DNA of 64,000 nucleotides from Maylandia zebra (taxonomy: Eukaryota > Chordata > Actinopteri > Cichliformes > Cichlidae), in contig NC_135176.1 in assembly GCF_041146795.1 (NCBI RefSeq), positions 19,355,786 to 19,419,785 of the forward strand, written 5' to 3'. This document shows positions 1 through 64,000 of this stretch, piece by piece. Below the pieces are notes generated by a model. It saw only the letters and a program-made list of their open reading frames with translations, ran no database searches and was not told the origin of the DNA. Position 1 is the stretch's first letter. The number at the start of each line of letters is the position of its first letter. The position numbers and the translations under genes are program-made.

Positions 1-350
1 CTTTAACACGCCGACACCAACACTGGTCTCTCAATCTCCCGTTGGAGAGCCGCGAGTGTTGTCATTCTTGTGCTCAGAGAGCCGATTCTGAGAACTCCCG
101 ACTGCAGTGAGCTGCTCCACGATGTAATCCAACTTTCTCTCAGAGATGTTATTCTGAGTGGACTTCTCCTTGATGTAGTCCAATGTACGCTCAGAGGTCT
201 TATTCTGAGTATTCACGGCAGCCGTAAGCTTCTCCAAGATCTAACCATGCTGCACTCAGTGAGCCCATTCTGAGAAGTCGCGCCTCGTCCCATCATTTCA
301 ATCCCAGCGGGCAGCCTTGGGGGGGGTTTGAACAGCTGGTTCCACTTTCT
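1..350 (-). other. Unclassified sequence with a short coiled-coil-like reading stretch
   Basis: The minus strand carries a 68-codon open stretch (31-237) in which a unit of about 16-20 residues rich in Ser, Glu, Arg, Leu and Asp recurs about three times, each time around an SER.LDYI-like core. The period and composition suggest a coiled coil. The stretch abuts the left end of the Tc1-like element at 353, and the DNA on the other side of that element (2270-2690, same strand) seems to belong to the same unit. I do not recognise the family. It may be part of an old mobile or virus-like element, so it is recorded as a fossil fragment. Confidence 0.35.
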
Positions 351-352
351 TA

Positions 353-2267
353 CAGTTTTTCTCAGTCGCTTTGGTGCGTTTCTCAGATCAGAATTGAAAT
401 TCTCATAACTATTAGTTCAACCTCCACAACACTCAGTCATTTGTGCACATCATAGTAGCAATTTCTCCTCTCTCTGAACAAACTGCAAATGATTTTGGAC
501 ATGAATCAGTTGCTTCCATACATTTCCCTGCTGCTTTCTGACATTTCCATTTGCTTATGTCATGTCAGTCAAAAGTAATCATACCTATGGATGCTGAATA
601 GTCGTTCCCAATAAAACTAATAGTCATACATCCATTGCTTGAGTCATCACACACAAAATTGTTGAACTAGTTATCACATGCCAAATATTGGCCATCTGTC
701 AAGCAAATCCTATACCTTTCTGTATCATTGTTCCTGGAAATGTCTCCGAAATTGAACAATTGATCTCGGGTGAATTACAGCTGTCACTCATGAGGAGGCG
801 TGTGAAAGTTTAGTTGTAACCAATGACAAACAACTTGTTCACTGTCAATTATGGATGAATCCTGTGAATCCCCAATTGGCAAGCATATATAAACTGCGCA
901 GGAGCTAGTGTGTACCATTTCTACACTTCTGTGACACAAAATGGAAGGTCAGCACCGTGGAAGAGGGGTGAGGATGCGGGGAGGAAGGGGAAGGGGAAGA
1001 GGGAGAAGAGGCAGATATAGGCGGATTCCTAATGAAATAAGGGCTACAATTGTGGACCATGTTGTCAATCACGGCCTCACCATGGAGGAGGCTGGTCGAA
1101 GGGTGCAACCCAATATTGGAAGAACTACTGTCAGTTCAATCATTCAAACATTCCGTAGGGAAAACAGGTATGCAAACAGTAATACACTGTACTGTACTGT
1201 GCCATCTCAGACACATCACATGTTACTGTACTGTATTTGCAATTTCACAAAAAGTTTACTCTGCACCACATAGGATTGTAAGACAACCTCGCGGAGGCGG
1301 AAGAGGGCCCCTTTTTACCCCACAGCAAGAAGAAGCCATTTGTGCAATGGTCATTGCAAACAATGCAATAAAGCTGAGAGACATACAAAGCACTGTCATA
1401 GAGAATTACACGGTATTTGGCCATATTGAATCTGTTTCAATTTCAACAATTGACAGAGTACTCAAGAAAAATGAAATCCACATGAGCAAATGGCCCTGCT
1501 AGCAGCCATGGATGCAGCATGTGACGACATCACAGCAGGGTCCTGCAGAGGATGGATTCGCCACTCCAGGAGATACTTTCCTCGCTGCATTGCGAGGGAT
1601 AACATCTGTTGTGATGTAGATGAAAATATGTGGCCAGACAGACAGGAACGTCTGGATGTGCCAGAATGATTTACTGTACTGTTACATGTGCTGTTTATTG
1701 TTCACATTAGTGCACAGCTCTACTAAATGGGTGATTTTATGTTTACATGTATTCTACAGTGCACAAGTGACTGTAGCATATTTTTCTTTTGCACAATTCT
1801 GTAGGATTACAAACACTTCTACGCAATGGAAATGTGAAACGTACGTATTCAGTGTCTCAGTTACTCCCAAGACTCCCATAACATCTACAGTGACTTTACT
1901 GCACATTTCAGATGGCTGTACAGGTAGGCCATAGTGCTGTTGTCAGCATTTTCAGGTGTCACCAATTGTTTTTGCAATGGGAAACACTGAAATTATAAAC
2001 TGTCATAGTGGAAACATGACAATGCCATTTGACTATCTTGTTCATAAAGATGGTGTCAAGACTTTTCATTTTGATGGCACTGACAGTTTCATTGACATGG
2101 ATACTTGCTTTTGAGGTATGGATAATCAATTCTGTGCATGTGACGTGCTTTTGCAGGCTATCCACTAGGTTTTGCAGTTTGCACTAATTGTTTTGGGAAA
2201 TGCACTAACTGCTGTGCAAATGTTAATGGTGTTCTGAGAAACGCACCAAAGCGACTGAGAAAAACTG
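353..2267 (+). mobile_element. Tc1/mariner-like DNA transposon with its catalytic core deleted
   Basis: The ends are inverted repeats of about 35 bp, identical by eye: the left end runs CAGTTTTTCTCAGTCGCT.. (353-387) and its complement ends at 2267. A TA lies on each side (351-352 and 2268-2269), the target duplication of Tc1/mariner elements. Inside is a known fish transposase type. Exon 1 (941-1167) encodes an Arg/Gly-rich leader and a helix-turn-helix region. A GT..AG intron (1168-1273) follows, and exon 2 starts at 1274 with the RIVRQPRGGG motif. Near 1495 the coding sequence jumps to the C-terminal part (..GWIRHSRRYFPRC.., stop at 1667-1669). The part that should hold the DDE catalytic residues is missing, so this copy cannot encode an active transposase. 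The clean ends suggest fairly recent mobilisation by an intact relative. Confidence 0.85.
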
Positions 2268-2269
2268 TA

Positions 2270-2690
2270 ATTCTCCGATAAGCCAGGGCCAAGCCAGCTC
2301 CAATCAGCAAGAACCCTGTTATCATGGTTCCGAATAGTTCCGACAATATCTTCAGCGTCCTCGATCGACAGTCCCGCCAGGCACACGATCCTCCATTTCT
2401 GCCACCCGTCCATCGTGTATCCGGCAGGGAAAGTACCTCCAGGACACTCAGGCTCACCCGAGCCCAGACGTCTCATTGAGAAGAGGGTGTCAATAGCATT
2501 CAGAGACCAGTTGATCAAATCCATAATTCTGTTTAGGTTTTAGAGAACAGACTGTGAGAGAGTGTTCCAGGGAAAGTAATACACACGAGACAAGACAAGG
2601 ACACAAGAGGCTAAGCAGGGAAGATAAGGGGAAGGAGGAGAGGAGAAAAGTGTGACCGCCTTCACCGAGAGCCAAACGAGAAAATTTTTT
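2270..2690 (-). other. Unclassified ORF region beside the Tc1-like insertion
   Basis: A minus-strand open stretch begins at an ATG at 2524 (MDLINWSLNAIDTLF..) and encodes a Gly/Pro/Trp-rich segment; another frame of the same DNA reads as a hydrophobic, membrane-like stretch. A pyrimidine-rich leader lies upstream (2540-2690). The reading is cut by the right end of the Tc1-like element at 2267. The family is not recognised, and a broken virus-like or retroelement gene is possible. It is not a convincing host gene, because no splice-linked exons are visible. Confidence 0.35.
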
Positions 2691-2696
2691 TTAAAA

Positions 2697-2900
2697 ACTC
2701 TCATGTATTGACCCATGTGCCTGTTTATCTTAGCCGCTATGCTGCCTGACAGGAGCTTCCGCGTGGTGCTGAGGCAGGTTATTGGTCGGTAGTTGGAGGG
2801 GACCGGTCCCTTCTGCGGGTCCTTGAGGATCACAACTGTCCGGCCTTCGGTTAGCCATTCCGGGTGTCTCTGGTTCATTTGTGCTGCCAGGTGCTCGTGG
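2697..2900 (-). mobile_element. LINE reverse transcriptase fragment
   Basis: Read on the minus strand, about 67 codons resemble the start of a non-LTR reverse transcriptase: MNQRHPEWLTEGRTVVILKD, then PQKGPVPSNYRPITCL and a KLLSG..AAKI block. The SNYRPITCL motif is the fingers-region signature of non-LTR RTs. The endonuclease and the catalytic aspartates are absent, so this is only a scrap. Its downstream edge (about 2697) meets unrelated DNA and its upstream edge meets the AT/GATA repeat. The clade cannot be assigned from so short a piece. Confidence 0.7.
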
Positions 2901-2935
2901 ATATATATATAGATATATCTATATATCTATATATC

Positions 2936-3027
<92 letters not shown>
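2901..3027. repeat. AT-rich lead-in and (GATA)n microsatellite
   Basis: An ATAT/GATATATCT stretch passes into more than 20 tandem GATA units (about 2936-3026). It is a simple tandem repeat and is likely to vary in length. Confidence 0.97.
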
Positions 3028-3633
3028 TCACAAAGCATGTGTCACCAAAGCAAATGATGGCTGAAGATCAGGTTTGGCTTCCATTCGGTTACTTTTTGTT
3101 TAGCCAGCAGCTGTGTTGGATCTCTCTTTTGGTTTATTGGGAGACCTTTGTAACACTTGGGTGTGGCAGGGTGCAGAGAGGAACAGAAAGACAGAATAAA
3201 ACACAGGCACCTGGCCTGTGATCTTTACACAGTAGGATATTGGCGCTAAGCCTGGTTTTAACTTTTATTTATTTAAAGTAGAACACTGTGATTAGCAGTG
3301 GCTGTTCACTCTGTGTAGCATGAAAGAATACACAAAATAAAGTGTCAGTGCAATCAGTGCAATTTCAGCGTTTCTTTGCATTTTAATTTCACATATTGTT
3401 TTTCTTTTGTTCAGCGTCAGTAAATGCTGGAGGGTCATTTTTGAGCATCACATCTTTGAATCACTAAGTCATGTTCCATAGTTTTTACACATTCTACATC
3501 TGAAATAAAAGGAACAAACGTACTTTAACAGTTTAGGGTTTAATAATTTAATTGTTTAATAATTTAGGATCATTTTAGGACCTTTTGGGTTTTTGGTCAT
3601 TTGGATATGGTAAAACTGAAACTGTTATTTTTA

Positions 3634-4355
3634 TGTTAAGGTTAAAGGATTAAAGTGAACTGAATCCTGTTTAGAAGATACAATGCCAGTGTTTTAAAGC
3701 TGTGTACAAATCTTAGAGGGAAATTGTGGGACACGTTGACAAAAAGATATCCTTTGGGGAAAATTAGTGAGGGTTGAAGGAGGAGAACAGGTTGGATTTC
3801 TTTCTGAAAGACTAAGTTGCAGGCTGACAGGAAGTTGCAGGTTTGCAGAGTGTGCCTTTTGCAGAACTGAAACCGAAAGCAGAGTCTAAGTGCAGGTTAT
3901 TTTGAGGAGCCTTTAAGGACGAGACACACACTTAGTTAGAGAGAATCATTTATAGGTAAAAGTTTAATCATGTTTTGCTTGGGGTTGCAAAAAGAGCAGT
4001 TTGTCGCAGAACTGCTGCTGAGGTGCCAAGATGACAAGCGAGCATCCGGCAGTGACAGGAAGCACCTGTTATGAAGATAGAAGACAATTGTTCTTTTAAA
4101 TTGTGTCAAAAGTCGTTGTGGTTTTGATATTGACGTATGTGTATATATCCTGTCTGTGACGCATGAAGGGGCGTCAGTAAATCAAGCCCTGATGGTATAA
4201 AATATCTGTTCATGCTTTGATTAAGTCGGAGATCACTTGCTGTCTGCGTACAGAGTGTTCTTCCCACACGTGTGTAGTCATTAAAATCATTGTTTGACCA
4301 AGATCTTCTGGACCTGCTTGTTTGTACTCTCCTTCCTCAATTTTGAACCTTAACA
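3634..4355 (+). mobile_element. Candidate solo LTR (fossil)
   Basis: The 722 bp segment begins TGTTAAGGTT and ends AACCTTAACA. These are perfect 10 bp inverted repeats of the TG..CA type that bounds LTRs. About 160 bp before the end is a TATA-like box (GGTATAAAATA, about 4193), followed 80-90 bp later by ATTAAA (about 4281) and a GT/T-rich stretch. This order fits U3, R and U5. No internal coding region is seen on either side, so it would be a solo LTR left by recombination. I could not find a matching target-site duplication, and age and family cannot be judged. The + orientation is inferred from the TATA to ATTAAA order. Confidence 0.55.
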
Positions 4356-4872
4356 ACAGTTAACAGTTATCAAGTTTTTACTCACAAGCCACACACATGT
4401 TCTTTATACTGGTCCATTAATCTTAAAGGATATGAGCTGGGTCAATGACTGGATTTTTCAGAAGAAAAAAGAAGAAGGAGAAAAGAGGAGAAAAAATATC
4501 TGCAACAATTCTGCTAATAAGTGGTAATCTTTTTTTTTTTTTTTGATAAAACAAAAAGGCCTCCTTGAATCGCTACCTTATCGTGGTGGAGGGGTTTGTG
4601 TGTCCCAGGGATCCCAGGGGCTATGTTGCCTGGGGGCTTTTGCCCCCTGGTAGGGTCTCCCATGGCAAACTGGTCCTGGGTGAGGGACCAGACAAAGAGC
4701 GATTCAGAAGACCCCCATGAAAAGAATATCGAGGGAACAGTTTACCCTGCCCGGGATAGGGTTACTGGGGCCCTGCCCTGGAGCCAGGCCCGGGGAGGGT
4801 GCCCGAGGGCGAGCGTCTGGTGGCCGGGCCTTAGTCCATGGGGCCCGGCCGGGCACAGCCTGAAGAGGAGAC

Positions 4873-6891
4873 ATGGGCCCATCCTCCCGCAGGCCCACCA
4901 CCCGCAGGAGGCGCCATAGGGGTCGGGTGCATTGTGAGCCGGGTGGCGGCCAGGAGCGGAGGCCCTGGCGGACCGACCCCCGGCTGCCAAGACTGGCAAT
5001 AGGGACATGGAATGTCACCTCTCTGGTGGGGAAGGAGCCTGAGTTGGTGCGTGAGGTTGAGAGGTACCGGCTAGATATAGTTGGGCTCACCTCTACGCAT
5101 TGTCTGGGCTCTGGAACCAGTCTCCTGGAGAGGGGCTGGACTCTGTCTCAGTCTGGAGTTGCCCCTGGTGAGAGGCGGCGGGCTGGGGTGGGTATTCTTA
5201 TATCCCCTCGGCTTGCTGCCGGTACGTTGGGGTTTTTCCCGGTGGACGAGAGGGTTTGTTCCCTGCGCCTTAGGGTCGGGGAACGGGTCCTGACTGTCAT
5301 CTGCGCTTATGCGCCGAGTGGCAGTTCGGAGTACCCAGCCTTCTTAGAGTCCCTGGGGGGGGTGCTGGAAGGTGCTCCACCTGGAGACTCTGTTGTCCTG
5401 CTGGGAGACTTCAATGCTCACGTGGGTAACGACAGCGAGACCTGGAGGGGCGTGATTGGGAGGAACGGCCTCCCTGATCTGAACCCGAGTGGTGCTTTGT
5501 TATTGGACTTCTGTGCTAATCACAGTTTGGCCATAACGAACACCCTGTTCGAACATAAGAGTGTCCATAAGTGCACGTGGCACCAGGATGCTCTAGGCCG
5601 TAGGTCGATGATCGATTTTGTAATCGTATCACCAGACCTGCGACCATATGTTCTGGACACTCGGGTAAAGAGAGGGGCTGAGCTGTCAACTGATCACCAC
5701 CTGGTGGTGAGTTGGATCAGGTGGCGGGGGAGGACGCTGGACAGACCTGGTGCACCTAAACGCGTAGTGAGGGTGTGCTGGGAACGTCTAGCAGAGGCCC
5801 CAGTCCGCGAGATCTTCAACGCACACCTCCGGCAGAGCTTCAACAGCATTCCGAGGGAGACTGGGGACATTGAGTCCGAATGGACCATGTTCAGCGTCTC
5901 CATTGCCGAAGCTGCTGCATTGAGCTGCGGCCGCAAGGTGGTTGGTGCCTGCCGTGGTGGTAATCCCCGAACCAAATGGTGGACACCAGAGGTGAAGGGA
6001 GCCACCAGGCTGAAGAAGGAGGCCTATCGGGCTTGGTTAGCCTGTGGGACTCCGGAGGCAGCCGACAGGTATCGACAGGCCAAGCGGAATGCGGCTCGGG
6101 CAGTGGCTGAAGCAAAAACTCGGGTGTGGGAGGAGTTCGGAGAGGCCATGGAAAAAGACTTTCGGACTGCCTCGAAGAGATTCTGGCAAACCGTCAGGCG
6201 TCTCAGGAGGGGAAAGCGGTGCTCTACCTGCACTGTGTATAGTGCTGGCGGAGCGCTGTTGACGTCGACTGAGAAAATTGTCGGGCGGTGGAAGGAATAC
6301 TTCGAGGACCTCCTTAATCCCACTGACACGTCTTCCGGGGAGGAAGCAGAGTCTGGGGATGAGGGGTGTGACCCACCGATTTCCGGGGGCGAGGTCACTG
6401 AGGCAGTTAAACAACTCCTTGGTGGCAGAGCCCCTGGTGTCGATGAGGTCCGCCCCGAGTTCCTGAAGGCTCTGGACGTTGTAGGGCTGTCTTGGTTGAC
6501 ACGTCTCTGCAATGTTGCGTGGAGATCAGGGGCAGTACCTGTGGACTGGCAGACCGGGGTGGTGGTCCCCATCTTCAAGAAGGGGGACCGGAGGGTGTGT
6601 TCCAACTACAGGGGGATCACACTCCTCAGCCTCCCCGGGAAAGTCTATGCCAGGGTGCTGGAGAGGAGGGTTCGTCCGCTAGTCGAACCTCGGATACAGG
6701 AGGAACAATGCGGTTTTCGTCCTGGTCGCGGAACACTGGACCAGCTCTGTGTCCTCTCGAGGATACTTGAGGGTGCATGGGAGTTTGCCCAACCAGTCTA
6801 CATGTGTTTTGTGGACCTGGAGAAGGCATTCGACCGTGTCCCTCGGGGCGTCCTGTGGGAGGCTGCCCTTTGTCTCCGGTTCTGTTCATAA
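4873..6891 (+). pseudogene. Rex3 endonuclease and N-terminal reverse transcriptase frame
   Basis: This 672-codon frame encodes the APE-like endonuclease (about residues 40-280), a linker rich in Arg, Ala and Glu, and the first RT motifs up to the catalytic aspartate segment [14 protein letters not shown]. In RTE elements a single protein nicks the target and primes cDNA synthesis. The frame leaves the family sequence just after motif A at the internal deletion near 6864 and ends at 6891 with an unrelated tail. The FADD motif is encoded downstream in another frame. The start at 4873 is the first in-frame ATG after the GC-rich leader; the true start of the family protein was not verified. Confidence 0.85.
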
Positions 6892-7760
6892 TTTTTATGG
6901 ACAGGATTTCTAGGCGCAGCCAAGTGGCGGAGGGCTTTCGCTTTGGTGGCCTCAGAATCTCATCTCTGATTTTTGCGGATGATGTGGTTCTGTTGGCTTC
7001 ATCGGGTGAGGGCCTCCAGCTCGCACTGGAGCGGTTCGCAGCCGAGTGTAACGCAGCGGGAATGAGGATCAGCACCTCCAAATCTGAGGCCATGGTTCTC
7101 AGCCGGAAAAGGGTGGAGTGCCCACTCCGGGTCGGGGATGAGCTCCTGCCCCAAGTGGAGGAGTTCAAGTATCTCGGGGTCTTGTTCGCGAGTGATGGGA
7201 GAAGGGAGCTGGAGATCGACAGACGGATTGGGGCTGCGGCTGCAGTAATGCGGACGCTGCACCGGTCAGTCGTGGTGAAGAGGGAGCTGAGTGTAAAAGC
7301 GAAGCTCTCAATTTACCGGTCGATCTACGTCCCTACCCTCACCTATGGCCACGAGCTGTGGGTAGTGACCGAAAGAACGAGATCGCGGATACAAGCGGCG
7401 GAAATGAGCTTCCTCCGAAGGGTGGCTGGCCTCTCCCTTAGAGATAGGGTGAGAAGTTCGGCCATCCGGGAGGGGCTTAGAGTAGAGCAGCTGCTGCTCC
7501 ACATCGAAAGGAGCCAGCTGAGGTGGTTCGGGCATCTGGCAAGGATGCCCCCTGGGCGCCTCCTGGGCGAGGTGTTCCAGGCATGTCCCACCGGGAGGAG
7601 GCCCCGGGGCAGACCCAGGACACGCTGGAGAGATTATATCTCTCGGCTGGCCTGGGAACGCCTTGGTATTCCCCCGGACAAGCTGGAGGAGGTGGCTGGG
7701 GAGAGGGAGGTCTGGACCTCTTTGCTTAGGCTGCTACCCCCGCGACCCGACCTCGGATAA
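6860..7760 (+). pseudogene. Rex3 C-terminal reverse transcriptase frame
   Basis: From about 6860 the frame encodes [20 protein letters not shown] (motif B), LIFADDVVLLAS with the catalytic Asp-Asp pair (motif C), FKYLGVLF (motif E region), the thumb, and the conserved C-terminal domain (YRSIYVPTLTYG..LWVV, RWFGHLARMPPGR, PTGRRPRGRPRTRWRDY). It stops at 7758-7760, shortly before the GATG tail. Codons upstream of about 6860 in this frame are out-of-frame sequence. With the preceding entry it makes up one disrupted LINE ORF. Confidence 0.85.
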
Positions 7761-7799
7761 GCGGATGAAGATGGATGGATGGATGGATGGATAAAACAA

Positions 7800-10700
7800 G
7801 ATAATAAATCAACATTCCAATTTCAGTATCAAAATCCAGGCTTAAAAAAGAAAACATCTGACTGTGATTAAAACCAGTTTACCTTATATTTTAAGCTCTT
7901 ATGAATGAATGCTTATTCTTATTGACTGCTTTACACAGACTACAATCCCTTGTGCCAGAGAATTGTCGTTTTTTTTTTCCCCAAAGATGTTTCACTAATT
8001 ATCTGATAACAATCAATGTAAGAATGTCATTTATTAGGCAAGTAGAAGCATCTCATCAGAATTAGTGCCTGCTAATCATGTGAAATCTCTTTCATTTGCT
8101 CTATATTAGGGCTTAAAGTTCGGCAATATTTGTGGTCTGGATGTTTGCCCCCTTCATCTATCTACATGGCACAGAACCCCATGTTGGCGCTCAAAATTCA
8201 ACAATGCAGAAGTGTTCTCAAACCACTCCTACCTCTGACACAACTTTGTAGGAACAGAGGTCTGCTGCGCTTCAATTTTGTTCTTCAAATTGAATCTGAC
8301 AGGTTATCACTTTTTAGACCGTTTTAAATGCAATCTGTGGACTATAATTTTATTTCTATGTTAACTAGCACAAATTGGCAGGTGTTAGTGTCTGCGGAAA
8401 GCAGTCCACAGCTTCCACTTCTCATTCAGTCTTTTTTTCACTCAGAGATATCGTAGGGCGCTGTGCTGGCTGATGCCTTATGACCATCCTTGCATACACA
8501 AATGGTGACTTCAGGCATTAAAAAATCCCACATAGCCTATGATGCTAAATCCAGGCCTTTGCACTTTTTTCTATTCAATCTATTTATCTATTTATCCATC
8601 GATTTCCACACGTAAAGAAAGCTTTAAAAACAAGTGGATTGAAAGTTGTTGTTTTTCACATGTAGGTTTGTTTCTTTTTTAAGATAATACCTAAACCTAT
8701 TTTATATACTCTAAAGGTTTAATGTATAAAAAAATGAGAAATAAGAAATAGAGAAGTATGACAGGGCAAAAAAAAAAAACAGAAGAGAGAGAAGATGGAG
8801 TCATTCAATATTGTGACAACAAATACAAAGAGGATGTGCCATTGTTTTTTCCGTCACCTAATATCACTGCTTACATAATTGAATGTCAGGTTCCCTTTAC
8901 AGCAGAGACACATGAAACTGACAAGTAGTTAATTTCTTACAAACAGAACAATAATCACAAGGTCCAACTCAAACACACTCTAGGAAACACAGGCTCAGGT
9001 TATCGCTGATTTCTTTAACCTCTTATTAGATGGAATGTAAAGTTGCATGAAGCAGATAAAGTATAATCTGCATCTATAATTGTGTCCCAGAGATGAAGGC
9101 AAGATCTTGACCCAAGTCCCCACCCTTATCAAATGTTCTAGTTGAGCTTTTGCTGTCTATTGAATGTTTTGCTGCTCGAATGAGGGAGACTTTGATCCTA
9201 GATGTTGACAGCAATGAGTGATTGTGCGGATGTTATATATTACCATTCCTTTCCTCTCCAAAGCCATCAAGATAGTTCCCTTATCTGGATTTTAACGTTT
9301 ATGACTTTGGGAGTTAATAAACCTTTTATATTTGTCATGCATCCTGTGAATCATTGTAGTAAAAGACTAAAATAGCAACTTATTTCATGGTTTTTTGTTA
9401 GTGTTGATTTTTTGTAACCTCTTGTCTTGTTTTCATACCCTTCCACCTTGTATCTTATCTATGTCAAGTTTACATGCATTTGTCTCTGCTTTTAGTCAAT
9501 CGCTTCCTCTCTTATTTTTGTGCTCACTTGTCTTTTCATATTTCTTGTTTATAGTTTCTCCAGTTTCTCAATACAAACCTGTTCTCGATTCTTCGAAATA
9601 GCTCTTAGTATGTCCACCTATCCATTTTCTTACGGGCCAGATAGTTCACTGCACTGCCCTCTTATGATCTCATCTTGTATGTGCTGTCGTCCACCTTGCC
9701 TCAGTTTTTGTAAACCTGCACTTTATGTTCTTTGTTTGCTCACGAGTCAGTTCGCCTTTTACTTTTTGGACTTTGAATTTCTTGGACTGCTTCAACAGCT
9801 TTTGAGTCAACTCCTATCTGTTTTGTGTCCTGCATTTGGGTTCCTGACAGGTTTGTTTGGCGTTAAGTGTAACATTAAGTTCCATAAAAGACATTATAGG
9901 TTGCTTCACATCAGCAATGTGTCACAGAATTTCTTAGCAGGTTTGTTTCCCTGCGCTAAAGCCCCCTCCTGCAATTTTAAACATTTTAAAGGTTGCTCTG
10001 TGACCTAGACAGCACACCTCACTGATGCGTTTGATGAAATTCAGCTTATGGAAACCAGCTAAAAAGTCTGCCAGGAGCTAAATGTTCAACTATTTCTATT
10101 TTATTACCTTTTTGTCAATAAAACACTTGCCGAATGTAATATCACAATTTAAGCAGTAAGAGAACTATTGTTTCAACTAATAACTCTTTAGAATATTAGT
10201 TCTTTAGGTTTTCTGCTCCGGGATCGGAAAATAGAAAACACATTGTGCCATGTGGGAAGTGAAGTGACATGCTTGTCGAAGATTAAAATCATTAATTTGG
10301 TTATCAAAGTAGGGAAGTACTCTTACATTTACTTCCATCACAAGACTGAATGTTTCCATTTCATCGTTTCTGTGACAGCTGAAAAAGTAGAACAAAGAAA
10401 TGTCACTAGTTATATAACCTTTATGTGTTTATGTGCAGGAACTATGAAGAAAGAAGTTGAGAATAAAGGAAAATGCTTTAACTATTCATTTAGTAATTAT
10501 TACCCTAAGTTTTCTTGTTTTCCATTTTTTCTGTGTGAAAACACAGTGTCATGACAATAGTGAAAAGATGCACGTCTGCCACTTCCCTTTTCTTCTCTCC
10601 CTCAGGGTGCACCACATGCTCTCCCAGGGCCTCGCTCTCACACCATCACTACGGCGACAGCTGGCGGCATGCTTTATCCCACAAGACACAGCTCCCATAG

Positions 10701-11290
10701 CAATCAATGTTTATAGATGCGGCCAGGCTCTAAGAGCTCTTGTGGTTTGTTTTTGTGTTCCTGAACATGATGTAGACGCATAAAGACAAAACCTAACTTC
10801 ACTAATGAAAAACTAAACCAGATTGAGAAAGAAGGACACGACAAAGACAATATGACACAAATCAAAGACTCAAACCAAAGATCCAATAACTTTCAGAACT
10901 AAAAAACCCACAAACTGCTTTTTTGGCTCTGGCGAAAACATCCTTACGATCCATTCCATTGACTATCACAACAATATAAAGTCACACATGATTTTGGAGC
11001 AGTCTGCTGAGAGACATGTCCAGAAACAAGAAAGTCACCTCTTTGATCTCTACAGATTTACTTGTCTTCAGTAAATGTTCCTCCTAAGACAATGTAACTC
11101 AACAATAAAGGATTTGCACTCACAGATTGGATTTCAAGCAATTCTTCAAGAAAATCATTAAGTTGGCGATAAGCCACTGTAGCCCAAAGTATGAACTCTG
11201 GCATCACCTAGTGGCTTAACGACGCAATGTGTGTTTGCATTGTTGCATTAGTGGTTTGCTTTTCTGTAATTTAATGTTTTTTTCAATTTT
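7800..11290. other. AT-rich intergenic DNA without a recognised gene
   Basis: About 3.5 kb between two Rex3 copies. Open stretches such as 9520-10008 (162 codons) show no domain, no exon-like splice sites and no family resemblance that I can see. One GC-richer patch at 10,609-10,735, preceded by a pyrimidine tract and AG, could be a small exon or a conserved noncoding piece. I see nothing else that can be supported. Confidence 0.6.
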
Positions 11291-11299
11291 ATCTCTGGT

Positions 11300-11755
11300 C
11301 AACCTGTTGTGGTGAAGAGAGAGTTGAATGTAAAAGCGAAGCTCTCAATTTACCAGTCGATCTACGTCCTTACCCTCTCCTATGGTCATGAGCTGTGGAG
11401 AGTGACTGAAAGAACGAGACTGCGGATACAAGCAGCAGAAATGGGCTTCCTCCGAAGTGTGGCTGGCATCTCCCTTAGAGATAGGATAAGAAGCTTAGCC
11501 GTCCGGGAGGGGCTCAGAGTAGAGATGCTGCTCCTCTACATCGAAAGGAGCCAGGTGGTTCGGGCATCTGACAAGGATGCCCCCTGGCGCCTCGTGGGTG
11601 AGGTGTTCCGGGCATGTCCCACCGGGAGGAGGCCCCGGGGCAGACCCAGGACACACTAGAGGAGATGGCTGGGGAGAGGGAGGTCTGGGCTTCTCTGCTT
11701 AGGCTGCTGCCCCCGCGACCTGGCCCCAGACAGGCGGAAGAGGATGGATGGATGG
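11300..11755 (+). mobile_element. 5'-truncated Rex3 LINE copy
   Basis: The sequence matches the last 450 bp of the Rex3 copy at 4555-7790. The frame at 11,309-11,659 encodes the RT C-terminal domain (KAKLSIYQSIYV, TYGHELW-like, PTGRRPRGRPRT), and a GATGGATGGAT tail ends the copy. Truncation at the 5' end is normal for LINE insertion. About 50 bp is missing after RPRTH relative to the longer copy, and many substitutions separate the two, so this insertion looks older. I did not identify a target duplication. Confidence 0.9.
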
Positions 11756-11759
11756 ATTT

Positions 11760-12281
11760 TCCATTTAATTCTGAAATATAATGTTTGTTCCAGAAACTTT
11801 CCAACGTTCTGTTTTACAAAAACAAATCTGGAAAAAAAAAGTAAAGCCCATTATTCTTGTATTTAGATTATTTTATCGGATTCCTGAACGTGAAAAAATA
11901 TTTTAGGACACTTGATTATTTTCTGACTTCTCAGAAGTCAGAAGTTCAATGGGCTGAAATTTGTGTAAAAAAAGTGAAATCGGTTTATTTGCCTGATAAA
12001 TAACAATATAATTTTTGATTTTCAGATGGTTTAGTAAATTTGTTAAGCATTGTATATACATACAGTCACCTGTAGGTATATATGTACCTACTTTTCGACC
12101 TGGGTCGAAACAAACCCCCCGAAAATACTGTACATGGTAGAATGTGAAAAGTAACTAAATAGCGCTTCTCATGCTGGTAGCCTGATAGTCTAATTTCAGG
12201 GGAAAGAACCGCCTCCTGCGTCATTACGCACAGCACAGCCAGGCCCTCTCCCTGTAGTTTCAACCTCCGGCCGCTCTGTGC
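11760..12281. promoter_or_regulatory. Upstream and promoter region of ABHD11
   Basis: AT-rich DNA changes near 12,100 to a GC-richer segment with several CpGs that leads into the first ABHD11 exon. No clear TATA box sits at a usual distance from the start codon, which fits a CpG-type housekeeping promoter. The transcription start cannot be fixed from sequence alone. Confidence 0.35.
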
Positions 12282-12365
12282 ATGCCCGCTCATCAGCTGT
12301 CACTGTGGCCGTGTGGAGACGCACATGCTGTTTTTCTACTACCTGGTAACGGAGCATATGCTGCC

Positions 12366-15300
12366 ATGAGTGCTTTGTGTCGCCTGCTTCAGAGAGGACT
12401 GCTGAGCGGCCGGCCTCTGTGTCGTTTATTCCCCGGACAGCAGGATGTTAGCTGGGTGGCTCCCGCGGTCCGGTCAGCCAGCTCATCCAGGTATCCGTGC
12501 TAGCTTTCCCGGCTAACAGATGCCCTCTGCCTGTCACGTCTGTGACATGGTTCTGGGTAGATATGACAGCCCAGTGTTTCTGCTATAAAATAAAAACTGT
12601 TTAAAACCGTTATATAACCAAAGGAATCTCTGGCCATGTCATATAATTTTTGTCTTTAAACGTTACTTTCACAGTTTTACGTAAATGACATTCAGATGTT
12701 AGCTGCATGGATAACGGGCAGCTCAACTATCATCACAACCACAAACAGGATTTTAGATCTGAGCTTTTATTATTTTATATTTATATTGTCGGGATAAATA
12801 AAACAGTCTTTGCTGTGATCTAGTTCGATTATTATATGCTACATACCTTCTGAATTGCCAGCAGTTTAGCAGTCATGCTAAGCCTGATTAAAATAAATGC
12901 TAACGTTGTTGTAATAAGCCCTTAATCTTACCTTTGTTTTGTTACTTATTTACATACATACAAATGATTTTACCTTAATTACTTTAATATTATATGAATA
13001 TTGAGAGGTACTAAGAGGTTTATTATTATTTAAGCAAGGTGTGCCCGGTAAACAGGCAGCTGCCTGCAGATATGGTAAATTTCCATTTCAGATATATTTT
13101 CAATATAAAAATAAATAAAAACACATTGAAAACCTCAGCTTAATTAGCTTTAACTGTGTGATAGTTTCCTAGCAAGCATGACAAATATTTGCTGTTTCCA
13201 GCTCGTCGACTTAAAATGTTTAGTATGGGGCGCCGTTTGTAAAGTGAAACATGCTGAAATTAACGGCAACATTTTTCCACATTTAGCTCAAAACCTTACA
13301 AAAACATATTTTTTCGAGTAATTTTTACAACATTTAGTAAAATATTTGTAACTTTTCATCAAATGTTAAATATTAAATCTAAATGTTAAATATTAAATCT
13401 AAATATTATATTTAAATCTAAATGTTAAATATTAAATCTAAATATTATATTTAAATCTAAATGTTAAATATTAAATCTAAATATTATATTTAAATCTAAA
13501 TGTTAAATCTAAATGTTAAATATTAAATCAAAATATTATATTTAAATCTAAATGTTAAATGTTAAATCTAAATGTTAAATGTTAAATCTAAATGTTAAAT
13601 CTAAATGTTTAGGCTAATATGCAAATTTATGTACGGATCAACGGAAATACCAAAATAAAAGCTTCCCGAAAACCTCCAGTGCAAAATTGTGTCTGTTCTC
13701 CTCCTCACTTCTCCCCGCCATGTGCTGCTTCACTTCTTGCCTACGAGCATGTCCAGCGATTTTGCTGTACATGTGCTGCAGCGATTGTGAAGTGGAGACT
13801 GCAGCTGCTAAGAGTGCACTACTGCTAAACCTTTGGATGGCCGACAAAACGGATCTTCCGATGTTTTCAGCTAAATCGCCGGACGTGCTTTCTCATGGTC
13901 GGGTTATGGCTGAATTCCAGTGGAATGACGGTCCCGCCATAATAGACGTTCCAGCCATGTGTTCCAGCCCTAAACCTAACCTTATCTAACTATAACCTTA
14001 TTCATAACCTTTACTAGCAGTTAAACGACGTAAAATAGTGTTTTCCAAATCGATTTTTAGAAAATGAACGAACATGTGTAGATTGAGTCCAAACGGTTCT
14101 CATGTGCTCTCCTTTTTCCGATGCCGTAATTTAGGAACATGTTGGGTACCCGAAAGCATAAAATGTTGACAATTTGTCACCTAGCGAAAATTATTACGCT
14201 TTGGGAGTGAGAACGTGTCTGACCACTACCGCCACACTTTTGCGCCGGAGGTTTTCGGAAAGCTTTTATTTTGGTATTTCCACTGATCCGTGCAATAAAT
14301 TTGCATGTTAGCCTAAACATTTAGATTTAACATTTAGATTTAGATTTAAATATAATATTTAGATTTAACATTTAGATTGAAATACAATATTTAGATTTAA
14401 CGTTTAACATTTAGATTTAACATTTAGATTTAGATTTAAATATAATATTTAGATTTAACATTTAGATTTAAATATAATATTTAGATTTAACATTTAACAT
14501 TTAGATTGAATATTTAACATTTAGATTTAACATTTAAAATTCTGTTTTAAATATGAAAAGTTACAAATATTTTACTAAATGTTGTAAAAAATTACTTGTT
14601 TTGAGCTAAATATGGAAAAATGTTGCCGTTAATTTCAGCATGTTTCACTTTACAAACGGTGCCCCATAGTTTAGTGCCTATCTTTGATTTATGTTGTTGT
14701 GAATGGATTATCTCTGGACGATGACTTCCTGTTTAACAAAATAAATGTATTAAAGCTGTCGCCTGGCACTGAGGGGCTTTAAAGTGTGTCGTTTTCATGT
14801 TTTATAGACTGAATAAATGAATAATCAAGCAAACAATCACAGGATGAGTCAGTGATGGAATAACTCACAAACACCTTGTCTCATTGTCCAATTAAAACCT
14901 GAATGTATTATTTTTCTCACAGTTTTCTGTCAGTGTTTTAATCTATTAACTCTTTGTACATGTTGTCATGTAATTAGTCATCTTCCCCTTATTAACATTG
15001 TAATGACAACAATTTAAAGTCACGGTGAAATAAATAAGAACACGTTTAACATTGATATCCTATGTTTGCACGTAAGAGTAAATGTATTAAATTCATTTGT
15101 ACATGTGTGTGGTTGCCTGTGTTGTACCAGTAGGTGACAGGAAAATAATTCCCATCAAATAAATTATTTTAACAGGGCAGTTTGAATGGGATTTAATATT
15201 AGAGAAGAAAAATGCCCTGTAAGTGACTTTAAGCATTTCTACTCCCTAAAAGTTGAATAAGAGTTTTATTTGTTGGATTTATTGCAGTTCCTGTCTAAGT

Positions 15301-18300
15301 AGTAACACAAATCTTAGCACAGCTGGAAGCATAGAGGTTCATTCTAATAAACATGAATGTTTTTTTCTTTCCCAGCCTCCTCAGTCCTGTCAACTTGACC
15401 TATGACGTCTTCGATGGGAAGGGAGAGAGCACTCCCCTGGTGTTTCTGCACGGTCTCTTTGGCAGTAAATCTAACTTCCACTCAATAGCGAAGTCCTTGG
15501 TGCAGCGCACAGGCAGAAAGGTAATGCAGTGATGAAGACAACAGACCTGTCAGTTTTTACATCAAAAACGTTCCCACTTATCTGTTCACTTTAAGCACCC
15601 TGTTAATAGTCTTCATACAAAAGCAGGTGTGGGAACGTACAGTTGACAGTGTGTTGTGTGTAATTTGATACAGCTTCCCAGCAGTCTGTGCTGTTGCGAA
15701 ATTGCCCTGACAGATAATCTCTCATGTGTTTCCTTGATGAAACTCGTGTTCACAACACATTCTTTGTTCGTGCTGGGCCCAAGACAGACACAGCTGACAT
15801 AAGAGCCAATTCTGCGTGTACGCTCTCTCGCCTCCTCTTCTCCAGTCCAAGTGTCCTAACTGTCCTTTGTCCAGTTAGGTGCTGACAGTAGATGCCCGTA
15901 ACCACGGCAACAGCCCTCACAACCCCGTGCTGACCTACGAGGCGATGGCGAATGATTTGAACCACCTCCTCGCCCAGCTCCATATCGACAAGTGCATCCT
16001 GATCGGCCACAGCATGGGTGGGAAAACAGCCATGACGACCGCTCTGACGCAGGTCAGCGGTCACAAAATGTCACATGAATTTATCATGATAGTGCAATTC
16101 CCTCGCTGGATGTCACCTGACCTTTTTCACTGTACATTCCTATGAACTTAATAATCCTCCTGTCCTAGCAATTTCCATTTTCCTACTGGTTTTCCCACAG
16201 TGGCATTTTTTACTTCCATTGTCCTGCTTGTTTACCTCAGTCTGTCTGTCTCTGTAGCCTGCTTTAGTGGAGAGGCTGGTGGTCGTTGACATCAGTCCTG
16301 CTCAAAGCAGCACACGGACCAACTTCCGGTATTACATCCAAGCAATGCAGGAGATGAAGATCTCCACAGACATCCCTCGTTCCACTGCAAGGCGGATGGC
16401 TGAGGATCAACTGCGCAGTTTAGTGAAGGTCAGGATAATCCATTACACTTCTATAATTTAATTTCTTATATTGTTGTTATTAAATGGTATTGCATTTCTA
16501 TTATTATGTTAGTATTCAGAGATGTTTTTTTTCTAAGTTTGTGTTATTATTTTATTTCATTTACTAAATGTATTGTTTGTTTTTCCCACCTAGACTAGTT
16601 GTAGGTAATTATCTTCATTGTGAGTGCTTTTTGATATGATACCAGTCAGTATTTTAAATAAATAAACCAATAAAACCAACCTTTTCCCCAAAAACGATTG
16701 TTAGTTTGTCAGAAGTGTCATTTATCTGTTTTGTTAAGGGTTTTTGTATAGATATTAAATCTGTAATAGCTGATCTGTTGGACCACTTGAGGTCAGCATT
16801 GTTCCATAACAAAGCCACTTACCATTTTAGAGTCTTGGAGAGACACAATAATGGCATTGATTATGATGACATAAGACCAGTATACTGTGTTCTAGTCACA
16901 GAGGCAGGCCTAAGTCTTTGTTTGTGTTAATGTTGAGCAAGAAGGCTCCAGAAGGTTTTTAAGAGCTTTTCTTCTTAAGAAAAGTTCCCTGTCACATCTG
17001 AGAAGGATGTTAGTGAGGAATGTGAGTAAAGTAAAAGAGGAAAGCTGTTTTCCATAAAACTATAAACTAATAATTTACATCTGTAAAATGTTAATATATT
17101 TCAATAAATCTATGTAGATTCACTACATACCAGCCCCTTCGCAAAAAAAAGGTGTTTATGCAGTTAACAGTTAGGGGTGGGGGAAAAAATCGATACTGTG
17201 TAGTATCGTGATATTTTGTTTGCTAATAATGTATCGATACAGGGACAGCAGAAATCGATATTTTGTTACAAAAAACGTTTTTGTGCTCTGACTTCAGAGC
17301 ATGTTGATCCTTTTTCTGAGCAAGAATCCTGACATTCCTTCACTGTCCAAATGTGTTTAACTTTTTTTTTTGGCAGCAATAAACATGAGAGTTTACTTAT
17401 TTTAATTTAAGACATGTTTTATTTTAATTAAGGTTAAAACTTTTTTATTTAATGTAAAATTATATTTTGTTTTAATTTACTTTCAAATTCTTCAGTTGCC
17501 GAATGGGCTGCATAGTTTTCATAAATTGCATAGTTCAGAATAGCTATAATTGTACCAGATGGTTGCATTCAGTTAAGTTGGACTAGTATGTAATACAAAC
17601 CGTTCCGTTTGTCAACAATAAAACTGACTGAAATGAGAGAAAGACTGAGTGCGAGACTTTATCAATATTCATTTTATCGAATGTCAAAGTTTACCTTTAT
17701 GTACAGAATCTGAATATCCCAGATATTTTTAAAAAAACGCAATAATATCGTATCGTGCGTTAAGTATTGTGATAATATCGTATCGTGGGATGTATGGTGA
17801 TTCCCACCTCTATCAACAGTTAAGCTCGTTATTCAATAACCTGCTGTTTCCTTCCGCAGGAACATTCAGTGCGTCAGTTCCTTCTCACTAACCTGGTGGA
17901 GCAGAACGGACACTACGCCTGGAGAGTCAACTTGGAGGCCATCTCAGCGCACCTTGATGACATCATGAGTTTCCCCAACTTTGACACCGGCTATGATGGA
18001 CCTACTCTGTTTTTGGGTGGAGCTAGTTCTGCTTATATCAGGTATAAAACACAGATTGTGAACTTTTTTGAACAGGTAAAATATTTCCTGAAAAAGGTTC
18101 ATATTATAACATTTAAAACTAAAGTATTTAGATTTTATATATTTATGAAAATAGGAAAATATTTAACAAAAAAAATGCAAGTGGACACGAAATCATTCTG
18201 GGATGCTGGGACTGACCATTTAGTCAGTTTCTCTGATTACAAAAATGTAAACAATCCAATTAAAAATGATAGAGGTTACCTTGAGCTTATCGTAAATACC

Positions 18301-20068
18301 TAAACTTTAACAGTTTTGCACTGTGTGTAAAGGTAATGCGACATCTATTATATGCTGGATTAATCGCTCAATGATCACAACAAGAGTCCACAGACTGAAT
18401 AACAGAATGTTTTTTTCTTTTCTCCTGCTCTGTTGAGTGTTTCTGTTTATTATATCTCCTTTAGTCTTAAGCTGTACATGAGGCATAAGAGACGTTGAAC
18501 TTTCTGCAACAGCAAAGACGTTTGCAGAAATACAACTTCCAGAGAGAAGAGAGCTTTTATCATTTTTTATTGTTTTTTTTTTATCCAGTTTAACTATTAA
18601 TTCTAATGTTGTAAATGCAGTTTTTAATGTACAGGTGACCATTAAATTTAAATTTAAATAATTAAACTAATTCAGATATTACTTCAAAGTAAGTGCCTGA
18701 GAGTGACTGCAGAGTGATGAGACTTAGTATTAAAAGGACTTTGGCTATACTAGCTAACATACATAATCTGTAACAGGTAAGTGAACTTGAAAGCCACTGG
18801 CTGTGAGCACATGTGTGGCTCAAGAAAATACTAATGAACTCAGGTTTAAACAACTGGAATGCAAAATGTTGTCGTAATTATTCAGACAGAAGAAGGCACA
18901 GTAATGGATATAAGAGAAATAAAATAACACATGATTATCCCTGAGAGGGTTTGCTTCAGGAAAGGCATCCAGGATGAAAAAAAAATCGAAATGTGGATCC
19001 ATCTGCTGTGTGAAGCGAGCAGCAGAAAGACTTTAGCTTAGAAGTAAGCACGTCACACCAAAAAATATTCAAATATATTAAGACTGTCCTTTTATATACA
19101 GAGGAGAATGGCTAGACTGCTTTGAGCTGATAGTAAGGCAACAGTAACTCAAACAACCAGTTTTTACAACTAAGTTGTGCAGAAGAACATCTCGTATTGT
19201 TTAACATATCAAACTTTATAGCGGATAGGCTGTAATTCACACAGGCTCACCAAAATTGGGCAACAGATGATTTGAAAAAACGTTGCCTGGTCTGACATTC
19301 AGATGGTAGCTCCAGAATTTGGCGTAACAACATGAAAGCATGGATCCATTCTGCCTGGTTGCCGGTGGTGTAATGGTGTGGGGGATTATTTCTTGTACAT
19401 GTCACAGCCCACCAGAGTATTGTTGCTGTCCACAGTCATCCTTTTATAAGCACAATGTATCCATGTTCTGATGGCTGCTTCCAGCAGGATAATGCATCAT
19501 GTCACAAAGCTCAGATTATCTGACACAGGTTTCTTGAACATGACAGTGAGTTCACTGTACTATACTTAAAGTTTCAAGCACTTGTTGAGTTTATGCCATG
19601 ATGAATTATAATATTTCTAAAACCAAAGAGACATCTGCCCTCTACGAGCAGGACTTAGAAATCCATTGTGACTGATATAAATTCGTATATATATTTATAT
19701 ATGTATTATATATGTAAATATACATGAAATAAAAAGACTGTATAGTGTAAAATAAACATAACATTTAACAATATATAACCCCAAAACACGAACCCAAATA
19801 CCAGTGATTAACAGGTTTCATTTATATTCCTTTAGCACTTTTTCAGTTGCATATTCATGACTTTTACCACCGCCTGTCTTCCTTATAACACCCTCCTCTT
19901 CCTCCTCCTCCTCGTGTTCACTCCTGATCCAGCTCCGACGATTACCCAGAAATCCAGAGGCTGTTCCCCAACGCAGATATCCAGTACATCCCAGATGCCA
20001 GCCACTGGATTCACGCAGACAAACCCTTAGATTTCATCAGCTCCATCATCTCCTTCCTTCAATCCTAG
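12366..20068 (+). CDS. abhd11: Protein ABHD11 (alpha/beta hydrolase, mitochondrial)
   Basis: Six exons: 12366-12490, 15376-15520, 15879-16052, 16258-16428, 17860-18041 and 19933-20068. They join in frame with GT/AG introns into 310 residues (human about 315). The N-terminus is Arg/Leu-rich with no acidic residue before position 27, as in a mitochondrial targeting peptide. The hydrolase fold follows: HGLFGSK (oxyanion-hole region, exon 2), VDARNHG, the nucleophile elbow GHSMGG with Ser135 (exon 3), LVVVDISP (exon 4), TNLVE (exon 5), and the catalytic His290 in ASHWIHAD (exon 6). ABHD11 is a mitochondrial matrix serine hydrolase reported to protect the 2-oxoglutarate dehydrogenase complex; that role is family knowledge. 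An in-frame ATG at 12,282 would add 28 residues, but 12,366 gives the more typical leader. Introns 1, 4 and 5 hold transposons. Confidence 0.95.
13224..14668. mobile_element. Foldback DNA element with long inverted arms (ABHD11 intron 1)
   Basis: The two ends are long inverted repeats of about 440-470 bp (left 13,224-13,692; right about 14,228-14,668) beginning TATGGGGC and ending GCCCCATA. A 6 bp direct repeat GTTTAG flanks the element exactly (13,218-13,223 and 14,669-14,674). Each arm has three parts: a unique outer block (GTTTGTAAAGTGAAACATGC..), an AT-rich array of short units built from AAATGTTAAATATT and AAATCTAAATATTATATTT, and a unique inner block (CCAAAATAAAAGCTT..). The 535 bp centre has no credible transposase. 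I infer a non-autonomous cut-and-paste element. A 6-7 bp duplication is unusual and is known for Dada-type elements, but the superfamily is not proven. Confidence 0.85.
13332..13612. repeat. AT-rich tandem array in the left arm of the foldback element
   Basis: Units related to AAATGTTAAATATTAAATCT and AAATATTATATTTAAATCT alternate at roughly 20 and 39 bp periods. A similar array lies in inverted orientation at 14,318-14,540. The two arrays differ in unit order and number, which suggests that each arm has changed by slippage since insertion. Confidence 0.85.
17172..17812. mobile_element. Non-autonomous hAT-type element (ABHD11 intron 4)
   Basis: The 641 bp element begins TAGGGGTGGG and ends CCCACCTCTA, a hAT-like inverted pair. 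The flanking 8 bp are TTAACAGT (17,164-17,171) and TCAACAGT (17,813-17,820), a target duplication with one mismatch. Repeated ATCGATA and TATCGTGATA motifs lie just inside both ends, like subterminal transposase-binding repeats. There is no transposase. It lies close upstream of ABHD11 exon 5 (17,860). Confidence 0.82.
19080..19600 (+). pseudogene. Tc1-like transposase relic (ABHD11 intron 5)
   Basis: Read with frame changes, the plus strand gives recognisable pieces of a fish Tc1 transposase: RKATVT-like, FTQAHQ-like, QHESMDPS, GGVMVWG, and the DGCFQQDNA region that carries the second catalytic aspartate. Many substitutions and small gaps break the reading. No inverted ends were found. It is an old, decayed insertion with no coding capacity, in the same family as the relics at 38,812 and 55,276. 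Confidence 0.8.
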
Positions 20069-21935
20069 CTGCCTCCAGCGTACGGGTCTGAACTTTTTTT
20101 ATGCTCGACACCGTGAGCATCCGCTCGTCAAAAACTGAGGGTGCCGAATCAGCAGCTTCAGCAGGAGCAAGTGTAACTATTAACGATGCTTGTATTTGCC
20201 AACACTGGACCAAACTCACCCTTATACAACAGTCAGATCATACCTTTTAACAATATAGCACTTAGTGTAATGTACTGTAGGTGAACTTTTATTTTGTTTA
20301 GCCTCTCTGCCAGACAGGTAGTGTTATTAGATTGGCTGGTTTCTAGATGTGTGTTTGTTTTTTGGTTGATTTTTAGATAATAGAAACAAAAGAATCTCCA
20401 GTTTAACATAATGGGGCAGTTTTTGGAGGCGGTATACTAATCCAAAGAAATTCTCATTTGCACAGTGCTTCGTTTGTTTCCAGTGGCTTTAGGCCGAGGA
20501 CAATCTGGGACCGCTGAAGTGTAGAAAGTCATGACAGCACTGCAATGAAACAAATACTGTAAATCTTAGAAGTGATGAATGTGTTAAGCAAAAAAGGTAT
20601 CAGGAAGTTCGAGCTTGGCGCAGAGGACGTGGTACAGGATTTATGTGGTCAGTTGGTTTGTCATAGGAATTTATTTTACTGTTGATAATAGTGATATATT
20701 CAGCTTTTGGTGCAGAACGCGTCTCTTCGTTTGTGTATCTGCTGTGTGTCGGACACGAGGATTTACAGGTCAGTTGCATTTTGCAAAACTCAAGGTCACG
20801 GAGAGCGATGGTTGTGTTTTTTAGGCCAACTCATGCATCTATGAAAGGTGAGCAGAAACCACACATACAGTATTATCGCACTGTTTCCTGAGTGTCTCAG
20901 GTTATAACTGGATATACTACTTATTACACACTTATGCTATTGTTTTGTCTGTCTGGGGATAAGCATCGGTAACGTCGTCGTGTCTTTGTATGTGGTCAGT
21001 CCAAATAGTGTTTTGATGAAATAATGTTTTACCAGTCTGTATCTCATTTATCTCTACAAATAAGGCGCGTATGGGTATCTCACAAATATATGCTGCAACG
21101 AGGTACAACTGTACCTTGTTATGTGATCGTAATAGTAGTGAAACTGCCATTGTGTGAATAAGCAGGGTGTTGTTAATTTGTATACGTGCCTCTTTTATCC
21201 AGAGCTCCTTTTACATTTCTGTAAAACTTTATTAAGAAAAAACAACTTTTATTCTTCAATAATAATCTAGTAGAGTTTAGATTGGCAGCTGGGTTGCCAG
21301 TTCTGTGTGAATTTTCTCACAAGGAAAAGTTCAAGCACTTAGATGTTTACCAGAGTCAATGTTTTTTGTTCTTTTATTGTCATCACGAACGTCTAAAAAG
21401 GTTTAAATGGTCAGAATTAAGTTGAGTGAAACTCTTCTTAAGTTGTTTTTTTTTTGTGAAGCTCCAGCTAGTAGAGACTCACCCTTTCTTCCTCTTTTAA
21501 CCCACAAGACAGATTTTGTCTTGTTGCACAATATTAATAGTTGGTTAGCACTTCCACTTAAATGCAGATCTTGCTAAAGCTTCTGGACTGTTGCAGTGGG
21601 ATGAGTGGATGACAAAGCAGAGCTCTCCATCAGCAACAGTATAAAAAAATATTGTCAAATTATTCAGTAACATTACGAGTTGTTTGAAGACTGTAACCAT
21701 CTGTTCAGGATTGTATAGTTTCACTTTGAGCATGCCTTCTCTCTCTCGTCGTCAGGTGTGACTTTACTGTGCTATATACATCCCTGTTTGTTGAATATGT
21801 TACCATTATGATGGCATTCATTCTAGATAATGACATATATGTATATAAATTTTAAATGTGTGGAAGATGCATATATATGTGGAATATATATTGTTGAAAA
21901 TATATTATACAATAAAATGACCAGGAAAAAAAACA
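20069..21935 (+). other. abhd11: Probable ABHD11 3' UTR
   Basis: About 1.9 kb after the ABHD11 stop is AT-rich and holds no recognised gene or repeat family. A canonical AATAAA occurs at 21,911-21,916, so a transcript end near 21,930 is possible; weaker sites nearer the stop cannot be excluded. This is inference from the signal and from the absence of other features. Confidence 0.4.
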
Positions 21936-22189
21936 GTTGGTCATTTTTCTTTCTTTTTCATATTGCAAAAAGCAAACATGCTGACAGTGAACAGAAGACT
22001 GTAAATGATGGATGTCGCTCAAAGGTTTGTGTCGAGCCTCAAAGCTGAGCCAGTTCACTGTTGCTGTCTTGGCGTTTTCCAACTTGAAAATAACTTCACT
22101 GAGAAATCAAGGGGCAGTACATGTTCATACAGCGCTGTGAAACAGTATTTGTCCCCTTCCCAATTCTTGTCACACTTACCATATTTTCC

Positions 22190-23031
22190 ATACCATAAGG
22201 CGCGAGTAATCCGGGTCCAAAACTCCATCTGCTTCAGGTCCCAAAGTTAAACGAACACTGCAGTATCACTGAGAGTTAAAAACTGTCTAAATTCCTTCAT
22301 TTTTAATATTTTTAATAAACATTTTTAATAAAATGTTTAATAATGTTGCTGCTTTACTAGACGTAAGAATTAAGTTTAACATCCAGGCATCCATGAAAAT
22401 AGAATTTATTAAATTTAACAGAGGTAGAAGTTAGCGGGCAGTTAGCTCACTAATTTCCACCTAAACATGACAGCATGTCCTGAGTGAGAGATTTCTGAAA
22501 AAATTAAAAAGTACAGCTCTGCTATCACTTCCACCATAAATAAAGACAGAACACGTCAGCAGTGACGTTTGTAGGGTTACTGAAGTTGGGCTAGCTGGTA
22601 TAGAATGATGTGCTACGTGAACGCTAGTGACACAGCTATGTTAGCATAATATTAGCACAGTAAAGCTGAAGGATGAACGCCAAGTTTTTTTCGCTCGATA
22701 AAGGTTAACATGAGGGTTCCTGATGGTTAGGGACAAATGCAATCGCATGGCAGGATGCTGTAAACGGACTAAACTTTAGTCAGGAGGACAACTGAGATAA
22801 TCCATCCACAATATGAGTCATTAATATACTGCAACAACATGGGAATAGAGCAGCTGCGAGAGAATTCAACATTAATGAATCAATGGTACGGAAGTGGAGG
22901 AAGCAAGAAAAATGAGTAAAGTTTGACTTATCTGACTGTTTTGCTTAATGTGCCTTATGTATGAAAACAGACCCGTTCATCGACAGTGCGCCTTATAATG
23001 TGGTGCACTGTATGGTCCGAAAAATAGGGTA
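22190..23031. mobile_element. MITE nested in the Tc1 relic
   Basis: The inserted segment starts CCATATTTTCCATACCATAA, followed by GGCGC, and ends with the complementary TATGGTCCGAAAAATAGG. It is bounded by TA on both sides. The subterminal word GCGCCTTATAAT, typical of a widespread fish TA-inserting MITE, occurs near the right end (about 22,990). The interior has no transposase. Because it splits a continuous Tc1 sequence (CACTTA | GTGTTACAGATCATTAA), it is younger than the host element. Confidence 0.78.
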
Positions 23032-23823
23032 CGTGTTACAGATCATTAAACAAATTTTAATTTTAGAAAAGATCATCTAAGTAGATGCAAAATGCAGTTT
23101 TTTAAAAGATGATTTCACTGACTAAGGAAAACGGTTAAACCTAACTACCAAACCTTCCTGGTCCTGTGTAAGAAAGTAATTGCCCCCAAAACCTACTAAC
23201 TGATAGGTTCACCCTTGGCACCAAGAAATGCAATCAAGTGTTTGCTGTAACCGCTTGATTGCATTTCTTTTGTTTTGGCCTAATCTTATTTGCAGAATTG
23301 TTTTCATTCAGCCAAATCAGAAGGTTTTCGATTATGGAAGTTTAAGGTGATGCCAAAACATCTCAATCTGATTCACATCCAGACTTGAATCAATTCAAAA
23401 CTTTCATTTTGCAGGTTTTTGGGTTTTTTTTGAGCCATTCAATGGTGGACTTGCTGATGTGTTTTGCATCGTTGTACTGCTGTATAACCAAATCGAGCTT
23501 CAGGGCACGTCCTGATGTTCAGACATTCTCATTTAGGACTTTCTGGTAGAGAGCAGAATTCATTTTTCCATCAATTACAGCAAATTGTTGTGGTCCTAAC
23601 GCAGCAATACCACACTATCACCATCACGTCTGATTGTTGGTGTGGTTTTATGTCATATGTAACAGAACTCAGACCTTCCATAAAGTTCAGCTTTTGTCTC
23701 ATCAGTCCACTGAATATTTTCCAAAAACGTTAAGATGCTTCTTGGAAAATGTGAGATAAGCCTTTGCGTTCTTTTTGGTCATGGATGCACTTTTTGCCCA
23801 TACTCTTTCTTAATGCTGACTTA

Positions 23824-23917
23824 TCTTGATGCATTCTCAATCATCCAGGTAAGTAAAACCCCAAAAAGTTGATTCTGTTCATCTACGTCCAGATGAACAG
23901 AATCAACTTTTTGGGGG
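23824..23917. mobile_element. Short hairpin insertion with a 13 bp direct repeat
   Basis: A segment of about 95 bp is bracketed by the direct repeat TTAATGCTGACTT (about 23,811-23,823 and 23,918-23,930) inside the Tc1 relic. It contains a near-perfect palindrome: CCCCAAAAAGTTGATTC..ATCT, a 6-base spacer, then the reverse complement. A 13 bp target duplication is typical of LINE-driven insertion, and the palindrome could come from an inverted (twin-primed) copy. The source element is not identified. Confidence 0.65.
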
Positions 23918-24189
23918 TTAATGCTGACTTGTGAGTGCTGACCTCAACTGAGGCATGTGAGTCCTGCAGTTCTTTACATGTTCTGGATTGTTTTGTGACC
24001 TTTAAGTGATTTCTTGACTCACCAGGTCTGACAGTAAACAGACCCGGGTGTGGCTAGTAAACCTGAACTCAGCTTTCCAAAAAATGTGGTTAAGCACAGT
24101 TAATTCATAACTTAACAAGGAAGGCAATTACTTAAACCTACACCACAGATCATGTAGGTTTTTCCTTAAAGGTACGGTGTGTAAAATCT

Positions 24190-25590
24190 GACCATTAAAT
24201 GTCAGTAGCTTGCACAGTTTTGTTTTCTTACCTCTCCCAGTTGAAGCACAAAATCCTGACTCCAGTGGCCGTTGTAGAACAAACAACTCTTGAGTGTTGT
24301 TTGTCTGTAGCGAGTGTAGGCTGTCAGTATGCTGTTTACCTCGGTTTGTCCACATCTACTTACTCTGTAAGAGGCTGTAAAAGTTTATAAAAGGAGTCTG
24401 GTATGAGTCAGAGAAGCTCACTGTCCGATGACAATGATAAAAAGGTAAAATGTTAAGGAAATGCTACGTGGTAATCGCTGCTTATTTTTTTAACACTCAC
24501 GTGTTAGAGCCCTGACTTCAGCTCAGGAGCTGAGGCTTGCGGTAAGGAGGAGGAAGAGGATAACATTTTATTAAGATGTTTTTATTTCTTTGGTGAAAGG
24601 TTCCTCTTCTCAGAAATATAAAGATAAAGAATAGATATTAAGTTTTATATCTTGAAGGTGAAGGCATGAATTAAAATTTGCATCCGCAAATGGCTACAAG
24701 TTCTTGTTTCCTCTGCTTTTGGCATACTGCATATATGACACATATATTAGGCGGGATGTGCATTGGGATACTGGATTCAACATGGCAGCTTCCACAAACA
24801 GGCGCCTGTTTCTGTGAATTTCTAATGAATTAATTCTAAGTTTAGGAGACCAGAATTTCAAATCAGCATCATGTTGCCATGGTAAGACTTAAAAGTAGTG
24901 ACAGAGCACACCATCCCCCACCACCCCTGCCAAAGAAATATCAGGAAATGTTAAAGGTAGCTGAGATTAAATGGCTCCTCAGATTTTTACAGTCACAGCC
25001 TTTTTATTCAAAATCTAGAGGAGTGGACTTTTGCTGTTCAAAACACTAATTCACTTTTCAGGCCTTGAAGCAAAACCCACATATAAAGTTTATTATTTAA
25101 AGGGACTTAAAATAAACTGAAGCTGGACACCAAGAGTGCTTTTTATACAGCATAAGAACTGAATAGGATTTTAATAAATTTACAACAACAGCATTTGTAA
25201 AACTGAATAAGATTAACAGTATTTAATAATTACATGTCTTCATATTATGTTTCATACTTAAATTGCACTAGATTCAAGATCCAAAATATGTTTCCCAAGA
25301 ATATTGAAACATCTCCTCCAGGTATGTTGAGATATTTAAAAAAAAAATACATGATGGTTCTTGCACAGAAAAAGTTCAGTGACTTTATAAAAACTCCTTA
25401 AACAGAATTTGCAATATGCAATATTATTGTTCTTTGCAGAAGTGTAACAGAGATGTCCCTTTATTCACTCCAGACCCAGTTCTCTGGAGCGTTTTCGCAT
25501 CACACTTGTTTCAGCTGTTTATGGCTGCCTTCCTGACAAGCTGTCACATCATCCTGTCCAAACAACTAAGACTTTAAGTAAGAGCAAAGA
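24190..25590. other. Intergenic region between ABHD11 and the BICD-like gene
   Basis: There is no convincing gene. The start (24,165-24,390) has the look of an unclassified MITE (TTAAAGGTACGGTGTGTAAAATCTG..) but a matching opposite end was not found. On the minus strand, AATAAA (plus-strand TTTATT at 25,460-25,465) lies about 290 bp past the BICD-like stop and could be its polyadenylation signal. Confidence 0.45.
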
Positions 25591-25753
25591 AGGAGATCAA
25601 TGTGAAAACAGTCTTTTAGTTTCAAACGGCGCAGTGAGGCTCAAAGGACAACAAAAAGCAGCGTGTTTTTCATTGTGGAGGAATTCTAAAGAGCTACACG
25701 TCAAAGTTTTGCAGCAGAACGAGTGTTTGAAGTCATTCGAAGTCATCACTACT

Positions 25754-26910
25754 TCAGTCGAGCGATACGACCTGAAAGCCATCGTCTTCTTCCCTTCCTC
25801 TCGCTAAATCCTGGTCTCCTTGACGACTGCTCTTGCCCATCCTGAGCTTGTCCCTCCAGTTGCTACTTCTGCCAATGGTAGGGGGCGTTTTGGGAGCCAG
25901 AGCAGCAGATGCTGCAGACTTGGAGGTGGGGCTTTGGTTTGAGCTGTTTGCGGGGGTGGCGGCTCCAGCCACAGGGAAGGTGGTCGGCCGCTGCATGGGT
26001 GCTCTGTTCGTCCTCCTCAGGATGCCCATGCGAGAGGGCTTCTTCTGGTTCTGCTCTGCCTGCTGCTGACTCTTCACCTGCTGTTGGAGGATCAGCTGAA
26101 AGTCCTCCTGAGGTAAGTCAAGGAAAAAACAATGTCAGCACATCGTTACAGCACATCCATCCCTTTTCTTCTGCGTACCCATATAAGGATCATGGAGAGA
26201 CTGGCCTATCCCAGCTGTTATAACAGTGGCAGGCAAAGTAGACACAGGACAAGTCGCTAGTGTGACACAGTGCTAACACATAGAGGCAGTTCACTCTGAC
26301 ATTCACAGCTGTGGTCATATTAGAATCATTCAAGCACATCTACAGACTGGTCTCTAAGCAAAGGTAGGAAACAAGTGAGAAAATATGCTGATTGACCAGT
26401 TTTATAACATTAGAGTGTGACATCTGTGTCACACATGCCTTTTCTGCAGCTGCTTTCAGAGCGATGCATGTATACTGACTGAATAAGAGGCTGTACAGAA
26501 ATGCATTAAGGGAAGGCCATAGAGACAGATTCAGGACTTTTCATGTTTTTATATCACAATTACCCCACTAATAAGTGCTCACACATAATGCATGCGTACT
26601 GTGAATCTGTCTAATAAAGCAAGAAACATAACTACATTAAATTTGGCCTTTATCCACCCCTGGATCACCCCCAGAGTTGCTGTTATTGCTTTTTAGATTC
26701 CTCCGAGGAAGTCCGGTTCTGAGCAACCATCAGCTTTAGTGATGGTTGCTCTTTGACCTTACCTTATCCGTAATGACTATTAGACCAATCTGAATATTGT
26801 ATTAGCGTTGAGTCCAAAGATGACCAAACCAAAGGCGGCATATCTGGTCAGGAACTCAATAACACTTGAATTTGTCCCACAGGTGCAAACTATCTTGGAG
26901 TTTAATGGAA

Positions 26911-26974
<64 letters not shown>

Positions 26975-29900
26975 GATTTGAGGACCATTTGAATATTTCG
27001 GGGGTTTTTTAAGGGTGGCTGCATAAGCAGAGACCACCCTCACTAACTTCTGATGCAAACCCAGTCATTTTGTTGCATAAGCAGGCCTGAACTATGACAG
27101 AAACACCTCAGAGCTTCAAGGTCGACTCCAAGTAGGATTTCAGGTGTAACAAGTTAAGTCACGAGTCACTTCAGCAGAAATGTCTTCTACTGTGATGCGT
27201 AAGTTCAACAAGACAGGTCTATAATCACTCGTCTGCCTGCTTTCCTGGGTTTTTGGCTACAAGTCTACGCTTTACAATATTTCCTCTTTCCCACACTGTA
27301 AAACTCAATGCTGACATCATCGCTCTAGTCCAATCATTTATCTTTCTCCGAGCTGCTCGTGTCATTCTATCATTCAAACTTTATTTCATTTTTTTTAAAA
27401 CACAGATACCACTATACTCTGTTATGAGGGGTCGTCAAAGTCTAATCACCAAACATCATGTTGAGTTCTTCCCGATAATTTCTCCTTAAACAGCGAATGT
27501 GCAAAATTTGTGTGTAAAAATATTTTTTGGACACTTCTCTTACAGCAGCCATTCACATCGGCAGTTTTGTGGCATTTTTTTATTTTTGTCATAAATTTAA
27601 TTTTCCAATTGTTTTTCCCACAGGGATGAAACAGATCTGACCAATCAGACCATTGGATTTGGCTACGAGTGCACCTCAAAACGCGCACCAATAAGGAATA
27701 TAGATTATATAGAATATTTTACCTCAGACACACAGCTAGACAGCTCCAAGTAAATGAGCTCCCTGAAATTATTTGATCCCAACTCTGCCAACAAAGCTCA
27801 AACTGCCACACTGACATCCTGAAATATGTACGAAAGCAGCTGCGATCCACTTTCAGCACCACAGCTCTTCCTTTTCTTGTTTAGAAACATCAAGACCAGC
27901 TCCACATTGCCTGATGTTGACCTCTGTTTTTTCAAAGTGCATCTTTTGAGGACGAATTTTTCACAAAATCGCAACGTGTTCGGTGTGTGTGTTGTTGTTT
28001 TTAACAGCTCATTCAGTGCATAAAGGCTTTAAGGGATGACAGTATTTTTATACCAGCGTTGATTCCACGTTCATCTTTATCTTGTAAAAAGGTTGTAACA
28101 TTAAAAACATTTACTGTATGGTCCTTAGGATTAACCCAACATAAACAGTGGAGTCCCACTGTGTGACTTAGCAGACTGCATAAAGACATACAGATAAAAG
28201 GATCACTAAAAATACACAAATAAAAGCCAACAATTAAGAAATTCTAGGAAAATGGCGCTAACGAAGGTCTAAACACAAAGAAATCTAAGATATAATGAAT
28301 GGGTAGGCTTTTGATATTTTACAGAAAGCCAGAAACACACTTAAATGAGATTCACATCCTATCCTGAGATGCATCGGAGTGAGATGAACACTGACAGTGA
28401 CAGTAAGGTTTTGATGTTTTGTTTCAATTACTCACAGATGTGTGATGCATTAAAACCACACTTTTTCTTCTAAACTATGCAAACATAAGTCTTCCATCTT
28501 TCATGCAGTTTACGTGAAATGACTTGAGGTTTCAGGTACACCTGAAACAGATGCTGCTGCTCTCAACATTAAAGAGCATGCCGTGTAGTTTCAGTTTAAC
28601 GCTGCAGCAGTCAGGTGCTCGGAAGATGAAGATGTGGGCCATAAGCCAAAGTGCCAGAACAGCCGCTGGCATTAACGCCTGCACGTGATGGCGTGCTGAA
28701 TTCAATACAAGAGAGTTTTAATTGCAGTCTGGTGTGTGTTTTTATTGGCTGAACACGAAACCAGGTTGTGAAAGTATGTGTGCGTGCGTGTGTCCTACTT
28801 TCCCCCACTCCTTTGAGTGTCTTATGTTTACACCTTCCCACCAGCTCTCTTTTCCTCAGTAAAGCCCAGTGTGCTCAGATTATAGATCTCGGTTGAGTGT
28901 TTGCCCAGAGAAGCACACCCTTGTGTTGTCTCTGTTAAACATTAAACTCATTTCAGGTTTACCTTCCAGGCCTCGAGCTCCAGCGACAGTTCCAGACGTT
29001 TCTGTGCAGCTTCCAGCAGGTGGTTGTTCAGCGTCATCATCTCCGTCTTACTCCGCAGCAGCTCGGCCTCCATCGCCTTTTTCCTGCACAGAGGAACAGA
29101 AAGAATGACACACTCCACAAAAATAGATGCAGTACAGTCAGCTTCCCTCTTTTTTCCCCCCTCTTACATTTCGATTATTTTGCTCTTTAGAGGAGTGTGA
29201 CTGTGTATGTGCTCACTTTTCTATGGCCTCATCTCTGTCCCGCAGCGCCTGCTGGAGAATTGCACTGTCTTCTGCCACCTTTCCTCCAGGTTTGGACTCC
29301 TGGATGGACAAACAGGCAAACATGGCAGCGTTATCTTTCTTTCCATTACCTAACATTTTCCACATTTAATCTCACTAACTTTAGTCTCTCTTATCAGCTG
29401 AAATCTGGCCTCTACCTTAGTTCCACACCTTGAAAGTTTCTGTAAACATCTCACGAGGCAAACTCCAGAAAGACTTGCTGATGGTGTTACTTGTAAACTT
29501 GTTCGACTGCATACCTGAGCTTAGCACATGGGTGGAGGAATTAATGATGTTTTTTTCTGAGGCAAACAATGACGATGTTTCATCAGGAGGAGACAGAGAT
29601 GCCCTCAGCGTGAGCGTTAGTATCTGTGTACAAGCCTCGGGGCTAATGCTTAGAGGATTTTTGTGGTGTTAGCCAGAGTCAAAGAAAAATTACTCGTGTT
29701 AGGATGTTTGTTTTATTTACTGTGGCCCATTTTCTTAAGTATAATACACAATTTTGCCTTTACTCTATAATTTCCTGTTTACTGACTCCCCAAAAGGCCC
29801 ATTGTTAGCCAAAAACCAACAAAAGCACTACAAAAATGTATTAATGCTTCTTTTGAAGTCACGTTAATACCAGGAGTGCCCAGTGGTCTAAAGACTATAT

Positions 29901-31711
29901 AATCACTAATGTTTAAGGTTATACAATGGAGCAAATAAATATTTGATATCTTGCTGAATTTTTTAGTTTGCTCACGTACAAAGAAATGAGCAATCACTAA
30001 TTTTTATAGTAATTTCATTTTAATGGTGAGAGACAGAGAAGCATCCCAAAAAACACACATTACATAAACGTTATAAATTGATTTGACTAACGAATTCATT
30101 TGTCACCTTTGACCTTCTGCTAGCATAAAAACATTCGTCTGAGTAACGTGTCCACTGAAACCAGCTCAAACAACGACGTCAGAGAAATAGAAGTGCTGAC
30201 GAGCTTTATTTACTCTGACCTGTTTGGTGTGGCTGATTGCCAGTTTGCGGGCCACGTTCTGCAGCTGGCCCAGAGCGGCGTCCAGGCGGTTTTCCCCATC
30301 GGACGGCTCGATCTGGCTGGACTCTGGCTCTGTCAGCGGGTGCAGCAGCCTCAGAATAGACAAAACTTCCTCTGTGACCTGGAATAAAAATCAACGGAAA
30401 AGAAATTTTTTTTTAAACCTCCAGAGCTCTGCGGATGTATACCATAGTACTGTGTTGTGGTAAACTGTACCCGATCTTTGTGTTGACTCCAGCCCTCTCC
30501 TTCTCTGTTTTCCTGCAGTTTGTCCACCTGGGCCTTCAGCTTGATACTTCGTCTGCGGGACAGCTCCACTTCTCGCCGTACTTCTTTAAGCTACAAACAC
30601 CATAATTTAATATCCCATCAGAAAATGTTTAGTTTCTCTTGCTGTGAAAGTAAATCAAAGCCTGCACTCAAAAGCTCCTACTTCATGACATTTTTTACAC
30701 AATCTGAACAGAAACTGCTAATCTACAATCTCGAGTGAAACAACAGATAAAAAATCCAGTCATACTAGTTGAGAGGTCATCCAACACTAAACTGTTTGAT
30801 GACGTTCACGTCTTCACACATGAATGCAATCCTGGAAGTGTGCGTACACACAGATATCAGAGATATAGGACTAATAAGTGCTGTTAACATGTGTCCAAAA
30901 TCATTCATTGTCACTGGAAACTGAGGTTTACTGCACTCTGACAGCAGAGCATCAAACGTGTTTTTATTCTACTTCATTATGTTTGCATGGCAGGACTCTG
31001 TGCGCTTTGTGTGTTTGTACCCTTTGATACACTGCTAAGCAACAGTTCAATCAGCCTCCTCCCTGTTTTACAGGTTTCATGTTTGACAATCCTCTTCAAA
31101 CAGATCTCAGTTCAAGCGCTGGTGCTTTAAAATATTTGTGGTTTTTACACACGTGAATATTAAAAAGACTATCTTGGCGTTACCGTGTCTGAGTAGTGTC
31201 CCAGTGTTCTGCGTCTGCTGAGCGGCTTGCCACTGTTTAGCAGGTCTGGTAGGGTCCCGTCTAGGTAGTTCCTCTGGAAAGAGTTTGTGTTTTCATTGGA
31301 TCCTGACCCTTCAGAGTCCCTTGCTTCCTCTGAGGCCACCTCACCCACGCTGTCTTTCTCGTCAGACTGTGAGGTGCTTTCGTCGTCACCCAGCTCATCT
31401 TCGCTGATATCGTTCAAATTCAATTCGTTAATGAGGCATGTGTTTTTACCAGCCAGCAGACTGGCAGTGTTTCCTTTAGAGTAATCTTTCTCTGTCTCGT
31501 CTACAGACTCTTCTGGATCGTCTGTCTTTGTTGTGGCATTTGGTTCAGGTTCTCTTGGCAAAACCATTGCTCGGTAATAAGTATATTTGTTCCTGAGCGA
31601 GCCCAGCTGTCTGTCCTCCAACCTGTTCAGAGAGGAGTAGAGTTGCTCGCTGGTGGTGACTCGAGGTCTCAGCTTCTCATTGAGGACTGAAAAAGGCTGA
31701 CTGAAATCCAT
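25754..31711 (-). CDS. BICD family-like cargo adaptor (BICDL-related coiled-coil protein)
   Basis: Six coding exons on the minus strand: 31711-31184, 30590-30471, 30378-30220, 29299-29217, 29083-28963 and 26107-25754. They join in frame into 454 residues. Residues 1-176 are Ser/Asp/Glu-rich and probably disordered. Residues 177-216 and 225-269 are short coiled-coil segments. Residues 284-350 closely resemble the C-terminal cargo-binding block of BICDL1 (RDRDEAIEKKKAM, then MMTLNNHLLEAAQKRLELS, then LEAWKEDF). The tail is rich in Gln, Ser, Pro and Ala and ends GFQVVSLD. BICDL proteins link Rab6 vesicles to kinesin or dynein. This model lacks the long N-terminal dynein-binding coils, so either it is a divergent family member or 5' exons are unseen. 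An acceptor at 31,720-31,721 just before the ATG shows that at least one upstream exon exists. Confidence 0.75.
26912..26974. repeat. (TA)n microsatellite in the last intron of the BICD-like gene
   Basis: About 30 TA units run into a few TATG units. The open reading frame across it is only low-complexity Tyr-Ile repeats. Confidence 0.97.
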
Positions 31712-31863
31712 GGCCGGCTCTGTGGAAGTCACAGGCAGAAGTGGGCTCAGTTAAACCATCTGCAGACAGCGCCAGGTAAAAACAAACTCAGGAAAGCAAG
31801 AGGAAGTCCATAAAACAAGGTGGAGTGAGGATGACAAATAGAATGTCATTAAACTTGTTTTAC

Positions 31864-31970
31864 CTGAACTGTGTGCGTCTTCACTGGGGCATGATATGAC
31901 ACGATGTGATGTCAGCGGAGGCTGTGGCTTCAAGTGGCCCGTCTGAGCTTTCTTCCTCCTTTTTCTGCCG
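31864..31970 (-). other. Candidate upstream exon of the BICD-like gene
   Basis: On the minus strand an acceptor (TTTTTGTAG) ends at 31,971 and a donor (CAG|GTAAAA) begins at 31,863. The 107 bp between them can be read in a phase that joins the acceptor before the main ATG and encodes a Lys/Arg-rich then Pro/Ser-rich peptide (RKRRKKAQ..). It has no in-frame ATG, so it may be coding, with a more distant start, or it may be 5' UTR. Confidence 0.35.
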
Positions 31971-31971
31971 C

Positions 31972-32880
31972 TACAAAAACATGACGTGCAAACATACCAC
32001 AGCAGCAGGGAGACAAATGGGAGGAGGGCTTCTGATACAATCTAGTTATTCAAACCTGACGCATGAAACTTTATTTAAACTCTTCCTTTATCAAGAAAGT
32101 CACACATACATAGAACATAGCTACTAGGAGTAGGCCAGTAAACAGAGGTGAAAATAAATTACACAACAGCATCAGCGGAAGTGAATGTTTGCTTGTGAAA
32201 AATCACACTTCTGATAAGTCCCTGATTTATTTTTGGTACTGAAAGACTTTGGGGAAAACACCAGTTAGAGTCATTCCTGATATCTGAGGTAAAACGGATT
32301 CTGTGACAAACCTCCCACATGCCTGTGCAAAGATGAATCAGTAAGTGACTGAAGGAAAAAAATGATCATCATCAGTTATGTGCATTTAAAAAAAGCTGTT
32401 TCCATTACAGTTCACATGGTTATGCGATTCACCAAGATGCAGCAAGGAAGTGGTTCTTGATTGTGTTTTTCCCACTAAGCCAAGGCTGTTTTGAGCAAGA
32501 AGTAGGTCGCCTCTAAATTAAATATTCAGCTAGATAGGCCCACTTTTTTTTTTAAACAAATTCTCTTAAATATGGAATCAGACATCTCTATTTCACTGTT
32601 TTGAGGTGCTTCTGCTTTTTTACCCGTCAGTGCCACAATTAATCTTGTAATTTGCCTTAATTACCTTTTTTCTTTTTTTGCAGTATACAACTACTTTATT
32701 GTGGCTAATCAAAGTCAGTAGAATGACAGACTGAGGCACATACCTATCTGAACAAATGTTGTTTAACTTTATTTATGCCTCAGAGTTTTAATCAGATATA
32801 TCTGACACAGAAAGTTTTCACAGGACTGCATTCAGTCACGCTAGAAACTAAATACACCCTATTATCTACAATCCTGTAGA
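31972..32880. other. Intergenic DNA upstream of the BICD-like gene
   Basis: AT-rich sequence with no recognised repeat family or gene. It may contain the promoter or further 5' exons of the BICD-like gene, but I could not identify any. A minus-strand hydrophobic reading at about 31,975-32,040 lacks a start codon and looks accidental. Confidence 0.4.
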
Positions 32881-32884
32881 ACGA

Positions 32885-33600
32885 TGTGGAGGAATTTTGG
32901 CTCACTTTTTTACTAATGTTGTTTCAGTTCATTGAGGTTTGTGGGCATTTCATTATGCACAGCATTTCAATCATGTGCTTCAACATTTCCTCCTTTCTTT
33001 TTCAGTCATTCTGGTGTAGATTTGTTGCTGTGTTTGGGATCAATGTCCTGTTGCATGACCATACAACCTAGCTTGAGCTGTTGGATGGACGGCTTCACAT
33101 TTGAATCTTTGGTATATAGAGGACTAGGCCTGTGGCTGCAAAACAAGCCCAAACCATCACCCCTCCTCCACTGTGCTTGACAGCTTTTACTAGATGTTTC
33201 TGCTAATGTGCTGCGTTTGTCCATTACGTCACATATCTCCAGTTTCACCTTGTCTGTTCAAAGGACATTTTTCCTTTTGTTCATATGCAACAATGCAAAC
33301 CTAAGCTGTGTTCCCATCTTCTATTTGGTTGGAAACCCTTCCAAACAGGCCATGTATGCTCAGTATTTTTCTTATTGTACTGTCTTGGACTTAACATTTA
33401 ACATGCTAACTGAGGCCTGTAGAGTCTGAGATGAGCGCACTTTGCTTTTGCGTATCATCTCGGAGTATTGCATTGTCTGACCTTGTGGTCAATTTGCTAG
33501 GAAATCTACTCCTAAGAAGATTGTAGCATTAAGCTAACACACACCTACTTAGTTAATCGAGTAAATTTGATAAGCAGCACCTGGCTGCTGCTTATCCACT
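32885..33600 (-). pseudogene. Tc1-like transposon relic
   Basis: The sequence follows a common fish Tc1 element read in reverse: GGAGGAATTTTGGCTCAC, CATTGTCCTGTTGCATGACC-like, GCAAAACAAGCCCAAACCAT, CTTCCAAACAGGCCATG-like, CTAACTGAGGCCTGTAGAG, then the tail AGCAGCACCTGGCTGCTGCT. Relative to that family it has large internal losses and no reading frame longer than about 80 codons. It has no function and is old. Confidence 0.8.
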
Positions 33601-33804
33601 TGCTTCCTGTAGAAGCTGTAAGGCCATCTGCATATAGTCCCGTCTATGAGCCTGTTGCAGCTAGCTATTGGTTATCTTAGCTTAGCATTTTTGATCTCCA
33701 GATCAAAAGCACCTCAGCACATTTAAAGCTTTCTAATTAACTCTTTATGTGGCTTAATTCTCACAAACAGAAACAAAAAGAGTAAAGAATTAAGAACAGC
33801 TTAT

Positions 33805-34655
33805 TATTATTCAATAATAATAATAATAATAAATTTTAATTATGAAGTTGCCTTTCAAGACACAAGATAAAATGAACAAACAGTGGGTTCACAGTGAAAA
33901 TGCACATTTGAGCAGATGGGTTTTGAGTTGAGATTTAAACTGGGGGTAAAGAGTTCCACAGCCTGGGAGCAGAGCAGCTAAAAGCTCTGCTTCCCATGGT
34001 GCTGAGGCGGAAAGAGGGCACAGCGAGCTGGATAGAAGAAGAAGATTGAAGTGAGTGGGCAGAAGAGATAGTGCTTAACAGGTCAGACAGGTAAGGAGGT
34101 GCAAGGTTATGAATGGCCTTGAAGGTGAGCAGAAGAAGTTTGAATATTATCCGGAATTTTACTGGGAGCCTGTGAAGTTCCTGAAGAAAAGGGGTGATGT
34201 GCTGGTAGGAGGGGGTTCTGGTGATAATGCGAGCAGCAGAGTCCTGAAACAGTTGAAGCTTATGGAGGGTTTATGGGGGAGACCATGCAAATGAGAATTG
34301 CAGTAGTCAATACGGGATGTAACGAGACTGTGGACAAGAATGGACGGAAACTGGGTGGAATGAGAAGGACGTAATCTGTTTATGTTGGGCAGATGGAAAT
34401 AGGCAGAACGGGTGAGATTATAGATGTGAGATTTATAGGAAAGTGAACTGTCTAGGATGACACCAAGGCTCTTAACCCGAGGAGAAGGGAAAACTGTGGA
34501 GTTATCAATAGTGAGTGAGAAATGGTTCAACTTCAAAAGGTTGGATTTGGTGCCAATAAGGAGGATCTCAGTTTTATCCTCATTGAGCTTTAGAAAATTA
34601 GAGCTATTTACTAAGTTTTGAATGCTTTCTGCTGTTTGTAACTGATGTAACAAGT
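33805..34655 (-). pseudogene. L2-type LINE fragment
   Basis: A minus-strand frame (34,653-34,159) encodes an L2 reverse transcriptase segment: LKLNEDKTEILLIGTKSNLL (just after the catalytic region), VKSLGVILDSSLSYKSHI and LVTSRIDYCNSHLHGLPHK. Beyond it, in other frames, come the thumb and C-terminal pieces (LAPPYLSDLL, APRLWNSLPP). The 3' end is a (TTA)n tail (33,805-33,835). The endonuclease and RT core are missing, as usual for 5'-truncated LINEs, and frame breaks show that it is dead. Confidence 0.88.
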
Positions 34656-34659
34656 TTTG

Positions 34660-36045
34660 TCACCACGTTTATTAATGAAGTCCTCCTGAGCCCTGATACA
34701 TATGTCAGATTTAGATTTTTCAATTCTATTTTTTTAATATTATGTATTTAATGTATATGAAATAATCCCATGACTTTGCGTTCTGATATCAAAGCAAAAA
34801 TATTCAATAAAACTTCACCATGCTCCAGAAATATTTGTGCACAATTGCTTCACATTATAACGCATTCCAAGAAGCTGCATCGTCAGACAATACCTGTGGA
34901 GGTGGTCTGTGACAATGTGAGGCTATTCATATGCATTCATTTGCAGGGCGGTCCCTGTTGTATTTCCAGTGAAACAATTTTAAAATGTCAGCAGTGTTGC
35001 GCGTTTAATTTTTGTCTTGTGTAATTATGTTCCAATCAGAAAGAAAGTCAGTAAGCAAAGAAACACATTTAACTCTGTTCTGTATTTTGGAGTTATTCTC
35101 ACTGTTTTGGTAAGGTTCAATAAAGGGGGTGGAGCCTTGTGAAGCACAAATACCAGACTGTACAGCACCTTTTGTTTTTCCTCAACTGAATGAATCAAGG
35201 ACCTCCCAGGTCTTTGGTATTAATACAGACATTTAGCCTGTTCTTAACCAGGAAGATTAAAAAAAAAAAAAAACTTTCTGCAAAGTCATTCAGAATTTGG
35301 TAACAAGACATCCTAACATCTGCCTCTAACTTTGCTCTCCTCCTCAAGAAATGCAGCTTAAAACAACCTCTGCACAAGCTGTTTGATAACAGTTTGTCCA
35401 TTTTATATCATTAGATTATTAGAATAACCAGGACTCAAACTGATTCTTTGGTCAGGGCTAAGACACTTCATCACAAAGTCAGAGGTCATGGCTTTATACT
35501 GTTACTGTATTTAACCAAAGTGGAGTTTTTCAAAACATTTCTGGTCTGTTTAGCAGAATGAGCCCAATCAGTCAGACCCTCACTATGGGAAAGTAAACAG
35601 AAAGCCAAGGACAGGATTAGAGAAGCCTAGACTGAACAAACGGACCAATTTACTACCCAGTCACATAGAAATGCTCAACAAAAGACACATCCCACCACAT
35701 GGAAGGAAGACTACCAATGCTGGCAAAGAGTGCCCCACTTGTTCATTTCACTGGATATGTTCAGAGGCATGTAACCAAGTCTCTTTAGTTAAGCCTGCAC
35801 TACGCAGCAGAAACAGCTCCGGGATGGGCAGCCATGTGCTGTGACCAGTGAGGAGAAAGAGAAAAGAGGGGCACAGAGGGAGCACAAACAGCAGTGCTCC
35901 GTGGGGATTATATAGTACAATGAGGTCTTTTGAGAATAAATGTGGAATAAATTCAGGAATTCACAGGGATCCACTGAAGAGAAGCTAACGGGGGAGAAAC
36001 ATGATCTCGCAGTACTCACACTGCAAGGTTGCAAAACGAGGAATT
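34660..36045. other. Intergenic DNA without a recognised gene
   Basis: Simple AT-rich and mixed sequence. Open stretches of 60-86 codons in several frames lack domains and splice context. Some of it may be eroded retroelement sequence adjoining the fragment at 36,050. Confidence 0.45.
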
Positions 36046-36049
36046 TCAA

Positions 36050-36395
36050 CAGTCCAGCCTAGAAAGAAGGAAGTAGTTTTGAGAGAGCTGAAGAATTTTA
36101 GATTGATGTTGGAAGTGTCCAGAATTGACAAGATTAGAAATGTGTACATCAGAGCTCAGGTTGAGTGTCTTGGGAGCCAAAGGTTTGAGAGGCAAGGATA
36201 ACAAGCTTGGACATTTACAGAAGAGGAATAGTGGATATATTGGACAAAGAATGTTGAAGATGGAGGTGCCAGGCAGGAAGAAAAGAGGAAGACCAGACGG
36301 GAGATTCATAGATTTAGAGAGATGTGAGGGATAGGGTGAGATGGAGGCAGATTTATCTCCTGTGGCGACCTCTAAAGGCGAAGTAGCAAATGCAT
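36050..36395 (+). pseudogene. RTE-like LINE C-terminal fragment
   Basis: Plus-strand pieces in two frames resemble the end of a LINE reverse transcriptase: RIDKIRNVYIRAQVECLG, LGHLQKRNSGYIGQRMLKME, PGRKKRGRPDGRF. This is the order seen in the C-terminal domain of fish RTE-like elements. The frame is broken in several places. It lies directly downstream of SUMF2. Confidence 0.7.
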
Positions 36396-36433
36396 GGTGT
36401 AATCATTTAGCAAATGCATGGTGTAATCATTTA
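36384..36433. repeat. Two-copy 24 bp tandem duplication
   Basis: The unit AGCAAATGCATGGTGTAATC plus ATTT occurs twice in a row, identical. It is recent, since no substitutions separate the copies. Confidence 0.95.
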
Positions 36434-36733
36434 GCATCTGGCATGATGTTACTGTTACAGGTAAACAGAAAGTTCTTGGAAAATAGCAATAAATTATTTT
36501 TTTCATCATTTTAAAAAGTATTTTTTTATTAAATGTTTCATAATGGTAGATTTCCTTTATTCTTTATGAAATTCTCCACAGGAGAAATATAGTTAGCTTC
36601 ACGTTTAATGTGAATTTCTTCCTCATTTTTATTTAGTCCTTTGCTTCCATCTTGTTGTAAACTTTAAAGTCATCACATTTATTATTAAAGGCTGTTCACT
36701 GCTGGCTCAAATCCACACTGCTGTCCTCTGAGG

Positions 36734-39700
36734 CTATAGTTCTGCTTTTTCTTTTTTCTTCCTGCCCTTCTGTCCATCACTGGCAGCACATCTGAATCCA
36801 AGGTTGTCAGAAGCAGAGTCGGGAGTGTTGCCCATCCTGCAGGATGCACAGTTGTAAGCCTTACTCAAGATTAAATCGGTGGGTCTGAACATACGTTATC
36901 TTTTGTTTTTGTTTTTTTACCTCAGAAACTCACCTGGTTGTGATTCGAGCCTTGTGATTAGCTGAACCGTCCACTGTGTCGATCCAGGAGGCACCGCGCA
37001 GCACGTACATCGGCCTCGCTGCTGAAAAGCGTGTGGATGTCCACTCCCATGTATTTCCCATCATGTCATACAGTCCTGGAGGAAGATTTGTCATTATGTG
37101 TTAATGTTCACAACATAAAATGTGAGAAGAAAAATCAAATGTTTCCAAAAGCTCAAAACACAAATGTAAAGTCTTAATGCACAGTTAATATTCCTCTTAA
37201 ACATCTTAGCTACCAATCAGCTCTTTCATCATGCTGATAACATGTGTGTTAAAACAAGATTACCATAGCTATTCTGGGGAGGGTATGCTGTAACAGGAGA
37301 GATGCCGTGGTATCCATCCTCTGCAGTGTCTCCATCTGGGAAAGATCCCTAAAATACACGAAAGCTAGAATTACCACAATACCACACTTTAAATCCATGT
37401 TTGTCCAGACTCACAATACAGTAAGTGAAGAATTACATGAGTCTTAGTCACAGATGGGCAGTAAAGCGTAATCCGATTACTTTTTTCAAGTAAAGAGTAA
37501 AGTAATTAGATTACTGCTACTTACCCGTAAGCAGGCTACATTACTGCGTTACTAAACCATTATTTTGTTTGTGAGAGTGTCTTATGACAATGACGTACGA
37601 GCGTGCGACGTCCGTGGCAGCAATAGACGTGTGTCAATCAACAACAGATAACATGGACTGCAGCTGAGTACTGAGTACGACCATGTGGCGTCCACAGTAC
37701 TCTTTGCGTGGGAAGAAAACGTCTTTCTACTGCAAAAACTTTAACTTTAAATCTGAGCAAGCACCTGGCAAGCTGCCACAGGAATGTTGAATTCACAGAG
37801 AAGCCCCCGGATCCTATACAGCTTTATAACGTATTTGTAACGTATTCAAGTTGTGTATCATGTTTTTTAAAGTAACTTAAGTAATAAAGTAACCAACTAC
37901 TTTTGAAAAGAAGTAATCAGTAAAGTTAATGGGATTACTTTCTTGGAGAAGTAATCAGTAATTAGTAACTAATTACTATTTTCAAGAAGCTTGACCAACA
38001 CTGGTCTTGTCTTAGCAACAAAAATTAATCTCCCCAACTCTGGATCCATACAAATTTAAAATATAGTCGCATGTTTTGTTCCTCAGTAACAAAACATGCG
38101 AGTGTAAAACATTGTTTTACATAAACACAGAGGGTTTTTTCTGTATTCAGATATACAATATATATTTACTTAATAACAAAGACAAAAACATAATGTCAGT
38201 GGCTAAAGAAGCATTAGTGAAAACCTAATCAGAGCCTCCCATGAGAACAATACTAATGACCTAATGATGACCTAACCATGACTGCAACATGCTGACCTGC
38301 CACAGGTTGGTTCTGTTGGCCTGGAACTTGTTTCCCCATGGGTAGGTCCAACCTGCAGCATAACAGCCAGGAAAGAGATTAGATGAACAATAAAATTATA
38401 TTTCAGTTTTGTGAAAAAGTCCATTATTCAAACTAGTTTCCTGATTTTTCACAAAGACTTGACTGAATCTGAAACACAAAAGCAGTTTTGGGTTCCTCTG
38501 TCGAGACAATAACAAAGGAGCTGCTGAGCAGAAACATCACTGTGTGTGACTTAAATGTTGTCAGCTGGAAGTGAAAGTCAAAAACTCGACTATAATAGCA
38601 GTAAACATTATACCTTGCAGCCCCCCACGTGCAGCCCACTCCCACTCCTCCTCCGTGGGCAGTCTCTTGCTTTTCCAGCTGCAGAAGGCCTGGGCGTCAT
38701 TCCAGCTCACCTGAACCACTGGAAAGTCCAGACGATCTCGAATCCCCGAACCAGGCCCTGAAGGCTGAACAGTAGAGGGTCAACGTGCGTGGCAAAAAAG
38801 TAGGCATGGCAGGAAGGCAACAATAATTCTACCAACCACTCGTTACAACAAATGTGTAAAGAAAAACACCTCTGAATACTGAAACTGAGACTACAATTTG
38901 GTCGGGCTCAACAAAGCAAAAGTTAGACAACAGAAGACTGGAAAAATGCGGTTTGGTTTGATAAGTGTCGATTTACGATAAAGCACATTTGGGATGTGGA
39001 CGCAACAGAAGAGTTGCATTGTGGATGTGCAGCTGATGATCTGCAGCGGCTGTGTGATGCTGTCCTGTCAACATGGACCGAAGTATCTAGGAATGTTTCC
39101 AGCACCTTCTTGTATCTGTGCCACAAAGAATTCAGCAGTGCTTAAGGAATAGGGGTCTGACTCAGTACTCGCATGGTTTACCTAATAAAATGTTATAAGT
39201 GAGTGTAAACAAAAACTGTCAAAAACATAGGAACAAACTCACAATGTGCAACTCACCTGTCTCCAAAACACACGCTCTATAGGCAGCCACCACGGAGCAG
39301 ACTGATGGAAAAGATGAGGAAATAGGTCAGAAGCTGTTTACAACAGTAAGAAGCTCTACATTATATATTTTATTTATTGTGGAGAATCTCTTTAAATGCT
39401 GAGATGCCTACAAATTGTTTCATTAATTATTATGAACAACACTAACGTTAGACATATAAAAACAGCAAATCTTCATATCTGAGATGTATGCTTAAAATTG
39501 TGAAATAAGTAATCTAGCTGGTAATCTGATCTATTAATCAGAGAAAAATAACTCGGCACCTCAATTCTCTGAGTGACTTTGCTCTTCAGCTCTTCTGACA
39601 CGAAGTCCTGAAACACGAAACTCCAGCCAAACGTCTCGGCTTCAGTTTTGTACTTCTGGGCTCTCACAAAGTCTCTGTGGCAAATAAATGAACAAGTCAC

Positions 39701-40033
39701 CGACTTCAGTGCATTAGTTCTGCCTTAATTCATTTCAATGTAGATCTTATTTACCTGAAATCGGCGTTTGTGACGGGGTGTCTGTCTATTTCAAAAGGCT
39801 GAAGCTCGACCTCCTTGGTGGGAGACTCTCCGTCTCTCCCATCGGGTGCACTGGTTCCCATTGACATCTTTCCTCCCGGGATGTTCACCATTTCCTCCGC
39901 GGCTGCCAGGAACAAACATGCCTCGATGGGTATTTATTTAAGTGTTAATGTTTTTGTTAAATTCAGAAATGAAAGAAAGAGTCCTCTTACCGGCCCCTGT
40001 CAGTAAAAACACAGCAAACATCCAGAATACCAT
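36734..40033 (-). CDS. sumf2: Inactive C-alpha-formylglycine-generating enzyme 2 (SUMF2/pFGE)
   Basis: Nine exons on the minus strand: 40033-39991, 39902-39755, 39674-39560, 39301-39257, 38764-38614, 38352-38297, 37348-37264, 37075-36934 and 36836-36734. They give 295 residues (human about 301). A hydrophobic signal peptide ([13 protein letters not shown]) starts the protein. The formylglycine-generating fold follows: [84 protein letters not shown] and [14 protein letters not shown]2 is an ER-luminal paralogue of SUMF1 that binds sulfatases and SUMF1 but does not make formylglycine. Where SUMF1 has its two active-site cysteines, this protein has [11 protein letters not shown], consistent with SUMF2. 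The tail ends in basic Lys/Arg residues. CCT6A lies upstream on the same strand. Confidence 0.95.
37448..38007. mobile_element. Non-autonomous hAT-like element (SUMF2 intron 6)
   Basis: The 560 bp segment has imperfect inverted ends (GGGCAGTAA.. and ..TTGACCAACACTGG) and near-repeated AGTAATNNGATTACT words at both sides, typical of a widespread fish hAT MITE. The flanks AGTCTTAG (37,440-37,447) and TGTCTTAG (38,008-38,015) form an 8 bp duplication with one mismatch. There is no transposase. Confidence 0.75.
38812..39195 (+). pseudogene. Tc1-like transposon relic (SUMF2 intron 4)
   Basis: The plus strand resembles the same fish Tc1 family as the relic at 19,080. It contains the AAGGCAACAATAATTC..AACCACTCGTTAC block, a large internal gap, then the end of the transposase (GCACATTTGGGATGTGG.., ATGTTTCCAGCACCTTCTTG) and the terminal words TTTACCTAATAAAATG. 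The catalytic middle is lost. Confidence 0.78.
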
Positions 40034-41465
40034 CGTCTTTGCTAAAACTGGTTTGAAACCACGTCTAAACAAAAATATACACGTTAAACGTTTAACCACG
40101 TTCAAATGGAGAACTTCTCAAAGTTCAATTTCATTTTTTAGTCGTTTCTATCGGACAGATTTCACCGTTGCACCTCAAAATTGGTTCCGTCCGTTTTTTC
40201 AAATTCACGCGATACTTCCTCTTTCTCAAAGCTTTGTAGTTTAATAATATTGAGAATAATATTAATATTGTTAATAATAATAATAATAATAACAGGAAGA
40301 GTATTACGTTGGAAAATATTTCGAGTAAGACGTAAACACCGATGCTCTGCGCTGGTGTAATATAAATCGTACTCAACCCTATCTGACTGATTCAGCTTCT
40401 CAATTACAGTTACAGGTTATGTTTTACTCCCATGCAGCACATCTGTGTAACCCTTTCTCAATTCTCAAGTACATCTGCTCTCTGGTGTTAATAGGCTATT
40501 TCAGCCCAACACCCCAAGTACACATTACACCACTTTTAATGCGCTGCACTGTCCACTTGACTTCTGTTATACTGAACCACTAACATATCTGATATTTGCT
40601 ATTTTTTAATGTGAATTTGAGAACTGCTGCTTTATTAAGCATATTTACTTTTTAATTAAAATGTCTTAATTATATAGACTTTTTTTAATGTTACAAGAAC
40701 TCAGGGATCTCCCAATGTTTGTGAGCAATGACGTTTTACTCATTGGGGTCTTTTGCTGGGATGCATTTATTGTGAAGCCTTCATTTTGATGTCAAAAGGC
40801 AGGTGAATACAGAAAGTTCAGAAGTGTTTGCGTTTTGATTTGGTGTGTCGTGAAAACTCTTTAGAAACTAGAGCTTATTTACAACAGTAGAAAAGTGCAA
40901 GAGGAAGCACACAAAGGACACATGCAGAGGATCAGTGTGACAGGAAGGATGCTAAGGGGAGAGATAAGAGGAGATGGAGACTGATGACCTGCTTAATTTC
41001 TTATGCTCCGGTCCAACACTGGTTGTGCATTACAGATCACATTTTTCCTGATGAGCTTCCAAAGCATTCATGGACTCAGAGCAGAAAAAACACAGATGTT
41101 AACTTTTATATGTTTGACTGATTAATTCTTCAACGACAAAGAACCACATTTTTACGGAGCCAGGAAAACCTTTAATGGGTAGAAACAAAACTGAGGCAGA
41201 GGTCAGTGCTTTTAACAAAATCTCATAAATAAACCAATCATTTTAGAGGGAGGCGATGACAAATCCATGGAAAACAAAAAGAACCTCATGACTAGCATGA
41301 CAATGATGTCTGACAGGCGCTGCGATGGATGCCGTGGATGTTTACAGCGGGCTGTCCATCAGACTGGGGGTGCTTCAGAGTGCCTACAGCGGGAACACGT
41401 TGACTGAACCTTTAGGTAAACAACTATCCCTGTGAGTATAACAGCTGCAGCTTCTTTAGGTGACT
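40034..41465. other. SUMF2 promoter side and CCT6A 3' UTR side
   Basis: The segment separates SUMF2 (start 40,033) from CCT6A (stop 41,466) on the same strand. A short (TAA)n stretch lies at about 40,253-40,292. On the minus strand AATAAA (plus TTTATT near 40,768) could end CCT6A transcripts. No other gene is seen. Confidence 0.5.
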
Positions 41466-44400
41466 TTAACCTTTGAGAGAAGACATTCCAGCTCGCATGA
41501 TCTCATCCACCAACAAGATGTTGCTTGCGATCACCGTGCTGTGAACAGAGACCCGTGTTAGTGACCCATGTGGGCGATACATCGGGGTAATTTAAAACAT
41601 TCCTTCGTCTCACCATGAGTGAAGAAGCTGTTTCTTGACACTGTAATTATCCCATACGCCTGCTTCTCCTGCCACCATTGGTTCTCCTGCAAAGCAAAAG
41701 GTTAGAATTAAAAAAAAAAAAGGTTTAAATTCTGCCAAATTGTTACTGTTTAATAACTTCACATAGCTAAATACAACAATTATAGAGTTTTACTCTAAAC
41801 TTTAAAATGCAATCACTTCAGGATTGACTGATCGCTGCTGTGGTTCTCACCTGTGCTGAGGTCTACTCCAACTAGCTGGCCAGACTCTTTGTACTCTGTC
41901 TGCAGCTTCAGCAGGGTCTCCTGTGGGTCGTAGCCAGAGTTCTGGGCCAGAACCTAAGAACAGAAAGATGGCATTTTAAAAACATCAGTAAATTTTGATA
42001 CAGGATGGACTATAAGAAGGTGACAAATAATGGTGCAGCAAGAAACAAACCAGGTTTCGGTTAATAAAAATGACAGAAAATGAATTATTCTTTACCTTAG
42101 GGATGACTAGGAGAGCATCTGCAAATGCCTGGACTCCCAGCTGGGCTCTGCCTTTCACATTGGGCTTGTGTTTTACCAGAGCGTCTGCCACAGCAACTTC
42201 AAAGGCACCTGCACCGGAGACTACACTACCTGAAGACAGAAAAATAAAGATATTTAGGAAAGCAAACAAATGTGTCATATAAATTAACCCACTCGGGGAG
42301 GGAACAGCTCTAATATTTAAAACAATTAGTGGAGTTTGTTCTGATCAGCTGAATACATGTAGGAGAGACTAAACTCTCCTAATGCAGAGGATAAGATCAG
42401 AGTCATTGTAGCACAGACACTGAGACCAGGGAGAGCCACACTAGCATCCCTGGGTGTTCGCTGTGCAAATGAGACCTGTTCTGTTTTCCTTAAGGACAAA
42501 TTAACCACCTTCAATTTCAGCTTGTTATCAACATAAAGAGAAAATGGATATTTTGATCTACAGTTTGTCCACACAATATTTGGAAAAAGCCTTAAAGGAC
42601 TTCAGAGTGTTGTTTCATGAATGAATTTCTGCTTAAAGAATTCTAAAAACACTGATTTGTCTGCACACAGACATTAAAAAAAAAGTGTTAATCTGTTTAA
42701 AAAGGTAGCATTTTATAAGCCATACTAATGGTCAAGCAGAGCATCCAGTAGGATTAATTCAGATAGAACAAAACTGCAGAAATTCATCATCAACAAAAGT
42801 TTATGTTAATAATTTTTTAGTAAAAGGATTTTAAAAAGTAAAATAAGCATAGAGGAAATGTTCAGCTCTTACCATCTTCAATAGCGTTCTTTACTGCCCG
42901 CAGACCGTCCCTTACGGCATCTTTGATCTGTGTGAGGGTGTGTTTGTTGGGTCCCTTCACCAGCAGGGTAACTGAGCGAGGGTTTCCACACTTCTCGATG
43001 AACGTGTACTTCTCCTCTCCCTGCAAGCAAGGTTGCAGCATTAATATCATTTTAATTTTAAAAAGTTTAAATTTCACAGTTTTGTGGACTGAAAGGTAAA
43101 AAATAGACCCCCCCCCAAAAAAAAGTCTCACCAGTGTGTGTTCATAAACCAGGCCAGCATGTCCCAAGCATTCAGGTGTGAGGTCATCAACTGAGTTCAT
43201 GGCGATGCCACCGCAAGCGAGGGTGAGCCTGTCACAGGAACGACACACTGAGTGTAATTCAGCTTCTTAATATATGACTGACTGACACCGGCTGGTAGTG
43301 TAAAGCACCTGTACGGGTGTGTCTGTGCCAATTTCAAAACATAAAGCATGAGCTCATCTCAGCATGTTAAATCAAACAATTCAAAAATCTTCTATGAACT
43401 TTTATCTAAGTAATGTAATGCTCATCTCAACTATAAAACACCACCAACATTTATAACACTGAAAAATATTTTTCTCACCTCTCCATGTTCCTCCTCTTTG
43501 CCCTCCGCAACCCAACAATGCCCTCTTTGGCTAGGGCGTCCAGGGAGAATGGGTCAATACCCTAAACACACACACAAAATAAGAAGACATGCTTGAGACT
43601 GCAGTTTACACTAAATAGTTCGGTAAATCTAAGCGATGTAAAGATTATCCTGATCCGCTGAATACATGTAGGGGAGGAAGAGACTCTCCTAATGCAGAGG
43701 TACAGATCAGAGTTACTGTAGCACAGACACAAAAACCAGGGGGAGCCATGATAGCATCCTTGGGTGTTCGCTGTGCATGCAGCCAGATTGGCTGGGCCAG
43801 TCTCAAAAGGCTTAGTGTTCATATGAAAACACAAAGTCAAATTACGAGCCTGTATCTTTAGTAGTACAAGCCAGACTGAACTGAGTTTGACAATTCTTTT
43901 TTTTTAAACTTTAGCCTTTGAACTATGTTAACATCCGCATTTTCTAGCATACCTTCTGGTTAATGACGACAAAGCCCTTGTCCCCATTGGGACACACTTT
44001 GTTTTTCAAGGCGATAATCTTCTGCACGCGGTCCTCGATGAACTTCCTTTCTGCAGCCACGAGCTTCTCCCTCTCATCAGCGCTCTTGTAGAAGAAGCCA
44101 GAGTTGACCTCGGTCTTCTCGTACTCCAAAGAGACGTTGCACGTCAGTATGTAAGCATCCTCCACCCTCTTCTTCATGTCTGGGTGCCGGGCGCCGTGGT
44201 CCAACACCAGACCTCTGATCAGCCTAAGAAATAACAGATCAGCATTTAGAATTCACAGTTAAGCACAGTCTTGTCTTATTCCCCTCTCCACCTCTGTATT
44301 TACACTTACTGTGTATCACAGTCGGTCTTGTGCTTCATCTCCATGATTTCCACCATATACAAGTCAGTGGGTTCATTGGGTTTAGCGATGGCGAGCACAG

Positions 44401-46469
44401 CATCTACTACAGCCTGCAAACAGACAAGGTGATCACAAGCTAAATGAGCGACAGCTAAGATTAGAGAATAGAGAAGTGCACTCACAACAAGCTACAGACT
44501 GCCATAAAGGTTCAAGAATAAGTAAGCCCTTAGGTCTGTGGCAACTTTGAAATGTCAAAGTAAACTAACTAATTGGCTATAAGGTAAAAACATCTAACAT
44601 CTGCTTTGTGCTCGATTCCCTCATGTCTCACCTCAGTGAGCAGGTCTGCCAGCTCTGCGTGGACCTTGGTTCTGAGGGAGGTGCGTGCGACGTTAATGAG
44701 GGTCTCTCTATCCATTTCCCGAGTCACCTTTACTTCCTCAAGAACAGCCAAAGATTTCTCTTTTGCTGCCTCAAAGCCCTCGGCAATGATTCTTGGATGA
44801 AGACCCTGCAACAAACCATTAAAATGGAGTTGTGGTTAAAAAAAAGATACCTCAACAATTCATTCACTAGAGAGACTGACATGCCAAATACAAACACACA
44901 CTGTGAACTATCTTGTACCTCTGAAATGTAAAGGTCAGCCTGCTTCAGCAGTTCACCAATGATGAGGACGTTGGAGGTGGTACCATCTCCTGTGATGTCA
45001 TCCTGTGCAGTGGCAACCTTGGCAATCAGCGATGCTGTAGGGTGCTGAATTTGCTGAAAGGGAAACAGGTTGGGAAAAATTTTATGAAAATCCTCATTCA
45101 TGGGTAATTCATGGCAGCAGTGCTAAACCTACTGATCCATTATTAATTATTATGAATCCTCAGTTGCATTACAAGGTACTAAGTTTGCTTTGAAGTGCTA
45201 AAAAAGGTATTTCCAGTTGCTCCCTTGTTTCCCAAAGGGACAGATCTACAAGTTGAATAGGCACAGATTTTACACCGGATACCCTCCCATTAATCTGTAC
45301 TTGGGATGGCATTAGGAGGATAGCAGGTTGTGTGGCCCGGTCAGCTGGTAAAGACTTCTGCGTTCAATATATTTTTTAGAATTTAGGTACGTTGTAATGG
45401 TTAACAAATTATTGTCAAATTATTAATGTGCACTGTGACAAATGTGGAAAAAGTGCCATCAAGTTCAAACCCTAAAGCACATCTATCCAGATATTTAAAG
45501 CTCAGTCAGATAACATGCTGCTGTTAAACTCATTGTTTGTGAGAACAAAGGCTTAAGAGACATATACAAACATTTAGGGTGTGGTCACTCTGTGAAATAG
45601 GCAATACAGTACTAATATGACATCACTGACAGAAGATCCTCATTTTACAGCTCATCGTGTCCCTTACCATCTCGTGTAGCAGGACGTTGCCATCTTTGGT
45701 CAACTTTATGTCTCCTGCACCAGACACCAGCCTGCAGATCCACAGAGACAGAAGAGGGTTAATATTTGTTACCCTACCTACTAGCGGCTTATATTATGAT
45801 AATGCAAACTTTCACCCTATTATTGTTTGCCTGCTGAAGAACTCGCAGATTATGGCTGTTAGCTTTTATTTATCCATTTCCTCACATCATCTACAAATCC
45901 CCAAACAAATCTCTACCTGTAACTGAGTTATTCAGTCGCTCATCAGTATCTTTAGTTAGCGTTAAGGCTAAACTTGTGGACACGTTATACTTAGTACTAC
46001 GACTTTAACGTAAACTGGCATGATCTGCTAACCGACTGAAGCTAGCATGCTAACGTTAGCTTTATGGCTGTCAGATCATGACGATGACTGGGCAGGGCAA
46101 CGAGTGCCGGGAAAATCCGCTAACCGTTTAGCGATGGCAGGCCTCAGTTTATTTTAAGTGTGTTTTGGACAGGTACTCTGTAATAAAGAGTGGATGGTTT
46201 CTACTTTTCAGGCACAAAGACTTTGGTGGCGACATACCGCTATCGGCTGCAATGCTAAACCGGTGAATTGCTGCTAACGTTAGCGAGTTAGCATATCACG
46301 CGTGCTGCACAAAGAGCTCCGGCGGCACTCACATTTTCATGGTCCCCTTCGGTCCCAGGTTGCTTCTCAGCACATCCTGCAGCCCCCGGGCGGCACTAAT
46401 GTTAACAGCCAGGGCGGCCTGGGCTCTGGCCACCTCTGCTTTGGGGTTTAGAGCTTTTACGGCAGCCAT
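41466..46469 (-). CDS. cct6a: T-complex protein 1 subunit zeta (CCT6A)
   Basis: Thirteen exons on the minus strand: 46469-46333, 45731-45668, 45053-44919, 44805-44632, 44413-44310, 44223-43953, 43561-43479, 43228-43132, 43020-42873, 42229-42096, 41953-41851, 41686-41614 and 41538-41466. They give 531 residues, the length of human CCT6A, with very high identity. CCT zeta is one of eight paralogous subunits of the cytosolic CCT/TRiC ring, which folds actin, tubulin and other proteins using ATP. Group II chaperonin marks are present: LGPKGT (38-43), the nucleotide-binding GDGTT (89-93), the apical domain (exons 5-7, [20 protein letters not shown]), and the late equatorial segment with [28 protein letters not shown] and AGMSSLKG at the end. 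Two introns hold H/ACA snoRNA candidates. The start matches the human MAAVK start. Confidence 0.98.
42334..42470 (-). ncRNA. H/ACA box snoRNA candidate, copy A (CCT6A intron 9)
   Basis: In the sense of its host gene, this 137 nt segment reads GCACAGCGAACACCC..GTGTCTGTGC as a first hairpin, then a hinge (TACAATGA), then a second hairpin closed by CTGATC..GATCAG. ACA stands three bases before the 3' end (..CAGAACAAAC). It is clearly homologous to copy B. The hinge fits the H-box consensus ANANNA poorly in this copy. Human CCT6A introns host SNORA15, and this looks like that family, but I have not aligned it. H/ACA RNAs guide pseudouridylation of rRNA or snRNA. Confidence 0.7.
43643..43780 (-). 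ncRNA. H/ACA box snoRNA candidate, copy B (CCT6A intron 6)
   Basis: This paralogue of the intron 9 copy shows the same two-hairpin layout: outer stem GCACAG/CTGTGC, an H box ACAGTA that fits ANANNA, second-hairpin stem CTGATC/GATCCG-GATCAG, and a 3' end with ATA in place of ACA three bases from the terminus. Blocks such as GCGAACACCC and TGCATTAGGAGAG are shared exactly between the copies, while intronic sequence outside is unrelated. That shows selection on the RNA and not on the intron. Confidence 0.72.
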
Positions 46470-46640
46470 AGCGCAGCACAACCAGCGAAGTACAAGTAAA
46501 AAGTATCGCCGGTAGGGAGTCCACGCTACTCGGGTTCGGAAGCTCTCGAAAGGGGAGTCGCTTTCCAGAAGGCTCCAACACGTGTTCTCGTGCTGCATTT
46601 AGGGGACACGCCGACGCTGGGACATTCCGCATTTACAGCT
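46470..46640 (-). promoter_or_regulatory. CCT6A promoter and 5' UTR region
   Basis: A GC-richer segment lies upstream of the CCT6A start. At 46,563-46,576 TTCCAGAAGGCTCC resembles a three-unit heat-shock element with the third unit imperfect. CCT genes are known HSF1 targets, so the site is plausible. The transcription start is not fixed by sequence. Confidence 0.4.
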
Positions 46641-47011
46641 ATTACAACTGGTCCACACCATGATTTATATCAGTGCAGAAAAGTCATTACATTTTTCGAA
46701 CCCATGGGAATATCGTGTCAGGTTTACTCGGCTTCTCCAAAAGAAACGTTAGAACACCTTCAAGGCAAAGTCAGATCATTTGTTTTCCGACTGGCAATAT
46801 CGGTAAGCAAATCACAGTGAAACTGTGAACAATGTCCTGAAAAGTTATAACTTTTTGCGTGAAACATATTTAAAATATATATTTAAAATTTCCGACAGAA
46901 TCCATCCTCTCCTTACTTTGCAGCATTAGTGCCGAGAATTAACCTTTAAGATTTCCATCACACCATGAAGGCAGCACAAGTCACACCCTAGACACCAATG
47001 TCTGGAAATAC

Positions 47012-47046
<35 letters not shown>

Positions 47047-48608
47047 CACAAAATTCAGTTTGTGGTGTGAATTTTGCCTCACTTTTACCACTGGAACACC
47101 TCACAGAGCCGACATAAAATCAAATTTCGATATTTAGTTATTTTAAACGATTACTATTATTATTAAGCCTTACCATTTAATATAGTAGCATCACACTTTC
47201 TTCAGCATGCAAAATTAATATGCATATTTGATTTTTTTTTTTTTAATGCTGAAGAAAACAGAAAATTGTGGTCTGACAGTCAAAAATCAACTCACGTTCT
47301 ATCATTTCAAACTTATGACAAAGAGCGCTCTTAATTTTTATCAGAAGTTTAATTAAATATGTACAACTAATCTTATTAAAGCACTGCATTTTACAATTTA
47401 TCACACAAGATACTACTCCTCTCCTGTTCACAGGGTTATCAACCCCCGCTAGGTAATAGAAGACCCTGCACATTCAGATTCAGGAGGGTCTGTAACTATG
47501 GTTTGGCCAATAATCCCACTATGTATATCTACAATCTGCCCATTTAAAAAGAAAGAAAGAAACGAAAGAAAACATTGATCTTAGTCAGAGCATACAATCA
47601 CCCAGACATCATCTACTTGATATAGGGAAAGGCCAAACTTGTCAGTAAGCGTACAGCAGGCTATGCTGTAAATACAGATTAGTTCCGCTGGATTCAAAAA
47701 CATTTCTTCTGTGTGGAAGAGCCACGTGTGTCATATGTTACAATTTGAACAATCAGGAGTTGTGGTCAGTTTAAAAAAAAAAAAAAAAAAAACAGGGCAA
47801 ATAATTCAAATTCAGTATTCATGATTCTGGTAAGACAAAAAAAAACAAACAAAACAAAAACAATGAGCTGGCAACTTGTGTGTATGCAGTATTGTTGACA
47901 GGAATTGGTTCATCCAGTCAAATGATTCTGAAAGGAGTAAACACCAAGTTGGCTGTATCAAAGCTGTGTAACAAAAGAGGAGTGGACACACGATGAACTT
48001 TGAGTGAGACTGTGGCTCTGAAACAGACCAAAACCTGTAACTCTCAGCTTTAGTGCTCATTTTATAACACTGAACTTTAAACTGCAGGTTTATCTCTGTG
48101 AAACTGACCACTCAGTATGTATTTTAAGCCATGTAATTTTGACAGTGAGCTACTGTGAGCTCTTATTTTCTGCTGTAAGACACTGGTAATCATTATTTTG
48201 TTTCAGGACTCAGAAATCATATTAAATTTTCTTGTACATTAAAAAGGCCCTGTGACCAGCACACAAACAACAAAGAAAGGAAAAGAAAATGAAGACAGAC
48301 AAGACATTTCAAACACCCTTTAAATGACAGAAGGTGAAGAGGAGTGCGCCCCCAAATCATAAGAACACCACATTAATAGGTCAGTAACATAGTAGCTGCT
48401 GTAACAGGTACAGTTTTGGTGACAATCATTTTGACCTCATCATCCAAACAGAAAAAGGGGAGAAAAGAAACCAAATGAAAGGAAACAAGATTGTGTTGAT
48501 GTTGAGCAGATTTCCCTGGCAGTGCACACTTTGACGGTTGGTTACACTCTCGACAGATCAGTGTAATAGTTGCAGTGGCGGCTGAGAATTCTCCTCAGGT
48601 GTTAGTAG
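46640..48608. other. Intergenic DNA and probable NIPSNAP2 3' UTR
   Basis: No gene is seen between CCT6A and NIPSNAP2. In human, PSPH lies in this interval; I see no PSPH exon here. A (CA)n microsatellite sits at 47,012-47,043. Part of 47,300-48,608 is probably the NIPSNAP2 3' UTR. Confidence 0.5.
47012..47043. repeat. (CA)n microsatellite
   Basis: About 16 perfect CA units. Confidence 0.97.
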
Positions 48609-49356
48609 TTACTTCAAGGGTGAATTCTTCATGGGAATCATTATTCTAGACTCCATGTGCTGAATAAGAGGGACTGTGAGGTAAAGAACAAACAACAGTC
48701 TTAACAACAGATTTCCAACAGGGAACACAACTTTATCTCATTTAAATTTGCTAATGTTTCATGAATTTATAGCTAGAGTTCTCAGTTTAGTTTCAATGTT
48801 AACATCCCAATAAAAGCTCATTTTATTAAAGCCTGAGTTGTTGTACATTGTCCTTACACCAACACTGCTGAGTGTCTTTGTAATCCCATTGAACATAATG
48901 ATTCCCTATTGCTAAATCAATCCTTCATAGATTCAGGCATCAGAGAGACGCTGAAGTAGAATTTATTGTGCCACGTTTGTTTCCATTTGTGTAGGTATGA
49001 ACAAGTGAAGAATTATGAGTATGTAATCTACAGACATGCTTGTGTGCAGTTCTCCAAAGAAAAGGAAGGAATGAAGCCCAAAGGTGATGAAAATCAGGCT
49101 TGAACAGTCTTCTCTGCAGCACGAGCTAAAAGCTAAAAGCATGGACTAAAGCACAAACAAGAATAACTCAGAGCACCTGGTGTTGGCCAGAGGGGCCGAT
49201 GGCGCGATATGGCAGCCTCGCTTCTGTCAGTCTGCCCCAGGGCAGCTGTGGCTACAACTGTAGCTCGCCTCCACCAGTGTGTGAATGCGAGAGTGAATGA
49301 ATAGTGGTATTGTAAAGCGCTTTGGGTGCCTTGAAAAGCGCTATATAAATCCAATC

Positions 49357-49388
<32 letters not shown>

Positions 49389-52300
49389 CACATATTTTAA
49401 GCTACTTTTATTTGTTTTTAAATGTTTGTCCAATGCTGCCCCTCTGTACCTCTCTGAGCTTCTTCATCCATACATACCTTCCTGGCAGACCAGCTCCTGC
49501 TGAGTGTGCCTAGGACTAATGGTAAGCTCAGAGGGGATCAGGCGTTTGCTGTGGCAGCACCAAAATTGTGGAATGAGTTGCCTTTACATGTTAGACAGGC
49601 ACCTTCCTTATCCGTTTTTAAATCACGTCTTAAAACATTTATTTACCTTGGCTTTCAGCACAGAAGGACTTGTTGATGTCTCTTAATATGTTTTCTTATT
49701 AATTATATTATTTTTAATTTTAAGAAATTTTAGATGTAATTTAAACTGTTTTCTCTTTATTTTATATTTGTAGCACTTTGGCCAACATTGTTGGATGTAA
49801 AGTGTGTTATAAATAAAGATGCTATATTTGTAACACAGCTCACTGGTGAAAGTCTGCAAAGCTCTATGTACAACCAACACACTTTAGAGCAGAAGTGGGC
49901 AATTAATTTTCCCAAGAACTTTTACAGCCATGACAAGTTTTAGTGGCTAAAATGTCCAGTGAATGAACAAAAGTAACTCACTGACACTATTGTTCCCGCC
50001 TCCTCAAGTAGACTTTGGCTGTAGCTGAATAGTCAGTTTTTCATTGGGAAGCTTCCTAACAGGGAGACTTCATTGCCGGCTAAGAGGTTACATTTTCTAA
50101 ACACTAAAGAAAGATTATACGATGCTTCTACACCTCATGCAGCTTACGAAATTCACTGGCATTAATGAGGTTTAACATAATTCAGTTTGCAGTTTCGCCA
50201 GCATTTAGGGATAACATTAATTCACATAAAACATTAGTAGATGCCACACTGATCATCTCTTCAGCAGGAAGCAGCTAAATGAAAAACTCATTTACCACAA
50301 AGTTGTCTTTGTTTATATGATCTGCAGCAACCACAGCAATGACACAACAGGATGAAGTATCAAAGATGTGCATTTTGCAATTCACCTTTAGATTATAGCA
50401 GTTTCAACGCTGCGAAGCCAAGTCAACAGCATCTACTGACACACTGCAAGCACTTTAGTGCAATCTGAGTCTCTTTTCCTGTGTCCTGTGTTCTACTTCA
50501 CTGTTTTCCTTGCTCTCATGATGCTTTTTCTCCCAGTAAAGCGATTATAAAAAAGACACTTTGTAAAAGGTCAATTTCTTTTCTGTAGGTTTGCACCTAT
50601 TGTATCTTTTTAAAACACGGCATTTAGTTCTCAAAATTCATTATTACCAAGGTGTGTAAAAAAGTCAATACTTCCAGTATTTGAAGCCCTGAGAAGAGAA
50701 TATGTTGACAGTATTAGTAATTAGTCTTCATTGTTTTAATCTATTCTTGATCGACAATTTATAATAAGTTGTTGGCAGCTTGGGTTCATCCGAGCTTAAA
50801 TGTTTGAAATTAATATTTTCATTTAACGTTAACATGACACAAATATGGATAATAGATATAAAATAGGTTAATTTTAATGTCTTATGCCCACAACAGAACA
50901 ACAAGACTCAGCACTCACAGTAACTAAAACTTGCTTAAGTATAAAAGTATCAGACTGAAACCAACCTGTGTAATAAACAACCTCGTCCCAGCCGTCACGC
51001 TGCCAGGCTGCGTTTCTGGTATTTTCTCTGGACTGCAGGTCCTTGTAAGCTGAAAAGAAACACGTTCAAACTCACTGAGTAAAAGCTGTAGCTTTTTAAA
51101 CCAAAGACGAATCATAACGTCAAACAGTCGTGCTCAGGAAAATTTAAATACTTGACAGCTTTTGCATTAAGTTCACTTCCAGAACCTAAAGGTGCACACC
51201 GTCACGTGGAAAGAAAGAAGAGCAACACCAAGTAAACTGTTTAATGCTACAAGCAAAATGGGAGCTTCTTTCAGCAGTACACATTTGATGCCGGATGCAC
51301 CCTCCAAGGGATTCGTCCCCTCTCCTGGTCCTGGACTTTTTTACATCAGCAGTCCCCAACCTTTGTTGCGCAACGGACCGGTGTAATGTCAGACAATATT
51401 TTCGCAGACTGGCCTTTAAGGTGTCGCGGATAAATACAAAATAATTAAAATAATACGACCAAGACAAAAACTGTGGTAATTTGTAAATATAATAATAAAC
51501 CCGAATTCACTGTGTAATTGTGTAACTTTATTAGCAGCGTCCTCCTGAAATGTACCAACAACATTAAGAGTAACATCCTCCTCTCTGCCCCTTAATGCTC
51601 TCTGGTCACTATGGTAACGCGTAAATACTGGTCTGTGGCCCGGTGTGGGGACCGCTGTTTTACATCTAAAAGGCATGTACCAAAAACATGTACATACATT
51701 TGCATTTGTAGGTGACCTGGACAATATTTGCAGCATTTTTCTTGAATGATCCTGGAAACTCATCTTACCCCATAAGTGGTGAACTGTGTACAGACTTCCA
51801 ATCTGTGAGAAAAAGCCTCCCACCGCCTCTTGGTTCTGCTGGCGAATCTCAATAGCCCGAGCCCTGCACAGCACCAAAGACATTACACAAAACAGCTTCT
51901 AAATAGAGTGGCAGTAATTAAAACACCACAACATCCACCAGTACTCCCCTCATTTCAAGTCAGTACATCAAATTTCAGTTTTAAACCATCAGCCTTGTTA
52001 TAATCATCCCTGCATATTTGGTTTTATAAAATTAACAAAAATCAATTTCAATTCAACAGATGAATATATTGACATATATTAAATGAAGCCCAGGCAGTTA
52101 ATGGATTATTATATGCGGTCATGCTCAGGAGTCATGCATACATTTTGTAGTCAGAAAGTACTGCAGACTCATTTTCACCTGCAACAAAATGTGAAACCAA
52201 CAAACTAGCAGTGAGGAACTTTTTAGATTGTAGCTACAAGACTAGAACAAAGGGAACTAAAGCTCGCAAAGTTATCCCCCATAAATGATCAAATTTGGTG

Positions 52301-55300
52301 GCTCAGATATTACATGAAAAAGGAAAGTTGTGCCTTACCAGTAATTTCCCCATTCAATCATTGTGCCTGGCTGAGAAAAAGAAGGTAAAGATCATGTTCA
52401 CTACATGTACCGCAAAATACAAAACAAAAACGCTCCCCCCAAAAACCCAGACTTACAGAGGGAGGACGACTAATTCTGTGGTTCATAAAAAAAAAAAAAA
52501 AAAAAAGAGTTACCCTGAGTTGATACGATCGGAGCTCATAGATGTTGGGTCCTGGACGAGGGACGGGTTCGTTCCAGAAACTGAACTCCAGCAGCAGCTG
52601 GTTCCTACGAGACAGCAGCATCTTCCCCCTCTCATTCCTGTACTCCATAAACTTCTACAGCAAAGACAAATGAAAGAAGCACAGCGCTCAGAAAATCTGA
52701 CTCAGCTAAAATAACTGCCAAATATATTTGTATTCATGTTGTTCGACTGTGAAGTCTGATCAGAATCTAGACAATGAAAGTCAGCTAGTGTGCATTCAGA
52801 GAATTTAAGTGAAAGAAAATATCTTTTTACCTGGACTCATAAAAATATATATACATATATAAATCACCTTTTCTGAGAAGGTATAATAGAGGAGTAGTGA
52901 TATGCGGAGAATATATATGGCATTTATGGTTATAAATATAGTGTATACACTTCTAATTTGCCATGTGCTACTTAATGTATGCAGAGATAGATGAGTAAAT
53001 TATCTGGGCAGATTAACAGTAGTATGTATTTACTGATTAAAGTTTGTGGAATTGTGCAAATTAAAAATCATGAGGTTTGCCAAAGGACAGTTGATAAAGC
53101 AATAAAGGGAGCGTCACAGATGTGCAGGACCAGTGCACAAAGCCTATGCACGGTTTTGTAGCCTCTTGTTTACATGTGGTAGCTGTATTCTGTCACCAGG
53201 GGCCTGTTCTTCGTACCTCGCTAAGTAAGTTAGCTGGATTTGATTGTTGACGATTTCGCGTGATCTTGGATCGTTCGGTTCCCCGAAGCTCATCCGGGAC
53301 TTGCTGTCATAGCAACAGAGCCATAAGCGTAAACCTGCTCGGGAGCAGGTTTACTTTATGTAAACAGGATTAGATCGCGGCCACGCAGGTATGTCCGCTT
53401 CATTTATACGAAAGCAACAGAAATATTCCACCACTGTTTCACCATAAATAAATATCATCAATGTAACTAAAGATAATGCAGCACTTGATCCTTTTATTGA
53501 TGTCACACAGATACATACAGGTCATTTCCTGAAAAAGGGAAATGTACTATTAACATTCTATTATATGTATGTGATTATTACAGATGTAATTCATATTTCA
53601 CAGTAATAATTGTAAATTACTTCGTGTAATCAAGATGAGAGACCACGGCTATAAAAGCGAAGGTGGATTTGGGAAGCCTGTCGCAGCCATGTCCTGTCCG
53701 TATACGCAAGCAACCCATTGCGGAAGGTGCAAGATTGATAAGGAGAGTCCTCAGAATTCAGCGTATATTGCGGGATAGACAGGATCCTTTAGCTCAGCGC
53801 GACAGTGTGCTCATTGAGAGATATCGATATTCCCGTGAGGGTATTATTTACTTAACCAACTTGTTGACGAGGGGGTGCAGGACCACCACCTGTCTTTTTT
53901 TCCTCTGCCCTTTTCTTGGTTGCTGTTATGAACAAACAAACAGATTATTTCAGGGTCTCTTTCCAAGAGACTAAAAGCAATATAAGTGATAAATATTACC
54001 ATTCTGTAGAATATTCTTATATTTCACTTTTACTTGTTCCCATGTTCTAGTGGGTCCTGTTGTGAATGTGAGAGTGACTGAATAGTGGTATTGTCATGCG
54101 CTTTGGGTGCCTTGAAAAGCGCTATATAAATCCACTCCATTATTGTTGTTATTATTAAATTACTTACGAGTTTAATTTGTCAGCAACTTTCTGCCAGCCC
54201 TCTCTCCTTGCTTTTGCAGCCTTTGCAGTGTTCCCTTGCGTTCTGATTAAACTCTGAAACTCCTGAAATCCCTCACTCAAGGGTTCTTGCTCTGCTGCCG
54301 AAAAATACCGAGCGCGCTCCTTCGACATTTTCGCCGACCAATCAGAGGGTTGCCGATCAATGTTTCTGCTATCGATGCGTAGCCCCTTTTACGACACCCA
54401 GTGATCTCACATTACTTCATCCAGCTGTACTAATCGTCAACAGCAGGTGTGTTCGGAGAACCGGATTAGCGAGCTCAGAGTTAGCGCGATGATTTGGTCT
54501 TGGATGTAGTAAGCGACGTACGAAGAACGGGCCCCAGGTGGCAGAGCCACAAATATGTGAAACAGGTTGATTTTCTTTGTAATTATCTGACCAATCAGTT
54601 CATGCTCTTCAATGTGGGAGGAACACATTATTACAAGCCACTTACTTTATTTTATCTGCAGGGCTTTCCAAAAACTAAGAAAAAAAAACACATTTCTGAA
54701 GATTAAACCCGCAGCATGAATCATCTGTTCATTAACACTTTCCTTCTTCAAAGCATTACTGTGTAAATAACCTTTAAAGATTACTGGAAACATTAAAGAT
54801 AAAGATGGAAGGAAAATGTCACGTGGGTCTAGCTAGATGGGTGCACTGCTGGAAACATTGGCCTACAGATAACCAACGGCCAGTAGGCTTAACTAATCAG
54901 AGCACCCGTTACCTTATTCTGCCTGAGTTTGTTCATGACTTCGGTGAGAGCCGGGTATCCTCCCCGATATCTCCACAGGTGAACTAGAATAGAAGGAGCA
55001 GAAGAGCCAAAGATAACGTAGCTCTTAAATAGATCTTGTCTTTTTTGGGGGAGTAAGAGTTTTGTTTTTCACAATAGCATCTGTGGTTAGACCTCCCTAT
55101 GAACCACCCGTGATTGTGGAGCATGACGGGATTCAGTCTATACAGCATGAATTTCCAGTCAGTTTCTGTGTATGCATGTGAAAGGACATCATGTCATCTT
55201 ACCACTACAATTATATCTCAGAAAAAAGAAAAACTCTTAATTTCATGAAGTGAAAAAATGAACATGGCTCTAACATACACTCCCCAGCCACTTCATTAGA

Positions 55301-58300
55301 TACACATTGCTATTATCAGGTTGGACCATTTTCTGTCTTCAGAACTGCTTTAATTCATCAAGGTGCTGGGAACAGTCCTCACGGATTTTGGTTCATGTTG
55401 AAGTGACAGCATCACATAGTTGCTGCAGACTTGTCAGCTGCACATTTATGATGAGAAACTCTCTTTCCACCGCATCCCAAAAGTGCTCTACTGGATTGAA
55501 ATCTGGTGACCAGTCTTTGTAAACCTTAGAGATGGGTGTGTGGGAAAATCCCAGTAGATCAATATTTTGTGTGTTGTGTGTGGCACCAACAGGTATGCCA
55601 TATTCAAAGTCACTTAATACACCTTTCTTCCCCTTTCAGATCATCAGTTTGAACTTTAGCAGGATTTCTTGACCATGTTTGCATGCCTAAATGCACCGAG
55701 CTGTTGACATATGATTAGCTGATTAAATATTTGAGTTAATGAACAACTGAATAGGTGTACCTAATAGAGTGGCCATTGAGTGTATTTAATACATATAGTA
55801 TCTCGGAAAATATTAAAAGAAACAATTCTAATGTTTATTTCCACATTAAACTAAATGCCTTTAATCTGTTAGTTCAAGATTTAGCATCAAACTGCAAATC
55901 AGAATACAAAACACAACCATGACAATAAGACGGAGCCAAAAAGGGACAGCGACAAGCTAAAAACATAGCACCATATACTGTCTAAGTGTTCACATGCTGA
56001 AAGTGTACTGATGCAACCTTTTAGAAAACCTTTCCTGACACTGCCAACATTACAGCTCTGTAACACCAGAGAGGGCCCACAGCTGTGGAACGACAAATGT
56101 CACCACTTGGACAAAATGGAGAGCAGCCAGGAAAAAGTTCAGTTCAGTCTCAGCTATAATTAACTGAAATAGAAAAGCTGAGAGAGGAGAAAAAGCACAG
56201 TGCCTTTAAGTAATGTCTGTTTTTACACCAAGATAACGACATAGTTTGAAAAATTCTGCCACATCTCAATGTAACTCATCTGCAGCGGGAAACAGAAAGC
56301 AGCAAGATTATCCCGCTGTACAACTTGATTTAGCTTAAACACGTACAGATTCTCATTAATCAATAGGACTCACAATCAAGAGGTCAAGTAGTTTGCATCT
56401 TGTAGAGCTAAAAGCAACAATATTTATTATAAAATGAGTCTGAGCATCGCATGAAATACGCTGGATTAAAAAAAAAATCCAGGTCTCAAGTCTGTATCCA
56501 TAAACTGCTTATTTAAATAAATAATATTCATGATGAACATTGTTCTCATTTTTACCTCGTAGTAATATGTTGTCTGCGAGGTTTCAATCTCATGTTTCCT
56601 CTTCTAAAAGAGAAGGTTGAGCTTTGACGAATAACCAGATTGAATGGGCTCAAATAATTCACCTCGCTGACATTCAAAAGAAAGTCCGTTGTAACTCAGG
56701 TAGGGTGGATGTTCTTACCTGCCTGATCCTGCTCCCCATACCATGTGTTCCAGGTGCCCACAAGCTCACAGGGGTATTCAGGGTCAGTGTGAATGGAAGG
56801 CAAGACATCCTCACTGAAGACACAGACAAAAAGAAAAGAAAAAGTGTGAAAATGCAAAATATCTGACATACTGGTTCCAAAAAAAGTGTTCTAATGTGAC
56901 ATCTGAATTAAGATAACACAACAAAAGACTCATACCAAAGTTCATTGTAAGCATCGAGGCACTCAGGTTTGACATTGTGAACTGCAACAAAAGAAGAAAA
57001 AAAACAAAGCATGAGTAGACAACATGATCAAACAGATTTCATGGGTTTATTAACTGTTGTGGTAATCATTAACTGTGTCCCACTGCCAGCAATACATACA
57101 CTGTATTTTATACAGGTTGTTGTCTTCTTTTTTGGCAAGCAGGTGAGAGTGAGCATCTTTTCTGGGGATGACTTTTCTAACAAAAAGGGATTTGAACCAG
57201 CTTTCATCACCAACATTTGAGAGGCTCCTGTGATGGGATTAAAAAAATTTTTTTTTAAAAGTTGGATACAATCAGCATTTAAGTACCAACAACAACAAAG
57301 CTCCCCTAATAATCCAACCCTGTTTCCTTCTATTCTGTGTTGTATTTCTCTGTGAACATCTGACATATATATTTTAGTGTTAAACCTCTAGCTGCTGCTT
57401 TATCAGTCCAAGTCTCAAAAATACAGATGTGGACGGGCTATATTCAATAATACCTTTACTATTGTTGTTATGAAACTTTCAAAAGTGTCCTGGCTTCCTA
57501 ATGTGAATAAGGTCAGTTTTACTGCAAGAGCCCGAGGTGTAAACTAGTAAATGTCGGCTGAAGAAAAGGTGCAAATCTTTTTTTAGCCCAGCCAACCTAT
57601 GCATTTCAGAGGTCAGCAGCTCAGAAGGCTGAGGGGTCTACACAGAGCACAAAACCCTGAGATTAGTCTGCACTGACTTTAATCAGCCTTCCTGCATTTT
57701 CTGTTAATGTACTCGATCTACAAGTGCCAACAGTCACCACGTGTAGCGGCTGAGCTTGTTTATCAGGAAACAGTCCACCGGTTTTCCTCATAATGCACCA
57801 AAAAAAGGACACATTTTAGTGTCAGTCTGTAGTCAGGTTTATACAAATATCTGCCTTTCAAAGGGAAATAACAGCTCATTTTAGGCCGCTCAGCTGCTGC
57901 AGCGAAGAAACTGAATCGTCCAGTGACCAAAACAAGCACAGCTGTGCAGCAATTCAATGCATTTTGACCTTGAAGTTGAATTCAGTTTAAGACTCAGAGT
58001 AACTCGGCGGTAAGTTTTTAATAATTTCTTCAACCCAAGTCTATAAAATCACGCATGACATTATAAATCAGACACTGGCGATTGTTAGGACAAGTTGACT
58101 CGCTGTTTATTTTAAAAATCGTGGGGGTAACAATCAATGTTAGCAGAAAGTTAGCAGATTTACAGCTACATGGCTAATGCTAGCTACGTTGCACAGAGAT
58201 GTAAACGTAGCGAACGTCCTTACGTTCCCTTTAGCATTAGCTTAACCGCCTAGCAGAGCCCGCACGTTGTCATTGGGCTACACGAGCAGAAGTTTAATGA

Positions 58301-58448
58301 CTTTTAAGCAATATTTATGCACCTGCACAGATAAACTGTGTATAGAAGAGTCTAACCTGAGGGCGACGTTCACCGGGCTGCTCGCATGAAGCCCGCTTCT
58401 CGTCTGTTTAAGGCCTCTACCCACTGTTTGAAGGACTCTGATCGCCAT
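48609..58448 (-). CDS. nipsnap2: Protein NipSnap homolog 2 (NIPSNAP2, formerly GBAS)
   Basis: Ten exons on the minus strand: 58448-58357, 57227-57100, 56981-56936, 56813-56719, 54983-54913, 52654-52514, 52370-52339, 51863-51769, 51049-50966 and 48673-48609. They give 282 residues (human 286). The N-terminus ([20 protein letters not shown]) is basic and amphipathic, as in a mitochondrial presequence. Two NIPSNAP domains follow. The first has [39 protein letters not shown] and [11 protein letters not shown]. The second has [55 protein letters not shown] and the ending [21 protein letters not shown] proteins are mitochondrial matrix proteins that appear on damaged mitochondria as a mitophagy signal (family knowledge). 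The neighbour MRPS17 matches human order and supports NIPSNAP2 over NIPSNAP1. Introns 4, 5 and 8 carry transposons. Confidence 0.96.
49176..49386 (+). mobile_element. SINE-like or LINE-tail retroelement with an (ATT)n end (NIPSNAP2 intron 9)
   Basis: The segment runs from a GC-rich head (GGGGCCGATGGCGCGATATG) through CAGGGCAGCTGTGGCTACAA to GTAAAGCGCTTTGGGTGCC..GCGCTATATAAATCC and a (TTA)n tail. Related copies of the 3' part occur at 54,054-54,150. The shape (short, no ORF, trinucleotide tail) fits a fish SINE or a truncated LINE; I could not decide which. Confidence 0.6.
49395..49825 (+). pseudogene. LINE C-terminal fragment with 3' UTR (NIPSNAP2 intron 9)
   Basis: The plus-strand frames read [17 protein letters not shown], then in other frames WQHQNCGMS-like and [16 protein letters not shown], the end of an L2-type reverse transcriptase. 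A 3' UTR-like stretch ends GTGTTATAAATAAAGATG near 49,820. Frame breaks show decay. It lies directly after the SINE-like copy, so one may have been inserted next to the other. Confidence 0.75.
49826..50965 (-). other. NIPSNAP2 intron 9, remaining part
   Basis: AT-rich intronic sequence without a recognised repeat, RNA or exon. Confidence 0.5.
51347..51657. mobile_element. Non-autonomous hAT element with perfect target duplication (NIPSNAP2 intron 8)
   Basis: The 311 bp element starts CAGCAGTCCCCAACC and ends GGGGACCGCTG. The direct repeat TTTTACAT flanks it exactly (51,339-51,346 and 51,658-51,665), the 8 bp duplication of hAT transposons. Inner GACCGG/CCCGG words near both ends extend the inverted repeat. 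The layout resembles Charlie-type MITEs. It encodes nothing. Confidence 0.9.
53663..53870 (+). pseudogene. Harbinger transposase N-terminal fragment
   Basis: The frame reads from [20 protein letters not shown] into an Arg-rich segment ([20 protein letters not shown]) and then [16 protein letters not shown], the conserved entry into the DDE domain of HARBI1-like transposases. Family resemblance ends near 53,870 and the DDE residues are not encoded. Confidence 0.75.
54168..54327 (-). pseudogene. Harbinger Myb/SANT-like accessory protein fragment
   Basis: On the minus strand an ATG at 54,327 opens a reading [20 protein letters not shown].. with [12 protein letters not shown] and a Lys/Ala/Arg-rich helix followed by [11 protein letters not shown], which has the shape of a Myb/SANT (trihelix) DNA-binding domain. 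A possible donor (GTAAGT) follows. In Harbinger elements this protein works with the transposase. Only the first exon seems to remain. Confidence 0.7.
55276..55784. mobile_element. Internally deleted Tc1-like element (NIPSNAP2 intron 4)
   Basis: The ends are inverted copies: CACTCCCCAGCCACTTCATT.. at the left and GTACCTAATAGAGTGGCC..GAGTG at the right, each next to TA. The body reads in reverse as fragments of the fish Tc1 family seen at 19,080 and 38,812 (GTTGCTGCAGACTTGTCAG, ACCGCATCCCAAAAGTGC, then GAAAATCCCAGTAGATCA). About two thirds of the full element is missing. Confidence 0.82.
57228..58356 (-). other. NIPSNAP2 intron 1
   Basis: Intronic sequence with no recognised repeat family. 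A CpG-richer part near exon 1 (58,150-58,356) probably belongs to the promoter-proximal region. Confidence 0.45.
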
Positions 58449-59723
58449 CTTTCCTCGAAAGCCGTGTGGAGGTTGCTGGAGGCTACAGCCGCAGTCCGTT
58501 CCCGCAGGAGCTGACGTTACTCACGGGAGCGTGACCCCGAGTTAGAACCGACAGTACCGGAATCACTTGTGGAGCTGATTTAAAGCACAGATATTAACAC
58601 AGCTCAATACAAAATACGCAGAGTTCGCTGTTGTTGGATTTATGTGAAGTTTTCATAGTTTTGGGGGCTTTGATCGATCCGCCTGCTGAGCTTGCATTTA
58701 TAACCTGCATATTCCCATTACTTAAAAGTGAACAGTTTGTCCCTAACAATTTCATTCACTGCACCTTTGTGCAACAATAAACTGTAAGGACAGCTCCCTC
58801 AGTAATTAGACCAGACTCACTGACTGCATATTCATTATAGCAGTCCCACTTACAGAGCCACTACTGACTGGAATCACCCCACCATGTCCAGATCATCACT
58901 TTACACACCCCTGCATACAAATGTTGTTGTTTTCAGATTATAAAGTGCATATTATTTATAAATGCAATTTGCACTATTCTCTTAAACAATCTCAATTTTA
59001 CTTTTTATTCTTCTTTAGCCTCAGTTTTATTTTTACTGGGGTTTTTTTAATCACCATGGTATACATAAAAGTTGTGCACTATCTCAGTTTAAGGTCTTAA
59101 CTATGCACCTATTGTACTTTGACCATTATTTATTGTAAACTATACTATTATTTCTTCTTTATCCCGCTGATGTAACATAATTTTCCTTGTTGGGTCAATA
59201 AACGTCATTACAACTTCACTTAAAGCTCCAAAGTACCTTATATTAAATGCAAAATGAAGCAGCCAAAGCTTCATGCATGTTCTATGATAATAACATGTCT
59301 AATGTACGTTTTTTGTATTCACACACCTGATATCTACTTTCTTAGTTTTAAGTGAATACCATAATGGCATTTATTTTATCCTCCCTCCTCTCCTTTTCTC
59401 TTGGATGGGTCCTCATGGATGGGCCGATTAGATGATCCAGCCCAGGCCTTCACCTTTTGATTATAATATATTCCTAACCTGGATAACAGACACGAGTATC
59501 TTCCATGACATTGTTTTTTGCGCAGTTGTTTTATTTTGCAAATTCCTCTGAAAGGTGTCCACTACCTGAGCAGGTAACAAGGAAGTAATATTTAGTCTCT
59601 TCACCCATACATGTACAGCAAAGATTCTTAGTTTATAAACATAAATCCACATTAACACTTGAAACACAAGCATTGTAGAGTGACAAATAAGCTGATATTA
59701 CTGCATGAAATCACAGTTTTCTG
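58449..59723. other. NIPSNAP2 promoter and MRPS17 3' region
   Basis: The 58,449-58,620 part is GC-richer and likely contains the NIPSNAP2 promoter. On the minus strand AATAAA (plus TTTATT at 59,530-59,535) lies about 190 bp past the MRPS17 stop and is a good polyadenylation candidate. Nothing else is recognised. Confidence 0.5.
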
Positions 59724-61122
59724 TCATGAAGTGGGAGTTTGTGCCGGTGGGGAATCGGCTCCACTGGGGGCAGCAGAGATGTTGAGCTCCTGCAGTTTCT
59801 CTGACAGCGTTTTCTCCTCTTGAAGTGGAAGGTCTGTTAGAGGCTCCACAAATTCAGTTCCTGCAACCCTCTTTCCTGTTAGGGGGTCAACCACCCGGCC
59901 AACTTTATACACGATCTCTGACAGTTCATGCTTCACGTGTTTGCTTCTGGGCTCAGGCAGAGCCTTGAGGAGGACGATATCTCCCACAGTGCACTGTTGC
60001 AATGCATCATGGGCAAAGTACGTCTTCCTTTTGTTGTAGTACTACAGGAGAAGAAGAGACAATATCACAGTTATTCAAATATAAATTCATAAATGCTTGA
60101 ACGTTTATGCCCAGAATTTCTAGTTCGAACCAAGTGGCAGAAAGCTAAGACTTTTGTGGCCTGAGGCCCTCGTCTCTGCTTTTTGCAGATGATTTGGTCT
60201 TTTTGGCTTATCAGGTAGTCACCTTCAGCAGAAATGTGCAGAAAAGTCACTGAAACATGGGACAGTGGACCTCCCATCCATATAAAGGCATAAAAATAAC
60301 ATAATAATAACGCCCAATATAAACAAATAACCACCACCACGTGTGCCTCTTGCCTCTACAGAATAAATTGCAAGGCTCACAGTTTTCTTACTGACAATAA
60401 ATAAAAACAGAAGTCCTTGTTTCTACCTCGGATATAATTGTGTTTAATGTCATGAAAACTTCAAGCTCTCTTGAAACCTTTGCTAAATCATCAATCAGGA
60501 AAGTCAGTTGATGCCTTTATTTTATTGTATTTGGATTACTTTAATTCATTGTTTATTTGTCTAAGCAAAGAGTCGTGGAGTAATGCCAGTGATCTACTCA
60601 TTTCCTCTGATAGTATGCAATGAGTCTGACTTGCATAATGTCACCAGAACATGTATGTGAAGCCTTTTTAGGACATCCACGAGCCTTCGCTATATATGAA
60701 AATAACATCAACAGCACCGGCTCACTCCCACACACATCTGGTGTGCAAAACTGTCCGTTTACACACCTGCATCAGGGTATATTCTCTCCCTAAAGGTATC
60801 TGAGTCTTTTCTCTACAGGACCTTTAGCTGTGGACACAATCTTTAAAAAGGCCATTCAAATGTTTTTGTTTTTACTCTTCTCTCCAACAACCTGTAATAG
60901 TTTCCTTCTGTATTTCATTTACTCTGTAGCTTTACCGGCCTATTTTAAAGCACTTGTACTCTTATTTTATAAAAGGTGCTTAATCCCCTAAAGGCTCACC
61001 TTGAGCAGGTAAGGGTCCAGCACCAGCCTGGTAACTCTCACTTTGGCCGTTTTGTGCATCTTGGTCCCGATGACTCTGCCGATGATCCATTTGGCATGGA
61101 CTGATGCGTGCTGGACTGACAT
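59724..61122 (-). CDS. mrps17: Small ribosomal subunit protein uS17m (MRPS17)
   Basis: Two coding exons on the minus strand, 61122-61000 and 60041-59724, encode 146 residues (human 130). The first exon gives [20 protein letters not shown] then [20 protein letters not shown]. The second gives [40 protein letters not shown] and [20 protein letters not shown]. This is the OB-fold of the S17 family, a mitochondrial small-subunit protein that contacts 12S rRNA. The C-terminal tail after ELNIS is about 15 residues longer than in human and rich in Pro, Ser, Ala and Thr. An acceptor (TTTCTGCAG) at about 61,144 just before the start shows a noncoding first exon, probably ending at a donor near 61,437. 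Confidence 0.96.
60105..60213 (+). pseudogene. Small Rex3 LINE scrap (MRPS17 intron)
   Basis: About 110 bp align by eye with the Rex3 RT region at 6,895-7,005: CCAGAATTTCTAGTTCGAACC, CAAGTGGCAGAAAG, TTGTGGCCTGAGGCCCTCGT and GCTTTTTGCAGATGATTTGG. It covers the SRRSQ..FADD part. Both ends are lost, which makes it the oldest Rex3 piece in the window. Confidence 0.8.
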
Positions 61123-61149
61123 CCTGCAAAGCTTTACTCAACCTGCAGA

Positions 61150-62395
61150 AACAAAATATTATCAACCTTGACATCATTATATACGGATGAGACTCAACTG
61201 AAATGTAATCAATCTAAAGACACGTTCAGTTACAGTTTTACCGGATAAAACCTCTGAGCCGACAACTGTACTAACAATGTGAGTCAACGTAAAACAGCCG
61301 CTAAACGGTTAGCCTTGTTATGTTAGCATTAACTTAAACATACATTCATTTTTTTAAAGAAAAGGTCATAAAAATAAACTGATGTAATTCGGCAAGAATA
61401 CAAAATACCATTGAAAGTAGAAAATACAAAACTAACTCACTATAACCACGGGAAAATATCATCAGAAGGTCATACAAGCTCCTCCATGCTGTTCAGTTCT
61501 GCTCGTTTCGTGACGTAAACTACGGCTAGTAACGAGGGACATCGACAACAAGCGTATGCTTGCGTGTATGGAAGCTTGTTTCTGACACTTGAAAATGAAT
61601 ATTCTTTGCCACCAATAAGTAAAACCTCGATTTATCGACTCAAACGTCTGACCAAATATCTTGAAATGAAAAAAAAAAACCTAACGTAAAATGTTATTAA
61701 GGTCAAGACAGAAACTAAACACAAACAAATGTTATTTTCAGCTACGGAAACAAGCTTCCGTATTTACGTCCTACACAATTAGTCACAATTTTCCGTTTTA
61801 ATTTCATATTACTTTATTTATGTGTAATTATTTTTATTATACGTCATCTAGGATTGAATGTGTGTACTTTCATATATTTTTGCAATTTTTAATGAATAAA
61901 ATCGATTTTAAATTTATACTACTTACTTGAAGTGTTTTTTTTTTTTTTCACTTTTTTCAACTTAATCTGTAGTGACATGCTAAATACTGGATGCTGCCGC
62001 CTATATTACCTTTCCTTTCTGTTTGATCAAAGTTAAAATCTGACTTCTGTTTGTCTGTTCGGTTGGTTGTAATTTTTATTCATTTATAACCTTTACTTGA
62101 ATCTGAAATGATGACTACACTGCACTGTCTTTTGGACAATAATTATGTAAATATTTATTGGACATATTCTATATATGACGTCACTAGTGAAGGGCAGTAC
62201 CTACTTTTTATGCAATCTACGCAGCTCAAGAGTGGCTGAAGTTAAAAACTTGGAAACTATGAACATCAACAACATCAAAGATTGTTAAACAATTTTAGAG
62301 CCAAGCCAGCCAGTTGAATGTGTTCTTACCTACACTTCTGCTTTTCTTATGTGCAGAGCCACAAGTCTAACTTGGTGATATTCAAGTGTTTACAG
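61150..62395. other. MRPS17 5' region and following intergenic DNA
   Basis: The probable noncoding first exon and promoter of MRPS17 lie around 61,437-61,560. Beyond them the sequence is AT-rich, without a gene or repeat that I can name. Confidence 0.45.
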
Positions 62396-62396
62396 A

Positions 62397-63450
62397 TATG
62401 CAGTTGTGGTCAGAAGTTTATATCCACTCACCATGAGCGTGAAGATCATGGTAATTCTGGGCTTGTAATTATTTCCTTGATCTGTTCTTTTTTCCAAAGT
62501 GTAATGATTGCACAGCATATATCTTTAATCAATTAAAAGAAAAAAAAGAAATTGGTGCACAAGTTTGAATATATTTAGGATTTTCTTTAATCCACAGAGT
62601 TCAAAGTATGCATAGAGGCCCAAATAATACACATACTCACTTAAATCTTTACATTCTACAGTGTCTTTTAACTTGACAAAGCCCATTCCTATTAACTTCT
62701 CATTAGTGATTATGATTGACTTCTCGTTCAGTATAAAACAGATTTGTTTGACAGTGTTCATTGGATTGACCAATACTCAGAACAATGGGAAGGTCAAAAG
62801 GACCCAGTGAATAGGAAATAAGGAGAATTGTAGAGTTACACAATCTGGGAAAGTCTCCTGGGTCTTTTTCCAAATAGCTGCAGATTCCAAGATCATCAAT
62901 TCAAATAATTTCACATTAAGTACAACTTAGTTGGATGTGCCACCACTTTGCCAAGATCTGGAAGAAGATCCAAATTGTCACCATCAGACCAGAGGAAATT
63001 GATTTGAATGTTCTGGAACAACTCAGGATCCACACAGCCTCAAGCCTGCCATGAACTGGAATCCGTTGGAACAGCAGCATCACTGTCCACAGTTATGGGA
63101 GTTTTAAGTAACCATGGACTGAAAGTGTGCAGACCAATAAAGAAGCCCCTGCTCCAAAATCCACATCACGAGTTCAGCGGAAATTTGCAGCTGCTCACAT
63201 GGACAAGCCAAATGTCCGCTGGAAAAATGTTTTTGGTCAGATGAGACAAACATTGATATATTTGGCCACAATTACAAGAGGCATGTTTGCATTAAAGGTG
63301 AGGCTTTTAAAGAACACTGTAGCAGCTCTCAAGCATGGTGGTGATAGCATCATGCTTTGGGGTAGTTTTGCTGCCAATGGAACTGATAAATTCCACAAAG
63401 TGAGTGAAATAATGAAGAAGGAGGACTAGCTTGGGGTGCATATAGTTGAT
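62397..63450 (+). pseudogene. Tc1-like transposon relic
   Basis: The left end CAGTTGTGGTCAGAAGTTTA resembles the inverted repeat of Sleeping Beauty-type Tc1 elements. From about 62,770 the plus strand, read in several frames, gives pieces of the transposase: HMDKPNVRWKNVFG (first catalytic region), RLLKNTVAALKHGGDSIMLW and GSFAANGTDKFHKV. The sequence departs from the family after about 63,430, and no right inverted end was found. Many frame breaks mark it as an inactive, old copy. Confidence 0.78.
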
Positions 63451-63697
63451 CCTGTATATGTAACTCTGACTCTGTGGATTAGATAATAGTGCAAAGAAAA
63501 AATTAAAATCTCCAAATTACTAATAATGAATGTATATAAGCATCTGAACAGAAGTGGGTTTCCCTTTTCCAGTGTAAATAAAATATTAATTTTAACCACA
63601 AGATGGCAGCAGAAGAGAAGAGAAGAGGTGTATTCTTACTGAAAAGGATATACTTTGAAATTATGGGAAAAAAGACAAAATAAATATTTCTATATTT

Positions 63698-63765
63698 ATA
63701 GGCTCCAGCCTCCCCTAAATTGAAACTTTTATAACAAGTCGTGAAAAGGATGGATAGATGGATAG
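63698..63765 (+). mobile_element. RTE-type LINE tail fragment
   Basis: ATAGGCTCCAGCCTCCCCT, followed by a degenerate stretch and AAGGATGGATAGATGGATAG, resembles the 3' end of fish RTE-like LINEs, which finish with GGATGGATGG repeats. Only the last 70 bp is present. Confidence 0.6.
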
Positions 63766-64000
63766 TTTTAATGCAACAACATGACAGATGTTAGGTAGTG
63801 TTGCTGTGCTGATGATTCAGTGAGTAACCAGGGCTGCAGAGGAAGAGTGAAAAGAGAAAGGGAGGAGGTGATCAACAGTAATAAACATCAAATATTTCCC
63901 ATCTTCACGAGTGTGTTTACACTTGGTTTTAAAATGCATCTTGTGTGATCAGATCATAGCTTGACATTTAAGACACATAGTTTTTGTTGTTGTTGTTGCC
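63766..64000. other. Window end without recognised features
   Basis: Mixed sequence ending in a short (TTG)n run. Nothing can be supported here. Confidence 0.5.

Follow-up and report, generated by a model that had tools for sequence, protein, structure and literature searches.

A non-autonomous foldback element in a cichlid intron, probably derived from an IS3EU-type DNA transposon

The element described here can be compared with two foldback elements of Drosophila. Galileo, a member of the P superfamily, resembles it in its long inverted arms, which contain tandem repeats that differ in number between the arms of a copy, but differs from it in its 7-bp target duplications and P-type transposase (PMC3573991). 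Tetris of Drosophila virilis also has a non-coding middle and tandem repeats in its arms, and its description reports that an autonomous copy was not found; unlike our element, it makes 8- to 10-bp duplications, and its authors assign it to Mutator (PMC4079207). The Tetris paper also refers to the opinion that separate lineages may each have arrived at the foldback shape on their own, and a foldback element in the IS3EU superfamily would be consistent with that.

In this superfamily, every complete IS3EU family has TA..TA ends, and the target site duplications (TSDs) are usually 6 bp long (PMC10045372), while a fungal IS3EU set has 6-bp TSDs, terminal inverted repeats (TIRs) longer than 30 bp, and ends of the form TAYGG..CCRTA (PMC12730594). 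IS3EU is also recorded in fishes. A four-teleost table gives 17,838 copies (0.21%) in its first column, which we take for zebrafish, and the table has an IS3EU value for that one species only (PMC4746887); the superfamily is also recorded in yellow catfish and annual killifish. Further comparison facts come from PMC3706591, PMC9945428, PMC12763893, PMC8268682, PMC5844308, and PMC8097293.

We analyzed a window of 64,000 nucleotides from Maylandia zebra (NC_135176.1, positions 19,355,786 to 19,419,785), to which all coordinates below refer. Positions 13224 to 14668 form a single inverted-repeat element of 1.4 kb, in which arms of 474 and 442 bp flank the spacer (Table 1). From outside to inside, each arm consists of three parts: the outer block, the AT-rich array, and the inner block. 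When the element was compared with the window, the arms aligned with each other over 472 columns at 84.5% identity (13224-13691 against 14233-14668; BLASTN, E = 1.3e−122), which, together with the block comparison, bears out the mirrored arms with AT-rich arrays that the initial annotation had described. Counted without gaps, 113 of 116 positions are identical between the outer blocks, 202 of 213 between the arrays, and 77 of 88 between the inner blocks; there are 4, 8, and 2 gap events, respectively, and about 21 bp of the left outer block are absent from the right one. The long TIRs, internal tandem repeats, and non-coding middle are those of a foldback element, a term that describes shape and not lineage. 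A Pfam scan (E up to 1) of all 17 open frames of at least 28 amino acids in 13600-14330 gave no match above the curated cut-offs, and neither of the two matches below them (NuBaID_C, E = 0.073; XET_C, E = 0.039) is a transposase. With no sign of a recognizable transposase in these frames, we consider the element non-autonomous.

Table 1. Coordinates of the foldback element, its target duplication, and the host intron
Feature	Positions	Strand	Description	Evidence
Host intron 1	12491..15375	+	ABHD11-like gene, GT..AG, 2885 bp	flanking exons join in frame
Left target-site duplication	13218..13223	+	GTTTAG	abuts left end
Left outer arm block	13224..13360	+	137 bp, starts TATGGGGC	113/116 vs right outer
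Left AT-rich array	13361..13606	+	246 bp, GC 0.098	exact 39 bp unit x3
Left inner arm block	13607..13697	+	91 bp	77/88 vs right inner
Spacer	13698..14226	.	529 bp, without recognizable coding sequence	Pfam scan of frames
Right inner arm block	14227..14315	-	89 bp	arm alignment
Right AT-rich array	14316..14545	-	230 bp, GC 0.135	exact 32 bp unit x3
Right outer arm block	14546..14668	-	123 bp, finishes GCCCCATA	arm alignment
Right target-site duplication	14669..14674	+	GTTTAG	abuts right end

The hexamer GTTTAG lies directly outside the two termini, TATGGGGC and GCCCCATA, so that the element itself begins and ends as TATGG..CCATA. Among the registers within 4 bases of these edges, only the 6-bp one gives equal ends, and a 7-bp repeat (GTTTAGT) is possible with unequal ends. 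The register test thus agrees, for this one insertion, with the earlier placement of GTTTAG exactly at both edges. At this base composition, the probability of a 6-base match at a given fixed position is 3.0e−4. We also scanned the window for inverted 12-mers that begin with TA, have at most 1 mismatch, lie 80 to 6000 bp apart, and are flanked by a 6-bp repeat. The element is the sole match of this strict scan, compared with an average of 0.067 in 30 order-1 random sequences, the TA start having been picked after the element had been seen. A looser scan (any ends, 2 mismatches) found 24 pairs, compared with a mean of 6.7 in random sequences; among the 19 pairs listed, 9 involve a microsatellite near 2.9-3.0 kb. 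The looser form is therefore unselective, and the element stands out in the stricter form alone. Taken together, the data support a DNA transposon that is non-autonomous, has inverted repeats, and is flanked by a 6-bp direct repeat.

The GATA-type microsatellite at 2914-3023 is a source of many false inverted pairs in such a scan. A scan for 8-bp repeats lists a transposon-like insertion of 311 bp at 51347-51657, with inverted ends CAGCAGTCCCCA (1 mismatch in 12) and a flanking TTTTACAT repeat, which indicates that the scan is able to detect transposon insertions; presumably, this insertion is a hAT MITE. There is a resemblance between the left flank of the foldback element, TAAAATGTTTAG (13212-13223, including the target duplication), and the left array at its inner edge, CTAAATGTTTAGG (13601-13613). 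Because each strand of the window has one occurrence of ATGTTTAG elsewhere, this likeness may be due to chance.

The initial annotation had left the superfamily of the element open as not obvious. We propose that the element probably derives from an IS3EU-type DNA transposon as a non-autonomous foldback form, because it fits the IS3EU traits of ends and duplication given above, as judged on a single copy. Its termini TATGGGGC..GCCCCATA have the TA..TA form, TATGG..CCATA agrees with TAYGG..CCRTA, a consensus worded for fungi and applied here to a fish, and its inverted ends exceed 30 bp, with outer arms identical at 113 of 116 positions. The GTTTAG repeat has the 6-bp length expected of IS3EU in this one insertion, or 7 bp if the ends are allowed to be unequal. 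IS3EU, taken with GingerRoot, shares all of these properties; the element is unlike IS3EU in that it lacks a transposase and has arms of 442-474 bp that bear tandem arrays. The initial annotation had also called 6-bp duplications rare. They are not unique to one group, being made by IS3EU/GingerRoot, hAT6, Dada, and Polinton, and a non-autonomous hAT6 element is still a live rival for the assignment.

An end consensus of hAT elements is YARNG. TATGG agrees with it at four of five positions; at each end of the element, the third base departs from this hAT consensus, while the fit to IS3EU has no mismatches; this comparison is with the general hAT consensus and not with the ends of hAT6. The hAT6 branch makes 6-bp rather than 8-bp duplications, as the element does. 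Families of hAT with 6-bp TSDs exist (PMC12730594), and hAT elements are plentiful in teleosts (PMC4746887). Even as the main live rival to IS3EU, a hAT6 origin appears unlikely to us. We likewise give a low probability to a foldback form of some other or undescribed superfamily with 6-bp duplications, including a remnant of Maverick/Polinton or Dada, or a Mutator-like element with an unusual duplication. Most foldback elements are thought to be Mutator-related, but the Mutator foldback Tetris makes 8- to 10-bp duplications (PMC4079207). Vertebrate Mavericks combine 6-bp TSDs with TIRs that range from 46 to 1,447 bp, but their ends carry AG or AGT motifs; the ends of our element, TATGGGGC, do not have such AG- or AGT-repeat motifs, and we rejected Maverick/Polinton. 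Dada, which has TSDs of 6-7 bp and no TIRs and sits in small RNA genes, was rejected as well: the element has long TIRs, ARAGORN found 0 tRNAs in the window, and the window's 2 Rfam matches both lie at 42-44 kb.

The remaining alternative is not a transposon at all but a local inverted duplication flanked by GTTTAG by chance. It would agree with the lack of a second copy within the window, where the outer, inner, and spacer blocks match outside the element only at E of at least 0.014 and the arrays have no match outside it at 1e−3 (BLAST). Searches in other sequence sets, which carry little weight for a fish element, gave 0 matches in viral contigs for the exact TIR pattern and for the inner-block pattern, 0 in prokaryote genome contigs for the exact outer-block pattern, and no BLASTN match of the whole element to plasmids. 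Against a local duplication stand the symmetric ends, the repeat placed exactly at both of them (a chance of 3.0e−4 for the repeat alone), and the match of the ends to a published superfamily, and we regard it as very improbable. Chance pairing was rejected on the BLASTN alignment of the arms, the strict scan, and the 3.0e−4 match probability.

Under the IS3EU assignment, the ends would have been bound by an IS3EU transposase, which is a DDE enzyme of integrase-like type, supplied from another place in the genome. The ends and the duplication suggest that this enzyme then excised the element and inserted it at target-strand positions 6 bp apart, after which gap repair would have left GTTTAG on each side. 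The element is of an ordinary kind, a non-autonomous foldback transposon, and most likely belongs to IS3EU, a superfamily for which we have not found this shape described. In the literature searched, the one paper that contains both the word IS3EU and the word foldback has the latter only in the title of a reference. A bolder proposal, possible but in our opinion doubtful, is that the element represents the first described IS3EU foldback lineage, one in which a superfamily with an integrase-like transposase independently evolved satellite-like arrays, with a higher-order repeat in each arm, and spread through fish genomes and introns.

The arrays consist mainly of four words (TAAATGT, TAAATAT, TAAATC, and TATATT), the sense of which is mirrored between the arms, with tandem-repeat periods of 13-59 in the left array and 7-90 in the right. 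Longer units are arm-specific: a 39-bp unit has 3 exact copies in the left array and 0 in the right, and a 32-bp unit has 0 in the left and 3 in the right. The arrays therefore do differ between the arms, as the initial annotation had noted. From these arm-specific units built on common short words in a single copy, we infer that the arrays probably expanded separately in each arm once the words existed. They may have arisen within the arms through slippage or unequal exchange before growing separately. By analogy with Galileo, the arrays may act as additional, putative transposase-binding sites (PMC3573991). The left outer block contains two occurrences of ACATTTAG in the opposite sense. Reverse-sense 8-mers common to outer block and array were matched by 95 of 1000 shuffles on the left and 131 of 1000 on the right, and 7-mers by 23 and 60 of 1000, respectively. 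We dropped the array word as a copy of the outer-block motif because shuffles reach it too often, and the binding-site idea thus gains no support from a common motif.

Mismatches are more frequent in the inner blocks (11 of 88) than in the outer blocks (3 of 116; Fisher's test, P = 0.009, with the blocks picked after the alignment had been seen), which suggests that part of the divergence between the arms predates the insertion. In the spacer and in the outer and inner blocks, CpG observed/expected ratios span 0.90-1.32, compared with 0.67 and 0.39 in the 1-kb flanks, the left of which contains exon 1, possibly raising the flank value. The arrays have ratios of 0.00 on the left (excluded from the above range, at a GC content of only 0.098) and 0.98 on the right. 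The near-identity of the outer arms and the high CpG ratios of the non-array blocks suggest a fairly recent insertion. If dispersed copies exist, such paired arrays, alike at the start and now different, would be a gauge of how short words turn into higher-order repeats.

The element makes up half of intron 1 of its host gene. Exon 1 spans 12366-12490 and exon 2 spans 15376-15520, and the reading frame continues from one to the other across the intron. The next exon, in an open frame from 15879, matches alpha/beta hydrolases (Pfam, E = 8.2e−10) and esterase YbfF (PDB, E = 1.8e−13). We call the gene ABHD11-like, after the name given in the initial annotation. That annotation had suggested that the arms could pair in the ABHD11 pre-mRNA. 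Since both arms lie within one intron, both would be in one pre-mRNA, and a fold between them is predicted. Folded alone, the element RNA is predicted to form 385 pairs between the arms, at an energy of −627 kcal/mol, compared with −261 to −295 for 8 mononucleotide shuffles. Such a fold would be expected from any long inverted repeat and is uninformative about cellular effects. An intronic hairpin this large could interfere with splicing or become a target of RNA editing; most likely, however, the element is intron ballast whose transcript could fold into a long hairpin, with a neutral effect on the host gene.

Other features of the window include a LINE-type retrotransposon at 5002-7757; its two overlapping frames contain Pfam domains of an endonuclease and a reverse transcriptase. 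A piece at 11270-11656 looks, by eye, like the 3′ part of this LINE and has no Pfam match. Two SNORA22 H/ACA snoRNA matches, at 42334-42468 and 43643-43778 on the minus strand, score above the Rfam gathering threshold.
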